From NCBI RefSeq assembly GCF_003984625.1, contig NZ_RWKH01000019.1, positions 1 to 64,000 of the forward strand: DNA of 64,000 nucleotides. The letters are read 5' to 3'. Source of the stretch: Variovorax sp. DXTD-1. GTDB taxonomy: Bacteria > Pseudomonadota > Gammaproteobacteria > Burkholderiales > Burkholderiaceae_C. The translations under genes were made by a program, and so were the position numbers. The notes below the pieces were generated by a model that was not told the DNA's origin, ran no database searches, and saw only the letters and a program-made list of their open reading frames with translations. This document shows, one piece after another, positions 1-64,000 of the stretch (positions within the stretch are counted from its first letter, which is position 1; every line of letters begins with the position of its first letter).

Positions 1-60
1 CTAAGCAGGGTTTCAAGCGCCTTTGAATGCCTTGGTGGCGAAAACAGGAGTTTTTGACGC

Positions 61-66
61 TACAAT
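61..66 (+). promoter_or_regulatory. Putative -10 box (TACAAT) of tRNA-His
   Basis: TACAAT lies 12 bases before the tRNA. The same hexamer recurs before surE, rpsF and ppsA in this window. No convincing -35 box is visible at 16-18 bases, so only the -10 element is proposed. Confidence 0.4.
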
Positions 67-78
67 TGCGGGCTCTTC

Positions 79-155
79 GGTGGCTGTAGCTCAGCTGGTA
101 GAGTCCCAGATTGTGATTCTGGTCGTCGTGGGTTCGAGTCCCATCAGCCACCCCA
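79..155 (+). tRNA. tRNA-His (anticodon GTG)
   Basis: This is a 77-nt cloverleaf. The acceptor stem carries the extra 5' G (G-1) typical of tRNA-His, facing C73, and the gene encodes the terminal CCA. The anticodon loop reads TTGTGAT, giving anticodon GTG for histidine codons. The T-arm contains GGTTCGAGTCC. The overall sequence closely matches bacterial tRNA-His as I remember it. Confidence 0.97.
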
Positions 156-201
156 AATACCTCCCCTGACTGCTATTGCGCAATAGCGTCCAAGGGACAT
201 C

Positions 202-224
202 AACGCCGGGCCAGCCCCGGCGTT
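202..224 (+). terminator. Possible terminator after tRNA-His
   Basis: The stem AACGCCGG pairs with CCGGCGTT around a 7-nt loop. Only a weak T-rich tail follows (GTCATTTCC). A separate perfect 16-bp palindrome, GCTATTGCGCAATAGC, lies just before it at 172-187. Together they could end the tRNA transcript. The rest of 156-370 shows nothing I can assign. Confidence 0.4.
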
Positions 225-370
225 GTCATTTCCGGCTGTTGCTGCCGTTGGGGCTTAACCCCCTTGTATTCCCTCTTTTTGTTCGATAAGAACGCGCGAG
301 CCAAGTGCGCTTGCATTGTGCGCTGCCGCAAACTAACGGTGCGCCCCGGGTTTTTCTGGTACCGGCATGC

Positions 371-398
371 TTGTTTTAAATTGGAATTGAATTAAAAT
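371..398 (+). promoter_or_regulatory. Putative sigma-70 promoter of the H-NS-like gene
   Basis: TTGTTT (371-376) and TAAAAT (393-398) are 16 bases apart in an AT-rich patch that stands out from the GC-rich surroundings. The gene starts about 30 bases further on. AT-rich promoter DNA is also what H-NS proteins bind, so autoregulation is possible but unproven. Confidence 0.45.
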
Positions 399-429
399 CC
401 GCCCCGTTTCCAATTTTCAGGAGTCCACA

Positions 430-774
430 ATGGCTTCGACCCTTGCCGATATCAATTCCCAGATCAAGAAGCACGACGAGCTGATTGCGCAATTGCGCAA
501 GCAGGCCGAAGACCTTCGCAACCAAGAACGTGCGGGCGTCATTGAAGAGGTGCGCAAGAAGATTGCCGAATACGGTTTGACGGCGTCCGATCTGAAACTC
601 AGCGGACGCGTCGGCTCGGTCAAGCGCGGTGCCGGAGCACCCGGGACCAAGGCAGCGGCCAAATACCGCGGCCCAAGCGGCGAAACCTGGTCTGGTGGCC
701 GCGGCCGCAAGCCGCGTTGGGTGACCGAAGCGTTGGCCGCCGGCAAGTCGCTTTCCGAGTTCGAGATCAAGTAA
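430..774 (+). CDS. H-NS family nucleoid-associated protein
   Basis: The 114-residue protein is a nucleoid-structuring DNA-binding protein that would silence or modulate AT-rich promoters. The N-terminal half (about 1-50) is helical and charged, as expected for the dimerisation coil. After a basic Gly/Ala linker, the C-terminal end carries the family DNA-binding signature, seen as YRGPSGETWSGGRGRKPRW at about 77-95. This is the BpH3/Bv3F-like H-NS type common in Betaproteobacteria. AGGAG lies just before the ATG. A strong terminator follows, so the gene is probably transcribed alone. Confidence 0.92.
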   Translation: MASTLADINSQIKKHDELIAQLRKQAEDLRNQERAGVIEEVRKKIAEYGLTASDLKLSGRVGSVKRGAGAPGTKAAAKYRGPSGETWSGGRGRKPRWVTEALAAGKSLSEFEIK

Positions 775-799
775 ACGTCCGACAGGGCCTCCGGCCAAT

Positions 800-828
800 A
801 AAAAAGCCCGCATCCGCGGGCTTTTTTA
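800..828 (+). terminator. Rho-independent terminator, usable in both directions
   Basis: AAAGCCCGC pairs with GCGGGCTTT around a 4-nt loop, with A-runs before and T-runs after. It lies between the convergent H-NS-like and quinone oxidoreductase genes and can serve both. Confidence 0.9.
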
Positions 829-862
829 TTGCATGGATGGAACCAACGCGGCGCAAAGGCGC

Positions 863-1849
863 TCAGTTCACCATGACGAGTTTTCCTTTGACGCCACGTG
901 AACCCATGTGGGCGTAGGCTGCTTTCAATTCTGCCATCGGCATCGTGCTGTCGATCACCGGCTTGATCTTTCCTTGACCGTACCAGTGTGCCAATTCGGC
1001 CATCATTTGTGCATTGGCCTTGGGCTCGCGCTTGGCGAAATCGCCCCAGAACACACCGACCAGCGAAGCGCCTTTCAGCAGGGTCAGATTCAAGGGCAAC
1101 GATGGAATCGGGCCAGAGGCAAAGCCGACCACCAAATAGCGACCACGCCAGCCAATCGAGCGAAATGCCGGCTCGGCAAAATCGCCGCCGACCGGGTCGT
1201 AAATGATGTCGGGGCCCTTGCCGTCGGTCGCGGCCTTGATGGCATCGCGAAAACCGTTGGGAAGTGCATGCGTCGTGTAGTTGATGGTGGCATCGGCGCC
1301 AATGGAGCGGCAGAGTTCGCATTTCTCATCTGTGGAAGCTGCCGCAATCACTTTTGCGCCCGCTGCCTTTGCGATTTGTATGGCCGCGGTGCCCACGCCG
1401 CCGGCGGCACCGAGCACGAGCACGGTTTCCCCGGCCTTGAGTTGCGCCCGGTCCATCAGCGCATGCCACGAGGTGGCATAGATCATGATGAACGCCGCCG
1501 CGTCGACGTAACCGAAACCTTCCGGCAGCGGCATGCACAGCGCGGCCGGCGCCAGCGTGTGGGTTGCGAAGCCGCCGGTGCCCGAAAGGCACGCCACGTT
1601 CTGCCCGACCGAGAGGTGCGTGACGCCTTCGCCCACCGCCTGGACGATGCCGGCATATTCCGAGCCGGGCACGAAGGGCAGGGGCGGCTTGATCTGGTAC
1701 TTGTTCTGGACGATCAGCAGATCGGGGAAATTGAGACTGGCGGCCCTGATTTCGATCAGCACCTGGCCCGGACCCGGCGTTGGTGTGGGCAGTTCCTTCC
1801 AGGTCAGCGCATCGACGCCGGTGGGGTTTTCGCAAAGCCATGCGTGCAT
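863..1849 (-). CDS. NADPH:quinone oxidoreductase-like, zinc-free MDR family
   Basis: The 328-residue protein belongs to the medium-chain dehydrogenase/reductase superfamily, quinone reductase (QOR/zeta-crystallin) branch. It has an N-terminal GroES-like domain with RAASLNFPDLL, then a Rossmann NADPH site GAAGGVGTAAIQ near residue 145. No structural-zinc cysteine cluster is visible, consistent with a zinc-free quinone or enal reductase. The chosen ATG at 1849 has GGAG upstream; the reading frame stays open to 1966, but the added residues do not look like this family. The physiological substrate cannot be told. Confidence 0.85.
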   Translation of the reverse strand: MHAWLCENPTGVDALTWKELPTPTPGPGQVLIEIRAASLNFPDLLIVQNKYQIKPPLPFVPGSEYAGIVQAVGEGVTHLSVGQNVACLSGTGGFATHTLAPAALCMPLPEGFGYVDAAAFIMIYATSWHALMDRAQLKAGETVLVLGAAGGVGTAAIQIAKAAGAKVIAAASTDEKCELCRSIGADATINYTTHALPNGFRDAIKAATDGKGPDIIYDPVGGDFAEPAFRSIGWRGRYLVVGFASGPIPSLPLNLTLLKGASLVGVFWGDFAKREPKANAQMMAELAHWYGQGKIKPVIDSTMPMAELKAAYAHMGSRGVKGKLVMVN

Positions 1850-1951
1850 GCTCGGGTCTCCTTGGATGAGTCGTGTGTGGGCGATGAATGCGAGGCGATG
1901 ATAGGGGGCGCGGCAGGGCACCGTTGTCCCTGCTGCGACGCACCCGGCGCC

Positions 1952-1957
1952 TACAAT
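1952..1957 (+). promoter_or_regulatory. Putative -10 box (TACAAT) for surE
   Basis: The hexamer lies 20 bases before the surE ATG in the context GCCTACAATCC, which is nearly the same as the one before ppsA. A -35 box at the right spacing is not obvious. Transcription would start near 1964 and leave a short leader. Confidence 0.4.
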
Positions 1958-1977
1958 CCGGGGCACCCAGAAGCACC

Positions 1978-2736
1978 ATGAAGATACTTATTTCCAATGA
2001 CGATGGCTTTCAGGCGCCGGGCATCGTCGCATTGCACGACGCCCTGAAAGACATCGCCGATGTCGAGGTGGTTGCACCCGAGCACAACAACAGCGCCAAG
2101 TCGAATGCGCTGACCCTGGCCGCGCCGCTCTACGTGCACAAGGCGCACAACGGTTTTCGCTACGTCACGGGCACCCCGGCCGATTGCGTTCATATCGCGC
2201 TCAAGGGGCTGCTCGACTACCGGCCCGACCTGGTGGTGTCCGGCATCAACAACGGCGCCAACATGGGCGACGACACCATCTACTCGGGCACCGTGGGCGC
2301 GGCAATGGAGGCGTACCTGTTCGGCATTCCGGCCATTGCGTTCTCGCAGATCGAAAAGGGCTGGGCCCATGTCGACGCGGCCGCGCAGGTGGCGCGCCGG
2401 CTGGTTCAGCGGATTGAGAGCGAGCGCATGATCGAAGGCGGCGCCTTCCTGCTCAACGTGAATGTGCCGAACCGGCCGTTCGAGGAGCTCAAGCCGATTA
2501 AGGTTTGCCGGCTCGGCCGCCGCCACGCGGCGGAAAAGGTGATTACGCAGGAAAGCCCGCGCGGCGAAACGATGTACTGGATTGCGGGCGCCGGGAGCGC
2601 CAAGGACAGCGGCGAGGGCACCGACTTTCACGCAACCGCCGCCGGCCACGTTGCGCTGACGCCGCTGCAGATCGACCTGACCGACCACGCCAATTTGGGG
2701 CAATGGCGCGAGACGGTCGCCCGTCTCGGCAACTGA
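1978..2736 (+). CDS. surE: 5'/3'-nucleotidase SurE
   Basis: SurE (252 residues) is a metal-dependent cytoplasmic phosphatase acting on nucleoside 5'- and 3'-monophosphates, linked to stationary-phase survival. The N-terminus MKILISNDDG supplies the conserved Asp pair that binds the metal. NNSAKS near residue 38 and SGINNGANMGDDTIYSGTVG near 85-105 are further family motifs. The start is set by MKILISNDDG, because the upstream in-frame extension has no family features. It heads the classical surE-pcm-nlpD-rpoS cluster, with pcm beginning 2 bases after its stop. Confidence 0.97.
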   Translation: MKILISNDDGFQAPGIVALHDALKDIADVEVVAPEHNNSAKSNALTLAAPLYVHKAHNGFRYVTGTPADCVHIALKGLLDYRPDLVVSGINNGANMGDDTIYSGTVGAAMEAYLFGIPAIAFSQIEKGWAHVDAAAQVARRLVQRIESERMIEGGAFLLNVNVPNRPFEELKPIKVCRLGRRHAAEKVITQESPRGETMYWIAGAGSAKDSGEGTDFHATAAGHVALTPLQIDLTDHANLGQWRETVARLGN

Positions 2737-2738
2737 GC

Positions 2739-3512
2739 ATGGCCACGCAACGGCCTGGTTTCCCGGTTCGCCTGACACCCACCGCATCGGCTGCCACGCG
2801 AGGGCGCATGCCCGCCGTGCCGGCCAAGCCTCTGGTGCCGGCCACGCCCTCGATGGCTTCCGACGCCGTGCGCGCACGCATGGTGCAGAAGCTCGCCGCC
2901 CAAGGCATTGCCGACCCCCGCGTGCTGCGGGCGCTGGGTGCGGTGGAGCGGCATCGTTTTGTCGACAGTGCGCTGGTCAACCAGGCCTACGAAGACACGA
3001 GCCTGCCCATCGGGCTGGGCCAGACCATTTCCAAGCCCAGCGTGGTGGCTCGCATGATCGAGCTTCTGCTGGGTGCGCCTGCCTTGGTGGGCAAGCCGCA
3101 AGACCGCCTCGGGCGCGTGCTCGAAATCGGCACCGGTTGCGGCTACCAGGCTGCGGTGCTGAACCACGTGGCCACGGAGGTCTACAGCATCGAGCGCTTG
3201 CGCGGGCTGCACGAGCGGGCGCGCGCCAACCTGCGGCACTTCCGGCTCGCGACCGTGCACCTGATGCTCGGCGACGGCATGGTTGGCTACGCCAAGGGTG
3301 CGCCTTACGCAGGAATCATCGCCGCCGCAGGCGGCGAAGCGGTCCCGCAAGCCTGGACCGATCAACTCGCCGTGGGCGGACGCATCGTCGCGCCCACCCA
3401 ATCGGCGGGGGGCGGACAGGCCCTCGTCGTCATCGATAAAACCGCCCGTGGACTGGAACGCCGCATTCTTGAGGCGGTTCACTTTGTCCCCCTAAAATCG
3501 GGCATCGCTTGA
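2739..3512 (+). CDS. pcm: Protein-L-isoaspartate O-methyltransferase
   Basis: The 257-residue enzyme transfers a methyl group from SAM to isoaspartyl residues in damaged proteins. It carries the SAM-binding motif I (VLEIGTGCGYQAAVL), followed by the YSIERL acidic loop, MLGDG, and a PCMT-type C-terminal half with AAGGEAVPQAW. The first 40 or so residues are a basic, Pro/Ala-rich extension longer than in E. coli Pcm, so a later start is possible. The gene begins 2 bases after surE and its end touches the nlpD ribosome-binding site, indicating coupling. Confidence 0.94.
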   Translation: MATQRPGFPVRLTPTASAATRGRMPAVPAKPLVPATPSMASDAVRARMVQKLAAQGIADPRVLRALGAVERHRFVDSALVNQAYEDTSLPIGLGQTISKPSVVARMIELLLGAPALVGKPQDRLGRVLEIGTGCGYQAAVLNHVATEVYSIERLRGLHERARANLRHFRLATVHLMLGDGMVGYAKGAPYAGIIAAAGGEAVPQAWTDQLAVGGRIVAPTQSAGGGQALVVIDKTARGLERRILEAVHFVPLKSGIA

Positions 3513-3523
3513 AGGAACAACAC

Positions 3524-4414
3524 ATGCAGGGTTTTGGCAATCGGAGTTGGTGCGCTGGTATCACGTTGGCCGTTGTGCTCGTGATCGCGGGCTGCGCCGC
3601 ACCGCGAGGGCCGGCGCCGGTCGAAGACCGTGGCACGATGACGCGCGCGCCCAATGCGGCACCCGGAGGCCCGCTCATCACCACCGATGCGTCGGGCAAG
3701 CCGCTTCCCGGCATCGAGAACTATGGAAAGCCGGGCTATTACGCCGTGCGCCCCGGCGACACGATTCGCCGCATCGGAAACGAGACCGGCCAAAGCTGGC
3801 AGAACATCGCTCGCTGGAACAATCTCGAGAATCCCGACCTGATCGAAGTCGGCCAGGTGCTGCGCGTGGTTCCTCCGGTGGGGCCGACCTCCACCACCGT
3901 GGCGGCTGCGGCCGCTCCCACCGAGGGCGCCGTAACCAAGCCTGTGACGCCGCCCGCGGTGTTGCCCGCGGCGCCCGCGAGCGCGGCGGCCAGCAAGCCG
4001 CCAGTCACCGCATCGCCATCGGCCCCTGCCGCCAATTCGGGGGACGAGGATCTCGGTTGGATCTGGCCCGCGCACGGCACGCTCATCGCTGGGTTCGACG
4101 ACGCCAAGAACAAGGGCTTCGATATCGGCGGCAAAGCCGGCGATGCGGTCCTGGCCGCGGCCGATGGCCGCGTGGTCTATGCAGGCGCAGGCCTGCGCGG
4201 CTACGGCAACCTGATCATCCTGAAGCACAACAACACCTACCTCACGGCGTATGCGCACAACCAGACGCTGCTCGTGAAGGAAGACCAGTCGGTGCAAAAG
4301 GGACAGAAGATCGCCGAAATGGGCAACAGCGACGCGGACCGCGTCAAGCTGCACTTCGAAATCCGTCGCCAGGGCAAGCCTGTCGATCCGGCACGCTACC
4401 TGCCGAGCCGGTAA
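3524..4414 (+). CDS. nlpD: NlpD-like lipoprotein, LysM plus degenerate M23 domain
   Basis: The 296-residue envelope lipoprotein would activate septal amidase during cell separation. An N-terminal membrane segment ends in the lipobox VIAGC. A LysM peptidoglycan-binding domain (YAVRPGDTIRRIG through VGQVLRV, about 70-120) follows, then an Ala/Pro linker, then a C-terminal LytM/M23 domain. The first metal-ligand region reads NKGFDIGG where active enzymes have H-x-G-x-D, so it is probably a non-catalytic activator, as known for NlpD/EnvC. The ATG at 3524 follows GAAGGA. An upstream TTG at 3509 also lies in frame but overlaps pcm and lacks a good site. Confidence 0.93.
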   Translation: MQGFGNRSWCAGITLAVVLVIAGCAAPRGPAPVEDRGTMTRAPNAAPGGPLITTDASGKPLPGIENYGKPGYYAVRPGDTIRRIGNETGQSWQNIARWNNLENPDLIEVGQVLRVVPPVGPTSTTVAAAAAPTEGAVTKPVTPPAVLPAAPASAAASKPPVTASPSAPAANSGDEDLGWIWPAHGTLIAGFDDAKNKGFDIGGKAGDAVLAAADGRVVYAGAGLRGYGNLIILKHNNTYLTAYAHNQTLLVKEDQSVQKGQKIAEMGNSDADRVKLHFEIRRQGKPVDPARYLPSR

Positions 4415-4418
4415 TGCC

Positions 4419-5423
4419 ATGGCCGCCTCTCGCCCCCGTCGCACACTGCCTGTGCGCCGGTCGGCGGGCAAGGGCGAAGAAGCGGCCGCAGACAACAATC
4501 CAGAGAGCACGCCCGCAAGGCACAGCCGCGCTGCCGCAGACCCGATTGCGGTTGCCGAACCACTAGGCGGCGAGGGCGCGGATGCCCTGACCATCTACCT
4601 GCGGCAGGTTCGGCGCACCGAACTCTTCACACCCGAGCAGGAATACCAGGCCGCATGCGCTGCCCGCGCCGGCGACTTTGCAGCGCGGCAATCGATGATC
4701 GAACACAACCTGCGGCTCGTTGTGAACATCGCCAAGGCCTATCTGGGCCGCGGCGTGCCGCTTTCCGATCTGATCGAGGAAGGCAACCTCGGCCTGATGC
4801 ATGCGATCACCAAGTTCGAACCCGAGCGCGGCTTTCGCTTTTCCACCTACGCGACGTGGTGGATCCGGCAATCGGTCGAGCGGGCCGTCATGACGCAGGC
4901 ACGTGCAATCCGCCTGCCCGTGCAGGTGGTGCGCGAGCTGCAGCAGGTGCTGCGGGCTCGCCGCGCACTCGAAGGCGATTCAGACTTCCTGGCGAACCGG
5001 CCCGACGGTGTGCGGGTGGAAGACATCGCCGCGTTTCTGGGGCGCGAAGTGCAGGCGGTGGCGGAGCTGCTGGCGCTTGCGGAGGCGCCGCGCTCCCTGG
5101 ATGGCGGCGACGCGCACGACGAGGGCTTTACCTTGGCCGACACCGTGGCCTCCGACGACGAGCGAAGCGACCCGACTGACGTGACCCACACGCACGAGGT
5201 CGAACGCCTGCTCGACCAATGGGTTCATGCACTCGATGCGCGCGAGCGCGAGGTGCTCGAAGGCCGCTACGGCTTGCACGACCGGGAGCCCGAAACGCTC
5301 GAGGTGCTGAGTGTCCGGCTCGGCCTGACGCGCGAGCGCGTGAGGCAGATCCAGAACGAGGCGCTCGCCAAGATGCGCCGCCAGTTGGTCCGCTCAGGCG
5401 TGGGCCGCGACGCCTTGTTCTAG
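4419..5423 (+). CDS. rpoS: RNA polymerase sigma factor RpoS (sigma-38)
   Basis: The 334-residue stationary-phase and general-stress sigma factor starts 4 bases after nlpD. The N-terminal ~50 residues are low-complexity. Region 1.2 reads DALTIYLRQVRRTELF. Region 2 contains HNLRLVVNIAKAY, the core-binding DLIEEGNLGLMHA and the -10 reading FSTYATWWIRQ. Region 4 ends with LTRERVRQIQNEALAKMR for -35 recognition. Its place after nlpD is the classical arrangement, in which a promoter inside nlpD often drives rpoS. That promoter was not identified here. Confidence 0.97.
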   Translation: MAASRPRRTLPVRRSAGKGEEAAADNNPESTPARHSRAAADPIAVAEPLGGEGADALTIYLRQVRRTELFTPEQEYQAACAARAGDFAARQSMIEHNLRLVVNIAKAYLGRGVPLSDLIEEGNLGLMHAITKFEPERGFRFSTYATWWIRQSVERAVMTQARAIRLPVQVVRELQQVLRARRALEGDSDFLANRPDGVRVEDIAAFLGREVQAVAELLALAEAPRSLDGGDAHDEGFTLADTVASDDERSDPTDVTHTHEVERLLDQWVHALDAREREVLEGRYGLHDREPETLEVLSVRLGLTRERVRQIQNEALAKMRRQLVRSGVGRDALF

Positions 5424-5475
5424 GCGGCGCCGGCGCAGCCGCGGGAGGCCGGGCCGGCGCTGAGACAATCGGGAC

Positions 5476-6936
5476 ATGACGGAATCCACTGAAGAAAAGA
5501 AAGTCCCCACGAAAACGGCCGGGAAGACCCCGGCCAGCGCCCCGGACGAATGGCTCAAGGTCGAGTCGCTCGACCTGGACGCGCAGGGCGTCGCGCACAA
5601 CGCCCAGGGCATGGTCGTGTTCATCGAGGGCGCCTTGCCTTTCGAGGAAGTGCAGTTCAACGTGCACCGGCGCAAGAACAACTGGGAGCAAGGCACGGTC
5701 ACCGCCATCCGGCGTGAATCGTCGCAACGCGTGCGCCCGGGCTGCCCGCACTTCGGGCTGCACACCGGTGCCTGCGGCGGCTGCAAGATGCAGCATCTGG
5801 ACGCCGCGGCGCAGGTGGCGGTGAAGCAGCGCGCACTGGAAGACAACCTGTGGCATCTCGGCAAGGTGCGCCCTGAAAACGTGTTGCGGCCGATGGAAGG
5901 GCCGGCCTGGCATTACCGCTACCGCGCCCGGCTCTCGGTGCGCCATGTGGTCAAGAAGGGCACGGTGCTGATCGGCTTTCACGAGCGCAAGAGCCGGTAT
6001 CTTGCCGACATGCAGGTGTGCCCGGTGCTGCCGAAGCAGGTCAGCGACATGCTGATGCCGCTGCGCGAACTGATCGGCTCGATGGATGCACGCGAAACGT
6101 GCCCGCAGATCGAGCTTGCCTGCGGCGATGCGCCGGGGACGACCACGCTCGGCACGATCGCGCTGGTGCTCAGGCACCTGGAGCCGCTGTCCAGCGCGGA
6201 CATCAGCCGCTTGAAGGCGTTCGCGGCGCAGAACCCGGGCGTTCAATGGTGGCTGCAGGCCAAGGGCCCCGAAACAGTGAAGCTGCTGGAAGAGGGCGGC
6301 ACGCCGCTGTCCTACGAACTGCCCGAGTTCGGCGTCACCATGCCGTTCAAGCCGACCGATTTCACGCAGGTCAATCCGCACATCAATCGCGCGCTGGTGG
6401 GCAAGGCGCTGCGCCTTCTCGATGTGCAGCCGCAAGAGCGAGTGATCGACTGGTTCTGCGGGCTGGGCAATTTCACCCTGCCGCTTGCCAGCCGTGCGCG
6501 CGAGGTTCTGGGCATCGAAGGCAGCGACACCCTGGTGGCGCGCGCGGGCGACAACTTCAGGAAGAATCAACCTGCCACGCTGGCTAGGCGGGCGCTTTCG
6601 CCAACTCGGTTCGTGGCGCGCAATCTCTTTGAAATGACGCCCGCCATGCTGGTGGCCGACGGCAGCGCGGACAAGTGGCTGGTCGACCCGCCGCGCGAAG
6701 GCGCCTTTGCGCTTGCCAAGGCCATGGCCGACCTGCACCTGCAGCCCGAGCTGCGAACAGACGGCTGGACGCCGCCGAAGCGCATCGTGTATGTGAGCTG
6801 CAATCCGTCCACCCTGGCGCGCGATGCCGGCCTGCTCGTGCATCAGGCCGGGTACCGGTGCACCTTTGCCGGAGTGATCAACATGTTTCCGCACACGGCG
6901 CATGTCGAGTCGATTGCGGTGTTCGATCTGGCATGA
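5476..6936 (+). CDS. rlmD: 23S rRNA (uracil-1939-C5)-methyltransferase RlmD
   Basis: The 486-residue TrmA/RumA-family enzyme methylates U1939 of 23S rRNA using SAM. A TRAM-like N-terminal domain ([17 protein letters not shown]) is followed by the iron-sulfur cysteines in [18 protein letters not shown] (about 94-111) and QVCPV near 181. The SAM site is [14 protein letters not shown]. The catalytic cysteine region is [13 protein letters not shown] and the general-base segment is AHVESIAVF at the C-terminus. It ends in a strong terminator and is the last plus-strand gene of this block. Confidence 0.94.
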
Positions 6937-6961
6937 AAAAAGGGCCCGACAGGGCCCTTTT
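6936..6961 (+). terminator. Rho-independent terminator between rlmD and a Bax-inhibitor-like gene
   Basis: GGGCCC pairs with GGGCCC around GACA, with an A-run before and a T-run after. It sits between convergent genes and can act in both directions. Confidence 0.88.
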
Positions 6962-6995
6962 GGTTGGCGCCGCGGAGCGCCTTCGTTCGAGTCAA

Positions 6996-7697
6996 TCAGT
7001 CGCGTTCGCCGCCGGCAATGCCCAGCAGGGCCAGCAGGCTCTGGAACACGTTGAACAAGTCCAGGTAAAGCGCGAGCGTGGCGCTGATGTAGTTGGTTTC
7101 GCCGCCGTCCATGATCTGCTTCAGGTCATAGAGCATGAAGGCCGAGAAGATGCCGATGGCGGCCACCGAGATGGCCATCATGCCGGCGCTCGAGCCGACG
7201 AAGACATTGATGATGGCGCCCACCATCAGCACCATGGCGCCGACGAAGAGCCACTTGCCCATGCCGGACAGGTCGCGCTTGATCACGGTGGCCAGCGAAG
7301 CCATCACGAAGAACACGCCGGCGGTGCCGCCGAACGCGGTCATGATGAGCTCGGAGCCGTTCTTGAAGCCCAGCACCATTGCGATGAGCCGCGACAGCAT
7401 CAGGCCCATGAAGAAGGTGAAGGCCAGCAGCACCGGCACGCCGGCGGCCGAGTTCTTGGTTTTCTCGATGGCGAACATGAAGCCGAAGGCGCCGCCGAGG
7501 AAAACGATGAGGCCCAGGCCGCCCGTGAGCGAGCGAGTAATGCCGGTGCTGACGCCGATCCATGCGCCCAGCACGGTGGGCAGCAGGCTCAGGGCGAGCA
7601 GCCAGTAGGTGTTGCGCAGGACGCGTTGGCGCTCAGCCTGCGGCAGCACCTGGCCGTAGCCGGTGGAAGTGTCGAGGGTGGTCACGCGGTCGTTCAT
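6996..7697 (-). CDS. Bax inhibitor-1/YccA family inner-membrane protein
   Basis: The 233-residue polytopic protein has about seven hydrophobic segments after a short polar N-terminus. It contains family-like segments LLALSLLPTVLGAW, IVFLGGAFGFMFAI and FSAFMLYDLKQIMDGGETNYISAT, the last being the conserved C-terminal signature with acidic residues. In E. coli, relatives such as YccA interact with the FtsH protease. The exact role here is unknown. The gene stands alone between a shared terminator and a divergent GlcG-like gene. Confidence 0.88.
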   Translation of the reverse strand: MNDRVTTLDTSTGYGQVLPQAERQRVLRNTYWLLALSLLPTVLGAWIGVSTGITRSLTGGLGLIVFLGGAFGFMFAIEKTKNSAAGVPVLLAFTFFMGLMLSRLIAMVLGFKNGSELIMTAFGGTAGVFFVMASLATVIKRDLSGMGKWLFVGAMVLMVGAIINVFVGSSAGMMAISVAAIGIFSAFMLYDLKQIMDGGETNYISATLALYLDLFNVFQSLLALLGIAGGERD

Positions 7698-7860
7698 GGC
7701 AGTAGCTCCTTTGGTTGCTGCACTGACGCAGTTGGGCGCATTCTAGGGTTCTGCAAGAGGGGGTGATACAAAGACCGTATGGATGATGGTCCTAAGGGCG
7801 CCGGGAGCGGCCGGCTCTTTGGCCGTTATGCTCTTGGGTTTAACGCAACCGACGCTCCAA

Positions 7861-8268
7861 ATGAAGACCAAGTCCTTCCTCGAACTCGCCGACGTCAAGG
7901 CCATTGCCGCAGCCGCGGAAGCCGAAGCCCTCAAGAACAACTGGGCCGTCACCATCGCCATTTCGGACGACGCAGGCAACCTGCTCTGGCTCCAGCGCCT
8001 GGACGGGGCTGCGGCCTTGTCTTCGCACATTGCCCCGGCCAAGGCCCATACGGCAGCCATGGGCCGCCGCGAGAGCAAGGTCTACGAAGACATCATCAAC
8101 GGCGGCCGCACCGCGTTTCTCACGGCACCGGCCGTGCAGGGCCTGCTGGAGGGCGGTGTGCCCATCGTGAAGGACGGCCAGGTGATCGGCGCCGTGGGCG
8201 TGAGCGGCGTGAAGTCGAACGAAGATGCGCAGATTGCCAAGGCGGGTATCGCAGCGCTCGGCCTTTGA
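7861..8268 (+). CDS. GlcG/HbpS family (heme-degrading-domain-like) protein
   Basis: The 135-residue protein matches the GlcG/HbpS fold. Visible features are ISDDAGNLLWLQRLDGA, the central IAPAKAHTAA region and VPIVKDGQVIGAVGVSG near the C-terminus. Family members include secreted heme-binding sensors and proteins of glycolate operons, and the function is mostly unknown. The ATG at 7861 begins the conserved region; upstream in-frame codons (from 7783) give a hydrophobic stretch that could be a signal-like extension but lacks a clear ribosome-binding site. It lies near the iron island, so a heme link is conceivable. Confidence 0.72.
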   Translation: MKTKSFLELADVKAIAAAAEAEALKNNWAVTIAISDDAGNLLWLQRLDGAAALSSHIAPAKAHTAAMGRRESKVYEDIINGGRTAFLTAPAVQGLLEGGVPIVKDGQVIGAVGVSGVKSNEDAQIAKAGIAALGL

Positions 8269-8279
8269 AGTAACTCGTC

Positions 8280-8337
8280 CAGCGGGGCTGTGTCCCGCTG
8301 AAAGCAAAACGCCGACTTCAAGGTCGGCGTTTTCTTT
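8280..8337 (+). terminator. Tandem hairpins with terminator after the GlcG-like gene
   Basis: A first hairpin (CAGCGGG/CCCGCTG, 8280-8300) is followed by AAAACGCCGAC pairing with GTCGGCGTTTT (8306-8334) and a T-rich tail. The second is a good intrinsic terminator. The stretch from here to 8464 holds only a TTGGCTAG direct repeat and a small GGAGATGAATCTCC hairpin downstream of hemP. Confidence 0.8.
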
Positions 8338-8464
8338 TCGGGTATCCAGCGTGAAAAAAAGCTTGGCTAGTCGGCGAACCGTTGGCTAGCAAAAAACGAC
8401 CCTTCGGAGATGAATCTCCTGGAGTCGCCCCACGATGAAACTTGCGTGAAGGGCGGGCTGATGC

Positions 8465-8680
8465 TTACTTGGTAAGAATCAGCTTGCCGAGTTTGGTCGC
8501 CTGAAGACGATAGAGGGAGCCGTTGTGCATGATGCCCACGGTCTTGCTTCCCTTGAGAAGCTCCGTGCTTTCGACCATCGGCGCCGGTCGGGGAGCCTGG
8601 ATGGACGCATGTCCGCCACCACCCGATTGGTCGAGCGACGGATGGCTCAGAACAGAAAAGGCGTTCGGTTTGGCTTGCAT
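8465..8680 (-). CDS. hemP: Hemin uptake protein HemP
   Basis: The 71-residue protein has a variable N-terminus and the HemP signature at its end: LLKGSKTVGIMHNGSLYRLQ followed by ATKLGKLILTK. HemP proteins are small cytoplasmic proteins linked to Fur-controlled heme and siderophore uptake; in related Burkholderiales they are needed for expression of heme receptors. A ribosome-binding site (AAGGGG) precedes the ATG, and a strong Fur-like box lies about 30 bases upstream. It is the last gene of the bfd-tonB-exbB-exbD-hemP strand run but seems to have its own control region. Confidence 0.88.
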   Translation of the reverse strand: MQAKPNAFSVLSHPSLDQSGGGGHASIQAPRPAPMVESTELLKGSKTVGIMHNGSLYRLQATKLGKLILTK

Positions 8681-8710
8681 CTGAAATTCCCCTTATCGAA
8701 GCGATGAGTG

Positions 8711-8729
8711 AATGATAATGATTCGCAAT
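8711..8729 (-). promoter_or_regulatory. Putative Fur box upstream of hemP
   Basis: The 19-bp AATGATAATGATTCGCAAT resembles the Fur consensus of tandem GATAAT hexamers. It lies 31-49 bases before the hemP ATG, where iron-loaded Fur would block transcription. It is the best of three similar boxes in this iron island. Confidence 0.7.
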
Positions 8730-8785
8730 AAAAAGTCAATCGCGGCGATCAACTTTTTTTGGGGTCATTCACTGATTTCAGTGAC

Positions 8786-9199
8786 TTATTTCGCGTCCGG
8801 CTCGGTAATGAAGCCGATCTTGCGCACGCCGGCCTCGCGGGCCGCCGACATTGCCTTGGCCACGCGCTCGTAGCGCACTTCCTTGTCGCCGCGGATGTGC
8901 AGCTCGGGCTGCGGGTTCTTGGCGGCTTCGGCCGCGAGCCGGCCAGGCAACTCGCCGTCCGCGATCTTCTGTTCGTTCCAGTAGTAGTCGCCCTGGGCAG
9001 AAATGCTGAAGAGGATGTTCTCCGGCTTGGCCTGCTCGGGCTCGCTGGTGGCGCGGGGGAGGTCGATGTTGACCGCGTGTTTCATCACCGGCACGGTGAT
9101 GATGAAGATGATGAGCAGCACCAGCATGACGTCGACCAGCGGCGTCATGTTGATCTCGTTCATCACCTCATCGGGTTCGTCCTGGGTACCGAAAGCCAT
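8786..9199 (-). CDS. exbD: Energy-transducing protein ExbD
   Basis: The 137-residue TolR/ExbD-family protein is part of the proton-driven ExbB-ExbD-TonB complex in the inner membrane. A short cytoplasmic N-terminus leads to one membrane helix containing the essential aspartate in MTPLVDVMLVLLIIF. A periplasmic domain with DYYWNEQKI and KEVRYERVAKAMSAARE follows. It begins 5 bases after exbB, so the two are co-translated. A hairpin (TCACTGA/TCAGTGA) sits just beyond its stop without a clear T-run. Confidence 0.95.
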   Translation of the reverse strand: MAFGTQDEPDEVMNEINMTPLVDVMLVLLIIFIITVPVMKHAVNIDLPRATSEPEQAKPENILFSISAQGDYYWNEQKIADGELPGRLAAEAAKNPQPELHIRGDKEVRYERVAKAMSAAREAGVRKIGFITEPDAK

Positions 9200-9204
9200 G
9201 ATGC

Positions 9205-9921
9205 TCAGCCCTTCTTGAGCGGAACCACGATGGCGTCGCCACTGCCGCTCTGCACGCGCGCACCGGTCACGAAGTAGGCGTGCAGGTCATGGGCAAAGCT
9301 GTTGAGCTTGGTCAGCACGAACTTGTTGCCGCGCACCAGCGCGTTGTAGCCCAGCACCGCCGGAATGGCCACCGCCAGGCCCAGCGCCGTCATGATCAGC
9401 GCCTCGCCGATGGGGCCCGCCACCTTGTCGATGGTGGCCTGGCCGGCCGAGCCGATGCTCATGAGCGCGTGATAGATGCCCCACACCGTGCCGAAGAGGC
9501 CGATGAATGGCGCGGTCGAGCCGACGGAAGCCAGGATGGCAAGGCCGGTTTGCAGGCGCGCCGTGAAAGCGTCGATGCCGTTGCGCAGTGCGCGCGTGAT
9601 CCAGTCGCTCACATCGAGCGCATCGTGCAGATGGGCCTTGGTGTTGCGGTGGTGCGCAGCCGCTTCGCGGCCTTCGAGCGCCAGCGCGCGGAACGGGTTG
9701 CTGTCGTCCTTACCGAGCTTGTTCAGCGCGGTTGCAAAGTCTTCGCTGTGCCAGAAGTCCTGCGAGTGCTTGGCAAGGCGCTTGTATTTGATGACGTCGA
9801 GGGCCTTGACGACGATCACGATCCACGAGGCGAGCGACATGCCGATCAACAGCACCGCGACGGCCTTGGTGACGAAATCGCCCTGGTTCCAGACGTTCAT
9901 CAAGCCGAATTGGGATTCCAT
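9205..9921 (-). CDS. exbB: Biopolymer transport protein ExbB
   Basis: The 238-residue MotA/TolQ/ExbB-family proton-channel protein has three expected membrane segments: LIGMSLASWIVIVVKAL near the start, then LAILASVGSTAPFIGLFGTVWGIY and ALIMTALGLAVAIPAVLGYNAL. The GLFGTVWG motif is diagnostic. It would power TonB-dependent receptors such as the one encoded at 11295-13736. It lies between tonB (22-base gap) and exbD. Confidence 0.95.
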   Translation of the reverse strand: MESQFGLMNVWNQGDFVTKAVAVLLIGMSLASWIVIVVKALDVIKYKRLAKHSQDFWHSEDFATALNKLGKDDSNPFRALALEGREAAAHHRNTKAHLHDALDVSDWITRALRNGIDAFTARLQTGLAILASVGSTAPFIGLFGTVWGIYHALMSIGSAGQATIDKVAGPIGEALIMTALGLAVAIPAVLGYNALVRGNKFVLTKLNSFAHDLHAYFVTGARVQSGSGDAIVVPLKKG

Positions 9922-9943
9922 ACGAAGTTGCTCCAGAGAAAAA

Positions 9944-10651
9944 TTAGTTCAATTTGAATGAGAAGGGCGCCCGCAGCAGGTAGGTCGTCTGTGCGTTGCC
10001 TCCCGTTTGCCTGAAGGGCGTGACCTGGGCCGTGCGGGCGGCGCTCAGCGCGGCTTCGTCCAGCCGTTCGAATCCGCTGGACTTGTAGAGTTCGACCCGC
10101 TTGGCGAAGCCTTCGCTGTCGAAGTAGATCGAGACGACGGTGGTTCCCGACTCGCCGAGGCGCTTGCTCATGCTCGGAAATACCAGCTTGGGCTCCCTGA
10201 CGTAGCGGGTCTGGCCTTCGGAGATCTCGATCATCCGCGGTGCCGGTGGGGCAGGGGGCGCGGGCGGCGGGGCGGGCGGGGCAGGTGGCGCCGGCGCCTC
10301 GACCGGAGGTGCGGGAGGAGGCGGCTCGGTCACGCCCACCGGCGCACTGGGGGCGGGTGTCGGCTTGGGCTCGCGAATTGCCACCGGGCGGGGCGGAGGC
10401 TTGACGGCCTCGGGCTTGCGCTGGGGCGGCGGCGGTGGCGGGGGAGGCTGCGGTTCGGCCGGCTTGGGCGGTTCGACGAACTGGCTCAATATTTCGACGG
10501 GAATCACCACTTCGGCAGCGCGGCGCAACAGGCCGCTTTGCAGCGCCCACAGCGCGGCTGCATGAAACAGGATCACGCCTCCGGCAATGAGTGCATTGCG
10601 CGAGAGGCTCAGAACGGAAGGAGGGGGGGCAAAGCGGTCAGACACGATCAA
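9944..10651 (-). CDS. tonB: TonB energy-transducing protein
   Basis: The 235-residue periplasm-spanning protein contacts outer-membrane receptors. It has one N-terminal membrane anchor (LIAGGVILFHAAALWAL) and a long Pro-rich spacer (about 60-145) with runs of Pro-Pro and Pro-Lys. The C-terminal TonB domain begins near EPKLVFPSMSKRLGESGTT and includes VELYKSSGFERLDEAAL. The Pro-rich stretch is encoded by highly biased GC repeats. With exbB and exbD it forms one operon dedicated to iron uptake. Confidence 0.95.
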   Translation of the reverse strand: MIVSDRFAPPPSVLSLSRNALIAGGVILFHAAALWALQSGLLRRAAEVVIPVEILSQFVEPPKPAEPQPPPPPPPPQRKPEAVKPPPRPVAIREPKPTPAPSAPVGVTEPPPPAPPVEAPAPPAPPAPPPAPPAPPAPRMIEISEGQTRYVREPKLVFPSMSKRLGESGTTVVSIYFDSEGFAKRVELYKSSGFERLDEAALSAARTAQVTPFRQTGGNAQTTYLLRAPFSFKLN

Positions 10652-10715
10652 CCAATTCGAATGCGGGCACGCACGGAACGTGCCCCGATTGCAGCAAAAC
10701 CGCTACGACTACTGT

Positions 10716-10790
10716 TTACTTACGAAAGATCCACCAGACCGAGCCTGCAACAAGGATCAGGCTGCCGCAGAGCGCCGAGAAGAGTTCCAT
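10716..10790 (-). CDS. Candidate 24-residue membrane peptide
   Basis: A short frame lies between tonB and bfd on the same strand and overlaps the last 34 bases of bfd in another frame. It starts with ATG after a purine-rich GGAAAGCAAGG and encodes MELFSALCGSLILVAGSVWW plus four residues ending in Lys, then TAA. The composition is a single hydrophobic helix with a basic end, as in many small membrane proteins. It could be chance; conservation in relatives would decide. Confidence 0.3.
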   Translation of the reverse strand: MELFSALCGSLILVAGSVWWIFRK

Positions 10791-11029
10791 GCCTTGCTTT
10801 CCGAAATGGAGGTGGCAAGCTGGATCGCACTCGTTCCCGATTCGCGGTTCAACGCGGCGACCGGATGCGAGGCGCTGCACTGCGCGACGATATCGCGCGC
10901 ACAGCCTTCACATTGACCACACTGGGTGGCCACGCCAAGCTCGAATTGCACTTCGTCGAAAGTCATTCCGGCCCGCACGTGACGTGCGATTTCACGGTCG
11001 GAGACTCGGCGGCAGACGCAAACGATCAT
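10757..11029 (-). CDS. bfd: Bacterioferritin-associated ferredoxin Bfd
   Basis: The 90-residue [2Fe-2S] protein donates electrons to mobilise iron from bacterioferritin. The Bfd cysteine pattern is complete: CVC at 4-6, and later CGQC-x2-C. RRVSDREI and VQFELGVATQCGQCEGCAR match the family. The C-terminal ~25 residues beyond the fold are polar and unusual, making it longer than the typical 60-75. It heads the minus-strand iron run toward tonB and is divergent from the siderophore receptor. Its likely partner bfr is at 15425-15901. Confidence 0.9.
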   Translation of the reverse strand: MIVCVCRRVSDREIARHVRAGMTFDEVQFELGVATQCGQCEGCARDIVAQCSASHPVAALNRESGTSAIQLATSISESKAWNSSRRSAAA

Positions 11030-11078
11030 GGTGGTGAAAGCGGCAGTGGCTGGCTGGTTTGGGTTCGGGCCGATTATA

Positions 11079-11097
11079 AATACGAATCTCTCGCATT
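11079..11097 (-). promoter_or_regulatory. Putative Fur box upstream of bfd
   Basis: AATACGAATCTCTCGCATT is a 19-bp imperfect palindrome (AATACGA, 5-nt centre, TCGCATT). It shares 12 of 19 positions with the hemP box. It lies 50 bases before bfd, in the divergent bfd/receptor control region. Confidence 0.45.
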
Positions 11098-11172
11098 TTC
11101 AATAACTATCCCGGCGAGAGGTCTTTCGTACTGTGTTGGGAGAAAGTCGCATTTTTGCAACAAACAAATCTA

Positions 11173-11191
11173 AGTGCGAATGATTGCGACT
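11173..11191 (+). promoter_or_regulatory. Putative Fur box upstream of the siderophore receptor
   Basis: AGTGCGAATGATTGCGACT shares 13 of 19 positions with the hemP box, including the central AATGATT. It lies about 100 bases before the receptor start. The rest of 11030-11294 holds no other gene that I can support. Confidence 0.5.
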
Positions 11192-11294
11192 ACGTTCGCA
11201 CTACACTCCAGCCAAATTTCGGCAAGCCACTACCGGTAAACGTCGGTCCCAGCCAGCCATACAAACCAGCCGTTTGGCTTTCTGGGAGGTCATC

Positions 11295-13736
11295 TTGTCC
11301 AATGTTGCCGGTCGGCGCGCTCGTGTGTCGCGCCCCAAGTCTTCTTCTGTTTCCGCCACCGGCAGTCTGCCGCGAGAAGCGGCTGTGCTGCCTTTTGGCG
11401 CACTGATGCTGGCCGCTTCGGTCAGCAGTTGGGCGCAGACCCCGCCGGCCACGGTGCAGGGCGGCACGCTCGGAACCGTCACGGTGACCGAGCAGGCCGA
11501 AGCGCAGGGCAAGGACCAGGTCCAGACCAAGAAGACCAACATCGGCAAGGGAACGCAAGAAATCCGCGATATTCCCCAGTCGATCAATGTCATCACCGAA
11601 AAGCTGATCGACGACGTCAAGCTCGACACCCTCAAGGATGCCTTGCACTATTCGGCCGGCATTACCTTCGCGGCAACGGAGAACGGCACCGACCAGGACA
11701 TCCGGCTGCGTGGTTTCCCCGTGGCCACCGTGGGCGACCTGCTGATCGACGGCATGCGTGACCCTTCGCAATACGACCGCGACACCTTCAACCTGGAGCG
11801 CATCGAGGTGCTGCGCGGCTCCGCTTCGATGATTTTCGGACGCGGTTCCACCGGCGGCGTGATCAACCAGGTCTCGAAGAAGCCCTTGCTGGCCGACCAG
11901 ACCGACGTGGAAGCCACGGTCGGCTCGCGCGGCTACTACCGCACCACGGCGGACTTCAACGTTCGCACGGGCGAAACTTCGGCATTGCGAATCAACGCAA
12001 TGTGGAACAAGGCCGACAACGGCGGTGCCAAGATCGACAAGTACGGCATTGCGCCTTCGTACAGCTGGGGCGTCGGGACGGCTAACGAGTTCACCGTGGG
12101 GCTGTTCCACCTGAACGTGGACAACGTTCCTCTGTCGGCGGTCCGCTGGGTGGCAACCGGTCGGCAAGGCATTACCGGCTACAGCGCAACCGGCGTGCCG
12201 ACGGTCGGCAGCCTGGGCACTCTCGCTCCTGTCAAGCCCGGCAGCTTCTACGGCACCGCGGCCGACAAGCTCCTTGGCAAGGCCACGTACGGCACGGCTT
12301 CGTGGCTCCATCGCTTCGACGACGGCGGCGAACTGCGCACCCAGGTGCGCTCGGGCACCTTCGATCGCAACCAATGGTCGACGGCCGCCGGGGCCAGCAC
12401 CACGTTCGGCGCCCCCACCACGCTGGCCAACTTCAGCGAATACACGATGCTCACGCGCAGCGGCCTGACGCCGCGCAAGGATGAGTACAAGGGCACCTAC
12501 CTGCAAAGCGACTACAGCAAGGAGCTGAACTGGGGCGGCATGAAGCACCAGTTGCTGGCCGGTGTCGACGCCTCGAAGGAGGAGGCGAGCCGCTACCAGA
12601 ATGACGCCTTCTTCAACAACAGCTTCCGCGGCCGCGCGCTGGGCTCGCGAGCCAACACCTTCGTCGGCACGCCGAACGACGGTGCGGGCCTGAGCGGCAC
12701 GTTCGTGGAGCCGGTGTACCGCGATTCGAGCGCCTATTCCGCGAAGTCGGTCGGCATCTACCTGCAGGACCTGGTCCAGGTGGCGCCCGATTGGAAGGTC
12801 CTCGGCGGCGTGCGCTACGACCGACTGAGCGGTGATTTCGACCAGTACACCTATTCGAACCCCGCCTGCGTGAGGCCCACTCCGGCACCGCGCGGCTATA
12901 CGCAAACGGCAAATTGCAGCGATCGTCGTGAGCGCTATTCCGCCGGCAGCCCGTTCCCGACCGTCACCAGCACCCATCTGTCGCAAGGCGCATGGAGCTA
13001 CCGCGCCGGCGTGCTGTACCAGCCTTCGACCACGCAGTCGTATCACCTGTCGTACAGCACCTCTTTCAACTCGTCGGCTGACACCTACCAGTATGTGTCG
13101 CCCCAGACCGCGGGCACGCCGCCCGAGAAGAGCCGCAACATCGAACTCGGCGCCAAGCTCGACTGGCTCGACGGCAAGCTCTCGACGCGCGCGGCCATCT
13201 TCCGCACCGAAAAGACCAACGAGCGCACCACCGATTCGGACTTCGCGGGCAGCTCCTATCTGCTGTCGGGCAAGCGCCACTCCCAGGGCCTCGAGCTCGA
13301 CGTGGTGGGCCGCCTCACCTCGCAGTGGGAGGTGTATTTCTCGTACTCTTTCATTCCCAGGGCAACCATCGACCAGGTGGGCAGCACTGCAACGCCCGGT
13401 ACCGTGGGCTCGCGCGTCGGCCTGACGCCCAAGCACAGCGGCGCGGCATGGATCAGCTACCAGGCCACGCCCAAGCTGCGCATTGCAGGCGGCGTGCGCG
13501 GCGCGTCCGAGAACCGGCCGCTGCAAGGCGTCACCGGTGCCGCCAGCCTGGCCAACAGCACCCCCGGTTATGTGGTCGGCGACATGATGCTCGAGTACAA
13601 GTTCACGCCTGACCTGTATGCGCAGCTCAACGTGAACAACGTGACGAACAAGCTCTACGGCGATCAGCTCTACCCGGGCTTTGCAATTGCCGGTGCGAAG
13701 CGTACGGTGCTCTTCACGGTCGGGGCGCGCTTCTAA
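11295..13736 (+). CDS. TonB-dependent siderophore receptor
   Basis: The 813-residue outer-membrane receptor is of the ferric-siderophore type. A signal sequence (FGALMLAASVSSWAQ) precedes the plug domain: RDIPQSINVITEKL, IRLRGFPVATVGDLLIDGMRD, then ERIEVLRGSASMIFGRGSTGGVINQVSK. The 22-strand barrel ends in the aromatic C-terminus FTVGARF. I chose TTG at 11295 because GGGAGGT lies just upstream; no in-frame ATG precedes the signal peptide. The adjacent piuC and the plug motifs suggest a catecholate-type receptor (Fiu/PiuA-like). The ligand is inferred, not shown. Confidence 0.92.
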   Translation: MSNVAGRRARVSRPKSSSVSATGSLPREAAVLPFGALMLAASVSSWAQTPPATVQGGTLGTVTVTEQAEAQGKDQVQTKKTNIGKGTQEIRDIPQSINVITEKLIDDVKLDTLKDALHYSAGITFAATENGTDQDIRLRGFPVATVGDLLIDGMRDPSQYDRDTFNLERIEVLRGSASMIFGRGSTGGVINQVSKKPLLADQTDVEATVGSRGYYRTTADFNVRTGETSALRINAMWNKADNGGAKIDKYGIAPSYSWGVGTANEFTVGLFHLNVDNVPLSAVRWVATGRQGITGYSATGVPTVGSLGTLAPVKPGSFYGTAADKLLGKATYGTASWLHRFDDGGELRTQVRSGTFDRNQWSTAAGASTTFGAPTTLANFSEYTMLTRSGLTPRKDEYKGTYLQSDYSKELNWGGMKHQLLAGVDASKEEASRYQNDAFFNNSFRGRALGSRANTFVGTPNDGAGLSGTFVEPVYRDSSAYSAKSVGIYLQDLVQVAPDWKVLGGVRYDRLSGDFDQYTYSNPACVRPTPAPRGYTQTANCSDRRERYSAGSPFPTVTSTHLSQGAWSYRAGVLYQPSTTQSYHLSYSTSFNSSADTYQYVSPQTAGTPPEKSRNIELGAKLDWLDGKLSTRAAIFRTEKTNERTTDSDFAGSSYLLSGKRHSQGLELDVVGRLTSQWEVYFSYSFIPRATIDQVGSTATPGTVGSRVGLTPKHSGAAWISYQATPKLRIAGGVRGASENRPLQGVTGAASLANSTPGYVVGDMMLEYKFTPDLYAQLNVNNVTNKLYGDQLYPGFAIAGAKRTVLFTVGARF

Positions 13737-13782
13737 AAGTCTCTTGGGTTCCTAGAATAGCCAACGCCGTTCTTCCTTTCAC

Positions 13783-14469
13783 ATGCTCTTGCACATTCGC
13801 GAAGTGCTCTCGCTCGACGAGGTTCGTCAGGCCAGGGAAATTCTGGGCCAGGCGCCGTGGGAGGACGGCCGCCTGACGGCGGGCGAACAGTCCGCCAAGG
13901 CGAAGAACAACGAGCAGTTGCGGGAAGACTGCGAAGAAACCCGAGCCGTTCAGCAACTGCTGCTAAGGGGCCTCGAGCGGCATCAGGTTTTCTTCTCGGC
14001 CGCGCTGCCGAAGCAGATTTCACCGCCGCTGTTCAATCGCTATGGCGGCGCTTCCAACAGCTTCGGCAATCATGTGGACAGCGCGGTTCGTTTTCTTCGC
14101 GACGGCTCGGGGCGGGTGCGCACGGATATCTCGTGCACCCTGTTTCTGGCCGAACCGAGTGAATATGACGGCGGCGAACTGGTCATCGAGGACACCTTCG
14201 GCACCCAGCGCGTCAAGCTTGCCGCCGGCGACATGGTGCTCTATCCGGGCACCAGCGTTCACCGGGTACTGCCCGTCACGCGGGGGTATCGGCTGGCGAG
14301 CTATTTCTGGATCCAGAGCATGGTGCGCAGCGACGAGCAGCGCCGGTTGCTCTTCGAAATGGACAACCATCTGCGCCACCTTCGCAGCAAATATGGCGAG
14401 ACCGACTCCGGCGTGATCGGCCTCACGAGCACGTACCACAACCTGCTGCGCATGTGGCTCGACATCTGA
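13783..14469 (+). CDS. piuC: PKHD-type Fe(II)/2-oxoglutarate hydroxylase PiuC/YbiX
   Basis: The 228-residue 2-oxoglutarate-dependent dioxygenase is often found next to TonB-dependent siderophore receptors (piuA-piuC, fiu-ybiX). Iron ligands are visible as the H-x-D in NHVDSAVRF and the distal His in TSVHRVLPV. An Arg for 2-oxoglutarate lies in [10 protein letters not shown]. Its substrate is unknown. It begins 46 bases after the receptor stop with no terminator between, so the two are probably one transcript. Confidence 0.93.
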
Positions 14470-14506
14470 GCCGCGGCGCGGTGCCCGCCTGTCAGGAAAC
14501 GCATTC

Positions 14507-14809
14507 ATGATGAACAAGACACTTTTTTCCGCCGCAGCAGTCGCGGCCGCAATCTTCTGGTCCGCATCGGCATCCGCCCAGTTCGTCGACCACGACGCCG
14601 TCAAATGCGCACCGGTTCCCAAGGCGGAAATGCGTCCGCAAATGGAACTGCAGCGCAAGCTGACCGGCGAAGGCTGGAAGGTTCGCCAGATCAAGAACTT
14701 CAATGGCTGCTACGAGGTCTACGGCTTCGACGAGAAGGGCCAGCGCACCGAGGCATTCTTCGATCCCAAGACCTTCGAGAAGGTCGGTCAGGTGAAGCAG
14801 CCGTCCTGA
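14507..14809 (+). CDS. Small secreted PepSY-like protein
   Basis: The 100-residue protein has a signal peptide (MMNKTLFSAAAVAAAIFWSA, cut after ASA). The mature part contains ELQRKLTGEGWKVRQIKNFNGCYEVYGFDEKGQRTEAFFDPKTFEKVGQ, which looks like a single PepSY repeat: a helix, then strands with Glu-Val-Tyr and a Phe-Asp-Pro turn. It immediately precedes a cytochrome b561, and such pairs (periplasmic PepSY protein plus b-type cytochrome) are common. The likely role is periplasmic, perhaps in redox or metal handling. That is inference. Confidence 0.75.
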   Translation: MMNKTLFSAAAVAAAIFWSASASAQFVDHDAVKCAPVPKAEMRPQMELQRKLTGEGWKVRQIKNFNGCYEVYGFDEKGQRTEAFFDPKTFEKVGQVKQPS

Positions 14810-14811
14810 GA

Positions 14812-15375
14812 ATGCGCAAGGTGCCTGCAGTGCCAGCGCGTCCGTCCGCGCGGGTCTGGGCGCTCTGGCTACGCGCAACGCATTGGGCGCTGGTCGCGGC
14901 CATCGCTGTGGCGTGGTTCAGCGGAGAGGCGTGGCTGCGGCAGCATGAACTGGCGGGCTACGCGGCGCTGGCCCTGGTTGCGGGCCGCTGCATCGGCGGA
15001 TGGCTCGGAAGCCGTTATGCAAAATTTAAGCAGTTTGTGCGGCCTCCGTCGCAGGTGCTGCGCTATGCGGCCGAAGTGCTCGCACGGCGCGAGAAGCGCT
15101 ATCTGGGCCACAACCCGCTCGGCGGCTGGATGGTCGTCGCCTTGCTTGCCACGGTAACGGCTGTCGGCGCTACGGGCTGGATGTATTCGCTGGATATGTT
15201 CTGGGGATTGGCGTGGGTGGAATGGCTTCACCGCACATTGGCCTGGACACTGGTGGCGCTGATTGCGCTGCATCTGGCCGGCGTTGCTTTCACGAGCTGG
15301 CGGCACCGGGAGAATCTGGTCGGGGCCATGCTCAGCGGGCGCAAACGCCCCGAAGAGCCGGGCGACATCGCCTGA
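14812..15375 (+). CDS. Cytochrome b561-type membrane protein
   Basis: The 187-residue integral membrane b-type cytochrome has about four membrane segments. Candidate heme histidines lie in LRATHWALVAAIAV, KRYLGHNPLGGWMV, WLHRTLAWTL and LIALHLAGVAF. The bacterial cytochrome b561/Ni-hydrogenase b-subunit family carries electrons across the inner membrane. ATG at 14812 is 2 bases after the PepSY-like gene, so the two are coupled. Context among iron genes suggests ferric reduction or siderophore-iron release, but the sequence does not prove it. Confidence 0.88.
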   Translation: MRKVPAVPARPSARVWALWLRATHWALVAAIAVAWFSGEAWLRQHELAGYAALALVAGRCIGGWLGSRYAKFKQFVRPPSQVLRYAAEVLARREKRYLGHNPLGGWMVVALLATVTAVGATGWMYSLDMFWGLAWVEWLHRTLAWTLVALIALHLAGVAFTSWRHRENLVGAMLSGRKRPEEPGDIA

Positions 15376-15395
15376 CGGCGGCGCCCTGCTCGGCG

Positions 15396-15419
15396 AAAGG
15401 GGCCGGGCGGCCCCTTTTC
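15396..15419 (+). terminator. Terminator between the cytochrome b561 gene and bfr
   Basis: AAAGGGGCC pairs with GGCCCCTTT around GGGC, followed by T's. The genes converge here, so it may serve both strands. Confidence 0.8.
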
Positions 15420-15424
15420 GGAAT

Positions 15425-15901
15425 TCAGCCGATCTCGCCCATTTGCGACTGCAGGTAGTTCTGCAGCCCGACCTTGTCGATCAGGTCGATCTGGGTTTCG
15501 AGGAAGTCGATGTGCTCTTCCGTGTCGTCCAGAATTTCTTGCAGCAGGTCGCGTGAAACGTAGTCGCGCACGGTTTCGCAGTACGCGATGCCGTCCTTGA
15601 TGGTGGCCTGCGCGCCGGTTTCGGCGCCCAGGTCGCAGCCGAGCAATTCGGGCACGTCTTCACCGATGTTCAGCTTGCCCAGGTCCTGCAGGTTGGGCAG
15701 GCCGTCCAGCATGAAGATGCGGTCCATGAGCTTGTCGGCGTGCTTCATTTCACCGATGGATTCCTCGTATTCCTTCTTGGCCAGCTTGTCCAAGCCCCAG
15801 TGCTTGAGCATGCGGTAGTGCAGAAAATACTGGTTGATTGCGGTGAGCTCGTTCTTGAGCTGCGCCTGCAGATGTTCGATGACCTTGGGGTCGCCCTTCA
15901 T
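15425..15901 (-). CDS. bfr: Bacterioferritin
   Basis: This 158-residue heme-containing ferritin stores iron. Numbering matches E. coli Bfr: heme ligand Met52, and ferroxidase residues Glu18, Glu51, His54, Glu94 and His130 are present. Position 127, a Glu ligand in E. coli, is Thr here (DDTEEH at 125-130), with Glu at 128 and 129. The rest follows the family closely, including [17 protein letters not shown] and GLQNYLQSQ. It is read alone, on the opposite strand to the cytochrome gene; its redox partner Bfd is encoded 4.4 kb away. Confidence 0.95.
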
Positions 15902-16073
15902 GATTGTTTTCCTTGTTCTGAAAGTAGGGATTGTGAGAGGGGCGAGCGAGCTCTTGCAAGCAATCCCATGCTCCGCTGGTCTGCATGCGTTTGATGGTGA
16001 TACACGTTCGTATTCGAGCAGGAGGCGACGGCGACCTCGCCTTTGGTTTTCATAGGCCGCAGCGATACAACCG

Positions 16074-16115
16074 ATAGCTGATTACTATGAATTTGTCTTA
16101 TTTGGTAGCTATACT
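16074..16115 (+). promoter_or_regulatory. ahpC promoter with OxyR-like site
   Basis: ATAGCTGATTACTAT (16074-16088) fits one OxyR half-site (ATAG...CTAT). A weaker TTATTTGGTAGCTAT (16098-16112) follows with a 9-base gap; the consensus gap is 7. TATACT (16110-16115) is a good -10 box at the expected place, so OxyR would sit over the -35 region as an activator. The other part of 15902-16163 shows nothing assignable. Confidence 0.5.
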
Positions 16116-16163
16116 CATGGCTCGCACTTTTTTTTGTCCATCCGCAGCATCCAAGGAATCAAC

Positions 16164-16727
16164 ATGTCCCTGATCAACACCCAAGTCCAACCCTTCAAGA
16201 CCCAGGCCTATCTCAACGGCAAGTTCATCGACGTGTCCGACGAGACGCTCAAGGGCAAATGGTCCGTGCTGATCTTCATGCCGGCGGCATTCACCTTCAA
16301 CTGCCCGACCGAAGTCGAAGACGCGGCCGACAACTACCCCGAGTTCCAGAAGCTGGGTGCCGAGGTCTACATCGTGACCACCGACACGCACTTCTCGCAC
16401 AAGGTCTGGCACGACACGTCGCCAGCCGTGGGCAAGGCTAAGTTCCCGCTGGTGGGCGACCCGACCCACACGCTGACCAATGCTTTCGGCGTGCACATCC
16501 CCGAAGAAGGCCTGGCACTGCGCGGCACCTTCGTGATCAACCCCGAAGGCATCATCAAGACCGCCGAAGTGCACTCCAACGAGATCGCCCGCGACGTCAA
16601 GGAAACCCTGCGCAAGCTGAAGGCAGCGGTCTACACCGCCGCTCACCCGAACGAAGTCTGTCCGGCCAAGTGGAATGAAGGCGACAAGACCATCGCTCCG
16701 TCGTTCGACCTCGTCGGCAAGATCTAA
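16164..16727 (+). CDS. ahpC: Alkyl hydroperoxide reductase subunit AhpC
   Basis: The 187-residue typical 2-Cys peroxiredoxin reduces hydrogen peroxide and organic peroxides. The peroxidatic cysteine is in FTFNCPTE and the resolving cysteine in EVCPAKW near the C-terminus. HFSHKVWHDTSPAVGKAKFPL and DPTHTLTNAFGV are typical of the enterobacterial-type AhpC. AAGGA precedes the ATG. A terminator separates it from its reductase ahpF, so AhpC is probably made in excess. Confidence 0.97.
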   Translation: MSLINTQVQPFKTQAYLNGKFIDVSDETLKGKWSVLIFMPAAFTFNCPTEVEDAADNYPEFQKLGAEVYIVTTDTHFSHKVWHDTSPAVGKAKFPLVGDPTHTLTNAFGVHIPEEGLALRGTFVINPEGIIKTAEVHSNEIARDVKETLRKLKAAVYTAAHPNEVCPAKWNEGDKTIAPSFDLVGKI

Positions 16728-16740
16728 GCGTCCCGCGCGA

Positions 16741-16774
16741 AAGCCCGGGCGCTCACGAGGCCCCGGGCTTTTTT
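16741..16774 (+). terminator. Terminator between ahpC and ahpF
   Basis: AAGCCCGGG pairs with CCCGGGCTT and is followed by four T's. Read-through could give lower ahpF expression. Confidence 0.8.
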
Positions 16775-16816
16775 GCCCCAAGTTGATAGTTTTAAGTTAT
16801 CGAAAGAGAGTTTCTC

Positions 16817-18388
16817 ATGCTCGACGCCAGCACCAAAGCCCAATTGAAGAGTTACCTCGAACGCGCCACGCAGCCGATCGAGATCGTCGCCTCGCTCGAC
16901 GACAGCAAGGCCTCGGGCGAAATGCTGTCGCTGCTGAAGGACGTCGCGGAAGCGTCGCCGCTGGTCAAGCTGACCGAAAGCCGTGACGACAACCATCGCA
17001 AGCCCTCTTTCTCGGTCAACCGCCCAAGCGAGAACCACGGCCCGCGTTTTGCCGGCCTGCCGATGGGCCATGAATTCACGTCGCTGATCCTTGCGCTCCT
17101 GCAGATCGGCGGCTATCCCCCGAAGGTCGAAGAAGCCGTGCTCGAGCAGATTCGCGCGCTGGATGGCGACTTCGAGTTCGAGATCTACGTTTCGCTCACC
17201 TGCCACAACTGCCCCGATGTGGTCCAGGCGCTGAACCTGATGGCCATCCAGAACCCGCGCATCCGAACCACGATGATCGAGGGCGGCACTTTCCAGGACG
17301 AGGTCAAGGAGCGCCAGGTGATGGCCGTGCCGACCGTGTTGCTCAACGGCACCGAATTCGGCCAGGGCCGCATGAGCCTCGAAGAAATCCTCGCGAAGAT
17401 CGACACCAGCGGCGTCGAGCGCGAGGCGAAGAAGATCGCCGCCAAGGACCCGTTCGACGTGCTGATCGTCGGCGGCGGCCCGGCCGGTGCCGCGGCTGCC
17501 GTGTATGCGGCACGCAAGGGCATCCGCACCGGCGTGGCGTCGGAGCGCTTCGGCGGCCAGGTGCTCGACACGCTCGGCATCGAGAATTTCATCTCGGTCA
17601 AGGAAACCGAAGGACCAAAGTTCGCCCATGCGCTCGAAGAGCACGTGCGCGACTACGATGTCGACATCATGAACCTGCAGCGCGCCAAGGCGCTGGTTCC
17701 GGGCAAGGACCTCATCGAGGTGCAGCTCGAGAGCGGCGCTTCGCTCAAGAGCAAGTCGATCATCATTTCGACCGGCGCGCGCTGGCGCAACATCAACGTG
17801 CCCGGCGAGCACGAGTTCAAGAACAAGGGCGTGGCTTACTGCCCTCACTGCGATGGTCCGCTGTTCAAGGGCAAGCGCGTCGCGGTCATCGGCGGGGGCA
17901 ACTCGGGCGTCGAAGCGGCCATCGACCTGGCCGGCATCGTGGGCCATGTCACGCTGATCGAGTTCGACACCGCCCTGCGTGCCGATGCCGTGCTCCAGCG
18001 CAAGCTCAAGAGCTTGAAGAACGTCGACGTGTTCACCAATGCGCAGACCACCGAGATCATCGGCGACCAGAAGGTCAACGGCCTGGTCTACAAGGACCGC
18101 GCGACGGGCGAGCTGAAGAAGGTCGAGCTCGAAGGCGTGTTCATCCAGATCGGCCTGGTGCCCAACACCGATTGGCTCAAGGGCGTGGTCGAGTTGACGA
18201 AGCACGGCGAGATCGTGGTCGACGCCAGGGGGCAGACCTCGGTGCCGGGCGTGTTTGCGGCAGGCGACGTGACGACCGTGCCGTTCAAGCAGATCATCAT
18301 CGCGGCAGGCGATGGCGCGAAGGCGGCGCTGGGTGCGTTCGACCATTTGATCCGCACGTCGGCCCCTGTAGAGCAAGCGGCGGCTTAA
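16817..18388 (+). CDS. ahpF: Alkyl hydroperoxide reductase subunit F (AhpF)
   Basis: The 523-residue flavoprotein uses NADH to reduce AhpC. The N-terminal double-thioredoxin domain (1-~200) has its redox pair in LTCHNCPDV. The FAD site is [20 protein letters not shown] near 217. The thioredoxin-reductase-like active site [12 protein letters not shown] follows, then the NAD site [19 protein letters not shown] and the C-terminal FAD motif [24 protein letters not shown]. Length and order match E. coli AhpF. It lies 89 bases after ahpC. Confidence 0.97.
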
Positions 18389-18420
18389 AGACGGTTGAGG
18401 CGGCCGGCCTGTCGGCCGCC

Positions 18421-19242
18421 TCAGTACGTCAGCCGCTCGGGCTTCAGCTCCTGCAGGATGGTGGTGGCAATTTCCTCGATCGACTTGGTCGTCGTCGAAA
18501 GCCACCGAATGCCTGCCCGGCGCATCATGGCTTCGGCCTCGCTCACCTCGTTGCGGCAGTTCTCGAGGCTGGCGTAGCGCGAATCCGGCCGGCGCTCGTT
18601 GCGGATCTGGCTCAGCCGCTCGGGCTGGATGGTGAGCCCGAAGATCTTCTTGCGATGGGGCATCAAGGCGGGGGGTAGCTGGCGGCGCTCGAAATCCTCC
18701 GGAATCAGCGGGTAGTTGGCGGCCTTCAGGCCGTGCTGCATCGCCAGATAAAGAGAGGTCGGCGTCTTGCCGCTTCGGCTCACGCCCACCAGGATCACGT
18801 CCGCGCCTTCGAGGTCGCGGTTGCTCTGGCCGTCGTCGTGCGCCAGGCTGAAGTCGATGGCCGCGATGCGGGCGTCGTATTCCTTGCTCTTGCTGACGTC
18901 GCTGAAGCGGCCGATGCGGTGGTTCGACTTCACGGCCAGCTCAATTTCGAGCGGCCGCACGAAGGTGCCGAACATGTCGAGCAGCATGCCCTTGCAGCCG
19001 GTCTCGATGACCTCCAGCACTTCCATGTTGGCCAGCGTGGTGAAGACGATGGGGCGCACGCCTTCCAGCTCGGCCGTGTGGTTGATCTGCCGGACCGCCT
19101 GGTGCGCCTTGTCGACCGTGTCGGTAAAAGGCAGCCGGACATGGCGCGGTTTCATCTCGAACTGCGCGAGCACGGCGTTACCGAAAGTTTCAGCGGTGAT
19201 GCCGGTGCCGTCTGAAATGAAGAAAACAGTGCGTGTATGCAT
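18421..19242 (-). CDS. ppsR: PEP synthase regulatory protein (kinase/pyrophosphorylase)
   Basis: The 273-residue DUF299 bifunctional enzyme inactivates PEP synthase by ADP-dependent phosphorylation and restores it by phosphate-dependent dephosphorylation. It starts with [19 protein letters not shown], the conserved N-terminus, and holds the P-loop [15 protein letters not shown] near 150. The ATG at 19242 is chosen because upstream in-frame codons lack family sequence. It is divergent from its target ppsA, the usual arrangement. Confidence 0.94.
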
Positions 19243-19292
19243 GGTGTAGCGCTTGCGGCCTTGTCCTGCGGCGCGTGCAATCTCGCCACGCC

Positions 19293-19298
19293 TACAAT
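19293..19298 (+). promoter_or_regulatory. Putative -10 box (TACAAT) for ppsA
   Basis: TACAAT lies 135 bases before ppsA in the divergent ppsR/ppsA region. The local sequence GCCTACAATCC is almost the same as before surE. No clear -35 box is seen. A leader of about 130 nt would result. Confidence 0.35.
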
Positions 19299-19433
19299 CC
19301 AGGCCATTATCGGGAATCCGCTTTCCCTTGACCCAATTCTTTCCATGCACGCCGCGCCAGCACCCAAAGCAACGACAACGATCGTGCCGCGCCGCCTGCA
19401 TGCAGCACCGGTTTCAACTTCTGGAGCTTTCCC

Positions 19434-21827
<2,394 letters not shown>

Positions 21828-22031
21828 CGAAAAAAGGGCGGTTGTAACCGCCCGGTGAGGCGGCCGTGGAAATCCCCATTGGGGAAATTCCCGCTTCCGC
21901 AGGGCACAAATGAATCAAAATGTGTTCTTTATGCCAGACTTGTGACGCTCACAAGGGCGGCAGTCGCTTGCGGGTTGCGCATGGCGAAATTGCAGTCGCG
22001 CAAACCGGCGGTACATCGCGGAAGAAACATC

Positions 22032-22580
22032 ATGATTCTTGTCAAGACAGAAGCCGGACAGCAGGTGTTCAAGGACCGTTCTGTGCCGCTTTCGCCGCGC
22101 CAGCGCACGGCGTTCATCCTGTTCGACGGCAAGCGGGCGGTCGAGGATGTACTGGCCGCGGGAAATGGAATTACGCGCGAAGAGATCGACCAGATGGTCG
22201 ATCTCGGGCTGCTCCAGCCGGCCGCAGGGAGCAAGGCGGCGGCGGCGCCCAAGGCGCCCGAGCCCGCCGCCGCAAGCAAGACGGCAGCAAACGCCGCGCC
22301 GCAACCTTCCGGCGGAAGCAGGCCGCCCGAGGCGGCAAAGCCGAAGCCGGCCGAATCCGCAGCCGCCCCCGCTGCGGGCCGCAGCAGGCAGCAGCGCTAC
22401 AAGGACGCCTATCCCATCGCCACCCAACTGACCGGAGCCCTCGGGCTGATGGGCTTTCGGCTCAACCTGCAGGTCGAGGGCACCACGAGCTATGAAGACC
22501 TGGTGGCGCTGGCGCCCAAGATTCGCGCTGCGGTGGGCGCCGAGAAGGCGGCCGCCCTCGATAAGGCCTTGAACGACTGA
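22032..22580 (+). CDS. Unknown protein, two small domains and Ala/Pro linker
   Basis: The 182-residue protein is not recognised. An N-terminal part (1-65) ends in ITREEIDQMVDLGLLQP and has the look of a small winged-helix-like domain. An Ala/Pro/Lys linker (about 66-120) follows. A C-terminal helical part contains YPIATQLTGALGLMGFRLNLQVEGTTSYEDLVALAPKIR. No signal peptide or membrane helix is visible. I recall similar unannotated proteins only from Comamonadaceae. The ATG at 22032 is chosen by the start of the compact domain. It ends about 115 bases before rpsF. Confidence 0.65.
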   Translation: MILVKTEAGQQVFKDRSVPLSPRQRTAFILFDGKRAVEDVLAAGNGITREEIDQMVDLGLLQPAAGSKAAAAPKAPEPAAASKTAANAAPQPSGGSRPPEAAKPKPAESAAAPAAGRSRQQRYKDAYPIATQLTGALGLMGFRLNLQVEGTTSYEDLVALAPKIRAAVGAEKAAALDKALND

Positions 22581-22609
22581 GCGCTGGACCAATGCCGCGC
22601 CTATAGTGC

Positions 22610-22615
22610 TACAAT
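22610..22615 (+). promoter_or_regulatory. Putative -10 box (TACAAT) of the rpsF operon
   Basis: TACAAT lies 81 bases before rpsF in the sequence GTGCTACAATAGCC. This is the expected promoter zone for the ribosomal operon. The -35 is not clear. Confidence 0.5.
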
Positions 22616-22630
22616 AGCCGGCTTTGCCTT

Positions 22631-22659
22631 GCCACACTGCGCCCGACGCTGCAGGTGGC
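22631..22659 (+). promoter_or_regulatory. Candidate S6:S18-binding leader hairpin of rpsF
   Basis: GCCAC pairs with GTGGC and an inner CTGC pairs with GCAG, leaving a loop that contains CCCGA. Known rpsF leaders in many bacteria have a hairpin with an exposed CCG that mimics the S6:S18 site on 16S rRNA. This hairpin sits between the -10 box and the rpsF ribosome-binding site, which is the right place for autoregulation. Confidence 0.45.
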
Positions 22660-22695
22660 TTTTCCTCTTCCACGGAAGAATCCACAAGGAGTGCC

Positions 22696-23070
22696 ATGCG
22701 TCACTACGAAATCATTTTGCTGATCCACCCGGATCAGAGCGAACAAGTTCCGGCCATGCTGGAGCGCTACAAGGGCCTGATCACGGCCGGCGGCGGCAAA
22801 GTCCACCGCGTTGAAGACTGGGGCCGCCGTCAGCTGGCTTACCAGATCAACAAGCTCAACAAGGCGCACTATCTGTGCGTCAACATTGAAGCCGAACAAG
22901 CCGTGATGGGCGAACTCGAACACGCGTTCAAGTTCAACGACGCCGTGCTGCGCCACCTCACCGTCCAGAAGAAGAAGGCCGAAACCGGTCCTTCGTCGAT
23001 GATGAAGACGGTCGAGCGCGAAGAAGCGCGCAAGGCCCAGCAGGCCGAGTACGCCGCCAACAACAGCTGA
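22696..23070 (+). CDS. rpsF: 30S ribosomal protein S6
   Basis: The 124-residue protein begins [19 protein letters not shown] and contains [18 protein letters not shown] and [10 protein letters not shown], the S6 signature. It binds 16S rRNA with S18 in the platform of the small subunit. The C-terminal ~25 residues are a charged tail. AAGGAG precedes the ATG. It is the first gene of rpsF-priB-rpsR-rplI. Confidence 0.97.
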
Positions 23071-23077
23071 TAGCGGC

Positions 23078-23395
23078 GTGACCGCTGCCGCTGCTGCGGC
23101 AACCGGGGTCAATCAGCTCCTGCTGACAGCCTCCGTTGCCGAACTCGGAACCATGCGATACACGCCCGCCGGCCTTCCCGCCATCGACCTGAAGCTCGAA
23201 CATGAGTCGACGCTTCAGGAGGCAGGAAAAGCCAGGCAGGTGAAAACGGCCCTCAAGGCCGTTGCCTTCGGCGCCATCGCCGAACGGCTCGCAACGCAGT
23301 CGATGGGAAGTCTCTGGTGTTTTCAGGGATTTCTCGCGACACCGGGCAACGGCAAGCATCCGGTCCTGCACATTCAGGATTTTCAGCAAAATTAA
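23078..23395 (+). CDS. priB: Primosomal replication protein N (PriB)
   Basis: The 105-residue single OB-fold protein binds single-stranded DNA and helps PriA restart stalled replication forks. Features include NQLLLTASVAELGTMRYTPAGLPAIDLKLEHES, similar to the SSB family, and WCFQGFLA near the C-terminus. It starts with GTG 7 bases after rpsF. The gene lies between rpsF and rpsR, as in E. coli, which supports the call despite modest sequence conservation. Confidence 0.9.
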   Translation: MTAAAAAATGVNQLLLTASVAELGTMRYTPAGLPAIDLKLEHESTLQEAGKARQVKTALKAVAFGAIAERLATQSMGSLWCFQGFLATPGNGKHPVLHIQDFQQN

Positions 23396-23416
23396 TTTTC
23401 GACAAGAGGTCCCCAA

Positions 23417-23698
23417 ATGGCCACGTTCAAGAAATTCAACAAAGACAAGCGCCCGAAGCGCAACACCCAGTCGCTGCTGTTCAAGCGGAAGCGCTTCTGC
23501 CGCTTCACCGTCGCCGGCGTCGAGGAAATCGACTACAAGGACATCGACACGCTGCGTGACTTCATCAGCGAAAACGGCAAGATCATTCCCGCACGCCTGA
23601 CCGGCACGCGCGCGATCTACCAGCGCCAGCTCAACACCGCGATCAAGCGCGCACGCTTTCTCGCGATGGTGCCGTACAGCGACCAGCACCGCGTCTAA
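23417..23698 (+). CDS. rpsR: 30S ribosomal protein S18
   Basis: The 93-residue protein contains the S18 signature [23 protein letters not shown] and [21 protein letters not shown]. The N-terminal ~25 residues are basic and extended. It pairs with S6 in the 30S platform. It begins 21 bases after priB with AAGAGG upstream. Confidence 0.97.
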
Positions 23699-23710
23699 GG
23701 AGCAAGCACC

Positions 23711-24163
23711 ATGCAAATCATTCTTCTGGACAAGGTTGTCAACGTCGGTGGCCTGGGCGATATCGTCAAGGTCAAGGACGGCTACGCACGCAACTTCCTG
23801 ATTCCGTCGGGCCGCGCCCGCCGCGCCACCGCTGCCAACAAGGCCGAATTCGAAGCCAAGCGCGCCGAACTCGAAAAGGCTGCAGCCGCCAAGCTGGCCG
23901 AATCGCAAGCCCAGGGCGAGAAGCTCGGCGGCACGACCATCAAGCTGACCCAAAAGGCTGGCGTTGACGGCCGTCTGTTCGGCTCGGTCACCAACGGCGA
24001 CATCGCCGAAGAGCTCGGCAAGCAAGGCTACAAGGTTGCCAAGTCGCAAGTGCGCCTGCCCAACGGCCCGATCAAGGTCGTCGGCGACAGCACCGTGAGC
24101 GTTGCGCTGCACACCGACGTGGTGGTCGACATCACCGTGACGGTCTACGGCGAAACCGCCTGA
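23711..24163 (+). CDS. rplI: 50S ribosomal protein L9
   Basis: The 150-residue protein begins [21 protein letters not shown], followed by [14 protein letters not shown], the L9 N-terminal rRNA-binding domain. A long connecting helix (about 40-75) leads to a C-terminal domain with [25 protein letters not shown] lies before the ATG, 12 bases after rpsR. It is the last gene before a terminator. Confidence 0.97.
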
Positions 24164-24193
24164 TCGTCATTGCGGCGCCTTGTGCGCTGCCGC

Positions 24194-24222
24194 AAAAGCC
24201 GCCTCCGGGCGGCTTTTGTTTT
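24194..24222 (+). terminator. Terminator after rplI
   Basis: AAAAGCCGCC pairs with GGCGGCTTTT around TCCG, followed by GTTTTTG. It separates the ribosomal operon from dnaB. Confidence 0.88.
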
Positions 24223-24335
24223 TGTGCCTCTGAGTTTTCCACTCCGTTGCACCGGAAGATCACCGTTTATTCACAACCTTGTCCACACGCGCAACGCTGT
24301 GCGCGGCTTAGCATGCAGGGTTGCAAGGGAAGTCC

Positions 24336-25745
24336 ATGTCTGCCGTTTTCTCCTATGCCGACAATGACCCGTCGGCCGATCGCCAAGTCGCCAAACTCCG
24401 TATTCCGCCTCACTCGATCGAGGCCGAGTCGAGCGTGCTCGGCGGCCTGCTGCTCGACAACGGCGCTTGGGACCGCATGGGCGACCTGCTGGTCGACGGC
24501 GACTTCTACCGCCACGAACACAAGCTGATCTACGCAGCCATCGGCGGGCTGATCAATGCCAGCAAGCCGGCCGACGTCATTACGGTCTACGAGCAGTTGC
24601 AGGGCTTGGGCAAGGCCGAGGAAATCGGCGGGCTGGTCTACCTGAACTCGCTCGCGCAATACGTGCCCAGCGCGAGCAACATCCGCCGCTACGCCGAGAT
24701 CGTGCGCGAGCGCTCCATCCTGCGAAAGCTGGTGTCCGCGAGCGACGAGATCGCGACCAACGCCTTCAACACGCAGGGCAAGTCGGTCGACAAGATCCTG
24801 GACGAGGCCGAGCAGAAGATATTCAACATCGGCGAAGAAGGCACGCGGATGAAGCAGGGCTTCCAGAGCATGGATGCCTTGGTGGTCGAGCTGCTCGACC
24901 GCGTGACCGAGATGGCCGAGAACCCGAACGACATCACCGGCGTGCGCACGGGCTTCTACGAGTTCGACAAGATGACCTCGGGCCTGCAGCCGGGCGACAT
25001 GATCGTGCTGGCCGCGCGTCCCTCCATGGGCAAGACCTCGCTGGCCATCAACATTGCCGAGCACGTGGCATTGAACGAAGGGCTGCCGGTGGCGGTCTTC
25101 TCGATGGAAATGGGTGCTTCGCAGCTGGCGGTGCGTATCGTCGGCTCGATCGGCCGCATCGACCAGGGGCACCTGCGCACCGGCAAGCTCAGCGACGAAG
25201 AGTGGCCGCGCCTGACCGAAGCCATCGAGAAGCTGCGCAACGTGTCGCTGCACATTGACGAGACCCCGGGCCTCACCACCAGCGAGCTGCGCGCCAACGC
25301 GCGCCGCTTGGCGCGCCAGTATGGGCGCCTCGGCCTGATCGTGGTCGACTACCTCCAGCTCATGAGCGTGTCGACCAGCATGAACGACGAGAACCGCGCC
25401 ACGGCGGTGGGCGAAATCTCGCGCGGCCTGAAGATGCTCGCCAAGGAGCTCAAATGCCCGGTGATCGCACTTTCGCAGTTGAGCCGCGGCGTCGAAAGCC
25501 GTACCGACAAGCGTCCCATGATGAGCGACCTGCGCGAATCCGGCGCCATCGAGCAGGACGCGGACATCATCATGTTCATTTACCGCGACGACTATTACGA
25601 CAAGAACAGCAAGGAGCCGGGCGTGGCCGAGGTGATCATCAGCAAGCACCGGAACGGGCCCACGGGCACCGTGAAGCTGGCCTTCCTCAAGCCGCTCACC
25701 AAGTTCGAGAATCTGGCCAGCTACGGCAGCAGCGACGACTACTGA
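24336..25745 (+). CDS. dnaB: Replicative DNA helicase DnaB
   Basis: The 469-residue hexameric 5'-3' helicase unwinds DNA at the replication fork. The N-terminal domain begins near IPPHSIEAESSVLGGLL. The RecA-like motor has the Walker A ARPSMGKTSLAINIAEH, Walker B-type LIVVDYLQLMS, the arginine-finger region and SDLRESGAIEQDADIIMFIYRDDYY. No intein interrupts it. The ATG at 24336 follows AAGGGA; a TTG at 24321 is also in frame. Its 3' end overlaps the convergent WYL regulator by 7 bases. Confidence 0.97.
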   Translation: MSAVFSYADNDPSADRQVAKLRIPPHSIEAESSVLGGLLLDNGAWDRMGDLLVDGDFYRHEHKLIYAAIGGLINASKPADVITVYEQLQGLGKAEEIGGLVYLNSLAQYVPSASNIRRYAEIVRERSILRKLVSASDEIATNAFNTQGKSVDKILDEAEQKIFNIGEEGTRMKQGFQSMDALVVELLDRVTEMAENPNDITGVRTGFYEFDKMTSGLQPGDMIVLAARPSMGKTSLAINIAEHVALNEGLPVAVFSMEMGASQLAVRIVGSIGRIDQGHLRTGKLSDEEWPRLTEAIEKLRNVSLHIDETPGLTTSELRANARRLARQYGRLGLIVVDYLQLMSVSTSMNDENRATAVGEISRGLKMLAKELKCPVIALSQLSRGVESRTDKRPMMSDLRESGAIEQDADIIMFIYRDDYYDKNSKEPGVAEVIISKHRNGPTGTVKLAFLKPLTKFENLASYGSSDDY

Positions 25746-26479
25746 CGCTGCGGGCTTGTTGTGGCTGCCGCTGTTTCTTCAGCCTTGCATTCGGCCGCAG
25801 CCCGCGCCTTCAGCTGGCGCATCATGTCCGCCAATGTCTTGCCCGCTTCGTCGCGAAACCGCTCCGGCAGCACATCGACCGCATCCATGCGGTCGAGGCG
25901 AAACCCTCGAAAGTCGCTGCGCAATTCGCACCAGGTCGAAAGCGTCCAGACCTTGCCCCAGTAGAAGCAGCCGAGTGGACGCACGGTGCGTTCGCTGGCA
26001 TCGCCCGATACATCGCGATAGCTGAGGCGCAGCTTCTGGTGCGCTTCCACGGCCTCGCGCAAGATCTGCAGCCTTGCCCGGATGGTGTCGTCCAGGCCCA
26101 GCGCGGGCGCATAGAGCGCCAGCGCCTCAGCCGACACGCGTGCCGCCGCCGGCAGCACCGAAAGTATTTTGCCCAGCCCTGTTTCGATGTTGCGCGCCAG
26201 CGCCGGGTCGACCCAGCTCTGCGCCAGCCGGGCCGCGGCCACGAGCGCGGAGGCTTCTTCCTGGCTGAACATCAGCGGCGGCAGCTCGAAGCCCGCGCCC
26301 AGCCTGTAGCCCACGCCGGCTTCGCCTTCGATGGGCACGCCCTGGTGCTGCAGATCGGCGACATCGCGGTACACGGTGCGTTCCGACACTTCCAGGCGCT
26401 GCGCCAGGAAGGCGGCCGTGGTGAGCCGGCGGCCGCGGATGATCTGCACGAGCTGGAACAGGCGGTCGGCGCGGCGCAT
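25739..26479 (-). CDS. YafY-type transcriptional regulator (HTH plus WYL)
   Basis: The 246-residue regulator has an N-terminal DeoR/HTH-11 domain (MRRADRLFQLVQIIRG, with VSERTVYRDVADLQHQGVPI as recognition helix) and a C-terminal WYL ligand-sensing domain with RTVRPLGCFYWGKVWTLSTWCELR. Such proteins respond to unknown ligands, often nucleic acid or damage signals. Its start overlaps the stop of the MGMT-like gene (TGATG), so it is the last member of a four-gene operon and may control it. Confidence 0.88.
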   Translation of the reverse strand: MRRADRLFQLVQIIRGRRLTTAAFLAQRLEVSERTVYRDVADLQHQGVPIEGEAGVGYRLGAGFELPPLMFSQEEASALVAAARLAQSWVDPALARNIETGLGKILSVLPAAARVSAEALALYAPALGLDDTIRARLQILREAVEAHQKLRLSYRDVSGDASERTVRPLGCFYWGKVWTLSTWCELRSDFRGFRLDRMDAVDVLPERFRDEAGKTLADMMRQLKARAAAECKAEETAAATTSPQRQ

Positions 26480-26946
26480 CAGTGTGTCCGGGCCAGTTTC
26501 TTCGCGAAGTCTTCGACGAAGTAGCGCTTGCCGCGCTGCACGACCGTGTGGCCTTCGGCCTCGAGCCTTGTCATTTGCGCCTCGATGCCGCCCGGGTACT
26601 TGGCATTGAGCTCGCCGCCGATCTTGAGCGTGCGCCAGTAAGGCGTCTCGGCCTCCGCCTGCACGGCTTCTGCGGCCGCATGCGCGACCATGTGCGCAAA
26701 GATCGCCGTGGTCACCGTGCAGCCGATGGTGGCACCGTGGCGCACGGCAATGTGCTCGCCAATGCCAAAGACGGTGGCGAGCCGGCCTTCCGGAACTTCC
26801 CGCATCGCCTCTTCGACCTCGCGAGGTGAGGGCGTCGCGATGGTCCCCTCGCCGTGCCGCTTGCGCAAAGGCGGGGGAATCTCCTTGACGTTCGGCAGAT
26901 GAGGGTAGCCGGCGAGCCTGTCGCGCCAGCTCTTCTTGGTGCTCAT
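26479..26946 (-). CDS. MGMT-like protein without alkyl-acceptor cysteine
   Basis: The 155-residue protein shows GTGTI-like lead-in GEGTIATPSPREVEEAMREVPEGRL, a central HGATIGCTVTTAIFAHMVAHAA, and TPYWRTLKIGGELNAKYPGGIEAQMTRLEAEGHTV. The order resembles the DNA-binding domain of O6-methylguanine methyltransferases, with VPEGRLATV matching the recognition region. The PCHR active site of true methyltransferases is absent. It is probably an alkyltransferase-like or MGMT-fold protein of unknown action. It overlaps the GyrI-like gene by 4 bases (ATGA). Confidence 0.7.
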   Translation of the reverse strand: MSTKKSWRDRLAGYPHLPNVKEIPPPLRKRHGEGTIATPSPREVEEAMREVPEGRLATVFGIGEHIAVRHGATIGCTVTTAIFAHMVAHAAAEAVQAEAETPYWRTLKIGGELNAKYPGGIEAQMTRLEAEGHTVVQRGKRYFVEDFAKKLARTH

Positions 26947-27392
26947 GAAACTCCGATGTGGATCGCCACTTTGTCAGGCCCGTCGTACGCTTCGAAATCG
27001 CTGCGGTAGCGGCGCTTGATTGTGGGGTTTGCCTCGAAATACTGCCAGATGCGCTGCCAGGTATCGATCACCATGTGCGGCATTTCCCCTTGGCCTGAAA
27101 AGACGAGGTAGTCGCCGGCTTCGATGCCGACTGCCCCTGTTCCGTCCGAAACGGCCACACCCACAGTCACGTCGAACGCGCCATGGGCGTCGGACTCGTA
27201 GCCGGAGTACACGCCGAAGATGCGGGCGTCCTGCGTGCGGTGGGGCGTCGAGCGGTAGGGCTCTTCGGTGAAGAAGCGATTCCACAACGGGCCAATGCGG
27301 GCCGTGGCGGCGTCGTTCTCTTCGCTGTTCTTGGTGCGGGCCGTGAGGCCCGCGACCTGAAATTCGCCATGGTGCTGGCGGACCGGTTCCAT
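26943..27392 (-). CDS. GyrI-like/AraC effector-binding domain protein
   Basis: The 149-residue stand-alone small-molecule-binding domain lacks a DNA-binding part. Features include FQVAGLTARTKN, IGPLWNRFF, IFGVYSGYESDAHGAFDVTVGVAV and AGDYLVFSGQGEMPHMVIDTWQRIWQYF, typical of the Bacillus YdeE/GyrI-like fold. Such proteins bind or detoxify small ligands. The ATG at 27392 follows AGGAGAA; an upstream in-frame ATG at 27410 overlaps that site. The gene follows a VOC protein and is translationally coupled to the MGMT-like gene. Confidence 0.8.
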   Translation of the reverse strand: MEPVRQHHGEFQVAGLTARTKNSEENDAATARIGPLWNRFFTEEPYRSTPHRTQDARIFGVYSGYESDAHGAFDVTVGVAVSDGTGAVGIEAGDYLVFSGQGEMPHMVIDTWQRIWQYFEANPTIKRRYRSDFEAYDGPDKVAIHIGVS

Positions 27393-27464
27393 CTGGTTCT
27401 TCTCCTGCATGAATGATGTCTTGATGTTGTTGGGGTCGTGTTACGAAGCGCTGCGGCTCGTCGA

Positions 27465-27836
27465 TCAGGCAAGGGCGTGGAGCCCGACTTCGTTGCCCTC
27501 TGTGTCGCGCAAATGGGCGATGAAACCCATGCCCTCGGGCAGCGCCGATTTGGGCGCCACGATCTGGCCCCCGGCCGCCTCGACGCGGGCAAGCACGGCA
27601 TCGATGCTCGGCATGCAATCGAGGTAGATGCGGATGCCGATGCCCGCGTGTGCGCTGGGGTTGGCGCCGGCCTGCAGGGCACCGCCAGTTGCCGGATTGT
27701 CGTAGGGAAAGACCGCCAGCGTTTCGCCGCCGAACTCCTGCCGGCGCAGCGTGCGGCCAAGAACGGTTTCGTAGAAGGCTTGTGCGCGGTCGATGTCGGC
27801 GACCGGAATCTCGAACCAGTTGATGGCGTTTTGCAT
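27465..27836 (-). CDS. VOC-family (glyoxalase/bleomycin-resistance-like) protein
   Basis: The 123-residue protein has two beta-alpha-beta-beta-beta repeats of the vicinal oxygen chelate fold: INWFEIPVADIDRAQAFYETVLG at the start and IDAVLARVEAAGGQIVAPKSALPEGMGFIAHLRDTEGNEVGLHA at the end. Glu and His side chains at metal positions are plausible. The substrate is unknown. It is the first gene of the minus-strand set VOC, GyrI-like, MGMT-like, WYL regulator. Confidence 0.85.
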   Translation of the reverse strand: MQNAINWFEIPVADIDRAQAFYETVLGRTLRRQEFGGETLAVFPYDNPATGGALQAGANPSAHAGIGIRIYLDCMPSIDAVLARVEAAGGQIVAPKSALPEGMGFIAHLRDTEGNEVGLHALA

Positions 27837-27928
27837 GAAGTGCTCTCTTTCGTTTGTGCGTTGAAGGAGCCTTGATGGTGCGGACAGGCTCCTGACAACG
27901 TCGTGTCAGGAGCCTGTCACCACGGACG

Positions 27929-27969
27929 AAAAAAAGGCCCGCGATGCTCCTGGGAGCATCGCGGGCCTT
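27929..27969 (-). terminator. Terminator after the phoH-like gene
   Basis: A 17-bp perfect stem (GGCCCGCGATGCTCC and flanking AA, with its complement) around a 3-nt loop gives a T-rich tail on the minus strand. It is the strongest hairpin of its type in the window. Confidence 0.92.
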
Positions 27970-27997
27970 GATCGATCGGCGGTCGCGGGAAAGCGCC

Positions 27998-29809
27998 TTA
28001 GAGCACGTCGCTCGCGAAGTCGGCCAGCCGCGAACGCTCGCCGCGCGCCAGCGTGATGTGCCCGCCGTGCGGCCAGCCCTTGAACTTGTCGACCGCGAAA
28101 GTCAGGCCCGAGGAGCCTTCCGTGAGGTACGGCGTATCGATCTGCGCGAGGTTGCCCATGCAGATGATCTTGGTGCCCGGGCCGGCCCGGGTGATCAGCG
28201 TCTTCATTTGCTTGGGCGTCAGGTTCTGCGCTTCGTCGATGATCACGTACTTGTTCAGGAAGGTGCGGCCGCGCATGAAGTTCATGCTCTTGACCTTGAT
28301 GCGGCTGCGGATCAGCTCGTTGGTGGCCGCGCGGCCCCATTCGCCGGCGCCGCCGCCGTCGCCCTTGGCCAGGAACTCGAGGTTGTCGTCGAGCGCACCC
28401 ATCCAGGGGCCCATTTTTTCTTCCTCGGTGCCGGGCAGGAAGCCGATGTCCTCGCCCACGCTCACCGTGGCGCGGGTCATGATGATCTCGGTATAGCGGC
28501 GGTCGTCGAGCACCTGCGTCAGACCCGAGGCCAGCGCCATCAGCGTCTTGCCGGTGCCGGCGGTGCCGGTGAGGGTGACGAAATCGACCTCCGGGTCCAT
28601 CAGCAGGTTCATCGCGAAGTTCTGCTCGCGGTTGCGCGTGCTCACGCCCCACACCGCGTTCTTGCCCGAGCTGTAGTCCTTCAGCGTCTTGAACACCGCG
28701 GTCTTGTCGCGGATTTCGGTGACGCGCGCATACATGCTCGGCTCGCCCGGCGCCTCGAAGTACACGAACTGATTGATGTACAGGTTGGGCACCAGCGGGC
28801 CGCTGATCCGGTAGAAGGTGCTGCTGCCGCTTTGCCAGCTCTCGACCGTCTTGCTCTGGCGCGTCCAGAAGTCTGCCGGCAGCGCGAGCGAGCCTGCGTA
28901 GAGCAGGTCGCCGTCTTCCAGCGTCTTGTCGTTCTGGTAGTCGTCGGCGGCCAGGCCGAGGGCGCGCGCCTTGACGCGCATGTTGATGTCCTTCGACACC
29001 AGCACCACCTCTTGCTTGGGGCGGCCTGGCTGGTCCTTGGCGTACTGGTCGCGCAAGGCCTGGACCACGCCGAGGATCTGGTTGTCCGCCTTGCCTTGGG
29101 GCAGGCTGACCGGCAGCGAATAGTCGAGCGGCGCGGTCTGGAAGAACAGCTTGCCGCCGGCCTCCCGGTGGCCCGTCGTGTCGAGTTTCAGGCCCTTGGC
29201 AATGTCGGCGTCCTGCGCCCCGGCCAGGGCGTCGAGGGTGCGGCTGGTCTGGCGGCCGTTGCGGGCGACTTCCGTGGTGCCCTTCTTGTGGCCGTCCAGT
29301 TCCTCGAGCACGATCATCGGCAGGAAGATGTCGTGTTCCTCGAAGCGGAACAGGCACATCGGATCGTGCAGAAGCACATTCGTGTCGAGCACGAACAGCT
29401 TGGCCGGTCCAGTGGACTTGGCGCGCTTGGTGCGGGCCGGGGCTTGCGGCACCGCAACTTGCGCCGGCGCCGGCACATAGGCCGCCGGAGGTGCTTCAGG
29501 CTCGCCGCGGGCAGCGGGCCGGTGCTCCCGGTTTCGATCCTCGTTGCGTTCCTGGTTCCGCTCCTGGTTGCGGGACGAGGCAGGTTTCGACCGGCCACGC
29601 GTCGCAGGGGTGGCCTCCGCGCTGCCGCCTACCGCTTCGGCGGCGTTGCGGTCGAACAATTCCAAAGGCTGGGAGCCGCTCGTCGAGGCCGAGTCGGCGC
29701 GCGATTCGCCCGAGCGGCGAGATCCCTTGTGCGAGGAGCGGGCGGGTGCATCGTGCGCATCCGGCGAGAGCAATGCGGCGCGTTTCGTGGGGGCGGGAGG
29801 CAATGGCAT
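27998..29809 (-). CDS. PhoH-family ATPase with N-terminal PIN domain
   Basis: The 603-residue protein joins a PIN endonuclease-like domain to a PhoH ATPase domain (PhoH2/YlaK type). After a long polar Arg/Glu/Pro-rich leader (1-~135), the PIN domain begins with LFVLDTNVLLHDP and has MIVLEELDGHKKG. The PhoH part carries Walker A LTGTAGTGKTLMALASGL and the Asp-Glu box VIIDEAQNLTPKQMKTLITRAG. Related PhoH2 proteins are RNA helicases and RNases. The leader is longer than usual, so the true start may lie downstream. Confidence 0.92.
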   Translation of the reverse strand: MPLPPAPTKRAALLSPDAHDAPARSSHKGSRRSGESRADSASTSGSQPLELFDRNAAEAVGGSAEATPATRGRSKPASSRNQERNQERNEDRNREHRPAARGEPEAPPAAYVPAPAQVAVPQAPARTKRAKSTGPAKLFVLDTNVLLHDPMCLFRFEEHDIFLPMIVLEELDGHKKGTTEVARNGRQTSRTLDALAGAQDADIAKGLKLDTTGHREAGGKLFFQTAPLDYSLPVSLPQGKADNQILGVVQALRDQYAKDQPGRPKQEVVLVSKDINMRVKARALGLAADDYQNDKTLEDGDLLYAGSLALPADFWTRQSKTVESWQSGSSTFYRISGPLVPNLYINQFVYFEAPGEPSMYARVTEIRDKTAVFKTLKDYSSGKNAVWGVSTRNREQNFAMNLLMDPEVDFVTLTGTAGTGKTLMALASGLTQVLDDRRYTEIIMTRATVSVGEDIGFLPGTEEEKMGPWMGALDDNLEFLAKGDGGGAGEWGRAATNELIRSRIKVKSMNFMRGRTFLNKYVIIDEAQNLTPKQMKTLITRAGPGTKIICMGNLAQIDTPYLTEGSSGLTFAVDKFKGWPHGGHITLARGERSRLADFASDVL

Positions 29810-29840
29810 GTGTCAGGTCGCTCGCAGGAGTTGGAAACCA

Positions 29841-29877
29841 GAAAACGAAAAAGCCGCCTGTAGACCAAGGCGGCTTT
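29841..29877 (-). terminator. Terminator between bcp and the phoH-like gene
   Basis: AAAGCCGCC pairs with GGCGGCTTT, with a T-rich tail on the minus strand. It separates bcp from the phoH-like gene. The region 29878-30020 holds nothing else I can assign. Confidence 0.8.
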
Positions 29878-30020
29878 GTTCGGGGGATGCGGTCGTGGAG
29901 CTCAACGGCATGAGGCCATTATGCACACCGGCGGTGACGCGTCTCGTGCTCTTTGCACCGTTCGTTGGGCATTCCCCACGAAGCGATGCAAAAGCGCACA
30001 GAAGCCGCTTCTTGTAACCG

Positions 30021-30497
30021 TCAGGCGGCCTTTTTGAGCGCCTTGACGGCCTTGAGCACGTCGTCGACATGGCCGGGGACCTTGAGGCCGCGCCATTCGG
30101 CCTTCAGGATGCCGTCGGCGCCGATCAGGAAGGTGCTGCGCTCGATGCCCTTGACCTTCTTGCCGTACATGATCTTGTTCTTGACCACGCCGAACATGTG
30201 GCACATTTTTTCTTCGGTGTCGGCGATGAGTTCGAACGGGAGTTCGAGCTTGGCCTTGAACTCGTCGTGCGACTTCATGTTGTCCCGGGACACGCCGAAC
30301 ACGGTGGCGCCGGCTTTTTCGAAGTCCTTGTAGCGGTCGCGGAACTGCATGGCTTCGGTCGTGCAACCCGGAGTGTTATCTTTCGGGTAAAAATACATGA
30401 CCAGCACGTGGCCGAGGTGCGAGGTATTCGAAACTTTCAAGCCGCCCGTGGCGTTGGCGTCGAATTCAGGAATGGGTTTGTTGACAACGATCGCCAT
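30021..30497 (-). CDS. bcp: Peroxiredoxin Bcp, without resolving cysteine at +5
   Basis: The 158-residue thiol peroxidase has the peroxidatic cysteine in YPKDNTPGCTTEAMQF. In E. coli Bcp a resolving cysteine lies five residues later; here that position is Met. The only other cysteine is in KMCHMFG, which corresponds to a third, non-catalytic cysteine of E. coli Bcp. The enzyme is therefore of the 1-Cys or alternative-resolving type. It would reduce hydroperoxides with thioredoxin or glutaredoxin. The gene is monocistronic, with a terminator after it. Confidence 0.93.
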   Translation of the reverse strand: MAIVVNKPIPEFDANATGGLKVSNTSHLGHVLVMYFYPKDNTPGCTTEAMQFRDRYKDFEKAGATVFGVSRDNMKSHDEFKAKLELPFELIADTEEKMCHMFGVVKNKIMYGKKVKGIERSTFLIGADGILKAEWRGLKVPGHVDDVLKAVKALKKAA

Positions 30498-30632
30498 GAA
30501 ACTTGTTTTCTCCGTTGGTTTCCATTGAATCGAGCTCTTTCGGGCACACTCGATGAATGGAGGATTGGTCGTTGCTAACTGAGGGCAGCTGGCCTGTTCG
30601 CAACCCGGTATTTTACCCCGAAAAGCTCCCCC

Positions 30633-31016
30633 TCAGCCATCCTGGGGCGGTTCGACCAGCAGGGCGGCAATCACATGGCGGCCTTCGCCGGCCAGGATGT
30701 TGTAGGTGCGGCAGGCGGCGGGGGTGTCCATGGTCTCCACGCCGGTGCGCTTGGCCATGAGCGGCTGCAGCCAGGCGGCCTGCGGAAAGCGGATGCGCGA
30801 TCCGCTTCCAAAAATGATTAATTCCGCGCCAAGCGAGGCCAGTTGGGCGAAATGCTCGGGCCCGAGCTGGTCGAAGCGGGTGCAATTCCATTCGAAGCGC
30901 TCGCCCCGGGAGCCGACCACCACGCTGCCCTCGACCTTCTCGTTGTTGATCGCAACCCACCCGGGGCCGTGAGCGGTAAGGGACTGGGCGTCGGATTTGT
31001 CGGGCTGGAGCTTCAT
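30633..31016 (-). CDS. Mth938-like (DUF498) domain protein
   Basis: The 127-residue protein of the Mth938/NDUFAF3-like fold shows MKLQPDKSDAQSLTAHGPGWVAIN at the start, WNCTRFDQLGPEHFAQL, then LIIFGSGSRIRFP and MDTPAACRTYNILAGEGRHVIAALL. The family is widespread in bacteria with no firmly known role; the human relative is a complex I assembly factor. The ATG at 31016 sets the usual length. It is divergent from alaA. Confidence 0.85.
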   Translation of the reverse strand: MKLQPDKSDAQSLTAHGPGWVAINNEKVEGSVVVGSRGERFEWNCTRFDQLGPEHFAQLASLGAELIIFGSGSRIRFPQAAWLQPLMAKRTGVETMDTPAACRTYNILAGEGRHVIAALLVEPPQDG

Positions 31017-31116
31017 CGGGGCACTGGGAACTGTGGTCAAATTATAGATTTTCCCCAGTGACACGAGGCCTCCAAGGGCCTTTCGACATCGAGTAACCCG
31101 CGCCCGGGAGGGCCCT

Positions 31117-32346
31117 TTGAAGCAGTTCAAGAAATCGGCCAAGCTGGCCAACGTGCTCTACGACATCCGCGGCCCCATCATGGACGCCGCGAAGCAGATG
31201 GAGGAAGAGGGCCAGAAGATCATCAAGCTCAACATCGGCAACCTGGCCGTGTTCGGTTTCGATGCGCCCGAGGAAGTGCAGCAGGACATGATCCGCAACC
31301 TGCCGGCCTCGGCGGGTTATTCGGACAGCAAGGGCATCTTCGCGGCGCGCAAGGCCGTGATGCACGAAACGCAGAAGCAGGGCATTGCCGGCGTCACGCT
31401 CGACGACATCTACCTGGGCAACGGCGCGAGCGAACTGATCGCCATGGCTACCAACGCGCTGCTGAACGACGGCGACGAAATGCTGCTGCCGGCGCCCGAC
31501 TATCCCCTGTGGACGGCCGCATCGAGTCTTTCGGGCGGCACGCCGGTGCACTACCTGTGCGACGAGGCCAACGGCTGGATGCCCGACCTGGACGACATCC
31601 GAGCCAAGATCACGCCCCGCACCAAGGGCATCGTGGTCATCAACCCGAACAACCCGACCGGCGCGCTCTATTCCGACGAGCTGCTCAAGAGCATCGTGGC
31701 CATTGCGCGCGAACACGATCTCGTGATCTTCGCCGACGAGGTCTACGACAAGGTGCTGTACGACAACGTCAAGCACACCGCCATCGCGAGTCTTTCGACC
31801 GACGTGCTCACGCTCACCTTCAATTCGCTTTCCAAGAGCTACCGCTCCTGCGGCTATCGCGCGGGCTGGCTCGTGGTCTCGGGCGACAAGAAGCGCGCGC
31901 AAGACTACATCGAGGGGCTGAACATGCTCTCGAACATGCGCCTTTGCGCCAACGTGCCCGGCCAGTGGGCCATTCAGACCGCGCTTGGCGGCTACCAGAG
32001 CATCAACGACCTGGTGGGCGACGGCGGCCGGCTGCGGCGCCAGCGCGACCTGGCCTACGAGTTGATCACCGCCATTCCGGGCGTGAGCTGCGTCAAGCCC
32101 AGCGCCGCGCTCTACATGTTCCCGAAGCTCGATCCGAAGATCTATCCCATCGAGGACGACCGGCAGTTCTTTCTCGAGCTGCTGAGAGAAACCAAGGTCA
32201 TGCTGGTGCAGGGCACGGGCTTCAACTGGGCCACGCCGGACCACTTCCGCATTGTGTTCCTGCCTCACGAGGACGACCTGCGCGAAGCGATCCACCGCAT
32301 TGCCAAATTCCTGGAGCTGTACCGCCTGCGCAGCAAGACCGACTGA
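31117..32346 (+). CDS. alaA: Alanine-synthesising PLP aminotransferase AlaA-like
   Basis: The 409-residue fold-type I aminotransferase is very similar to E. coli AlaA over its length: LENVLYDIRGP-type start (LANVLYDIRGPI), LNIGNLAVFGFDAPEE, DYPLWTAASSLSGGTPVHYL, INPNNPTGALYSDELL and the PLP-lysine segment SLSKSYRSCGYRAGW. It makes alanine from pyruvate and glutamate. The start is TTG at 31117, with GGGAGGG 5 bases upstream; no good in-frame ATG exists. It is the first of an apparent operon with hom and thrC. Confidence 0.93.
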   Translation: MKQFKKSAKLANVLYDIRGPIMDAAKQMEEEGQKIIKLNIGNLAVFGFDAPEEVQQDMIRNLPASAGYSDSKGIFAARKAVMHETQKQGIAGVTLDDIYLGNGASELIAMATNALLNDGDEMLLPAPDYPLWTAASSLSGGTPVHYLCDEANGWMPDLDDIRAKITPRTKGIVVINPNNPTGALYSDELLKSIVAIAREHDLVIFADEVYDKVLYDNVKHTAIASLSTDVLTLTFNSLSKSYRSCGYRAGWLVVSGDKKRAQDYIEGLNMLSNMRLCANVPGQWAIQTALGGYQSINDLVGDGGRLRRQRDLAYELITAIPGVSCVKPSAALYMFPKLDPKIYPIEDDRQFFLELLRETKVMLVQGTGFNWATPDHFRIVFLPHEDDLREAIHRIAKFLELYRLRSKTD

Positions 32347-32371
32347 CACGAATCCTCAACGCGAATCTCCA

Positions 32372-33694
<1,323 letters not shown>

Positions 33695-33715
33695 GGGCGG
33701 CGCAAGAGAACCATC

Positions 33716-35131
33716 GTGAACTACCTGAGCACCCGCGGGCACCCGGACCGCAAGCGTTTCTGCGAAATCCTGCTTGAGGGCCTTGCGCCGGACGGCGGGC
33801 TCTACCTGCCCGAGCGCTATCCGCAAGTCCACACCCCCACGCTCGCGAAATGGCGCGACCTGCCGTATGCGGAGCTGGCCTTCGAGATTCTCTCGCTCTA
33901 CATCGACGACATTCCGCCGGCCGACCTGAAAGCCATCTGCGCGAAGACCTACACGCCCGAAGTGTTCGGCAGCGAAGAAATCGTGCCATTGCGCGAGCTG
34001 GAAGACGGCGTGTACCTCGAGGCCCTGTCCAACGGCCCCACGCTCGCCTTCAAGGACATGGCTATGCAACTGCTGGGCAACCTGTTCGAATACGAACTGG
34101 CCCGCCGCGGCGCCGAGCTCAACATTCTTGGCGCCACCAGCGGCGACACCGGCAGCGCGGCCGAGTACGCCATGCGCGGCAAGAAGGGCGTGCGCGTCTT
34201 CATGACCTCGCCGGACGGCCGCATGAGCCCGTTCCAGCAGGCGCAAATGTTCAGCCTGCAGGACGAGAACATCCACAACATCGCCATCACCGGCGTGTTC
34301 GACGACTGCCAGGACATCGTCAAGGCGGTGTCGAACGACCTGGGCTTCAAGCGCAAGTACCGCATCGGCACGGTCAACTCGATCAACTGGGCGCGCCTGC
34401 TCGCGCAGGTCGTCTACTACTTTGCCGGCTACTTCCAGGCCACCGGGGGCAACGACAAGCCGGTGAGCTTCACCGTGCCGTCGGGCAACTTCGGCAACGT
34501 GTGCGCAGGCCACGTGGCCCGCATGATGGGCCTGCCCATCCACACGCTGGTGGTTGCCACCAACGAGAACGACGTGCTCGACGAGTTCTTCCGCACCGGC
34601 ATATACCGCGTACGCGTGGCCGCCGATACGCACGAAACATCGAGCCCCTCGATGGACATCAGCAAGGCCAGCAACTTCGAGCGCTTCGTGTTCGATCTGG
34701 TGGGCCGCGATGCCGCCAAGCTTCGTTCGCTGTTCGTCGACGATCTGGGCAGCCAGGCCCGCTTCGACCTGAGCGGCGAGCCCGCGTTCAAGCAGGTGGC
34801 GGAACGCTTCGGCTTCAAGAGCAGCCGCAGCACGCACGCCGACCGGCTCGCGACCATTCGCGACACCGAGAAGCGCTTTGCCACGCTGGTCGATCCGCAC
34901 ACGGCCGACGGCCTCAAGGCCGCGCGCGAGCACCTCACGCCCGGCGTGCCGATGGTGGTGCTCGAGACCGCGCTGCCAATCAAGTTTGCCGCCACCCTGG
35001 TGGAAGCGCTCGGCCATGAGCCCGCGCGTCCGGCCAGGTTCGAAGGCATCGAGGCGCTGCCCAAGCGCGTGGTCAAGCTTCCGGCCGATGTGGAGGCCGT
35101 GAAGGCCTACATCGCCCAGAACTGCGACTGA
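33716..35131 (+). CDS. thrC: Threonine synthase
   Basis: The 471-residue PLP enzyme converts O-phosphohomoserine to threonine. The N-terminal segment MNYLSTRGHPDRKRFCEILLEGLAPDGGLYLPE is the usual class-II threonine synthase start; PLP-lysine is in LAFKDMAMQLLGN. ATSGDTGSAAEYAM and TVPSGNFGNVCAGHVARMMG contact PLP phosphate. The start is GTG at 33716. No homoserine kinase (thrB) lies nearby, so it must be elsewhere. Confidence 0.97.
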   Translation: MNYLSTRGHPDRKRFCEILLEGLAPDGGLYLPERYPQVHTPTLAKWRDLPYAELAFEILSLYIDDIPPADLKAICAKTYTPEVFGSEEIVPLRELEDGVYLEALSNGPTLAFKDMAMQLLGNLFEYELARRGAELNILGATSGDTGSAAEYAMRGKKGVRVFMTSPDGRMSPFQQAQMFSLQDENIHNIAITGVFDDCQDIVKAVSNDLGFKRKYRIGTVNSINWARLLAQVVYYFAGYFQATGGNDKPVSFTVPSGNFGNVCAGHVARMMGLPIHTLVVATNENDVLDEFFRTGIYRVRVAADTHETSSPSMDISKASNFERFVFDLVGRDAAKLRSLFVDDLGSQARFDLSGEPAFKQVAERFGFKSSRSTHADRLATIRDTEKRFATLVDPHTADGLKAAREHLTPGVPMVVLETALPIKFAATLVEALGHEPARPARFEGIEALPKRVVKLPADVEAVKAYIAQNCD

Positions 35132-35215
35132 TCTTCGCCATTTGCCGCAATGGCTGTCCCGCATCCGCGCATTTGCATTCGGCTGCCGCTCAGGTAGCAG
35201 CCACAGGAACTCGTC

Positions 35216-35761
35216 ATGAAGGTGATCGGCTTTTCCGGGTACTCGGGTTCGGGCAAGACCACGCTGGTCGAGCGCCTGATTCCGGTGCTCAGGCTCCATG
35301 GGCAGCGCGTGTCGGTGGTCAAGCATGCGCACCACAAGTTCGACATCGACCATCCCGGCAAGGACACCTACCGCCACCGCGAGGCAGGGGCTTTCGAGGT
35401 GGTGGTGGCATCGGACAAGCGGCTTGCGCTGATCCGCGAGTTCGAGCAGCCCGCGCAGCTCACGGTGCACGACCTCATTGCTGAGCTTCACGACGGCGTC
35501 GACTGGGTGCTGGTCGAGGGCTTCAAGCACAGCGACCTGCTGAAGATCGAAGTGTGGCGTGCGCCCGAAGCAGGCCAGGCGCCTCGGCCTTCGAAGTACA
35601 TCGACGATGCCTTCGTGACCGCCATTGCCACCAACGCACCCGAAGGACTGCCGGCGCCTACCAACCTGCCCATGTTCGACCTCGACGACATCGAGGGCAT
35701 CGCGCAGTGGCTGATCGACAGCGGAAGCCGCTTCGAATACAACCCCGAACATCATGGCTGA
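35216..35761 (+). CDS. mobB: Molybdopterin-guanine dinucleotide biosynthesis protein B
   Basis: The 181-residue GTP-binding accessory protein of molybdenum-cofactor maturation begins MKVIGFSGYSGSGKTTLVERL, with the P-loop at 7-14. HAHHKFDIDHPGKDTYRHREAGAFEVVVAS is the MobB signature. WVLVEGFKHSDLLKIEVWR completes the core. GGAACTC precedes the ATG. Its end overlaps moeA by 8 bases, showing tight coupling with the cofactor pathway. Confidence 0.95.
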   Translation: MKVIGFSGYSGSGKTTLVERLIPVLRLHGQRVSVVKHAHHKFDIDHPGKDTYRHREAGAFEVVVASDKRLALIREFEQPAQLTVHDLIAELHDGVDWVLVEGFKHSDLLKIEVWRAPEAGQAPRPSKYIDDAFVTAIATNAPEGLPAPTNLPMFDLDDIEGIAQWLIDSGSRFEYNPEHHG

Positions 35762-37031
35762 CACCGCTCCTCACTCGCGCCCGCCGCTGATGGCGCTCGA
35801 CGAAGCCCTGGCCACTCTGCTCGAAAAAGCGCAACCGACGCTGCCCGCTGAAAGCGTTGCCACCTTCGACGCGGACGGCCGGGTGCTCGCGCAAGACCTT
35901 GTCTCCGCGCTCACCGTGCCGCCGCGGGACAACAGTTCGATGGATGGCTATGCCGTGCGCGTGGCCGACTGCGCCGCGCCCGGCGCCTTGCTCCAGGTTG
36001 CGCAGCGCATTCCCGCCGGAACCGTGGGCACGCCGCTGGCGGCCGGCACGGCGGCGCGCATCTTCACCGGCGCGCAGGTTCCCGAGGGCGCCGATGCGGT
36101 CGTCATGCAGGAAGACACGCAGGCGGTGCCGCAGGAGGGCGGGCTTGGCGCCGTGCGCATCCAGATCGCTCCCGCTGCGGGTCAATGGATTCGCCGCGCG
36201 GGCGAAGACGTGGCCTCCGGCGACGTGGTGCTGCGCAAGGGCGAGCGCCTGACGCCCGCCGCGCTGGGGCTCGCCGCGAGCATCGGCTTCGATCGCCTCC
36301 AGGTGGCACGCCGCCCGCGCGTGGCGCTGCTGTCCACCGGCGACGAACTGGTGATGCCCGGCGAAGTCGCGCCCGAGGCCATGAAGCCCGGCGCAATCTA
36401 CAACTCCAACCGCTTTTTCATGCGCGCCTTGCTGCATCGGCTGGGCTGCGAGGTGAACGACCTGGGCATCGTACCCGACAAGCGCGAAGCCACCATCGAG
36501 GCGCTGCGCGGCGCCGCCGAGGGCAGCGACCTGATCATCACCACGGGCGGCGTGTCGGTGGGAGAAGAAGACCACATCAAGGCCGCGGTGCAGGCGCTTG
36601 GCGAACTGCAGCTGTGGTCGCTCTCGATGAAGCCCGGCAAGCCTTTCGCCTACGGATCGATTCCCAGGGCCGGAGGCGATGCGAAGGGACGCTGCCACGT
36701 GACCGGGCTGCCCGGCAACCCCGTCTCCAGCTTCCTGACCTTTCTGTTGCTCGTGCGGCCCTTTCTGCTGACCCTGCAGGGCGCCACGCGCGTGGCGCCC
36801 GAGCCCGTGCCGATGCGCGCCGACTTCGACTGGCCGCGCGCCGACAAGCGCCGCGAGTTTCTGCGCGCGCGGCGCAACGCGGCCGGCGGACTCGAGCTGT
36901 TCGCCAACCAGAGCTCGGGCGTGCTGACGTCGATGGTCTGGGGCGACGGTGTCATCGACAACCCGCCCAGCCAGCCTTTCAAGGCCGGCGACACGGTGAA
37001 GTTCATTCCCTTGGCCTCGCTGCTGGCCTGA
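35754..37031 (+). CDS. moeA: Molybdopterin molybdenumtransferase MoeA
   Basis: The 425-residue enzyme inserts molybdate into adenylylated molybdopterin. Key segments are LTVPPRDNSSMDGYAVR, RIFTGAQVPEGADAVVMQED, AGEDVASGDVVLRKGERL, the MoCF-binding TTGGVSVGEEDHIKAAVQ, and LPGNPVSSFLTFLLLVRPFL. Domain order follows E. coli MoeA. It lies between mobB and moaD, all on the plus strand. Confidence 0.96.
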   Translation: MADTAPHSRPPLMALDEALATLLEKAQPTLPAESVATFDADGRVLAQDLVSALTVPPRDNSSMDGYAVRVADCAAPGALLQVAQRIPAGTVGTPLAAGTAARIFTGAQVPEGADAVVMQEDTQAVPQEGGLGAVRIQIAPAAGQWIRRAGEDVASGDVVLRKGERLTPAALGLAASIGFDRLQVARRPRVALLSTGDELVMPGEVAPEAMKPGAIYNSNRFFMRALLHRLGCEVNDLGIVPDKREATIEALRGAAEGSDLIITTGGVSVGEEDHIKAAVQALGELQLWSLSMKPGKPFAYGSIPRAGGDAKGRCHVTGLPGNPVSSFLTFLLLVRPFLLTLQGATRVAPEPVPMRADFDWPRADKRREFLRARRNAAGGLELFANQSSGVLTSMVWGDGVIDNPPSQPFKAGDTVKFIPLASLLA

Positions 37032-37045
37032 AGCGCATTTCCGAC

Positions 37046-37297
37046 ATGAAGGTCCAGATCCGTTATTTCGCCTCCGTGCGCGAGGCGCTTGCCACCGGCG
37101 GCGAAACCGTCGAAACCGGCGCCGGCACGCTGGCCGCCCTGCGCGACGAGCTCATTGCGCGCGGCGGGGCATACGCCACGGCCCTTGCACGCGGCAAGGC
37201 GGTGCGCATGGCGCTCGACCAGGTCATGAGCGACGAAGCGGCCGCGCTGCGCGAGGGCGCGGAAGTCGCCTTCTTCCCGCCCGTTACAGGCGGCTGA
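37046..37297 (+). CDS. moaD: Molybdopterin synthase small subunit MoaD
   Basis: The 83-residue ubiquitin-like sulfur carrier ends in the required Gly-Gly (FFPPVTGG). The fold is seen in VQIRYFASVREALATGGETVE and REGAEVAFFPP. Thiocarboxylated MoaD gives sulfur to precursor Z within MoaD-MoaE. ATG at 37046 starts 14 bases after moeA. Its last 14 bases overlap the convergent DapA-family gene, so its partner moaE lies 1.1 kb on. Confidence 0.93.
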   Translation: MKVQIRYFASVREALATGGETVETGAGTLAALRDELIARGGAYATALARGKAVRMALDQVMSDEAAALREGAEVAFFPPVTGG

Positions 37298-38180
37298 GCT
37301 GGGCGTTCAGCTCTACCAGCCGGTCGCGCAACGCACCGGATGCGCGCGTCATCGGCGAACGCAATTCGTTGCTCATCGATCCGTCATGCGCCAGCAGCGC
37401 CTTCAGCGGCGCCGGGTTCGGTTCGGCAAACAGCATCTCTATCAACGGCTGCAGCAGCTGCCACTCGGCGCGCGCTTCCGCAAGCCGGTTCTCGGCCAAG
37501 AGGCGCAGCACCTGCACAAAGCGGCGGGTCTGCACATGGCCACTCGCCGCGATGGCGCCCACGCCGCCTTCGGCCACCGTACTGAAGATCTGGTGGTCTT
37601 CGCCGCACAGCACCTGGAGCCTGCCGTCCGCAATCACGGCCCGCGTCTTGGCCATGTCGCCGCCGCAGTCCTTGATGCCGCGGATGCGCGGGTGCTCCGC
37701 GAGCGCCAGCAGCGTTTCGCGCGCAATGGTCGCGCCGGTGCGGTAGGGAATGTCGTAGACCAGCACCGGTGCGGCGCTGGCGTCGGCAATGGTGCGGAAC
37801 CATTCGAGCAGCCCAGCCTGCGACGGCCGGATGTAGTGCGGCGCGGGCACCTGCAGCCCCGCCAGCGGCCGTTCGGCGAGCCGCCGTACCCAGGCCGTCG
37901 TCTTGCCCAGGTGATAGCCCGACAGGCCCATGATGATCGGCAGCCCGCCGGCGGCGGCTTGCACCGTGTCGAGCGCGGCCAACTGCTCCGCTTCGTCGAG
38001 CGCCGCGGCTTCGCCCGTCGAAGCACAGACCACGAAGCCGGACACGCCGTCGTCGGCGAGCCGGCGTGTCAGCGCCGAGAGCGCGGCGTGGTCGACGGCG
38101 CCGCTGCGAAACGGCGTGACAAGAGGAATCCAGAGGCCCGAGAAATCAGGATTGGCGGAGGAGTTTGACGATTGCGACAC
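37284..38180 (-). CDS. Dihydrodipicolinate synthase (DapA) family aldolase
   Basis: The 298-residue class-I aldolase TIM barrel starts after a short N-tail with FSGLWIPLVTPFRSGAVDHAAL and ASTGEAAALDEAEQ. Catalytic tyrosine is in LVYDIPYRTG and the Schiff-base lysine in RIRGIKDCGGDM. It could be a 4-hydroxy-tetrahydrodipicolinate synthase or an aldolase for another 2-keto acid; the true DapA may lie elsewhere. GTG at 38180 follows AAGGAAG. It is inserted head-on between moaD and moaE and interrupts the cofactor genes. Confidence 0.87.
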   Translation of the reverse strand: MSQSSNSSANPDFSGLWIPLVTPFRSGAVDHAALSALTRRLADDGVSGFVVCASTGEAAALDEAEQLAALDTVQAAAGGLPIIMGLSGYHLGKTTAWVRRLAERPLAGLQVPAPHYIRPSQAGLLEWFRTIADASAAPVLVYDIPYRTGATIARETLLALAEHPRIRGIKDCGGDMAKTRAVIADGRLQVLCGEDHQIFSTVAEGGVGAIAASGHVQTRRFVQVLRLLAENRLAEARAEWQLLQPLIEMLFAEPNPAPLKALLAHDGSMSNELRSPMTRASGALRDRLVELNAQLSRL

Positions 38181-38266
38181 GCGAGCTTCCTTTGTGGAAT
38201 CGACCGATGGAAAAGAACCGTCGTTCGATGCGCGCGCAACCCAAATCGGGGCCAAGGCCTTTTGCA

Positions 38267-38295
38267 GGTTCCGTCGCTCATCCGACGACGGAACC
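38267..38295. other. Ten-base-pair hairpin in the dapA-family/moaE divergent region
   Basis: GGTTCCGTCG pairs perfectly with CGACGGAACC around a 9-nt loop. It lies within the 254-bp region 38181-38434 between divergent starts. No T-run follows on either strand, so it is not an ordinary terminator. It could be a leader structure or protein-binding site. No other gene is seen in this stretch. Confidence 0.4.
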
Positions 38296-38434
38296 GCAGC
38301 TCCGGTCAGACGAGCTTTGGTTTTTTGGCTTTGCTGCTTTGGCGCGCACGGCTGCTTTCCAAGTGCGAAAGCACCGTGAAGAGCGTGGCGTGGCAAGGCA
38401 TTGCCGAAGTCTAGCGCGGTGCCACAATCCCGGC

Positions 38435-38911
38435 ATGAGCGATGCACGCGTTTCGATCCAGACAGCCGATTTCGACCTGGGACAGGAGGTTGCCGCGTTG
38501 CGTGCCGGCGACAAACGCGTGGGCGCGGTGTGCAGTTTTGTCGGCACGGTCAGGGATCGCAACGACGGCAGCAACATCGCATCGATGGAGCTGGAGCACT
38601 ACCCCGGCATGACCGAGAAGGCCATCGAGGCCATGATCGACGAGGCGCACAAGCGTTTCGATATCTTGGATGCACGGGTCATCCATCGCGTGGGCCTGCT
38701 GCAGCCGCTCGACCAGATCATGATGGTGGCGGTGGTGTCAGCCCACCGCGGCCAGAGCTTCGAGGCCTGCGAGTTTCTGATGGACTACCTGAAGACGCAG
38801 GCGCCGTTCTGGAAGAAGGAACAGACGCCTGAAGGCGCGCGTTGGGTGGATGCGCGCGTGAGCGATGACGCGGCATTGGCGCGCTGGGGTATTACCGCCA
38901 ACAACGCCTGA
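38435..38911 (+). CDS. moaE: Molybdopterin synthase large subunit MoaE
   Basis: The 158-residue catalytic subunit converts precursor Z to molybdopterin. The signature segments are VGAVCSFVGTVRD, ELEHYPGMTEKAIEAM, VIHRVGLLQPLDQIMMVAVVSAHR and the Lys-containing YLKTQAPFWKKEQTP. ATG at 38435 is set by the usual N-terminus; the frame continues upstream without family features. It has its own leader, separated from moaD by the DapA-family gene. A palindromic repeat follows its stop. Confidence 0.95.
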   Translation: MSDARVSIQTADFDLGQEVAALRAGDKRVGAVCSFVGTVRDRNDGSNIASMELEHYPGMTEKAIEAMIDEAHKRFDILDARVIHRVGLLQPLDQIMMVAVVSAHRGQSFEACEFLMDYLKTQAPFWKKEQTPEGARWVDARVSDDAALARWGITANNA

Positions 38912-38917
38912 TCTTTT

Positions 38918-39025
38918 CCCTCTCCCTCTGGGAGAGGGCAGGGTGAGGGCAAGCGGCCCTGGTTGAGCGCCGCGCCTCATCGGCGGCACATGCCCTCACC
39001 CCAACCCTCTCCCAGAGGGAGAGGG
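38918..39025. repeat. REP-like inverted repeat with nested palindromes
   Basis: A 34-bp arm (38918-38951) recurs inverted at 38991-39025 with one indel and one mismatch. Each arm itself contains CCCTCTCCC facing GGGAGAGGG. The central ~40 bp is spacer. It lies between the convergent moaE and a Bug-type gene, where it can form a long stem. The layout matches GC-rich intergenic repeats that recur in Burkholderiales genomes. Confidence 0.85.
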
Positions 39026-39036
39026 GGCAAGAGCGG

Positions 39037-40032
39037 TCAAAGAGGCTTGAACCCGCTCGACTGAATGATCCGTTCCCAAGTCTGCGTATAGCTGCGCACG
39101 CGGCCCGCAAACTGCCCTTGCGGCTCGTACGCCACGGTGAGCCCCATCGTGGTCAGCTTCTGCTTCACGTCGGGCATGGCCAGCACCTTCTGCAGCGCCT
39201 CGCCGTACTTGTCGATGATCGGCTGCGGCGTGCCCACGGGTGCGAAGATGCCGTAGTAGGGCAGGTCTTCCAGGTTCGAGAAGCCCAGTTCGGTGAAGGT
39301 CGGCACGTTCGGCAGCACGGCCTGGCGCTTGGCGCCGATAGAGGCGACGATGCGCACCTTGCCCGCCTTGTGGTTCTCGATGAAGTCGGGCACCGAGGCA
39401 ATGCCCGCGGTGATCTGGTTGCCCAGCATGTCCGCCGTCATCGGCGCACTGCCGCGGTAGGGCGCGGGCTGCACGTCGATCTTGTATTTGTCCGAGATCA
39501 TCTTCACCAGGAACTCGGGAATCGAGGCCGGCGCCGGGATGCCGATGGTTTCCTTGCCGCCGCGCTGGGTGCGGATCCACTTCACGTACTCATCAATGCT
39601 CTTGGCCGGCGTGCCGCCCGACACTGCGAGCACGTTGGCGAAAGTGGCGAAGCCGGCCACGGGCACGAAGTCGGTTGCCGGGTTGAAGCCCGGGTTCTTG
39701 ACCACCTGCGGCAGGATGGAAATCGAGTGGTCGTGCGAAAGGAACAGCGTATGGCCGTCGGCCGGGGCCGCCTTGAGCGCCTGGGCTGCAATTTGCCCGC
39801 CCGCGCCGGCGCGGTTTTCGACCACCACCGGCACGCCCAATACGTCCTTGAGTTTTTCGCCCAGCGTGCGTGCAATGGCGTCCGTGCCCGCGCCGGCCGG
39901 AAAGCCGACCAGGATGCGGACGGGCGTGCCTTGCGCCTGCGCAACGCCTGCGAGGCCCATGGCCGCTACAAAGAGACCGACGCCGAGCGCCCGGCGAACC
40001 GGATGAGGGCGCTGCTGCATTGAAAAAACCAT
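39037..40032 (-). CDS. Bug-family tripartite-tricarboxylate-type binding protein
   Basis: The 331-residue periplasmic solute-binding protein has a signal peptide (RRALGVGLFVAAMGLAGVAQAQ). The mature part has PVRILVGFPAGAGTDAIARTLGEKL, VENRAGAGGQIAAQALKAAPADGHTLFL and FVPVAGFATFANVLAV, the Bug/TctC layout. No TctA/TctB membrane partners are adjacent, so it is one of the many orphan Bug proteins of this bacterial group. ATG at 40032 is preceded by TGGAG. The ligand is unknown. Confidence 0.9.
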   Translation of the reverse strand: MVFSMQQRPHPVRRALGVGLFVAAMGLAGVAQAQGTPVRILVGFPAGAGTDAIARTLGEKLKDVLGVPVVVENRAGAGGQIAAQALKAAPADGHTLFLSHDHSISILPQVVKNPGFNPATDFVPVAGFATFANVLAVSGGTPAKSIDEYVKWIRTQRGGKETIGIPAPASIPEFLVKMISDKYKIDVQPAPYRGSAPMTADMLGNQITAGIASVPDFIENHKAGKVRIVASIGAKRQAVLPNVPTFTELGFSNLEDLPYYGIFAPVGTPQPIIDKYGEALQKVLAMPDVKQKLTTMGLTVAYEPQGQFAGRVRSYTQTWERIIQSSGFKPL

Positions 40033-40095
40033 GATCGACTCCATTCGAAAAATGACGAGGCACAGTGCAATAGCCGTGCCCGATGCGCCGGACAT

Positions 40096-40123
40096 CTTGA
40101 ATCGCGCCCGAACAGTCCTATTT
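40096..40123 (+). promoter_or_regulatory. Candidate sigma-32 (heat-shock) promoter of clpB
   Basis: CTTGAA (40096-40101) and TCCTATTT (40116-40123) are 14 bases apart. This resembles the RpoH consensus CTTGAA-N13-15-CCCCATTT. It lies 20-47 bases before clpB, a classical heat-shock gene. Confidence 0.55.
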
Positions 40124-40142
40124 TGAGTGCAGGAATACCACC

Positions 40143-42764
<2,622 letters not shown>

Positions 42765-42770
42765 AGTCGG

Positions 42771-43112
42771 ATGATGAACTTCATTTTTCGCGTCATTCTT
42801 CTGCTCCTGGGGTTGGTTTTCGCGGCCAGCCTGGCGGTCGCGGTCACATTGCTGGCTGCTGTGTGGGGCGTGCGCTACGCCTGGGGCCGGATCACGGGCA
42901 AGCCCGTGACGCCCTGGATGGCCTCGATGGGCGGGCGCTTCAACCCGCGTTCGGGCTTCGAGCGTTTTCGCAATGCGGCAAAGCCGGCCGAACCCAACGC
43001 TGCGGACGTGGCCAATGCGCGTGCGCGCGGCGAGTCGGTGCGCAGCCCGCTCTCGCTGCGCCCGGCCGGCGATGTGACCGACGTGCGGGCCCGGCCTGCT
43101 CGCGGCGAGTAA
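42771..43112 (+). CDS. Small single-pass membrane protein, unknown
   Basis: The 113-residue protein has one long N-terminal hydrophobic segment (FRVILLLLGLVFAASLAVAVTLLAAVW, broken here by Arg3). The rest is polar and rich in Arg, Ala and Pro: GRITGKPVTPWMASMGGRFNPRSGF and a disordered tail. It starts 6 bases after clpB, so it is probably co-transcribed and heat-induced. Two ATGs in a row (42771, 42774) are possible starts. No family is recognised. Confidence 0.7.
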   Translation: MMNFIFRVILLLLGLVFAASLAVAVTLLAAVWGVRYAWGRITGKPVTPWMASMGGRFNPRSGFERFRNAAKPAEPNAADVANARARGESVRSPLSLRPAGDVTDVRARPARGE

Positions 43113-43156
43113 GCACGCCGCGGTCTTCGAGCGCGTTTGAAGGCACACTTGCCTTC

Positions 43157-43564
43157 ATGCTCCGCCCACCCATCCTGATCGACCCCGACGAGATCGAGAT
43201 CAGCGCCATCCGGGCGCAGGGCGCGGGTGGGCAGAACGTCAACAAGGTGTCGAGCGCGGTGCACCTGCGCTATGACATCCACGCGAGTTCCCTGCCCGCC
43301 GACGTGAAGGAGCGGCTGCTCGCGCTGCGCGACAGCCGCATCACGCAGGAGGGCGTTTTTGTGCTGAAGGCGCAGCAGCACCGCACGCAGGAGATGAACC
43401 GCGCCGACGCGCTGGCGCGCCTGCAAGCCGTGGTCGACAGCGTGGCCGTGCCGCCGCGCGTGCGGCGCCCCACCAAGCCCACTTACGGCTCGAAGCAGCG
43501 CCGGCTCGAAGGCAAGAGCCAACGCTCGCAGATCAAGAACCTGCGCGGGCCGGTGCGGGACTGA
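43157..43564 (+). CDS. arfB: Alternative ribosome-rescue factor ArfB (YaeJ)
   Basis: The 135-residue peptidyl-tRNA hydrolase releases nascent chains from stalled ribosomes without a stop codon. The catalytic GGQ lies in RAQGAGGQNVNKVSSAVHLR. A basic C-terminal tail (YGSKQRRLEGKSQRSQIKNLRGPVRD, split here into two parts in reading: YGSKQRRLEGK and SQRSQIKNLRG) would enter the mRNA channel. It is class I release-factor-like but lacks the codon-recognition domain. ATG at 43157 fits the known length. Confidence 0.94.
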   Translation: MLRPPILIDPDEIEISAIRAQGAGGQNVNKVSSAVHLRYDIHASSLPADVKERLLALRDSRITQEGVFVLKAQQHRTQEMNRADALARLQAVVDSVAVPPRVRRPTKPTYGSKQRRLEGKSQRSQIKNLRGPVRD

Positions 43565-43613
43565 CTAAGGCCCCGCTAAGCTGGCGGACCCAGTCGCAAG
43601 CACAATAGGCGCC

Positions 43614-44183
43614 ATGAGAGCCCTCTTTTGCCGCGCCTTGCCGGCTTTCCTGCTTGCCCTGGGCGCACTGGCCCTGGCGGGGTGCGGGCCAGCCTCCGAA
43701 GGCAGCCCGGCTGCAACCGGCGCGGTGCAGGAGCTCAAATGGGAAGAGCTCGTTCCCAAGGACTGGGACCCGACCAGGCGCTACCGCAACATCAGCCTGG
43801 AATCGCTGCGCGACAACGATCCGCGCGCGGTGCAGATGCTCGATGAGATGCGCGCCGTCTGGGACAACGCGCCGGTCAACGTGGCGCTCGACGGCACCGC
43901 CGCGCGGCTTTCTGGCTTTGTGGTGCCGCTGGACAACACGCAGGGCGGCATTCGCGAGTTTTTGCTGGTGCCTTACTTCGGCGCCTGCATCCACACCCCG
44001 CCGCCGCCCGCCAACCAGATCGTGCACGTGGTCGCGGCCGATACGGTGAAGGGCCTGCACGCGATGGACACGGTGCGCGTCAGCGGGCTGCTCAAGGCGG
44101 CGCGGTATTCCTCGGCGGACATGGGCGTGAGCGGCTACGAGATCAAGTCGGCTTCGGTCGAGCCCCTTGTCGCGGCGCGCTGA
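43614..44183 (+). CDS. DUF3299 lipoprotein
   Basis: The 189-residue protein has a lipoprotein signal (ALALAGC). The mature part has LKWEELVPKDWDP, ARLSGFVVPLDN, then LLVPYFGACIHTPPPPANQIVHV, which is the DUF3299 signature with conserved Cys and His. The function is unknown; DUF3299 proteins are often near ABC-type export genes, which are not seen here. A CACAAT box lies 20 bases before the ATG. It is convergent with the LysR remnant. Confidence 0.85.
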   Translation: MRALFCRALPAFLLALGALALAGCGPASEGSPAATGAVQELKWEELVPKDWDPTRRYRNISLESLRDNDPRAVQMLDEMRAVWDNAPVNVALDGTAARLSGFVVPLDNTQGGIREFLLVPYFGACIHTPPPPANQIVHVVAADTVKGLHAMDTVRVSGLLKAARYSSADMGVSGYEIKSASVEPLVAAR

Positions 44184-44189
44184 GCCTCG

Positions 44190-44455
44190 TCAGCCCATGC
44201 GCCGCGAAACAAAATCCGGAAACGAAGTGATCTGCGCCGATAGCTGGGTGTTGCGGTAGCACACCGCGCTGACCCGCCGGCACACGTCGACCTTTCCTTG
44301 GCCAGCACCTGCACCAGCGCATCGCTTGCGTGGTCGGCGCCGGTCATGAAATCCGACAGGCAGACGATGCCCGTACCCGCCAGGGCGAGCTGGCGCAGCG
44401 TTTCGCCGCTCGATGCGGCGAGCGCAGGCGTGATGGTCCATGTCGGTGCGGCGCT
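44190..44455 (-). pseudogene. LysR-family regulator remnant (C-terminal end, frameshifted)
   Basis: Only the last ~85 residues of a LysR effector domain can be read. TWTITPALAASSGETLRQL and ALAGTGIVCLSDFM, continuing to VQVLAKE, lie in one frame (about 44455-44294). Then the frame shifts by one, to VDVCRRVSAVCYRNTQLSAQITSF and DFVSRRMG ending at 44190. No HTH part exists nearby; the space is taken by the SulP gene. A single indel plus 5' loss indicates a degraded gene. Confidence 0.75.
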
Positions 44456-46194
44456 CAAGCAGGCGCAGCGTCGCGCTGATCCGGCGTGGGCAGCGGAGCT
44501 TCGGCGGGCCGGGTCAGCGCCGCCAGTGCCTCTGAATCGGTGCGGTAGCTGAAAAGCATCGGCCCGGGCGCGAGCAGTCCGGCGCGCTCCAGCACCTGCA
44601 TGGCAGGCAGCTTCAGCCCGCTCAGATGCAGCCTCACGCCCTTGGCTTCCATCATTCGCCGGATGGAGCCGAACACCTCGGCCCCGGTGATGTCGATGCG
44701 ATTGATAGGCTGGGCGAAGAGGCACACGTCCGTCAGGTCAGGCCGCTCGGCCAGCGCGACCGTGAGCGCGCGCTCGAGCGTGGAGGCCGATGCGAAGTCG
44801 AGCTCGGCATCCATGCGCAGCGCGTACAGATGCGGCGCCAGGGGCGGCAGCTTCCAGAGGTTGCGGTCGCGCAGGCTGCCGTCGGGGTGCAGGCCCACTT
44901 CGATGATGCGCGGATGCAGGTGGCGGTACATGTAGTGCGCCAGGCTCGCGAGCAGCCCGCCCAGCACGCCCCAGTAGATGCTGGGCGCCGTGGCAATCGT
45001 CAGCACGAAGGTGCCGAACGCAATGCCCGCCTCGATGCGCGACACGCGCCATAGTGCAACAAAACTCGCCGGCTTGACCAGCCCGAGAATGGCCGTGACC
45101 ACCACCGCCGCCAGCACCGCCTGCGGCACGTGATAGAGCAGCGGCATCAGCCAAAGCAGCGCGCCGGCCACCACCACCACGCTGAACAGAGTCGCCCAGC
45201 CGGTCTGCGCGCCCGCGTACAGCGTGATGGCCGAGCGCGAGAACGACGAGCTGGTGGGAAAGGAGCCTGAGAAGCCCGAGGCCAGCTTGGCCAGGCCTTG
45301 GCCGATGAGGTCCTGGTTCTCGTTCCAGAGCGTGCCCGCGCGTGCGTTGTCGACCTTGGCGCTCGATGCGGTCTCGAGAAAGCTCACCAGCGTGATCATC
45401 AGCGCCGGCAGCACGAGTGCGCCGAGCGTTGCTGGCGGCAGCATCCCCGGCCAATAGAACGAAGGCAGGCCCGAAGGCAGGCTGCCCACCACCGCGCCGC
45501 CGCGCAATGCGTAGTTGAGCGCCCAGCTGATGGCCGCGGCTCCAGCCACCAGCGCCATGGTGGTAGGGAAACGCGGCGCCAGGCGCTTGCCGAGCCACAG
45601 CACCGCAATGCTGCCGAGCCCGAAGGCCACGGCCACCAGGTCAGGCGGCGGGCCACCCCGCAGCACCTGCGGAATGGTGCGCCCGGTGAAGCCCAGCAGC
45701 GCCGGCAATTGCGAAATGGCGATGAGCACCGCGGCACCTTGCGTAAAGCCGATCAGCACCGGTGAATTCACCAGCCGCAGCAGCCAGCCGAAACGCCCGG
45801 CGCCCAGCACGACCTGGATGGCACCCGAAATCAATGTGAGCCACACCGCCATCGCCACCCATTCGGAGCTGCCGGGCACCGCCAGCGGCGCGAGCGATGC
45901 GCCCACCAGCAGGCTCGTGAGCGCCGTGGGCCCGACCGACAGCCGCTGCGACGAACTGAAGATCACCGCAACAAGGGCCGGGAAGAGTGCCGCGTACACG
46001 CCGGTGACCAGCGGCATGCCCGCCAGCGCGGCGTAAGCCACGCCTTGGGGAATGACCATCAGCGCCACGGTAATGCCCGCCATGGCCTCGTTGCGCAGCA
46101 GCGCAGCCGAGGGGCGCGGCCAGGCAAGGCAGGGAACCCAGCGCGAGAGGCGTTGGCGCAGGGAAGAAGAAGAGGGGGAGGCTGCCGGATTCAT
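44455..46194 (-). CDS. SulP/SLC26-family anion transporter with STAS domain
   Basis: The 579-residue inner-membrane carrier has 10-14 membrane segments in its first ~440 residues, including AGITVALMVIPQGVAYAALAGMPLVTGVYAALFPALV and FLETASSAKVDNARAGTLWNENQDLIGQG. The STAS domain (about 455-560) has RIDITGAEVFGSIRRMMEAKGVRLHLSGLK. Substrate may be sulfate, bicarbonate, or a carboxylate; the sequence alone does not tell. It directly borders the LysR remnant. Confidence 0.92.
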   Translation of the reverse strand: MNPAASPSSSSLRQRLSRWVPCLAWPRPSAALLRNEAMAGITVALMVIPQGVAYAALAGMPLVTGVYAALFPALVAVIFSSSQRLSVGPTALTSLLVGASLAPLAVPGSSEWVAMAVWLTLISGAIQVVLGAGRFGWLLRLVNSPVLIGFTQGAAVLIAISQLPALLGFTGRTIPQVLRGGPPPDLVAVAFGLGSIAVLWLGKRLAPRFPTTMALVAGAAAISWALNYALRGGAVVGSLPSGLPSFYWPGMLPPATLGALVLPALMITLVSFLETASSAKVDNARAGTLWNENQDLIGQGLAKLASGFSGSFPTSSSFSRSAITLYAGAQTGWATLFSVVVVAGALLWLMPLLYHVPQAVLAAVVVTAILGLVKPASFVALWRVSRIEAGIAFGTFVLTIATAPSIYWGVLGGLLASLAHYMYRHLHPRIIEVGLHPDGSLRDRNLWKLPPLAPHLYALRMDAELDFASASTLERALTVALAERPDLTDVCLFAQPINRIDITGAEVFGSIRRMMEAKGVRLHLSGLKLPAMQVLERAGLLAPGPMLFSYRTDSEALAALTRPAEAPLPTPDQRDAAPA

Positions 46195-46261
46195 GAATAA
46201 GGAGGGGCACTCTGTTCCGGCGCCAGCTTACCCCCGGCGCCGTGCGCGGCAGCCGATAGCG

Positions 46262-47470
46262 CTAGGCCTTGCGAAAGAGCAGCACCGAGTTGGTTCCGCC
46301 GAAAGCGAACGAGTTGCTGATGGCGGCCTGGAGTTCAGGCGCGGCGGTTTCGCCTGGCTTGAGCAGATTCAGGCTGCAAGCGGGATCGATCTCGCTGCAG
46401 TGCGCGTTGGGCGGCAACTGGTGCCGATGCAGCGCAAGCACGGTGATGACGGCCTCGACCGCACCGGCAGCGCCGAGCATGTGTCCGTGCAGCGCCTTGG
46501 TGGAGCTGACGCGCAGATGTTCAAGGTCGTCGCCCCAGACCTCCGCGAGCGCATTGCGCTCGACCACGTCGCCGATGCGAGTGGCCGTGCCGTGCGCGTT
46601 GCAGTACCCCACATCGCGCGGCTGCAGGCCGGCCTGGCGCAGGGCGGCGCGCAATGCGCGGGCCTGCCCGGGTGCGTCGGGCTTGGTGAGGTGCGTTGCG
46701 TCGCTGCTGAGGCCCCAGCCCGCGAGCGTGGCGTAGCTGCGGGCGCCGCGGCGGCGGGCGCGCTCGGCCGATTCGAGCACGATGAACGCCGCGCCCTCGC
46801 CGAGCGCAAACCCGTTGCGGTCGGCCGCGAAAGGGCGCACGGCGCCGGCTGCTTCACCGGGCTGGAAGGTGGCCAGCGTCTGCATGGCCTGCCATGCCAG
46901 CACCACCCCCGGCACGATGAGCGCCTCGCTGCCGCCGGCAATGGCCAGGTCGACTTCGCCGCGTTGAATGGCCTTGGCAGCTTCGGCAATGGCCACCGAC
47001 GACGAGGCGCAGGCGACCGAATAGGTGAGCACCGGCCCCTGCACGCCGTAGCGCATGGCCACGTGGGCCGCGGGAGCGTTGGGCATGAAAGCCGGAATGG
47101 TGAGCGGCGGCACGCGCATGCCGCCGCGGTAGGCCGCCTCGAGCGCAGCAGCGCCGCCCATGCCGCAGCCCGCGTAGACGCCTATGCGCTCCGGGTCGGT
47201 ATCTGCCCGATCGAAGCCTGCATCCTGCAGCGCAAGGTCGGCGGCCGCCACCGCAAGCTGGCTGACCCGGTCGACGCCGGCGAGCTGCAGCTTGGTGAAC
47301 CAGCGTGTTTCGTCGAAAGCCACGGTGGCCGCGGCGGCCGGCTTGGGCAGGTCGGGAAAGATCGGGCGGATGGCCGACTGGCCATCGAGCAGCGCCTGGA
47401 ACAGCGCATCGGGCTCGCTGCCGAGCGGCGCCATGACGCCCAGGCCGGTAACGCAGACCTCGTGGTTCAC
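46262..47470 (-). CDS. Beta-ketoacyl-ACP synthase (KAS I/II type)
   Basis: The 402-residue thiolase-fold condensing enzyme has the full Cys-His-His triad: VACASSSVAIAEA (Cys), NAHGTATRIGD (His) and STKALHGHMLGAAGA (His). FAFGGTNSVLL closes the family pattern. It starts with GTG, overlapping the ACP gene by 4 bases. The pair ACP + KAS without other fatty-acid genes suggests a dedicated, non-primary lipid or polyketide product rather than bulk fatty acid synthesis. Confidence 0.92.
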   Translation of the reverse strand: MNHEVCVTGLGVMAPLGSEPDALFQALLDGQSAIRPIFPDLPKPAAAATVAFDETRWFTKLQLAGVDRVSQLAVAAADLALQDAGFDRADTDPERIGVYAGCGMGGAAALEAAYRGGMRVPPLTIPAFMPNAPAAHVAMRYGVQGPVLTYSVACASSSVAIAEAAKAIQRGEVDLAIAGGSEALIVPGVVLAWQAMQTLATFQPGEAAGAVRPFAADRNGFALGEGAAFIVLESAERARRRGARSYATLAGWGLSSDATHLTKPDAPGQARALRAALRQAGLQPRDVGYCNAHGTATRIGDVVERNALAEVWGDDLEHLRVSSTKALHGHMLGAAGAVEAVITVLALHRHQLPPNAHCSEIDPACSLNLLKPGETAAPELQAAISNSFAFGGTNSVLLFRKA

Positions 47471-47709
47471 GCTGCCTTCGCGGCCCTGACCTTGTCGACG
47501 AGCAACGCCAGTTCGCCCAGCGTGTCGATGTTCGCGTCGTCGTCGGGCATGGTGATGCCGAAGTGATCTTCAATGGCGAACAGGAACTCGGCCAATGCGA
47601 GCGAGTCGAGTCCGCCGGTTTCGCGCATCGATGCGTTGGGGTCGAGCTTCGACGGTTCGATACCGTACTTCTCGTGGATCAGGTCCTGCAATTCCTTCAG
47701 CGAACTCAT
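47467..47709 (-). CDS. Acyl carrier protein
   Basis: The 80-residue ACP has the phosphopantetheine serine in GGLDSLALAEFLFAIEDHFGI. Helices and acidic surface (MPDDDANIDTLGELALLVD) are normal. The motif is LDSL rather than ADSL/LDSV of the main AcpP, so it is likely a specialised ACP. ATG at 47709; frame open to 47754 without family sequence. It is coupled to the ketosynthase. Confidence 0.92.
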   Translation of the reverse strand: MSSLKELQDLIHEKYGIEPSKLDPNASMRETGGLDSLALAEFLFAIEDHFGITMPDDDANIDTLGELALLVDKVRAAKAA

Positions 47710-47803
47710 CGTGCGATGCCTGTTGTCGTGTGCCGGTCGCTGATCGATCGCCACCCCTCAGGGTGCTCCGTGGGATCGACCCCTTCCTCGCTCGGCTTGT
47801 GGG

Positions 47804-48520
47804 TCAGTGATGGCCAATGATATCCGCTCCCACCAAAGTGTTCGGCCGGTTCCGGTACTCCGGGCGCCAGCGCAAAGAGGGGATCGCGAAGGCCGTTCCC
47901 AGCAACGCGCCGGCCACTGCGTCGAGCACCACGTGCTGCTTGACGGCCAGCGTCGAGTAGGCGATGGCAGCAAACCAGATCCAGTTGGCCACACGCAGAA
48001 AGACCGGCGTGCGCGCCTCGCGTAGCACGTGGTCCAGGCGTATGGCCGTGAAGATGGCTACGGCCACATGCATCGAGGGGCAGGCGTTGCCCGCGGCATC
48101 CACGCCCTGCAGCATCGCAAAGCCCGGGTAGCCTGACACGTCGATGGTGAGCGGCGGTATTTGCGTGGGCCAGAAATAGAAGAGGCCCAGGCCCGTGATG
48201 CACAACGCGCCGATCCAGAGCCCGTAGACCACCAGCTCCCGAAAGCCCAGTTGCAGACCGGGCGCAACGCCGACATAGAACCAGAGCGAGAGGTAGGCGC
48301 CCAGCGTGTAGGGCTGGAACGGAATCAGGTGGTCCAACGCCGTGAGTGGCATCACCGTGACCGGGTACGCCGGGTTGCGTAGCAGGTGGAAATAGCCGAT
48401 GAAGAAGAGCCAGGTGAAGGCCGTGGTGCCGATCGCCTTGAGCCAGAAGAGGGAGCGGATGCGCTCGCCGACGTCTGCGGTCCAGGTCAGGGGTCGATGC
48501 GATCGGGAAATGGGCGCCAT
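47804..48520 (-). CDS. PAP2-family membrane phosphatase/phosphotransferase
   Basis: The 238-residue integral membrane protein has about six membrane segments. The phosphatase core is seen as NACPSMHVAVAIFTAIR (motif with His) and YSTLAVKQHVVLDAVAGALLG (His-x3-Asp). The first classical motif (K-x6-RP) is not evident, as in inositolphosphotransferase-like relatives. It lies 94 bases upstream of the ACP gene on the same strand. The start is uncertain; ATG at 48586 is also in frame. Confidence 0.8.
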   Translation of the reverse strand: MAPISRSHRPLTWTADVGERIRSLFWLKAIGTTAFTWLFFIGYFHLLRNPAYPVTVMPLTALDHLIPFQPYTLGAYLSLWFYVGVAPGLQLGFRELVVYGLWIGALCITGLGLFYFWPTQIPPLTIDVSGYPGFAMLQGVDAAGNACPSMHVAVAIFTAIRLDHVLREARTPVFLRVANWIWFAAIAYSTLAVKQHVVLDAVAGALLGTAFAIPSLRWRPEYRNRPNTLVGADIIGHH

Positions 48521-48612
48521 GGGGCAGGTCGGTCGGGTCCGTGGTTTCTTGAGCCCGCCGATCTTGCCAGAGCGGCATGACGGCACTGTGCGATTGCAGC
48601 GGTTTCAGGACG

Positions 48613-49509
48613 TCAGGCGAGCGCGGCCGATCGCTTGCGGTGCTGGAACGAGGTCGGCGAGCGCCCCGTGGCTGCCTTGAACATGGCGCAGAACGCGCTA
48701 TCGGTGGCATATCCGCTGGCGGCCGCCACCTGGCTCACCGCCATGCCGCGCGCCAGCAGCGGCAGCGCATGCGCCATCACAGCCTGCTGCCGCCACTGCT
48801 GCCAGCTCATGCCGAGCTGGTTGCGAAAGAGCCGCGCCACCGTGCGCTCGCTGGCGCCGATGGCGGCGGCGCGCTCGGCCAGCGTGGCCCGGTCGGCGGG
48901 GTTGCGCAGCAGCGCTTCGCAGAGCTGGCGCAGCCGCTTGTCGGTGGGCAGCGGCACGTCGATGCGTATCTGGGTGGCACGCTCCAGTTCGTCGACCAGC
49001 AGCGGGGCGATCATGCGTTCGCGTTGCGGCGCATGCGGATCGGCAGGCGGCAGTCCGTCGGGCGTGGTGTCGAGCGCGAGCATCAGCGCGCGCAACAAGG
49101 GACTGATTTCGAGCACCTCGCACTTCTCCCACGGCGGGCCGAGCCAGGCGTGGAGGTACACGGTGCGCAGCTCGGCGTCCTCGATCAGCATGATGCTGTG
49201 CGGCATGTTGGCAGGCACCCAGACCGCGCGGGAGGGTGGCACGATGTAGCTGCCGTCCTGTGTGCTGAGCCGGATCACGCCGCGGGTCGAAAAGGTGAGC
49301 TGCGGCCAGGGGTGCTGGTGCAGTTCGACGAAGGTGTCTGCGCTCAGGAAATGTTCCTTGGCGCGCAGCGGACGCACCGCGTCGGGCGCGTAGAGGTGCG
49401 GCGTGAGCGAGGCGACACTGGTGACCGGGGCCACGTTCGGGCCGCGTGGCTTGGCGGCGCGCGGGCTCGTGGAATCGGTTGAAAAAGAGGTGGAAACGGC
49501 GCTTGGCAT
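48613..49509 (-). CDS. AraC-family transcriptional regulator
   Basis: The 298-residue protein has an N-terminal cupin-like domain with FVELHQHPWPQLTFSTRGVIRL and VPANMPHSIML. The C-terminal double-HTH has LAERAAAIGASERTVARLFRNQLGMSWQQWRQQ and VSQVAAASGYATDSAFCAMFKAATGRSP. It is divergent from an MFS gene 88 bases away, so it probably regulates that transporter. A ligand cannot be inferred. Confidence 0.93.
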   Translation of the reverse strand: MPSAVSTSFSTDSTSPRAAKPRGPNVAPVTSVASLTPHLYAPDAVRPLRAKEHFLSADTFVELHQHPWPQLTFSTRGVIRLSTQDGSYIVPPSRAVWVPANMPHSIMLIEDAELRTVYLHAWLGPPWEKCEVLEISPLLRALMLALDTTPDGLPPADPHAPQRERMIAPLLVDELERATQIRIDVPLPTDKRLRQLCEALLRNPADRATLAERAAAIGASERTVARLFRNQLGMSWQQWRQQAVMAHALPLLARGMAVSQVAAASGYATDSAFCAMFKAATGRSPTSFQHRKRSAALA

Positions 49510-49597
49510 AGTTTCGACAAATGTTGTCGCTGTATCGCCATTCTGCCGCGACCTGCAGGCATAGCATCGGTGCCTGCACGGTTTTTTGTAGCAATCC

Positions 49598-50851
49598 ATG
49601 TCTTCAACTTCCTCCCCGACAGCCGCCTCTTCCACCAACCTGCGCAGCGATGCCCAGCTGATCGGCCTCGTCGGCCTGGCCCATGCCATCAGCCACTTCA
49701 GCCAACTGATCCTCGCGCCGCTGTTCCCTTGGCTGAAGGACGCGTTCAACGTGAGCTACACCGAACTCGGCGCGGTGCTGACGGTGTTCTTCGTGGTCTC
49801 GTGCATCGTGCAGGCGGCCTCGGGCTTCATCGTCGACAAGCTGGGTCCACGGCCGGTGCTCTTCGTGGGGCTGGGGGCGCTTGCGCTGGCGGCTTTCGGC
49901 TATGCCATGGCCCAGAGCTACTGGATGCTGCTGGCGTGCGCGATCGTGGGCGGCATCGGCAACGGCGTGTTCCATCCGGTCGACTACACGCTCTTCAACC
50001 GCAAGGTCGCGCCAACGCGGCTCGGCCATGCGTATAGCGTGCACGGCATTACCGGGAGCCTGGGCTGGGCACTCGCGCCGGCGTTCGTGGTGCCGATTGC
50101 CATCGCCTTTTCGTGGCGCGTGGCGCTGGCATCGGCGGGTGCACTGGCCATCGTGGTGCTGCTGGTGCTCTGGGCTTACCGCAGCGTGCTGTCGCTCGAT
50201 GTGAAGGCGGTGCAAAAAGCCACCGGCCACGGCGAGCCCGCGCCCATCGGCGGCGAGTTCGATTTCCTGCGCATTCCGGCCGTGTGGATGTGCTTCGGCT
50301 TCTTCTTTTTGTATGCCGTCGTGATCAGCGTGGTCCAGACCTTCGCGCCGGTGGCGGCGGGCCATCTGCACGCGGTGCCGGTGGCGCTGGTGGCGGTTTG
50401 CCTCACGGTGTACATGGTGGCCAGCGCGGCCGGCATGGTGGCGGGCGGCTTTCTGGCTTCCGATCCGTCGCGCTGCGAGCGCATCGTGGGCACCGGCTTC
50501 GGCATTGCGGCCGCCGTGGCGCTGGTGCTGGCCTTTGCGCAGTTTCCGCCGGTGCTGGTGCCGGTGCTGTTCGGCGTGATGGGTTTTGTCTCCGGCGTGG
50601 CCGGGCCTTCGCGCGACCTGTTGGTCAAGCGCTCGACACCGCCCAACGCCACGGGGCGCGTCTACGGCGTGGTATATGCGGGCCTGGACATCGGCCAGGC
50701 GCTGGCGCCGCTGGTGTTCGGCCGGCTCATGGACCATGCCCAGTACACGAGTGTGATCGTCGGCCTTGCGCTGGTGCAGGGCGTGCTGATTGCCAGTGCC
50801 TTCAATGTGACGAAGGTGCGCCGCACGGCACTGGTACCGGCCTCGGCCTGA
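49598..50851 (+). CDS. MFS transporter
   Basis: The 417-residue carrier has 12 predicted membrane segments. Features include LGPRPVLFVGLGALALAAFGYAM, a charged cytosolic loop in the middle (around 210) and YGVVYAGLDIGQALAPLVFGRLMDH. The overall type resembles fosmidomycin-resistance-like or sugar-phosphate MFS proteins. The substrate is unknown. It is paired with the divergent AraC regulator. Confidence 0.88.
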   Translation: MSSTSSPTAASSTNLRSDAQLIGLVGLAHAISHFSQLILAPLFPWLKDAFNVSYTELGAVLTVFFVVSCIVQAASGFIVDKLGPRPVLFVGLGALALAAFGYAMAQSYWMLLACAIVGGIGNGVFHPVDYTLFNRKVAPTRLGHAYSVHGITGSLGWALAPAFVVPIAIAFSWRVALASAGALAIVVLLVLWAYRSVLSLDVKAVQKATGHGEPAPIGGEFDFLRIPAVWMCFGFFFLYAVVISVVQTFAPVAAGHLHAVPVALVAVCLTVYMVASAAGMVAGGFLASDPSRCERIVGTGFGIAAAVALVLAFAQFPPVLVPVLFGVMGFVSGVAGPSRDLLVKRSTPPNATGRVYGVVYAGLDIGQALAPLVFGRLMDHAQYTSVIVGLALVQGVLIASAFNVTKVRRTALVPASA

Positions 50852-50905
50852 CGCTTCGGGCGCCGCCAGCATGCCGGTGCGCATGCGGTCGATATCATCG
50901 GCCGC

Positions 50906-51658
50906 ATGCAGGCCTTGTATGTGTATGTGATCGCCGGTGCCGTGCTGGCGGGCTTTGTGCAGGGCCTCTCTGGCTTTGCCTTCGGCCTGGTGGCCATGTC
51001 GGTCTGGGCCTGGACCCTGGAGCCGCAACTGGCTGCCGTGCTTTCTTTGTTCGGTGCGCTCACCGGCCAGGTGATTGCCGCGGTCACGGTGCGCCGCGCT
51101 TTCGACAGGCATGTGCTGTGGCCCTTCGTGCTGGGCGGGCTGGTCGGCGTGCCTTTCGGCGTGTGGCTGCTGCCGCACCTCGATCTTGTGCTCTTCAAGG
51201 TTTGCCTCGGCGTGCTGCTGGTGCTGTGGTTTCCTGCCATGCTGATGTCGCAGCACCTGCCAAAGGTGACCTTCGGCGGACGGATCGCCGACGGCATCGC
51301 GGGAACCATCGGCGGCGCCATGGCGGGCATCGGCGGCTTCTCGGGCACCATTCCCACGCTCTGGTGCACCTTGCGCGGCTTCCAGCGCGACACGCAGCGC
51401 GCGGTGATTCAGAACTTCAATCTCTCGATGCTGCTGGTGGCGTTTGCCATCCACCTGGCGACCGGCAGCATCGGCCGTTCGACGGTGCCGCTGCTGGGCG
51501 TGGTGGCGCTCGCCGTCGCGGTGCCGGTGCTCTTGGGCGCGCGGCTCTACATCGGCATCAGCGAGGCGGCGTTCCGCAAACTGGTGCTGGGGCTGCTGAC
51601 GGCCTCCGGCGTGGCGATGCTGGCCTCGGGCGTGCCTGCACTGCTGCAGCGCGGCTGA
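50906..51658 (+). CDS. TSUP (TauE/SafE) family membrane transporter
   Basis: The 250-residue protein with about eight membrane segments has the TSUP repeats: VLAGFVQGLSGFAFGLVAMSVWAW at the start and GTIGGAMAGIGGFSGTIPTLWCTL in the second half. TSUP carriers export sulfite, sulfoacetate or organosulfur acids, but many are unassigned. It follows the MFS gene by 54 bases, so both may be under the AraC regulator. Confidence 0.88.
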   Translation: MQALYVYVIAGAVLAGFVQGLSGFAFGLVAMSVWAWTLEPQLAAVLSLFGALTGQVIAAVTVRRAFDRHVLWPFVLGGLVGVPFGVWLLPHLDLVLFKVCLGVLLVLWFPAMLMSQHLPKVTFGGRIADGIAGTIGGAMAGIGGFSGTIPTLWCTLRGFQRDTQRAVIQNFNLSMLLVAFAIHLATGSIGRSTVPLLGVVALAVAVPVLLGARLYIGISEAAFRKLVLGLLTASGVAMLASGVPALLQRG

Positions 51659-51675
51659 GCCGCCGGGTTTCGCCT

Positions 51676-52059
51676 CTACGCAGTGGGCAAAATCTCGCGC
51701 ACGCGCGCCCACGGCCGGCACATCAGCGTGCCGCGCGGTGAGACCACGATGGGCCGCTGCAGCAAGATGGGGTGGGCGACGATGAAGTCGAACAACTGGT
51801 CGTCGGTCCACTTCGGGTCGGCCAGCTTCAGCTCTTCATAAGGCGCTTCCTTCGTGCGCAACAGTTCGCGCGCGCCCATGCCCATGGCCTTTGCCAACTC
51901 GCGCAGCTTCTTCTGCGGCGGCGGTGTTTCCAGGTAGAGAACGATCTCGGGTTCCACGCCGCTCTCGCGGATCAAGCCCAGCACGTTGCGCGACGTGCTG
52001 CAGTTGGGCTTGTGGAAGATGGTCATCGGGTAGGCAGTGGTCGGGGTGCGCGCGGTCAT
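51676..52059 (-). CDS. arsC: Arsenate reductase ArsC, glutaredoxin-coupled
   Basis: The 127-residue thioredoxin-fold protein has the active-site Cys in IFHKPNCSTSRNVLGLI and arginine triad residues in the C-terminal VVSPRGTLMCRP. LRELAKAMGMGARELLRTKE is the usual middle. It would reduce arsenate with glutathione and glutaredoxin; a YffB/Spx-like role is less likely because of the Cys and Arg pattern. An inner ATG at 52026 would give the more usual length. No other ars gene is nearby. It starts 9 bases after the GST gene. Confidence 0.88.
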   Translation of the reverse strand: MTARTPTTAYPMTIFHKPNCSTSRNVLGLIRESGVEPEIVLYLETPPPQKKLRELAKAMGMGARELLRTKEAPYEELKLADPKWTDDQLFDFIVAHPILLQRPIVVSPRGTLMCRPWARVREILPTA

Positions 52060-52068
52060 ACGTCGTCG

Positions 52069-52755
52069 TCAGTCTTTCTGCACCTGCGGGTCCAGCGAAA
52101 AAGGAAAACGCTCCGCCCAAAATTCGGCCAGCCGGGGATCGGCGTCCACGCGCCGCACCACCTGGGCCATGCGCGGTGCCACGCGGTAGAAGCGTTTTCG
52201 ATGCGGCGTCCAGCGCGACAGCACGGTCACATAGAGGTCGAGCATGCTGATCTTCTCGCCGAGCAGGTAGGGCGCGGGTTCGTCGATCTGCGTGTCCATC
52301 AGGTGCCAGCAGTGCGCAATGCGCTCGGCCGAACGTTCGAGCATCGCGGGCTGGGCTGCTGGGTCGGGCGTGAGCCGCGCCGGATCGTCGCGCACCCAGT
52401 ACAGCGAATAGATGGCCGCCGGCAGGTAGACCATCCAGCGCAGATAACGCGCACGCAGCGAATCATTGGGCGCGGGGCAAAGCCCAGCCTCCGGATACCG
52501 ATCGCCAAGCCAGATCAGGATGGCCGCGCTCTCGGTCATCACCTCGCCCGAAGGCAGCACCAGCGCGGGCACCTGGCGCATCGGGTTGATGCCCGACATG
52601 CGCTCGCGCTCGGATTCGCCCTCCCAGGGAGAGACGTCGACGGTATCGACATGCGCACCGATCAGCGTCAGCGCCGCGTGAACGGGCGTGGCGCCAGAAC
52701 CGGGCGCACCGTAGAGGGTGTAGCGGTCGTTCGAAGGAGCGGATGTGGTGGTCAT
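52069..52755 (-). CDS. Glutathione S-transferase family protein
   Basis: The 228-residue protein has an N-terminal thioredoxin-like domain (YTLYGAPGSGATPVHAALTL, QVPALVLPSGEVMTESAAILIWL) with the cis-Pro and Glu-Ser for glutathione. The helical C-terminal domain contains YLLGEKISMLDLYVTVLSRW. Class cannot be assigned with confidence. It lies just upstream of arsC, so the two may be one transcript. Confidence 0.92.
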   Translation of the reverse strand: MTTTSAPSNDRYTLYGAPGSGATPVHAALTLIGAHVDTVDVSPWEGESERERMSGINPMRQVPALVLPSGEVMTESAAILIWLGDRYPEAGLCPAPNDSLRARYLRWMVYLPAAIYSLYWVRDDPARLTPDPAAQPAMLERSAERIAHCWHLMDTQIDEPAPYLLGEKISMLDLYVTVLSRWTPHRKRFYRVAPRMAQVVRRVDADPRLAEFWAERFPFSLDPQVQKD

Positions 52756-52787
52756 CCGCCCAGATTACTGCAGCTGTGTGCCGGTTG

Positions 52788-53300
52788 TCACGCGGCCAGC
52801 AGCGCGTCGACCTTCTTCAGGCCTTCGAGCGTTTTCACGCAGGCTTCGGCCACTTCAGTGCCCTTGACGGCGAAATGGCGGTGGAAGTATTTGCGGTGCT
52901 CCACGTGCTCGTGGAAATGGTGCGGCGTGAGCACGGCCGAGAAAATCGGCACGTCGGTTTCGAGCTGCACGGACATCAGCGTGCTGACCACGGTGCTGGC
53001 CACGAACTCATGGCGGTAGATGCCGCCGTCCACCACCAGTGCGCAGCCCACGATGGCGGCGTACTTGCCCGAATTGGCGAGCCGCTTGGCGTGCAGCGGA
53101 ATCTCGAAGGCGCCGGGCACATCGAACACGTCGATGAGGTCGCGCGGCACGCCGAGCCGTTCCATTTCGGCAAGGAAGGCATCGCGTGCCTGGTGGACGA
53201 TGTCGGAATGCCACTGCGCCTCGACAAAAGCGATGCGCTCGCCGCGCGGATTGCCCGACGCGTCGATGGCAGAAAGGGGAAGGTCGTTGATCTGACTCAT
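52788..53300 (-). CDS. ribH: 6,7-Dimethyl-8-ribityllumazine synthase, RibH2-like
   Basis: The 170-residue lumazine synthase makes the penultimate riboflavin precursor. FVEAQWHSDIVHQARDAF, FDVPGAFEIPLHAKRLA and CALVVDGGIYRHEFVAS are family segments. The His-rich VLTPHHFHEHVEHRKYFHRHF is typical of type-II (RibH2, Brucella-like) enzymes rather than the main RibH. It is preceded by an FMN riboswitch, so expression falls when FMN is high. No other rib gene is adjacent. Confidence 0.93.
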   Translation of the reverse strand: MSQINDLPLSAIDASGNPRGERIAFVEAQWHSDIVHQARDAFLAEMERLGVPRDLIDVFDVPGAFEIPLHAKRLANSGKYAAIVGCALVVDGGIYRHEFVASTVVSTLMSVQLETDVPIFSAVLTPHHFHEHVEHRKYFHRHFAVKGTEVAEACVKTLEGLKKVDALLAA

Positions 53301-53413
53301 GGTGTGCCTCTTGAAAGCAGGTTTCCTGAATCAGGGCGCACGAAACCGCACGCCAGACCGCGCGCCATTGCACCGGAGACGGCAAAGCGCGCGGGCCAGC
53401 CCGCATTTTCGCG

Positions 53414-53579
53414 CTCTCTTTCATCCGGACTATGACCGTCGGCTTCGGAATTGCACCGAGATCTGCTGACCCCGCAGCCTGTTTGTTGCAGGCCGCGGGC
53501 GCTCGCGGGCTCGTGCAGTTCCTCTCTCGAAGAAGCCGCCATTACCGCCGGTGGGGAGTTTCACCCCGCCCTGAGAACG
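53414..53579 (-). ncRNA. FMN riboswitch (RFN element) controlling ribH
   Basis: On the minus strand the RFN core is easily read: TTCTCAGGGCGGGGTGAAA, CCCCACCGGCGGTA, AGCCCGCGAGCGCC, GGTCAGCAGAT, and AGCCGACGGTCATAGTCCGG then ATGAAAGA. All helices P1-P6 can be drawn. It lies 114 bases before the ribH ATG. FMN binding would stop transcription or translation of ribH. A GC-rich hairpin (53583-53605) just precedes it. Confidence 0.96.
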
Positions 53580-53698
53580 CTTGCCGCCCGGCATGCCCGG
53601 GCGGCGGGGCGATTCTAGGAGCGGGCGGCGGCGCGGGTTGTCGCACGTGCGCCAGACCTTCCGCAGCGCGGGGGATTTTCTTTGCAGGCGACCGCGTG

Positions 53699-54790
53699 TC
53701 AGCGCTTGGCGAGGAACTGCGTCATGCGCTGCAGTTCGTCGTCCAGCGCCGCACTGAAGTCAGCATTGCGCGGCTTGCGGTCGACATAGCCGAACGAAGG
53801 CTGCAACCGGCCTTCGGGTGCAGTGACGTTGGCCCAGCCTATGACTCGGTCGTGCCAAAGCAGCGGCAGCGCGTAGTAGCCGAACTGCCGCTTCGGCGCC
53901 GGCGTGTAGGCCTCGAACTTGTATGTCCAACCCCACAGCAGCTCGAAGCGGCGGCGGTCCCACACCACGGGGTCGAACGGTGCGAGCAGGCGCACTTCAT
54001 CATCAGGCGCGTGGCGGCGCGAGGCCGGGTTCTCGCCGGCCGGCCAGTACCAGATGGTGCCGTCGATGCGGCAGCTTGCAAGCTCTTCACGCGCAAGGCG
54101 CAGCGCCGCCTGCGTCTGCGCCGAGAGATGCGGCGCGCCGTAGCCGAGCAGCCGCACTAGGTAGGTCAGGCTGGCGGCGGGCAGCGGTGCGTATTTGCGC
54201 ACCACCAAGTCGATGAGCGCGGCGGCCCTCTGCGCGCGGCCAGCGGGGCTTTCATCGGCGGGCGCATGCGTGACGGCCTCGTAGACGCGCGTGCCGCTGT
54301 CGCGCCGCACCACGCGCAGCATGCCGCGATAGTGCAGGCCGTCCAGCAGCCGCGTCGTCGCATTGCTGGAGCCGCCCCAGTAGTTCTTGACGCTGCCATG
54401 GGCAAAGTGCTGTTCGACTTCACGCGGATGCATCGGCCCGCGCTCGCGCACGAAGGCCAGCACATCGGCTGCCTTGCGGCGGGTGTCCGCGTCCCATGGC
54501 TGCCTGGGTTCACGCGGATGCATCAGCGCCAGATGCTCGCGCGGAAGGAAGCCGTAGTTGACGAGACAGTCTTCCTCAATGGCCAGCCGCGTGTAGCGGC
54601 TTTCAAGATCGCCTGCGCGGTAGTCCTTCACGCGATGGCGCAGCGTCAGGTCCTGCGCACGCGCGGGGGCGCGGATCGGGTCGGCTTGTACGAAGCCGAG
54701 TTGACGGATCGCGCCGGGCAGGGTGGTGGGCTTGAAGAGCGTGCGGGCAATTGCATAGCGACGCAGGTCGTCGAGGGTCGGGGTAGCCAT
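53699..54790 (-). CDS. AlkZ/YcaQ-like DNA glycosylase (winged-helix family)
   Basis: The 363-residue protein matches the HTH_42/DUF1006 family of crosslink-repair glycosylases. The N-terminal part begins LDDLRRYAIARTLF and has the catalytic Gln-x-Asp in LGFVQADPIRAPARAQ, as in the YcaQ (AlkX) type rather than the QxQ of AlkZ. WDRRRFELLWGWTYKFEAYTP and YALPLLWHDRVIGWANV are family motifs. ATG at 54790. It would remove bulky or crosslinked alkylated bases. Confidence 0.85.
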   Translation of the reverse strand: MATPTLDDLRRYAIARTLFKPTTLPGAIRQLGFVQADPIRAPARAQDLTLRHRVKDYRAGDLESRYTRLAIEEDCLVNYGFLPREHLALMHPREPRQPWDADTRRKAADVLAFVRERGPMHPREVEQHFAHGSVKNYWGGSSNATTRLLDGLHYRGMLRVVRRDSGTRVYEAVTHAPADESPAGRAQRAAALIDLVVRKYAPLPAASLTYLVRLLGYGAPHLSAQTQAALRLAREELASCRIDGTIWYWPAGENPASRRHAPDDEVRLLAPFDPVVWDRRRFELLWGWTYKFEAYTPAPKRQFGYYALPLLWHDRVIGWANVTAPEGRLQPSFGYVDRKPRNADFSAALDDELQRMTQFLAKR

Positions 54791-54855
54791 GGGCGAATTG
54801 CAGCACAAGTGGCTGTTTTTCGTAGCGCTGCTGTTCAGGGATGCGCACCCGCCGA

Positions 54856-55069
54856 CGGGGTACCTTTCTCCGCGAATGTCCCCCGGCCTGCGGCCTCCTC
54901 CTTTATTTCGCTGCGCAAGGCACCCCATCGACGGGTGCGTTGGGCGGAGCCGTGGTTGATCAGCGAAACACCAGCAGCGTGCCCCAGTGCACAGGGCATC
55001 GGGTGCTCCCCGCAGCGAAATAAAGGAGGAGGGCGAAGCCCGGGGGACATTCGCGGAGGGGAGTACCCG
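54856..55069. repeat. Large imperfect inverted repeat (about 70-bp arms)
   Basis: The arm 54856-54925 is repeated inverted at 55000-55069. Perfect matches of 19 bp (54868-54886 with 55040-55058) and 22 bp (54894-54915 with 55011-55032) are embedded in it. The 74-bp centre is not repeated. It lies between the glycosylase and isomerase-like genes. No transposase is present. It looks like a dispersed palindromic element or a non-autonomous mobile unit. The rest of 54791-55110 holds nothing else. Confidence 0.85.
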
Positions 55070-55110
55070 ATGGCCTTGGCACTCGCCCAGAACAGAAGCC
55101 CGACCAGAAC

Positions 55111-55989
55111 TCAAACAGCCTGCTTATGCCGCTCGATACACACATCAAGCGTCTCGTCACCGCTCCGCTGCCACCAGTCGAGGTTCGAAAAGATCTCGAC
55201 TTCGCTGAACCCCGCAAAGCCCGCCTCTTCGACCCAGCCCCGGATTTTCTTGAGTTCCACGACGCCGTCGCCCATCATCCCGCGGTCAGACAGCAAGTCG
55301 CGTGTCGGCGTGAGCCAGTCGCAGACGTGGTACGCCAGCAGACGCTCGCGGCCGGCGCGGGCGATCTGCTGCTGCAGCTTCGGATCCCACCAAACGTGAT
55401 AGATGTCCAGCGCCACGCCCAGCATGCCGCTCTTGCCCGCGTCGAGTTCGTCGCAAATATCGAGCGCATGTTCGAGCGTGTTGATGCACGCGCGGTCGGC
55501 CGCCTGCATCGGGTGCAGGGGCTCTATGGCGAGCGGCATGCCGACTTCGCGGGCGTACTCCAGCGAGGCGGCGATGCCGTCGCGCACTTCGCCGCGCGCA
55601 CGGCCGATGTCCTTGTAGGCCGCTTTGTCGTCGAGCGCGCCGGGCAGCGCGCCGACCACCAGAACCAGGCAGGGCGCATTCAGCGTCTTGGCCTCGTCGA
55701 TGGCGCGGCGGTTGTCCTCGAGCGCGGCCTTCAGGCCCGCCGCATCGGGCGCGGGGAAGAAGCCGCCGCGGCAGTAGCCCGAGAGGCCAATGCCGTGAGC
55801 CTTCAACTGCTTCGCGATCTTGTCGAGCCCGACGGCAGCCACCTGGTCGCGCCAGGGGCTGATCGCGTGAATGCCGCGTTCGGCGCACTGGTCGATGATG
55901 CGGTCCAGCGGCACCTCGGTGCCCGACTGCTTGCGAATGGTCGCCGTGTTGATCGATAGCCAGTCGTGGTTCTGCGAGAAATCGCGCAT
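55111..55989 (-). CDS. Sugar phosphate isomerase/epimerase-like TIM barrel
   Basis: The 292-residue protein of the AP-endonuclease-2/xylose-isomerase-like TIM-barrel family has an N-terminal LSINTATIRKQ strand and HAISPWRDQVAAVGLDKIA. Metal-site features are PLAIEPLHPM (Glu), LDIYHVWWDP (Asp, His) and SEVEIFSN (Glu). The reaction is likely an isomerisation, epimerisation or dehydration of a sugar or polyol. It is the last gene of a four-gene operon, 8 bases after DUF993. The specific substrate is unknown. Confidence 0.85.
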   Translation of the reverse strand: MRDFSQNHDWLSINTATIRKQSGTEVPLDRIIDQCAERGIHAISPWRDQVAAVGLDKIAKQLKAHGIGLSGYCRGGFFPAPDAAGLKAALEDNRRAIDEAKTLNAPCLVLVVGALPGALDDKAAYKDIGRARGEVRDGIAASLEYAREVGMPLAIEPLHPMQAADRACINTLEHALDICDELDAGKSGMLGVALDIYHVWWDPKLQQQIARAGRERLLAYHVCDWLTPTRDLLSDRGMMGDGVVELKKIRGWVEEAGFAGFSEVEIFSNLDWWQRSGDETLDVCIERHKQAV

Positions 55990-55997
55990 GAACTTGC

Positions 55998-57185
55998 TCA
56001 GCCTTCCACGCCGTGCAAGGCCAGCAGCGTCTTCATGCGCCGCACGGCCAGCTCCGGCTGCTCCAGCAGGTTGGCCGCATCGGCCAGCCGGAACAGCTCG
56101 GCAAAGTGCGGCAGCGAGCGCGTGCTCTGCTGGCCGCCGACCATGGTGAAGTGCTTCTGGTGGCCGTTGAGCCAGGCCATGAACACCACGCCGGTCTTGT
56201 AGAAGCGCGTGGGCGCCGCAAAGATGTGGCGCGACAGCGGCACCGTGGGGCCGAGAATCGCGTGGAACTTCTCGGTGTTGCCTTGGGCCAGTGCGCCCAG
56301 CGCCGCACTCGCGGCCGGTGCAATGGCGTCGAAGATGCCCAGCAGTGCGTCGCTCTTGCCGTGCGTCGGCTCGCTGCCGAAGCCGTCGCCGGCAATCAGC
56401 TCGGCGTAGTTGAAGTCGTCGCCGGTGTACATGCGAACACCTGCCGGCAGGCGGCGGCGCATCGCAATTTCCTTGTCCTTGTCGAGCAGCGAGATCTTGA
56501 TGCCGTCCACCTTGTGCGGATGCGCGGCAATCACGGCAAGCGCCGTGTCCATTGCGGCGTTCACATCCTTGTTGCCCCAGTAGCCCGCGAGGGCCGGATC
56601 GAACATGTCTCCCAGCCAATGCAGCACCACCGGTTGCTTTGCCTGCGAGAGGATGCGGTCGTACACGCGCTCATAGTCGGCCGGGCTCTTCGCCACGCGG
56701 GCGAGGGCGCGGCTGGCCATGACGATCAGCTTGCCGCCAAGCGCCTCGATGGCGGCCATCTGCTCTTCATAGCCGCGGATCACGTCGTCGACGCTCTTCA
56801 CGTCGTCGATGTTCAGGTGGTCGGTGCCGCAGCCGGAGGCCACCAGCGCGCCGGGCACGTCCTTCGCCGCGTCGAGCGAACGGCGAATCAATTCGAGCGA
56901 AGTCGGCCAGTCCAGGCCCATGCCGCGCTGCGCGGTGTCCATGGCTTCGGCCACGCCCAGGCCCAGCGAGAACAGGTGGCGGCGGTAGGCGATGGTGGTG
57001 TCCCAGTCGACTGCGGCCTGCAGCCACGGGTCCACCGCGGCCAGCGGATCGGCCACCACGTGCGCGGCCGAATAGGCGATGCGGTTGAACTTGACGCCCG
57101 CTTCGGGCTTGACCGGCGCGGTGCCGCGCAAGGCATACGGTGCGAGCGAGCCGCTCGCGGTGGGAAGGGTCAGCGAAAGTGCCAT
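55998..57185 (-). CDS. DUF993 protein, aldolase-like TIM barrel
   Basis: The 395-residue protein of DUF993 is distantly like the DapA/N-acetylneuraminate lyase superfamily. FNRIAYSAAHVVADPLA near the start, HLNIDDVKSVDDVIRGYEEQM, PVVLHWLGDMFDPALAGYWG and HKVDGIKISLLDKDKEIA can be seen. The lysine in GIKISLL is a plausible Schiff-base residue. No function is firmly known for the family. It is flanked by Gfo/Idh (10 bases) and isomerase-like (8 bases) genes, suggesting C-C cleavage in the same pathway. Confidence 0.8.
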   Translation of the reverse strand: MALSLTLPTASGSLAPYALRGTAPVKPEAGVKFNRIAYSAAHVVADPLAAVDPWLQAAVDWDTTIAYRRHLFSLGLGVAEAMDTAQRGMGLDWPTSLELIRRSLDAAKDVPGALVASGCGTDHLNIDDVKSVDDVIRGYEEQMAAIEALGGKLIVMASRALARVAKSPADYERVYDRILSQAKQPVVLHWLGDMFDPALAGYWGNKDVNAAMDTALAVIAAHPHKVDGIKISLLDKDKEIAMRRRLPAGVRMYTGDDFNYAELIAGDGFGSEPTHGKSDALLGIFDAIAPAASAALGALAQGNTEKFHAILGPTVPLSRHIFAAPTRFYKTGVVFMAWLNGHQKHFTMVGGQQSTRSLPHFAELFRLADAANLLEQPELAVRRMKTLLALHGVEG

Positions 57186-57195
57186 GCTGCCTGCC

Positions 57196-58359
57196 TCAGA
57201 CCTTCAGCGCGGGCACGTCGATCCAGCGGCGTTCCTTCCACGACTCGAGCGCGGCTTCGACCAGCTGCACGCCCTTGGCGCCTTCGGGCAGTGTCCACTT
57301 GTAGGGCTCGTTCTCGACCACGTGGCGAATGAAGTGCTCCCACTGGATCTTGAAGCCGTTGTCGTACACCTGCGAATCCGGAATCTCCTGCCACTGGTCG
57401 AAGAAATTCATCATCTGTTTTTCGTCCGGGTTCCACACGGGGCGCGGCGTGGCGACGCGGGACTGGGCGCGGCAGCTCGAGAGGCCCGCGACGGCCGAGC
57501 CGTCGGTGCCGTCGACGTGGAAGGTCACGAGGTCGTCGCGGCGAACGCGTGTGACCCAGCTCATGTTGATCTGCGCGATGACCGGCTCGCCGTTGTGGCC
57601 GGTGAGTTCGCAGGTGGCGTAGGCGGCGTCGTCGGCGGTGGCCTCATAGGGCTTGCCGGCTTCGTCCCAGCGCTTGGGAATGTGGGTCGCGCCCAGGCAA
57701 GACACCGACTTGACCTCGCCGAACAGGTTGTCCAGCACATAGCGCCAGTGGCACATCATGTCCAGGATCATGCCGCCGCCGTCTTCCTTGCGGTAGTTCC
57801 AGCTCGGGCGCTGAATGGGCTGCAGGTCGCCCTCGAACACCCAGTAGCCGAACTCCAGGCGCACGCTGAGCATGCGGCCGAAGAAGCCCGCGCGGCGCAG
57901 CATGTCGAGCTTGCGCAGCCCCGGCAGAAAGAGCTTGTCCTGCACGGCGCCGTGCTTGAGGCCGGAGCCTTCGGCCAGGCGGGCGATTTCCACCGCTTCG
58001 TTCAGGTTGGTGGCAATCGGCTTCTCGCAGTACACATGCTTGCCGGCGCGGATGGCCTTGGCCAGCAGCGTGGGGCGCATTTGCGTGGTGCCGGCGTCGA
58101 AGAAGATGGTGTCTTCCTTGTTGGCCAGCGCCGCGTCCAGGTCTGTGCCCCAGCGGGCGATGTTGTGCGTCTTGGCAAGCGCTTCCATCTTCTCGGCGTT
58201 GCGGCCGATGAGGATCGGGTCGGGCATGACCTTGTCGCCGTTCGACAGCGTGACGCCGCCTTGCGCGCGGATCGCGCAGATCGAGCGGATCAGATGCTGG
58301 TTCATGCCCATGCGTCCGGTGACGCCGTGCATGATGATTCCGAGTCGTTGTGTAGCCAT
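57196..58359 (-). CDS. Gfo/Idh/MocA-family NAD(P)-dependent oxidoreductase
   Basis: The 387-residue dehydrogenase has the N-terminal Rossmann strand [33 protein letters not shown] with the catalytic EKP lysine, and [17 protein letters not shown] with Asp-x3-His. These mark oxidoreductases of sugars, inositols and their derivatives. The N-terminal GVTGRMG deviates from the usual GxGxxG. It lies 50 bases after the Bug gene and 10 before DUF993. Its substrate is probably a sugar or cyclitol. Confidence 0.88.
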
Positions 58360-58409
58360 GTCTTCAGCCGAAAAAGTTGGAAGGAGAGGAAGAGAAAGGA
58401 AAGGGCGGA

Positions 58410-59393
58410 TTACTGCGCCGGCGTCAGCCCGGCGGCCTTGACCAGCGCCGCGTTGGTCTTGATTTCGTCCTTGATGTAGGCGTCGAACTGCTCGGGCTTG
58501 AGCGTCCATGCATCGGCGCCCAGCTTCAGGAAGCGTTCCTTGACCTCGGGCGAAGCAAGCGCCTTCGCCACTTCGTCGTGCAGCCGGTTGACGATGTCGC
58601 GCGGCGTCTTGGCCGGCGCCATCATGCCGATCCAGAAGTTGAACTCGGAGCCGGGCACACCGGCCTCAGCCGTGGTCGGCACGTCGGGCAGGGCTGCCGC
58701 GCGCTTGGGCGAGCCGACGGCCAGCGCCAGCAGCTGGCCGTCCTTGATCTGGCCGATGACCGGCGCGATGGGCGAGAAGTAGTAGTCGACCCGGCCCGAC
58801 AGCACTTCGGTCACGGCCTCTGCCGAGCCCTTGAACGGAATGTTGGTGGCGGCTATCTTCGCGGCCATCTTGAACTTCTCGGCGTTGAGGTGGGTGGCGC
58901 TGCCCTGGCCTGCCGATGCGTAGTTGATGGTGCCCGGCTTGGCCTTGGCCGCGGCGACCAGCTCCTGCAGCGTCTTGATGTTCTTCGACGGCGAGATCAC
59001 CAGCGCATTGGGCAGCGACGAGATGGGTGTGACGGCGGCAAAGTCGTTCACCGTGTCGAACGGGAGCTTTGCGAAGGTGGACGGGCTCACCGTGTGCGAC
59101 GACGAGTGAATCATGATCGTGTAGCCGTCCGGCGCGGCCGTGGCCACCGCCTGCTGGCCGATGGTGCCGCTGGCGCCGCCGCGGTTGTCCACCACCAGCG
59201 TCTGGCCCATGCTCTGGCCCATCTTGTCGGCGATGGCCCGCGCAATGATGTCGGTGGTGCTGCCGGCCGCAAACGGCACGACGACGCGAATGGGCTTGTT
59301 GGGATACCCGTTCTGCGCCGATGCCAGACCCGGCATCAAGGCGGCGAGGCAGGTGAGCGTGGCGAGTGCAGTGGTGCGTGCAAGTTGCTTCAT
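58410..59393 (-). CDS. Bug-family solute-binding protein of the TetR-linked operon
   Basis: The 327-residue periplasmic protein has a signal peptide (MKQLARTTALATLTCLAAL, ending ASAQ). It contains KPIRVVVPFAAGSTTDIIARAIADKM, VDNRGGASGTIGQQAVATAAPDGYTI and LPDVPTTAEAGVPGSEFNFWIGM. No TctA/TctB partner is nearby. It is the first gene of an operon with a perfect palindrome 41 bases upstream, and probably delivers the compound broken down by the next genes. Confidence 0.92.
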   Translation of the reverse strand: MKQLARTTALATLTCLAALMPGLASAQNGYPNKPIRVVVPFAAGSTTDIIARAIADKMGQSMGQTLVVDNRGGASGTIGQQAVATAAPDGYTIMIHSSSHTVSPSTFAKLPFDTVNDFAAVTPISSLPNALVISPSKNIKTLQELVAAAKAKPGTINYASAGQGSATHLNAEKFKMAAKIAATNIPFKGSAEAVTEVLSGRVDYYFSPIAPVIGQIKDGQLLALAVGSPKRAAALPDVPTTAEAGVPGSEFNFWIGMMAPAKTPRDIVNRLHDEVAKALASPEVKERFLKLGADAWTLKPEQFDAYIKDEIKTNAALVKAAGLTPAQ

Positions 59394-59433
59394 GGTTGTC
59401 TCCGTGCGGTCGGGCCGCCTTGTCTTGATCGAT

Positions 59434-59455
59434 TAATTCACCAATAAGTGAATTA
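59434..59455. promoter_or_regulatory. Candidate TetR operator upstream of the Bug operon
   Basis: TAATTCAC and GTGAATTA form a perfect 8-bp inverted repeat around CAATAA. The site lies 41-62 bases before the Bug start. Its half-site TAATTCAC is also found in the site at 60203-60224 before tetR, so one repressor likely binds both. Confidence 0.7.
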
Positions 59456-59517
59456 GACAATTCTAGGAAGGCTGGCGCCGCAGCGCAACCGCCGCTGATC
59501 GGTAAATACCCGGAGAT

Positions 59518-59540
59518 GGAAAAAGGGCGCCCGAAGGGCT
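59518..59540 (-). terminator. Weak terminator after tetR
   Basis: On the minus strand GCCC-TTC-GGGC is followed by GCCCTTTTT. The stem is short, and it overlaps the tetR stop. It separates tetR from the Bug operon. Confidence 0.4.
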
Positions 59541-60196
59541 CAATGCAGCACGTAGCCCAGCACGAGGTCGGTCATGTGCGAGAGGCGCTGCGCCATGGCC
59601 TTGGGCGCGCGCAGGTCACGGCCGAAGACGGCCGAGAGCGTGTGGTTGTTCGACAGGTAGAAGTAGCAGAGCGAGGCGATCGAGATGTAGAGCTGCACAG
59701 GGTCGACGCCGGCGCGGAACAGCTTGTCGCGCTTGCCGCGCTCGAGCACCGTGTCGAGCAGCTGCACCAGCGGCGAGTTCATCTCCTGGATGCGCTCGGA
59801 GCGCTTCAGGTGCGCGGCGCAGTGCAGGTTCTCGCTGTTGAGCAGCGTGATGAACTCGGGGTGCTCGAGGTAATAGTGCCAGGTGAACGAGACCAGTTGG
59901 CGGATGGCCTCGACTGGATCGATCTCGTCCAGGTGCAACTGCTGCTCGGCCTCGCGGATGTCGGCATAGGTGCGCTCGAGCACCGCCAGGAACAGGTCGT
60001 CCTTGCTGCCGAAGTAGTAGTAGATGAGGCGCTTGTTCAGCCCCGCGCGCGCGGCAATGCTGTCCATGCGCGCGCCGGCCAGGCCCCGTTGCGCGAACTC
60101 GTCGCGTGCCGACGCAAGAATGGCCAGCTGCGAGCGATCGGCATCGCGGGAGCGCGGCTCGATGGCTTCGGGTGGGGAATCTTTCGCGGCTTTCAT
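59540..60196 (-). CDS. TetR-family transcriptional regulator
   Basis: The 218-residue repressor has the N-terminal HTH with RDEFAQRGLAGARMDSIAARAGLNKRLIYYYFGSKDDLFLAVLE (recognition helix in LNKRLIYYYF). The C-terminal domain contains FTWHYYLEHPEFITLLNSEN and IASLCYFYLSNNHTLSAVFG, as in many TetR ligand domains. An operator-like palindrome lies 7-28 bases before its ATG. It sits between the Bug operon (same strand) and the divergent ThDP enzyme, so it probably controls both. Confidence 0.94.
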   Translation of the reverse strand: MKAAKDSPPEAIEPRSRDADRSQLAILASARDEFAQRGLAGARMDSIAARAGLNKRLIYYYFGSKDDLFLAVLERTYADIREAEQQLHLDEIDPVEAIRQLVSFTWHYYLEHPEFITLLNSENLHCAAHLKRSERIQEMNSPLVQLLDTVLERGKRDKLFRAGVDPVQLYISIASLCYFYLSNNHTLSAVFGRDLRAPKAMAQRLSHMTDLVLGYVLH

Positions 60197-60202
60197 CGCA
60201 CG

Positions 60203-60224
60203 AATTTAACCATTTGGTGAATTA
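60203..60224. promoter_or_regulatory. Candidate TetR operator between tetR and the ThDP enzyme gene
   Basis: AATTTAAC and GTGAATTA flank CATTTG. The right half is identical to that of the site at 59434-59455 and the left half differs. It lies next to the tetR ATG and 66 bases before the divergent ThDP gene. Confidence 0.65.
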
Positions 60225-60289
60225 ACGCAAGGCGTTGGGAGCGGGCGCACATAATTCCGGAGACATTTGCAGCTGAGGTTCGACTTCTC

Positions 60290-62008
60290 ATGAGTACATC
60301 ACAACCCGCCGGCCACCTGATCGTCGAATGCCTGGTCGAGCAAGGCATGGAGATCGCGTTCGGCGTTCCAGGCGAAAGCTTTTTGGCGGTGCTCGACGGC
60401 TTTCACGCCTACCGCGAACGCGCGCGGTTCATCGTCAACCGGCAGGAGGGCGGCGCCGCCTTCATGGCGGAGGCGCACGGCAAGCTCACGGGGCGGCCGG
60501 GCGTGTGCTTCGTCACCCGCGGGCCGGGTGCCACCAACGCATCGATCGGCGTGCACAACGCTTTCCAGGATTCCACGCCGATGGTGCTGTTCGTCGGCGA
60601 CGTGGGCAGCGACTTTCGTGACCGGGAAGCCTTCCAGGAAGTGGACTACGGCAGCTTCTTCGGGCCGAGCACCAAGGGCTTTGCCAAGCGCGTCGAGCGC
60701 ATCGACGACGCGAGCCGCATTCCCGAATACGTGGCCCGCGCGTTTTCTACAGCGATGAACGGACGCCCCGGACCGGTGGTGCTGGTGCTGCCTGAAGACA
60801 TGCTGCGCACGCAGACCGCGTCCCGCCCGCTGCCGCGCGTGGACGCCGTTCAGCCTTGGAGCGACCCCGGCTCACTGCGCACCTTGCGCGAGCTGCTGCT
60901 TCAGTCGCAGCGGCCGCTGGTGATTGCGGGCGGCGGCGGCTGGACGACGCAGGCCGCGCAGGCGCTGCAGCGCTTTGCCGAGAACTGGCGGCTGCCCGTC
61001 GCCAATGCCTTCCGCTTTCAGGACACCTTCGACAACCACCATCCGCTCTACGCTGGCGACATCGGCATTGCCATCAATCCCAGGCTCGCGCAGCGCGTGA
61101 AAGACAGCGACCTGATCATCGCCATCGGCCCGCGGCTCGGCGAGATGACAACCGGCGGCTACACGCTGCTCGAAGCGCCGAAGGCCAGGCAGAAGCTGGT
61201 GCACATCCACGCGAGCGCGGAAGAACTCAACCGCGTCTATCAGGCCGACCTGGCCATCAACGCCGGCATGAGCGCCGCGGCGCGCAGCCTCGAGGTGCTG
61301 AGTGCGCCCAATACCTTGCCGTGGGAAGAGTGGGCGGCGCAGGCGCATGCGGACTACGAAGCGAACCTGAAGCCGCAGGCGCTCGCCGGCATGCCGGCTG
61401 AAACGCCGCGCGGCCCGGTCGACATGGCGGAGGTGGTTGCGCTGTTGCAGAAGCACCTGCCGCCGGATGCCGCCATTACCAACGGGGCCGGCAACTTTGC
61501 GAGCTGGGTGCATCGCTATTTCCGCTATCACGGGCTTGCCAAGGGCAGCAAGACGCAGCTGGCGCCCACCAGCGGCGCCATGGGTTATGGCGTGCCGGCG
61601 GGCATTGCGGCCAACCTTGCGACCGGCCGGGTGGCCTTCACGATTGCGGGCGATGGCGATTTTCTGATGACGGGGCAAGAGCTCGCGACGGCCTCGCAGC
61701 ACGGCGGCAAGAGCATCATCGTGCTGCTGAACAACGGCATGTTCGGCACCATCCGCATGCACCAGGAGCGCGAATATCCGGAGCGCACGAGCGGCACTGC
61801 GCTCCGCAACCCCGATTTCTGCGGCCTGGCGCGGGCCTATGGCTATGCCGCCGAACGCGTGACGGAAACCGCGCAGTTCGAAGCCGCGCTGCTGCGCGCA
61901 CTGGCGGCCGATACGGGCACGCTGATCGAGATTCCGCTCGACCCGGAGGTGATCACGACACGCGGCACGCTGGCGTCGATCACGCGTGCGGCGCAGGCGC
62001 GGGGCTGA
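60290..62008 (+). CDS. Thiamine-diphosphate-dependent enzyme, acetolactate synthase-like
   Basis: The 572-residue ThDP enzyme has the three-domain architecture: PYR domain with the catalytic Glu in NRQEGGAAFMAEAHGKLTG, a central Rossmann-like domain with LVIAGGGGWTTQAAQAL, and the PP domain with IAGDGDFLMTGQELATA and LLNNGMFGTIRMHQ. It may be an acetolactate synthase-like carboligase or a decarboxylase (glyoxylate, oxalyl, or sulfonyl type). A GVPGESFLAVLDGF start is typical. It is divergent from tetR. Confidence 0.88.
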   Translation: MSTSQPAGHLIVECLVEQGMEIAFGVPGESFLAVLDGFHAYRERARFIVNRQEGGAAFMAEAHGKLTGRPGVCFVTRGPGATNASIGVHNAFQDSTPMVLFVGDVGSDFRDREAFQEVDYGSFFGPSTKGFAKRVERIDDASRIPEYVARAFSTAMNGRPGPVVLVLPEDMLRTQTASRPLPRVDAVQPWSDPGSLRTLRELLLQSQRPLVIAGGGGWTTQAAQALQRFAENWRLPVANAFRFQDTFDNHHPLYAGDIGIAINPRLAQRVKDSDLIIAIGPRLGEMTTGGYTLLEAPKARQKLVHIHASAEELNRVYQADLAINAGMSAAARSLEVLSAPNTLPWEEWAAQAHADYEANLKPQALAGMPAETPRGPVDMAEVVALLQKHLPPDAAITNGAGNFASWVHRYFRYHGLAKGSKTQLAPTSGAMGYGVPAGIAANLATGRVAFTIAGDGDFLMTGQELATASQHGGKSIIVLLNNGMFGTIRMHQEREYPERTSGTALRNPDFCGLARAYGYAAERVTETAQFEAALLRALAADTGTLIEIPLDPEVITTRGTLASITRAAQARG

Positions 62009-62044
62009 ACGAGCAAGACGAACCGAACGCCGTTCGCGGCCAAA

Positions 62045-62070
62045 AAAAAGCCGGCATGTGCCGGCTTTTT
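62045..62070 (+). terminator. Bidirectional terminator between the ThDP and SWIB genes
   Basis: AAAAAGCCGGCA pairs with TGCCGGCTTTTT around TG. It lies between convergent genes. Confidence 0.92.
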
Positions 62071-62107
62071 GATTCGGGAGCGCGATGGACGCGCAGTACC
62101 CGAGCGC

Positions 62108-62548
62108 TTACTTGACGTGCTTGCCGATCAGCGCGGCCAGTTCGAACATCGACACTTGCGGCTTGCCGAAGATTTCCTTCAGCTTGGCGTCGGCGTTGAT
62201 GTTGCGCTTGTTGGCCTTGTCTTGAAGGTTGTTCTTCTTGATGTAGTCCCACAGCTTGCTCACGACTGCGGTGCGCGGCAGAGGCGTCGAACCGACCACA
62301 GCGGCGAGTGCCGGGCTGGGGGTCAGGGCCTTCATGAACGCGGCGTTGGGCGTGCGCTTCTTGGCGGGAGCGGCCTTCTTTGCAGGAGCCTTCTTCGCCG
62401 GTGCAGCCTTCTTCGCAGGAGCAGCCTTCTTTGCGGGGGCTGCCTTCTTGGCCGGTGCGGCCTTCTTCGCAGGAGCCGCAGCCTTCTTGGCGGGAGCGGC
62501 CTTCTTTGCCGGAGCTTTCTTGGCCGGAGCCTTCTTTGCAGTTGCCAT
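62108..62548 (-). CDS. SWIB-domain protein with Lys/Ala/Pro-rich N-terminal repeats
   Basis: The 146-residue protein has about ten copies of A-P-A-K-K-A (and short forms) over residues 1-65, then RTPNAAFMKALTPSPALAAVVG. The C-terminal SWIB/MDM2 fold has SKLWDYIKKNNLQDKANKRNINADAKLKEIFG and MFELAALIGKHVK. The basic tail resembles histone H1-like proteins, so it may bind DNA or condense the nucleoid. Similar SWIB proteins are found in many Burkholderiales and chlamydiae. The DNA repeats may vary in number. Confidence 0.9.
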   Translation of the reverse strand: MATAKKAPAKKAPAKKAAPAKKAAAPAKKAAPAKKAAPAKKAAPAKKAAPAKKAPAKKAAPAKKRTPNAAFMKALTPSPALAAVVGSTPLPRTAVVSKLWDYIKKNNLQDKANKRNINADAKLKEIFGKPQVSMFELAALIGKHVK

Positions 62549-62703
62549 GGTTGATTTCCTTTTTTGGTTGAACAGTCACCAATGAAAAACTTGCGTCTCC
62601 AGTGGCATTGCGGATGCTAAAGGAGAAAAAACGCGTTTCCAAGGGAAAAAGAGCTTTTTTCATTGGGAGTTGTTGTTTTTTCAGAGGGGAGAACCCGAGG
62701 TTT

Positions 62704-63630
62704 TCACCTTCGGCGTTCAGGCCAGGTCGCCAGCACCACGCCAATGAGCGCGAGCGCGAATGCAAAGAGCTGTGCTGCGGAGAGGCTTTCGCCGAGCACC
62801 AGCACGCCCACAAGGGCCGCACTCACGGGCAGCATCACCGCGAAAACACCGGCTTGCGCAGCGGGCACATGGCGCAGGCCCGTCATCCAGAGCCACACGG
62901 TCCAGATGCTCGCTGCGAGTGCGTAGACCACGAGCAAGGCCCAGGTGCCGATGCGCACGGCCGAGAAGTCGAACTGCAGTGCGAACCAGATGCCGAAGGG
63001 CATCGACAGCACGAAGCCCCAAAGGTTGATGAGCGACGAGATCCGCTTGGGCCCCAGGTGGCCGGTGAGGGACTTGCCGATCACCGCGTAGGCTGTCTCG
63101 CAAAGCACCGCGCAGAACACGAGCAGGTTGCCGAGCCAGGGCATCGATGAGGGCGCCGCGCTGTCTGTAGTTGCCGGTGCATGCGCGGGCGTGAGGGCCA
63201 GCAAGCCAATGCCGAGTGCGGCGCAACCGATGGCAAGGCCGATGCGCACCGTGATGCGTTCGCGCAGGAAGAGCCAGCTTGCCACCGCCACGGCCGCGGG
63301 AATGGACGCCATGATCACGCCCGCGGACACCGCGCTGGTGAGGCTCACGCCGAACAGCATGAAGATCGAGAACAGGAAATTGCCGAGGAACGACTCCAGG
63401 AAGACGAGGGCGCGCGTGCGCCCGCTCATGGGCGCTTCGTCGGGCGCGCGCCGAAGCCAATGCGGCATGGCCAGCGCTGCGATGCCGAAGCGCAGCCATG
63501 CGAGCAGCAGCACCGGAAAGGCTGCCACCAGCGGTTTGGAAAGGGCGACATAGCCGCCGACGAGCGACATGCTCAAGGCCAGGCAGCCATAGGCCACAAG
63601 ACGGCTGGAGGCGGGAGCGGCGGTGTTCAA
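62704..63630 (-). CDS. EamA/DMT-family transporter
   Basis: The 308-residue protein has ten predicted membrane helices in two EamA repeats (LSMSLVGGYVALSKPLVAAFPVLLLAWLRFGIAALAM; LIGVVLATWP at the end). Such carriers export metabolites or amino acids. The start is uncertain: in-frame ATG at 63711 would overlap the divergent gene by ~45 bases, so the TTG at 63630 is used here. No strong ribosome-binding site is seen at either. The substrate is unknown. Confidence 0.8.
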   Translation of the reverse strand: MNTAAPASSRLVAYGCLALSMSLVGGYVALSKPLVAAFPVLLLAWLRFGIAALAMPHWLRRAPDEAPMSGRTRALVFLESFLGNFLFSIFMLFGVSLTSAVSAGVIMASIPAAVAVASWLFLRERITVRIGLAIGCAALGIGLLALTPAHAPATTDSAAPSSMPWLGNLLVFCAVLCETAYAVIGKSLTGHLGPKRISSLINLWGFVLSMPFGIWFALQFDFSAVRIGTWALLVVYALAASIWTVWLWMTGLRHVPAAQAGVFAVMLPVSAALVGVLVLGESLSAAQLFAFALALIGVVLATWPERRR

Positions 63631-63663
63631 TAGACTGGGATGCTTGTTGGGAACGATGGATTC

Positions 63664-64000
63664 AATGATGCCGCATTCACTGGAATTCGATGGTGCACCG
63701 GCCGTGCGCACACCAGGCCATGTCTTCGTCTACGGCACGCTGCGCCGCGGCGGGCGCAACGACATCGCGCGCTTTCGGCCCGAACCGATCCATGTGGCCG
63801 ACGCCGCCATCGCCGGCACCCTGTACGACCTGGGCGCCTATCCCGGCCTGGTGCTGAACGGAAAAGGGCGCGTGCTGGGCGAGATCTACCGCATCGAGCC
63901 CGAGGTGGAGGCGGCGCTCGACGTGCTCGAGGAAGTTGCGGACGACGACTCCGGCGAATACATCAAGCGACGTGTGGCGGTGGATGCCGGAACGCGGCAG
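63664..64000 (+). CDS. Gamma-glutamylcyclotransferase-like (AIG2-type) protein, partial
   Basis: This frame runs off the window end with 112 codons visible and no stop. The N-terminal core GHVFVYGTLRRGGRND is the GGCT/AIG2 signature, followed by GTLYDLGAYPGLVLNGKGRVLGEIYRIEPEVEAALDVLEE. The conserved Glu near DVLEE may be catalytic. ATGs at 63664 and 63667 are possible starts. The family acts on gamma-glutamyl peptides or on glutathione. It is divergent from the EamA gene and overlaps the longer alternative start of that gene. Confidence 0.85.

Follow-up and report, generated by a model that had tools for sequence, protein, structure and literature searches.

Putative operators of a TetR-family repressor on both sides of its own gene at a DUF993 locus of Variovorax

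Genes and palindromes of the locus

The window, that is, the whole 64-kb stretch of Variovorax sp. DXTD-1 DNA analyzed here, encodes a TetR-family regulator of 218 amino acids (tetR, 59540..60196, minus strand) that joins a TetR_N helix-turn-helix (Pfam, 1.2e-16; 60.6 bits, above the cutoff of 24) to TetR_C_29, a TetR-type ligand-binding C-terminal domain (1e-48; 164.8 bits, above the cutoff of 26.2). The same strand carries an operon whose first gene here is bug, for a TctC/Bug-type solute-binding protein (58410..59393; PF03401, 8.8e-75), with the gene for a Gfo/Idh/MocA-family oxidoreductase directly after it (gfo, 57196..58359; Pfam, PDB relative 3oqb), followed by those for a DUF993 protein (55998..57185; PF06187, 6.8e-188) and a sugar isomerase/epimerase-like TIM barrel (55111..55989, start codon placed by eye; PF01261, 4.4e-35; PDB relatives 3qc0 and 3ju2). 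The one solved relative of the DUF993 protein (PDB 4dnh) is labeled "Uncharacterized protein," and we found no paper on DUF993 by name in the literature searched. A ThDP-dependent enzyme, whose gene is a possible third target, is encoded divergently (60290..62008, plus strand; NCBIfam PRK08199, 6e-234).

Two 22-bp sites lie on either side of tetR, exactly as an earlier note on this DNA had described them, with N6 spacers and one identical half-site. Operator O1, upstream of bug (59434..59455, minus strand), reads TAATTCAC-CAATAA-GTGAATTA and is indeed a perfect 8-N6-8 inverted repeat in front of the bug operon. Operator O2, upstream of tetR (60203..60224, minus strand), reads AATTTAAC-CATTTG-GTGAATTA and is imperfect; placed by the earlier note at the tetR start, it is in fact adjacent to it, occupying the 7 to 28 nucleotides upstream of the ATG (60196) and overlapping none of the gene. 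By itself, a perfect 8-N6-8 repeat proves little, because the window contains 15 of them, some of which resemble terminator stems. Terminator-like perfect repeats of the form AAA-stem-TTT occur at positions 803, 6939, 15396, 24195, and 62047. What sets O1 and O2 apart is their shared sequence, their low GC content (23%, in surroundings of about 60%), and their conservation. Allowing up to three mismatches, the palindrome matches the window at O1 and O2 alone, compared to a mean of 0.02 matches in 100 dinucleotide shuffles, none of which had two, and the three occurrences of the octamer GTGAATTA/TAATTCAC all fall within the two sites. Since O2 pairs at five of the eight outer positions and gains two inner pairs, the common element is better given as a 16-bp core, TTMACC-N4-GGTKAA, from which O1 departs at one inner base.

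Conservation of the sites and the predicted promoters

To place these sites in a comparative frame, we kept the best 80 of 372 loci from a protein search with the window TetR; they belong mostly to Variovorax and also to Polaromonas, Pseudacidovorax, Xenophilus, Rhizobacter, and others. With at most five mismatches allowed in 16 fixed positions, 78 of these 80 loci have a site around the tetR start, in the interval from 260 bp before it to 60 bp after it, and 78 have one downstream of tetR and ahead of the next operon, at a distance of no more than 600 bp. The tetR starts were extrapolated from the alignment, and a few sites (such as those of L072 and L074) seem to overlap the assumed start. 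Among the exceptions, L077 has a divergent palindrome upstream of tetR that escaped the rule and scores 20.2 with a weight matrix, L078 has no site in the 600 bp after tetR, and L080, whose TetR is 64% identical, has none at either expected place and one of 23.8 elsewhere. The matrix was built from the sites of these 80 loci, so that the high scores of the window sites (37.7 and 36.1) are to be expected and the informative quantity is the gap to the next-best window position, at 4.0. The resulting consensus is approximately TAATTMACC-N4-GGTKAATTA. Two loci carry extra strong sites besides the two around tetR: L070 at 13182 and 13355, shortly before bug, and L062 at 12010 and 12426, shortly before gfo.

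The first gene past the operator varies among relatives: in L060 it encodes an ABC permease, as judged by eye also in L039, and in L064 a PhyH dioxygenase; inserted operon genes were examined in L004, L029, L039, L060, and L064. Because the site persists in front despite the changed first gene, the comparison indicates that the putative operator belongs with the operon and not with bug as such. ABC-transporter genes together with an enolase-superfamily gene lie within the operon in L004 (8832-12930), L039 (7785-11872), and L060 (7795-11917), the transporter of L060 including an NMT1-type binding protein.

A palindromic site over the regulator's own or a neighboring promoter, by which TetR-family regulation is recognized, is found here over promoters that are predicted as consensus matches. 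For tetR, the predicted −35 element TTGCGT (60225..60230, minus strand) and −10 element TAAATT (60203..60208, minus strand) are 16 bp apart, and O2 fills this spacer and extends over the −10, which coincides with its deviant half-site; the predicted start point falls approximately at the ATG. Across 79 loci, the best-scoring tetR −10 coincides with the same part of the operator in 51, and another 12 have it over the spacer. A right half resembling GTTAAATT is seen in the 53 loci that have TAAATT or a near form there, partly or largely by definition, as the promoter groups were defined by this hexamer. Where TATAGT or TACAGT stands over the spacer (12 loci), the right half is always GTGAATTA, GTGAATTG, or GTGAATAA, and the left half always ends in TTAAC. 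This pattern fits an operator adjusted to the −10 element but is no more than suggestive, because the two promoter groups are also for the most part distinct lineages. Further, all 53 loci of the TAAATT group have an ATG as their first in-frame start codon, located 6 nucleotides (44 loci), 7 nucleotides (7 loci), or 8 nucleotides (2 loci) downstream of the −10, and for this reason the tetR mRNA may be leaderless.

For bug, the predicted −35 TTGCGC (59483..59488, minus strand) and −10 TAGAAT (59460..59465, minus strand) are separated by 17 bp, which would put the start point inside O1, at about 59453; many relatives have TTGACG-18-TANAAT instead of this TTGCGC-17-TAGAAT, and of 78 loci, 61 have their best bug −10 beginning 9 to 12 nucleotides ahead of the operator. 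A weaker candidate, TTGTCT-17-ATTAAT, likewise overlaps O1. A rival reading is that O1 acts as RNA instead, forming a 5' stem-loop on the bug mRNA that stabilizes it or affects its translation. The segment from before O1 to the bug start does fold with an 8-bp stem, but weakly so (z-score of −2.19, with 4 of 200 shuffles as good); moreover, the copy of the motif at tetR precedes the predicted start point and would lie outside any transcript made from that promoter, and in 11 of the 78 loci the best −10 starts 2 nucleotides before the operator, leaving the full stem outside the RNA. We therefore consider an RNA role very improbable. Equally improbable is that TetR activates the operon instead of repressing it: some TetR-family proteins are activators, but an operator that covers the predicted bug start point and also sits in the predicted tetR promoter should exclude the polymerase. 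Repression by polymerase blocking is the action implied by the overlap of both operators with predicted promoters.

Occurrence of the sites in genomes and with the TetR clade

The earlier note had proposed a genome scan for the motif, with many unrelated copies as the outcome that would speak against its proposal. In the 5.25-Mb genome of the strain, the palindrome with up to three mismatches occurs at four places, two of them at the locus, and the core TTMACYNNNNRGTKAA at three, two at the locus and one inside an AraC-like coding frame (contig C77); neither pattern revealed many unrelated copies. As regulon members, we rejected the C77 site for its place inside that frame, a site on C6 for lying inside an aminotransferase-like frame, and a core-less site on C8 between LysR-like and glyoxalase-like frames (all frames named by eye). 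The latter, TATTTCATCAATCGATGAATTA (L083:1501-1522), is palindrome-like and lies in the gap between the LysR-like gene and the divergent glyoxalase-like gene; it is perhaps the operator of another regulator. The lack of any other convincing copy by these two patterns, which were the whole of the genome scan and which weaker sites could escape, suggests a one-locus regulon in this genome.

Across the genus, a 20-bp form of the motif matches in 56 of 61 Variovorax genomes, compared to none of the 61 for a reversed-pattern control; no genome has more than two matches per strand, and the matches listed are either single or paired on the same contig. As for the five genomes without a match, the best TetR relative in G022 is 49% identical, with none close, G037 has no relative at 1e-20, and G028, G040, and G050 hold relatives of 77, 68, and 68% identity with variant sites scoring 22.6 to 28.8. 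Other genomes can hold more sites, with two extra ones each in L062 and L070 and sites on two contigs in G069.

A second comparison started from DUF993 (PF06187). Of 150 genomes sampled from the bacterial family of the window, 35 encode it, and we took stretches around 34 of its 38 places; the four not used are that of the window, two pieces in G161, and one in G167. A tetR with 58 to 93% identity lies within 25 of these 34 stretches; every one of the 25 contains a site that scores 20 or higher, and 23 contain more than one. Overlap with the 80 training loci affects 11 of all 76 test stretches, and 22 of these 25 are free of it. Among the nine stretches lacking tetR, five have no site reaching 12, one has a weak site, and three have a strong one. 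The weak site (15.1, L122) belongs to a genome whose 61% TetR relative is located a little beyond the end of the stretch and is itself surrounded by weak sites only (12.2). Two of the strong sites have a TetR relative elsewhere: in L146, the operon is at a contig start and a 65% relative with a site is at another contig start, and in L150 (G069:C150), the operator stands on the operon while a 66% relative with its own site is on another contig. The genomes of L147, L149, and L151, which have no site, hold TetR relatives of only 39 to 44%, and L144 and L145, also without a site, are second DUF993 copies. G069 has the operator on two contigs (L150, C150, and L161, C134) but a single TetR relative of more than 60% identity, which may reflect a two-locus regulon or a rearrangement.

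The same dependence on relatedness appears when loci are chosen by TetR. We scored the 42 further TetR loci that came with 68 matches, the other 26 matches all being at most 45% identical. At 60% identity or more, 18 of 20 loci have a site of at least 20 (10 of 12 without training overlap), the exceptions being L159 (67%, 11.8) and L162 (61%, 12.2) with weak sites only; at 57% or less, none of 22 has such a site, and none reaches 10. The genome of the strain itself encodes a second TetR_C_29 protein, a paralog of 39% identity on contig C44. By eye, no comparable site was found in the 1.2 kb around it, no similar inverted repeat occurs among the 25 of 55 pairs listed, and the core pattern has no match on C44. 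Within the clade, conservation was measured as identity to the consensus of the 80 relatives and the window TetR. Residues 50 to 66, which we chose as the recognition segment, average 95%, although the helix-turn-helix region as a whole (residues 26 to 72) is hardly better conserved than the C-terminal part (89% compared to 88%). A class-wide protein search matched 2 of 229 genomes at 1e-40, the strain's own and one with a 41% relative; this only hints that the TetR is restricted to the family of the window, because the sample is spread thinly over families.

That a different regulator binds the motif, with TetR a mere neighbor, is likewise very improbable, since the sites track the TetR clade, do not occur near the 22 TetR genes of lower relatedness, and have, by the two patterns, no other convincing genomic copies that another regulon would use, although L148 is an exception, with a site of 26.0 in a genome whose best TetR match is 48%.

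Proposed regulation and relation to known systems

Taken together, the flanking sites in 78 of 80 loci, the co-occurrence with the TetR clade, the lack of another convincing copy in the genome by two search patterns, and the overlap with predicted promoters make it very likely that O1 and O2 are operators of the adjacent TetR-family repressor, controlling both tetR and the bug operon. The earlier note had called its two sites direct sequence evidence for this repression, too strong a phrase for two sites in one genome; the proposal itself is well supported by the comparison across loci and by how closely site presence follows TetR relatedness. The promoters, binding, repression, induction, and leaderless tetR mRNA are elements that we infer. 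A repressor dimer would bind the 16-bp core, approximately TTMACC-N4-GGTKAA. At O2, it would sit between the tetR −35 and −10, block RNA polymerase, and limit its own synthesis, whereas at O1 it would cover the start point of the operon promoter and keep the operon silent (the bug, Gfo/Idh/MocA, DUF993, and epimerase genes). The repressor would be released when a small molecule, probably the pathway substrate or an intermediate, binds the TetR_C_29 domain as inducer. The asymmetry of O2 is probably due to that half doubling as the tetR −10.

Whether O2-bound repressor also controls the divergent ThDP gene, which the earlier note had raised as a perhaps, would be an addition to this explanation, and we see the arguments as evenly balanced. 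A predicted −10, CATAAT (60250..60255, plus strand), was placed by eye. Distances were measured in 65 of the 80 loci (10 have no ThDP match and 5 were skipped for distance), and in 50 of these the ATAAT lies 25 or 26 nucleotides from the operator end; by our arithmetic, the center of the window's operator is then at about −48. In the other 15 this does not hold, the distance differing in 11 and the ATAAT being absent in 4. Also against such control, no good −35 is seen in the window at the 17-bp distance, where the place overlaps the tetR −35; the ThDP gene is 574 to 604 bp away in three Polaromonas loci and unmatched in the 10 loci mentioned; and the constant spacing may merely mirror relatedness or conservation of the tetR promoter. 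Control of the ThDP gene is thus possible in the lineage of the window and unproven in general.

The operator/TetR pair, which accompanies DUF993 in 25 of the 34 stretches, provides a handle on an uncharacterized operon: if a compound relieved repression at the O1 promoter, it would indicate the pathway substrate and hence a role for DUF993. It is also a comparative case of an operator half-site that seemingly serves as a −10 element. More tentatively, the repressor may mark an undescribed catabolic pathway common to many genera of the family, composed of DUF993, the Gfo/Idh/MocA dehydrogenase, the epimerase, and the ThDP enzyme, to which some relatives add an NMT1-type ABC transporter, an enolase-superfamily gene, or a PhyH dioxygenase. 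On this view, the operator by which the repressor controls its own gene would also have been refitted at least once to a shifted −10; as a whole, we hold this reading to be slightly less probable than its contrary.

No title listed in the literature searched describes this regulon. The closest PDB sequence to the window TetR is 3npi (5e-26, residues 25 to 196), named "TetR family regulatory protein," and the best NCBIfam match is RutR of Escherichia coli (2.9e-20, with PDB matches over residues 14 to 208). RutR is the TetR-family regulator of pyrimidine catabolism in E. coli, and its box, TTGACCANNTGGTCAA, has the same spacing as the window operators. RutR is described as binding a palindromic box of about 16 bp and repressing its own gene and a catabolic operon (PMC10891134). 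The window TetR resembles it in its putative 16-bp box and in having its own gene and a catabolic operon as proposed targets. However, at 73 bits against an equivalog cutoff of 368, it is not RutR; the third base of its half-sites is C or A and not the G of the RutR box; its neighbors are the bug, Gfo/Idh/MocA, DUF993, epimerase-like, and ThDP genes and not a rut operon; and only one locus was found for it in its own genome.

In the classical local repressors TetR, AcrR, and QacR, the repressor gene lies beside its target and the operator lies over promoters. The window repressor gene likewise adjoins its target, with operators over predicted promoters, but the proposed target is an uncharacterized DUF993 operon, and tetR and the operon are co-oriented with separate predicted promoters. 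The comparison supports well a system that is ordinary in kind and, as far as the literature searched goes, new in its particulars: very probably a TetR-family repressor that acts locally, controls its own gene, and uses a RutR-like operator, forming a conserved switch of the textbook type.
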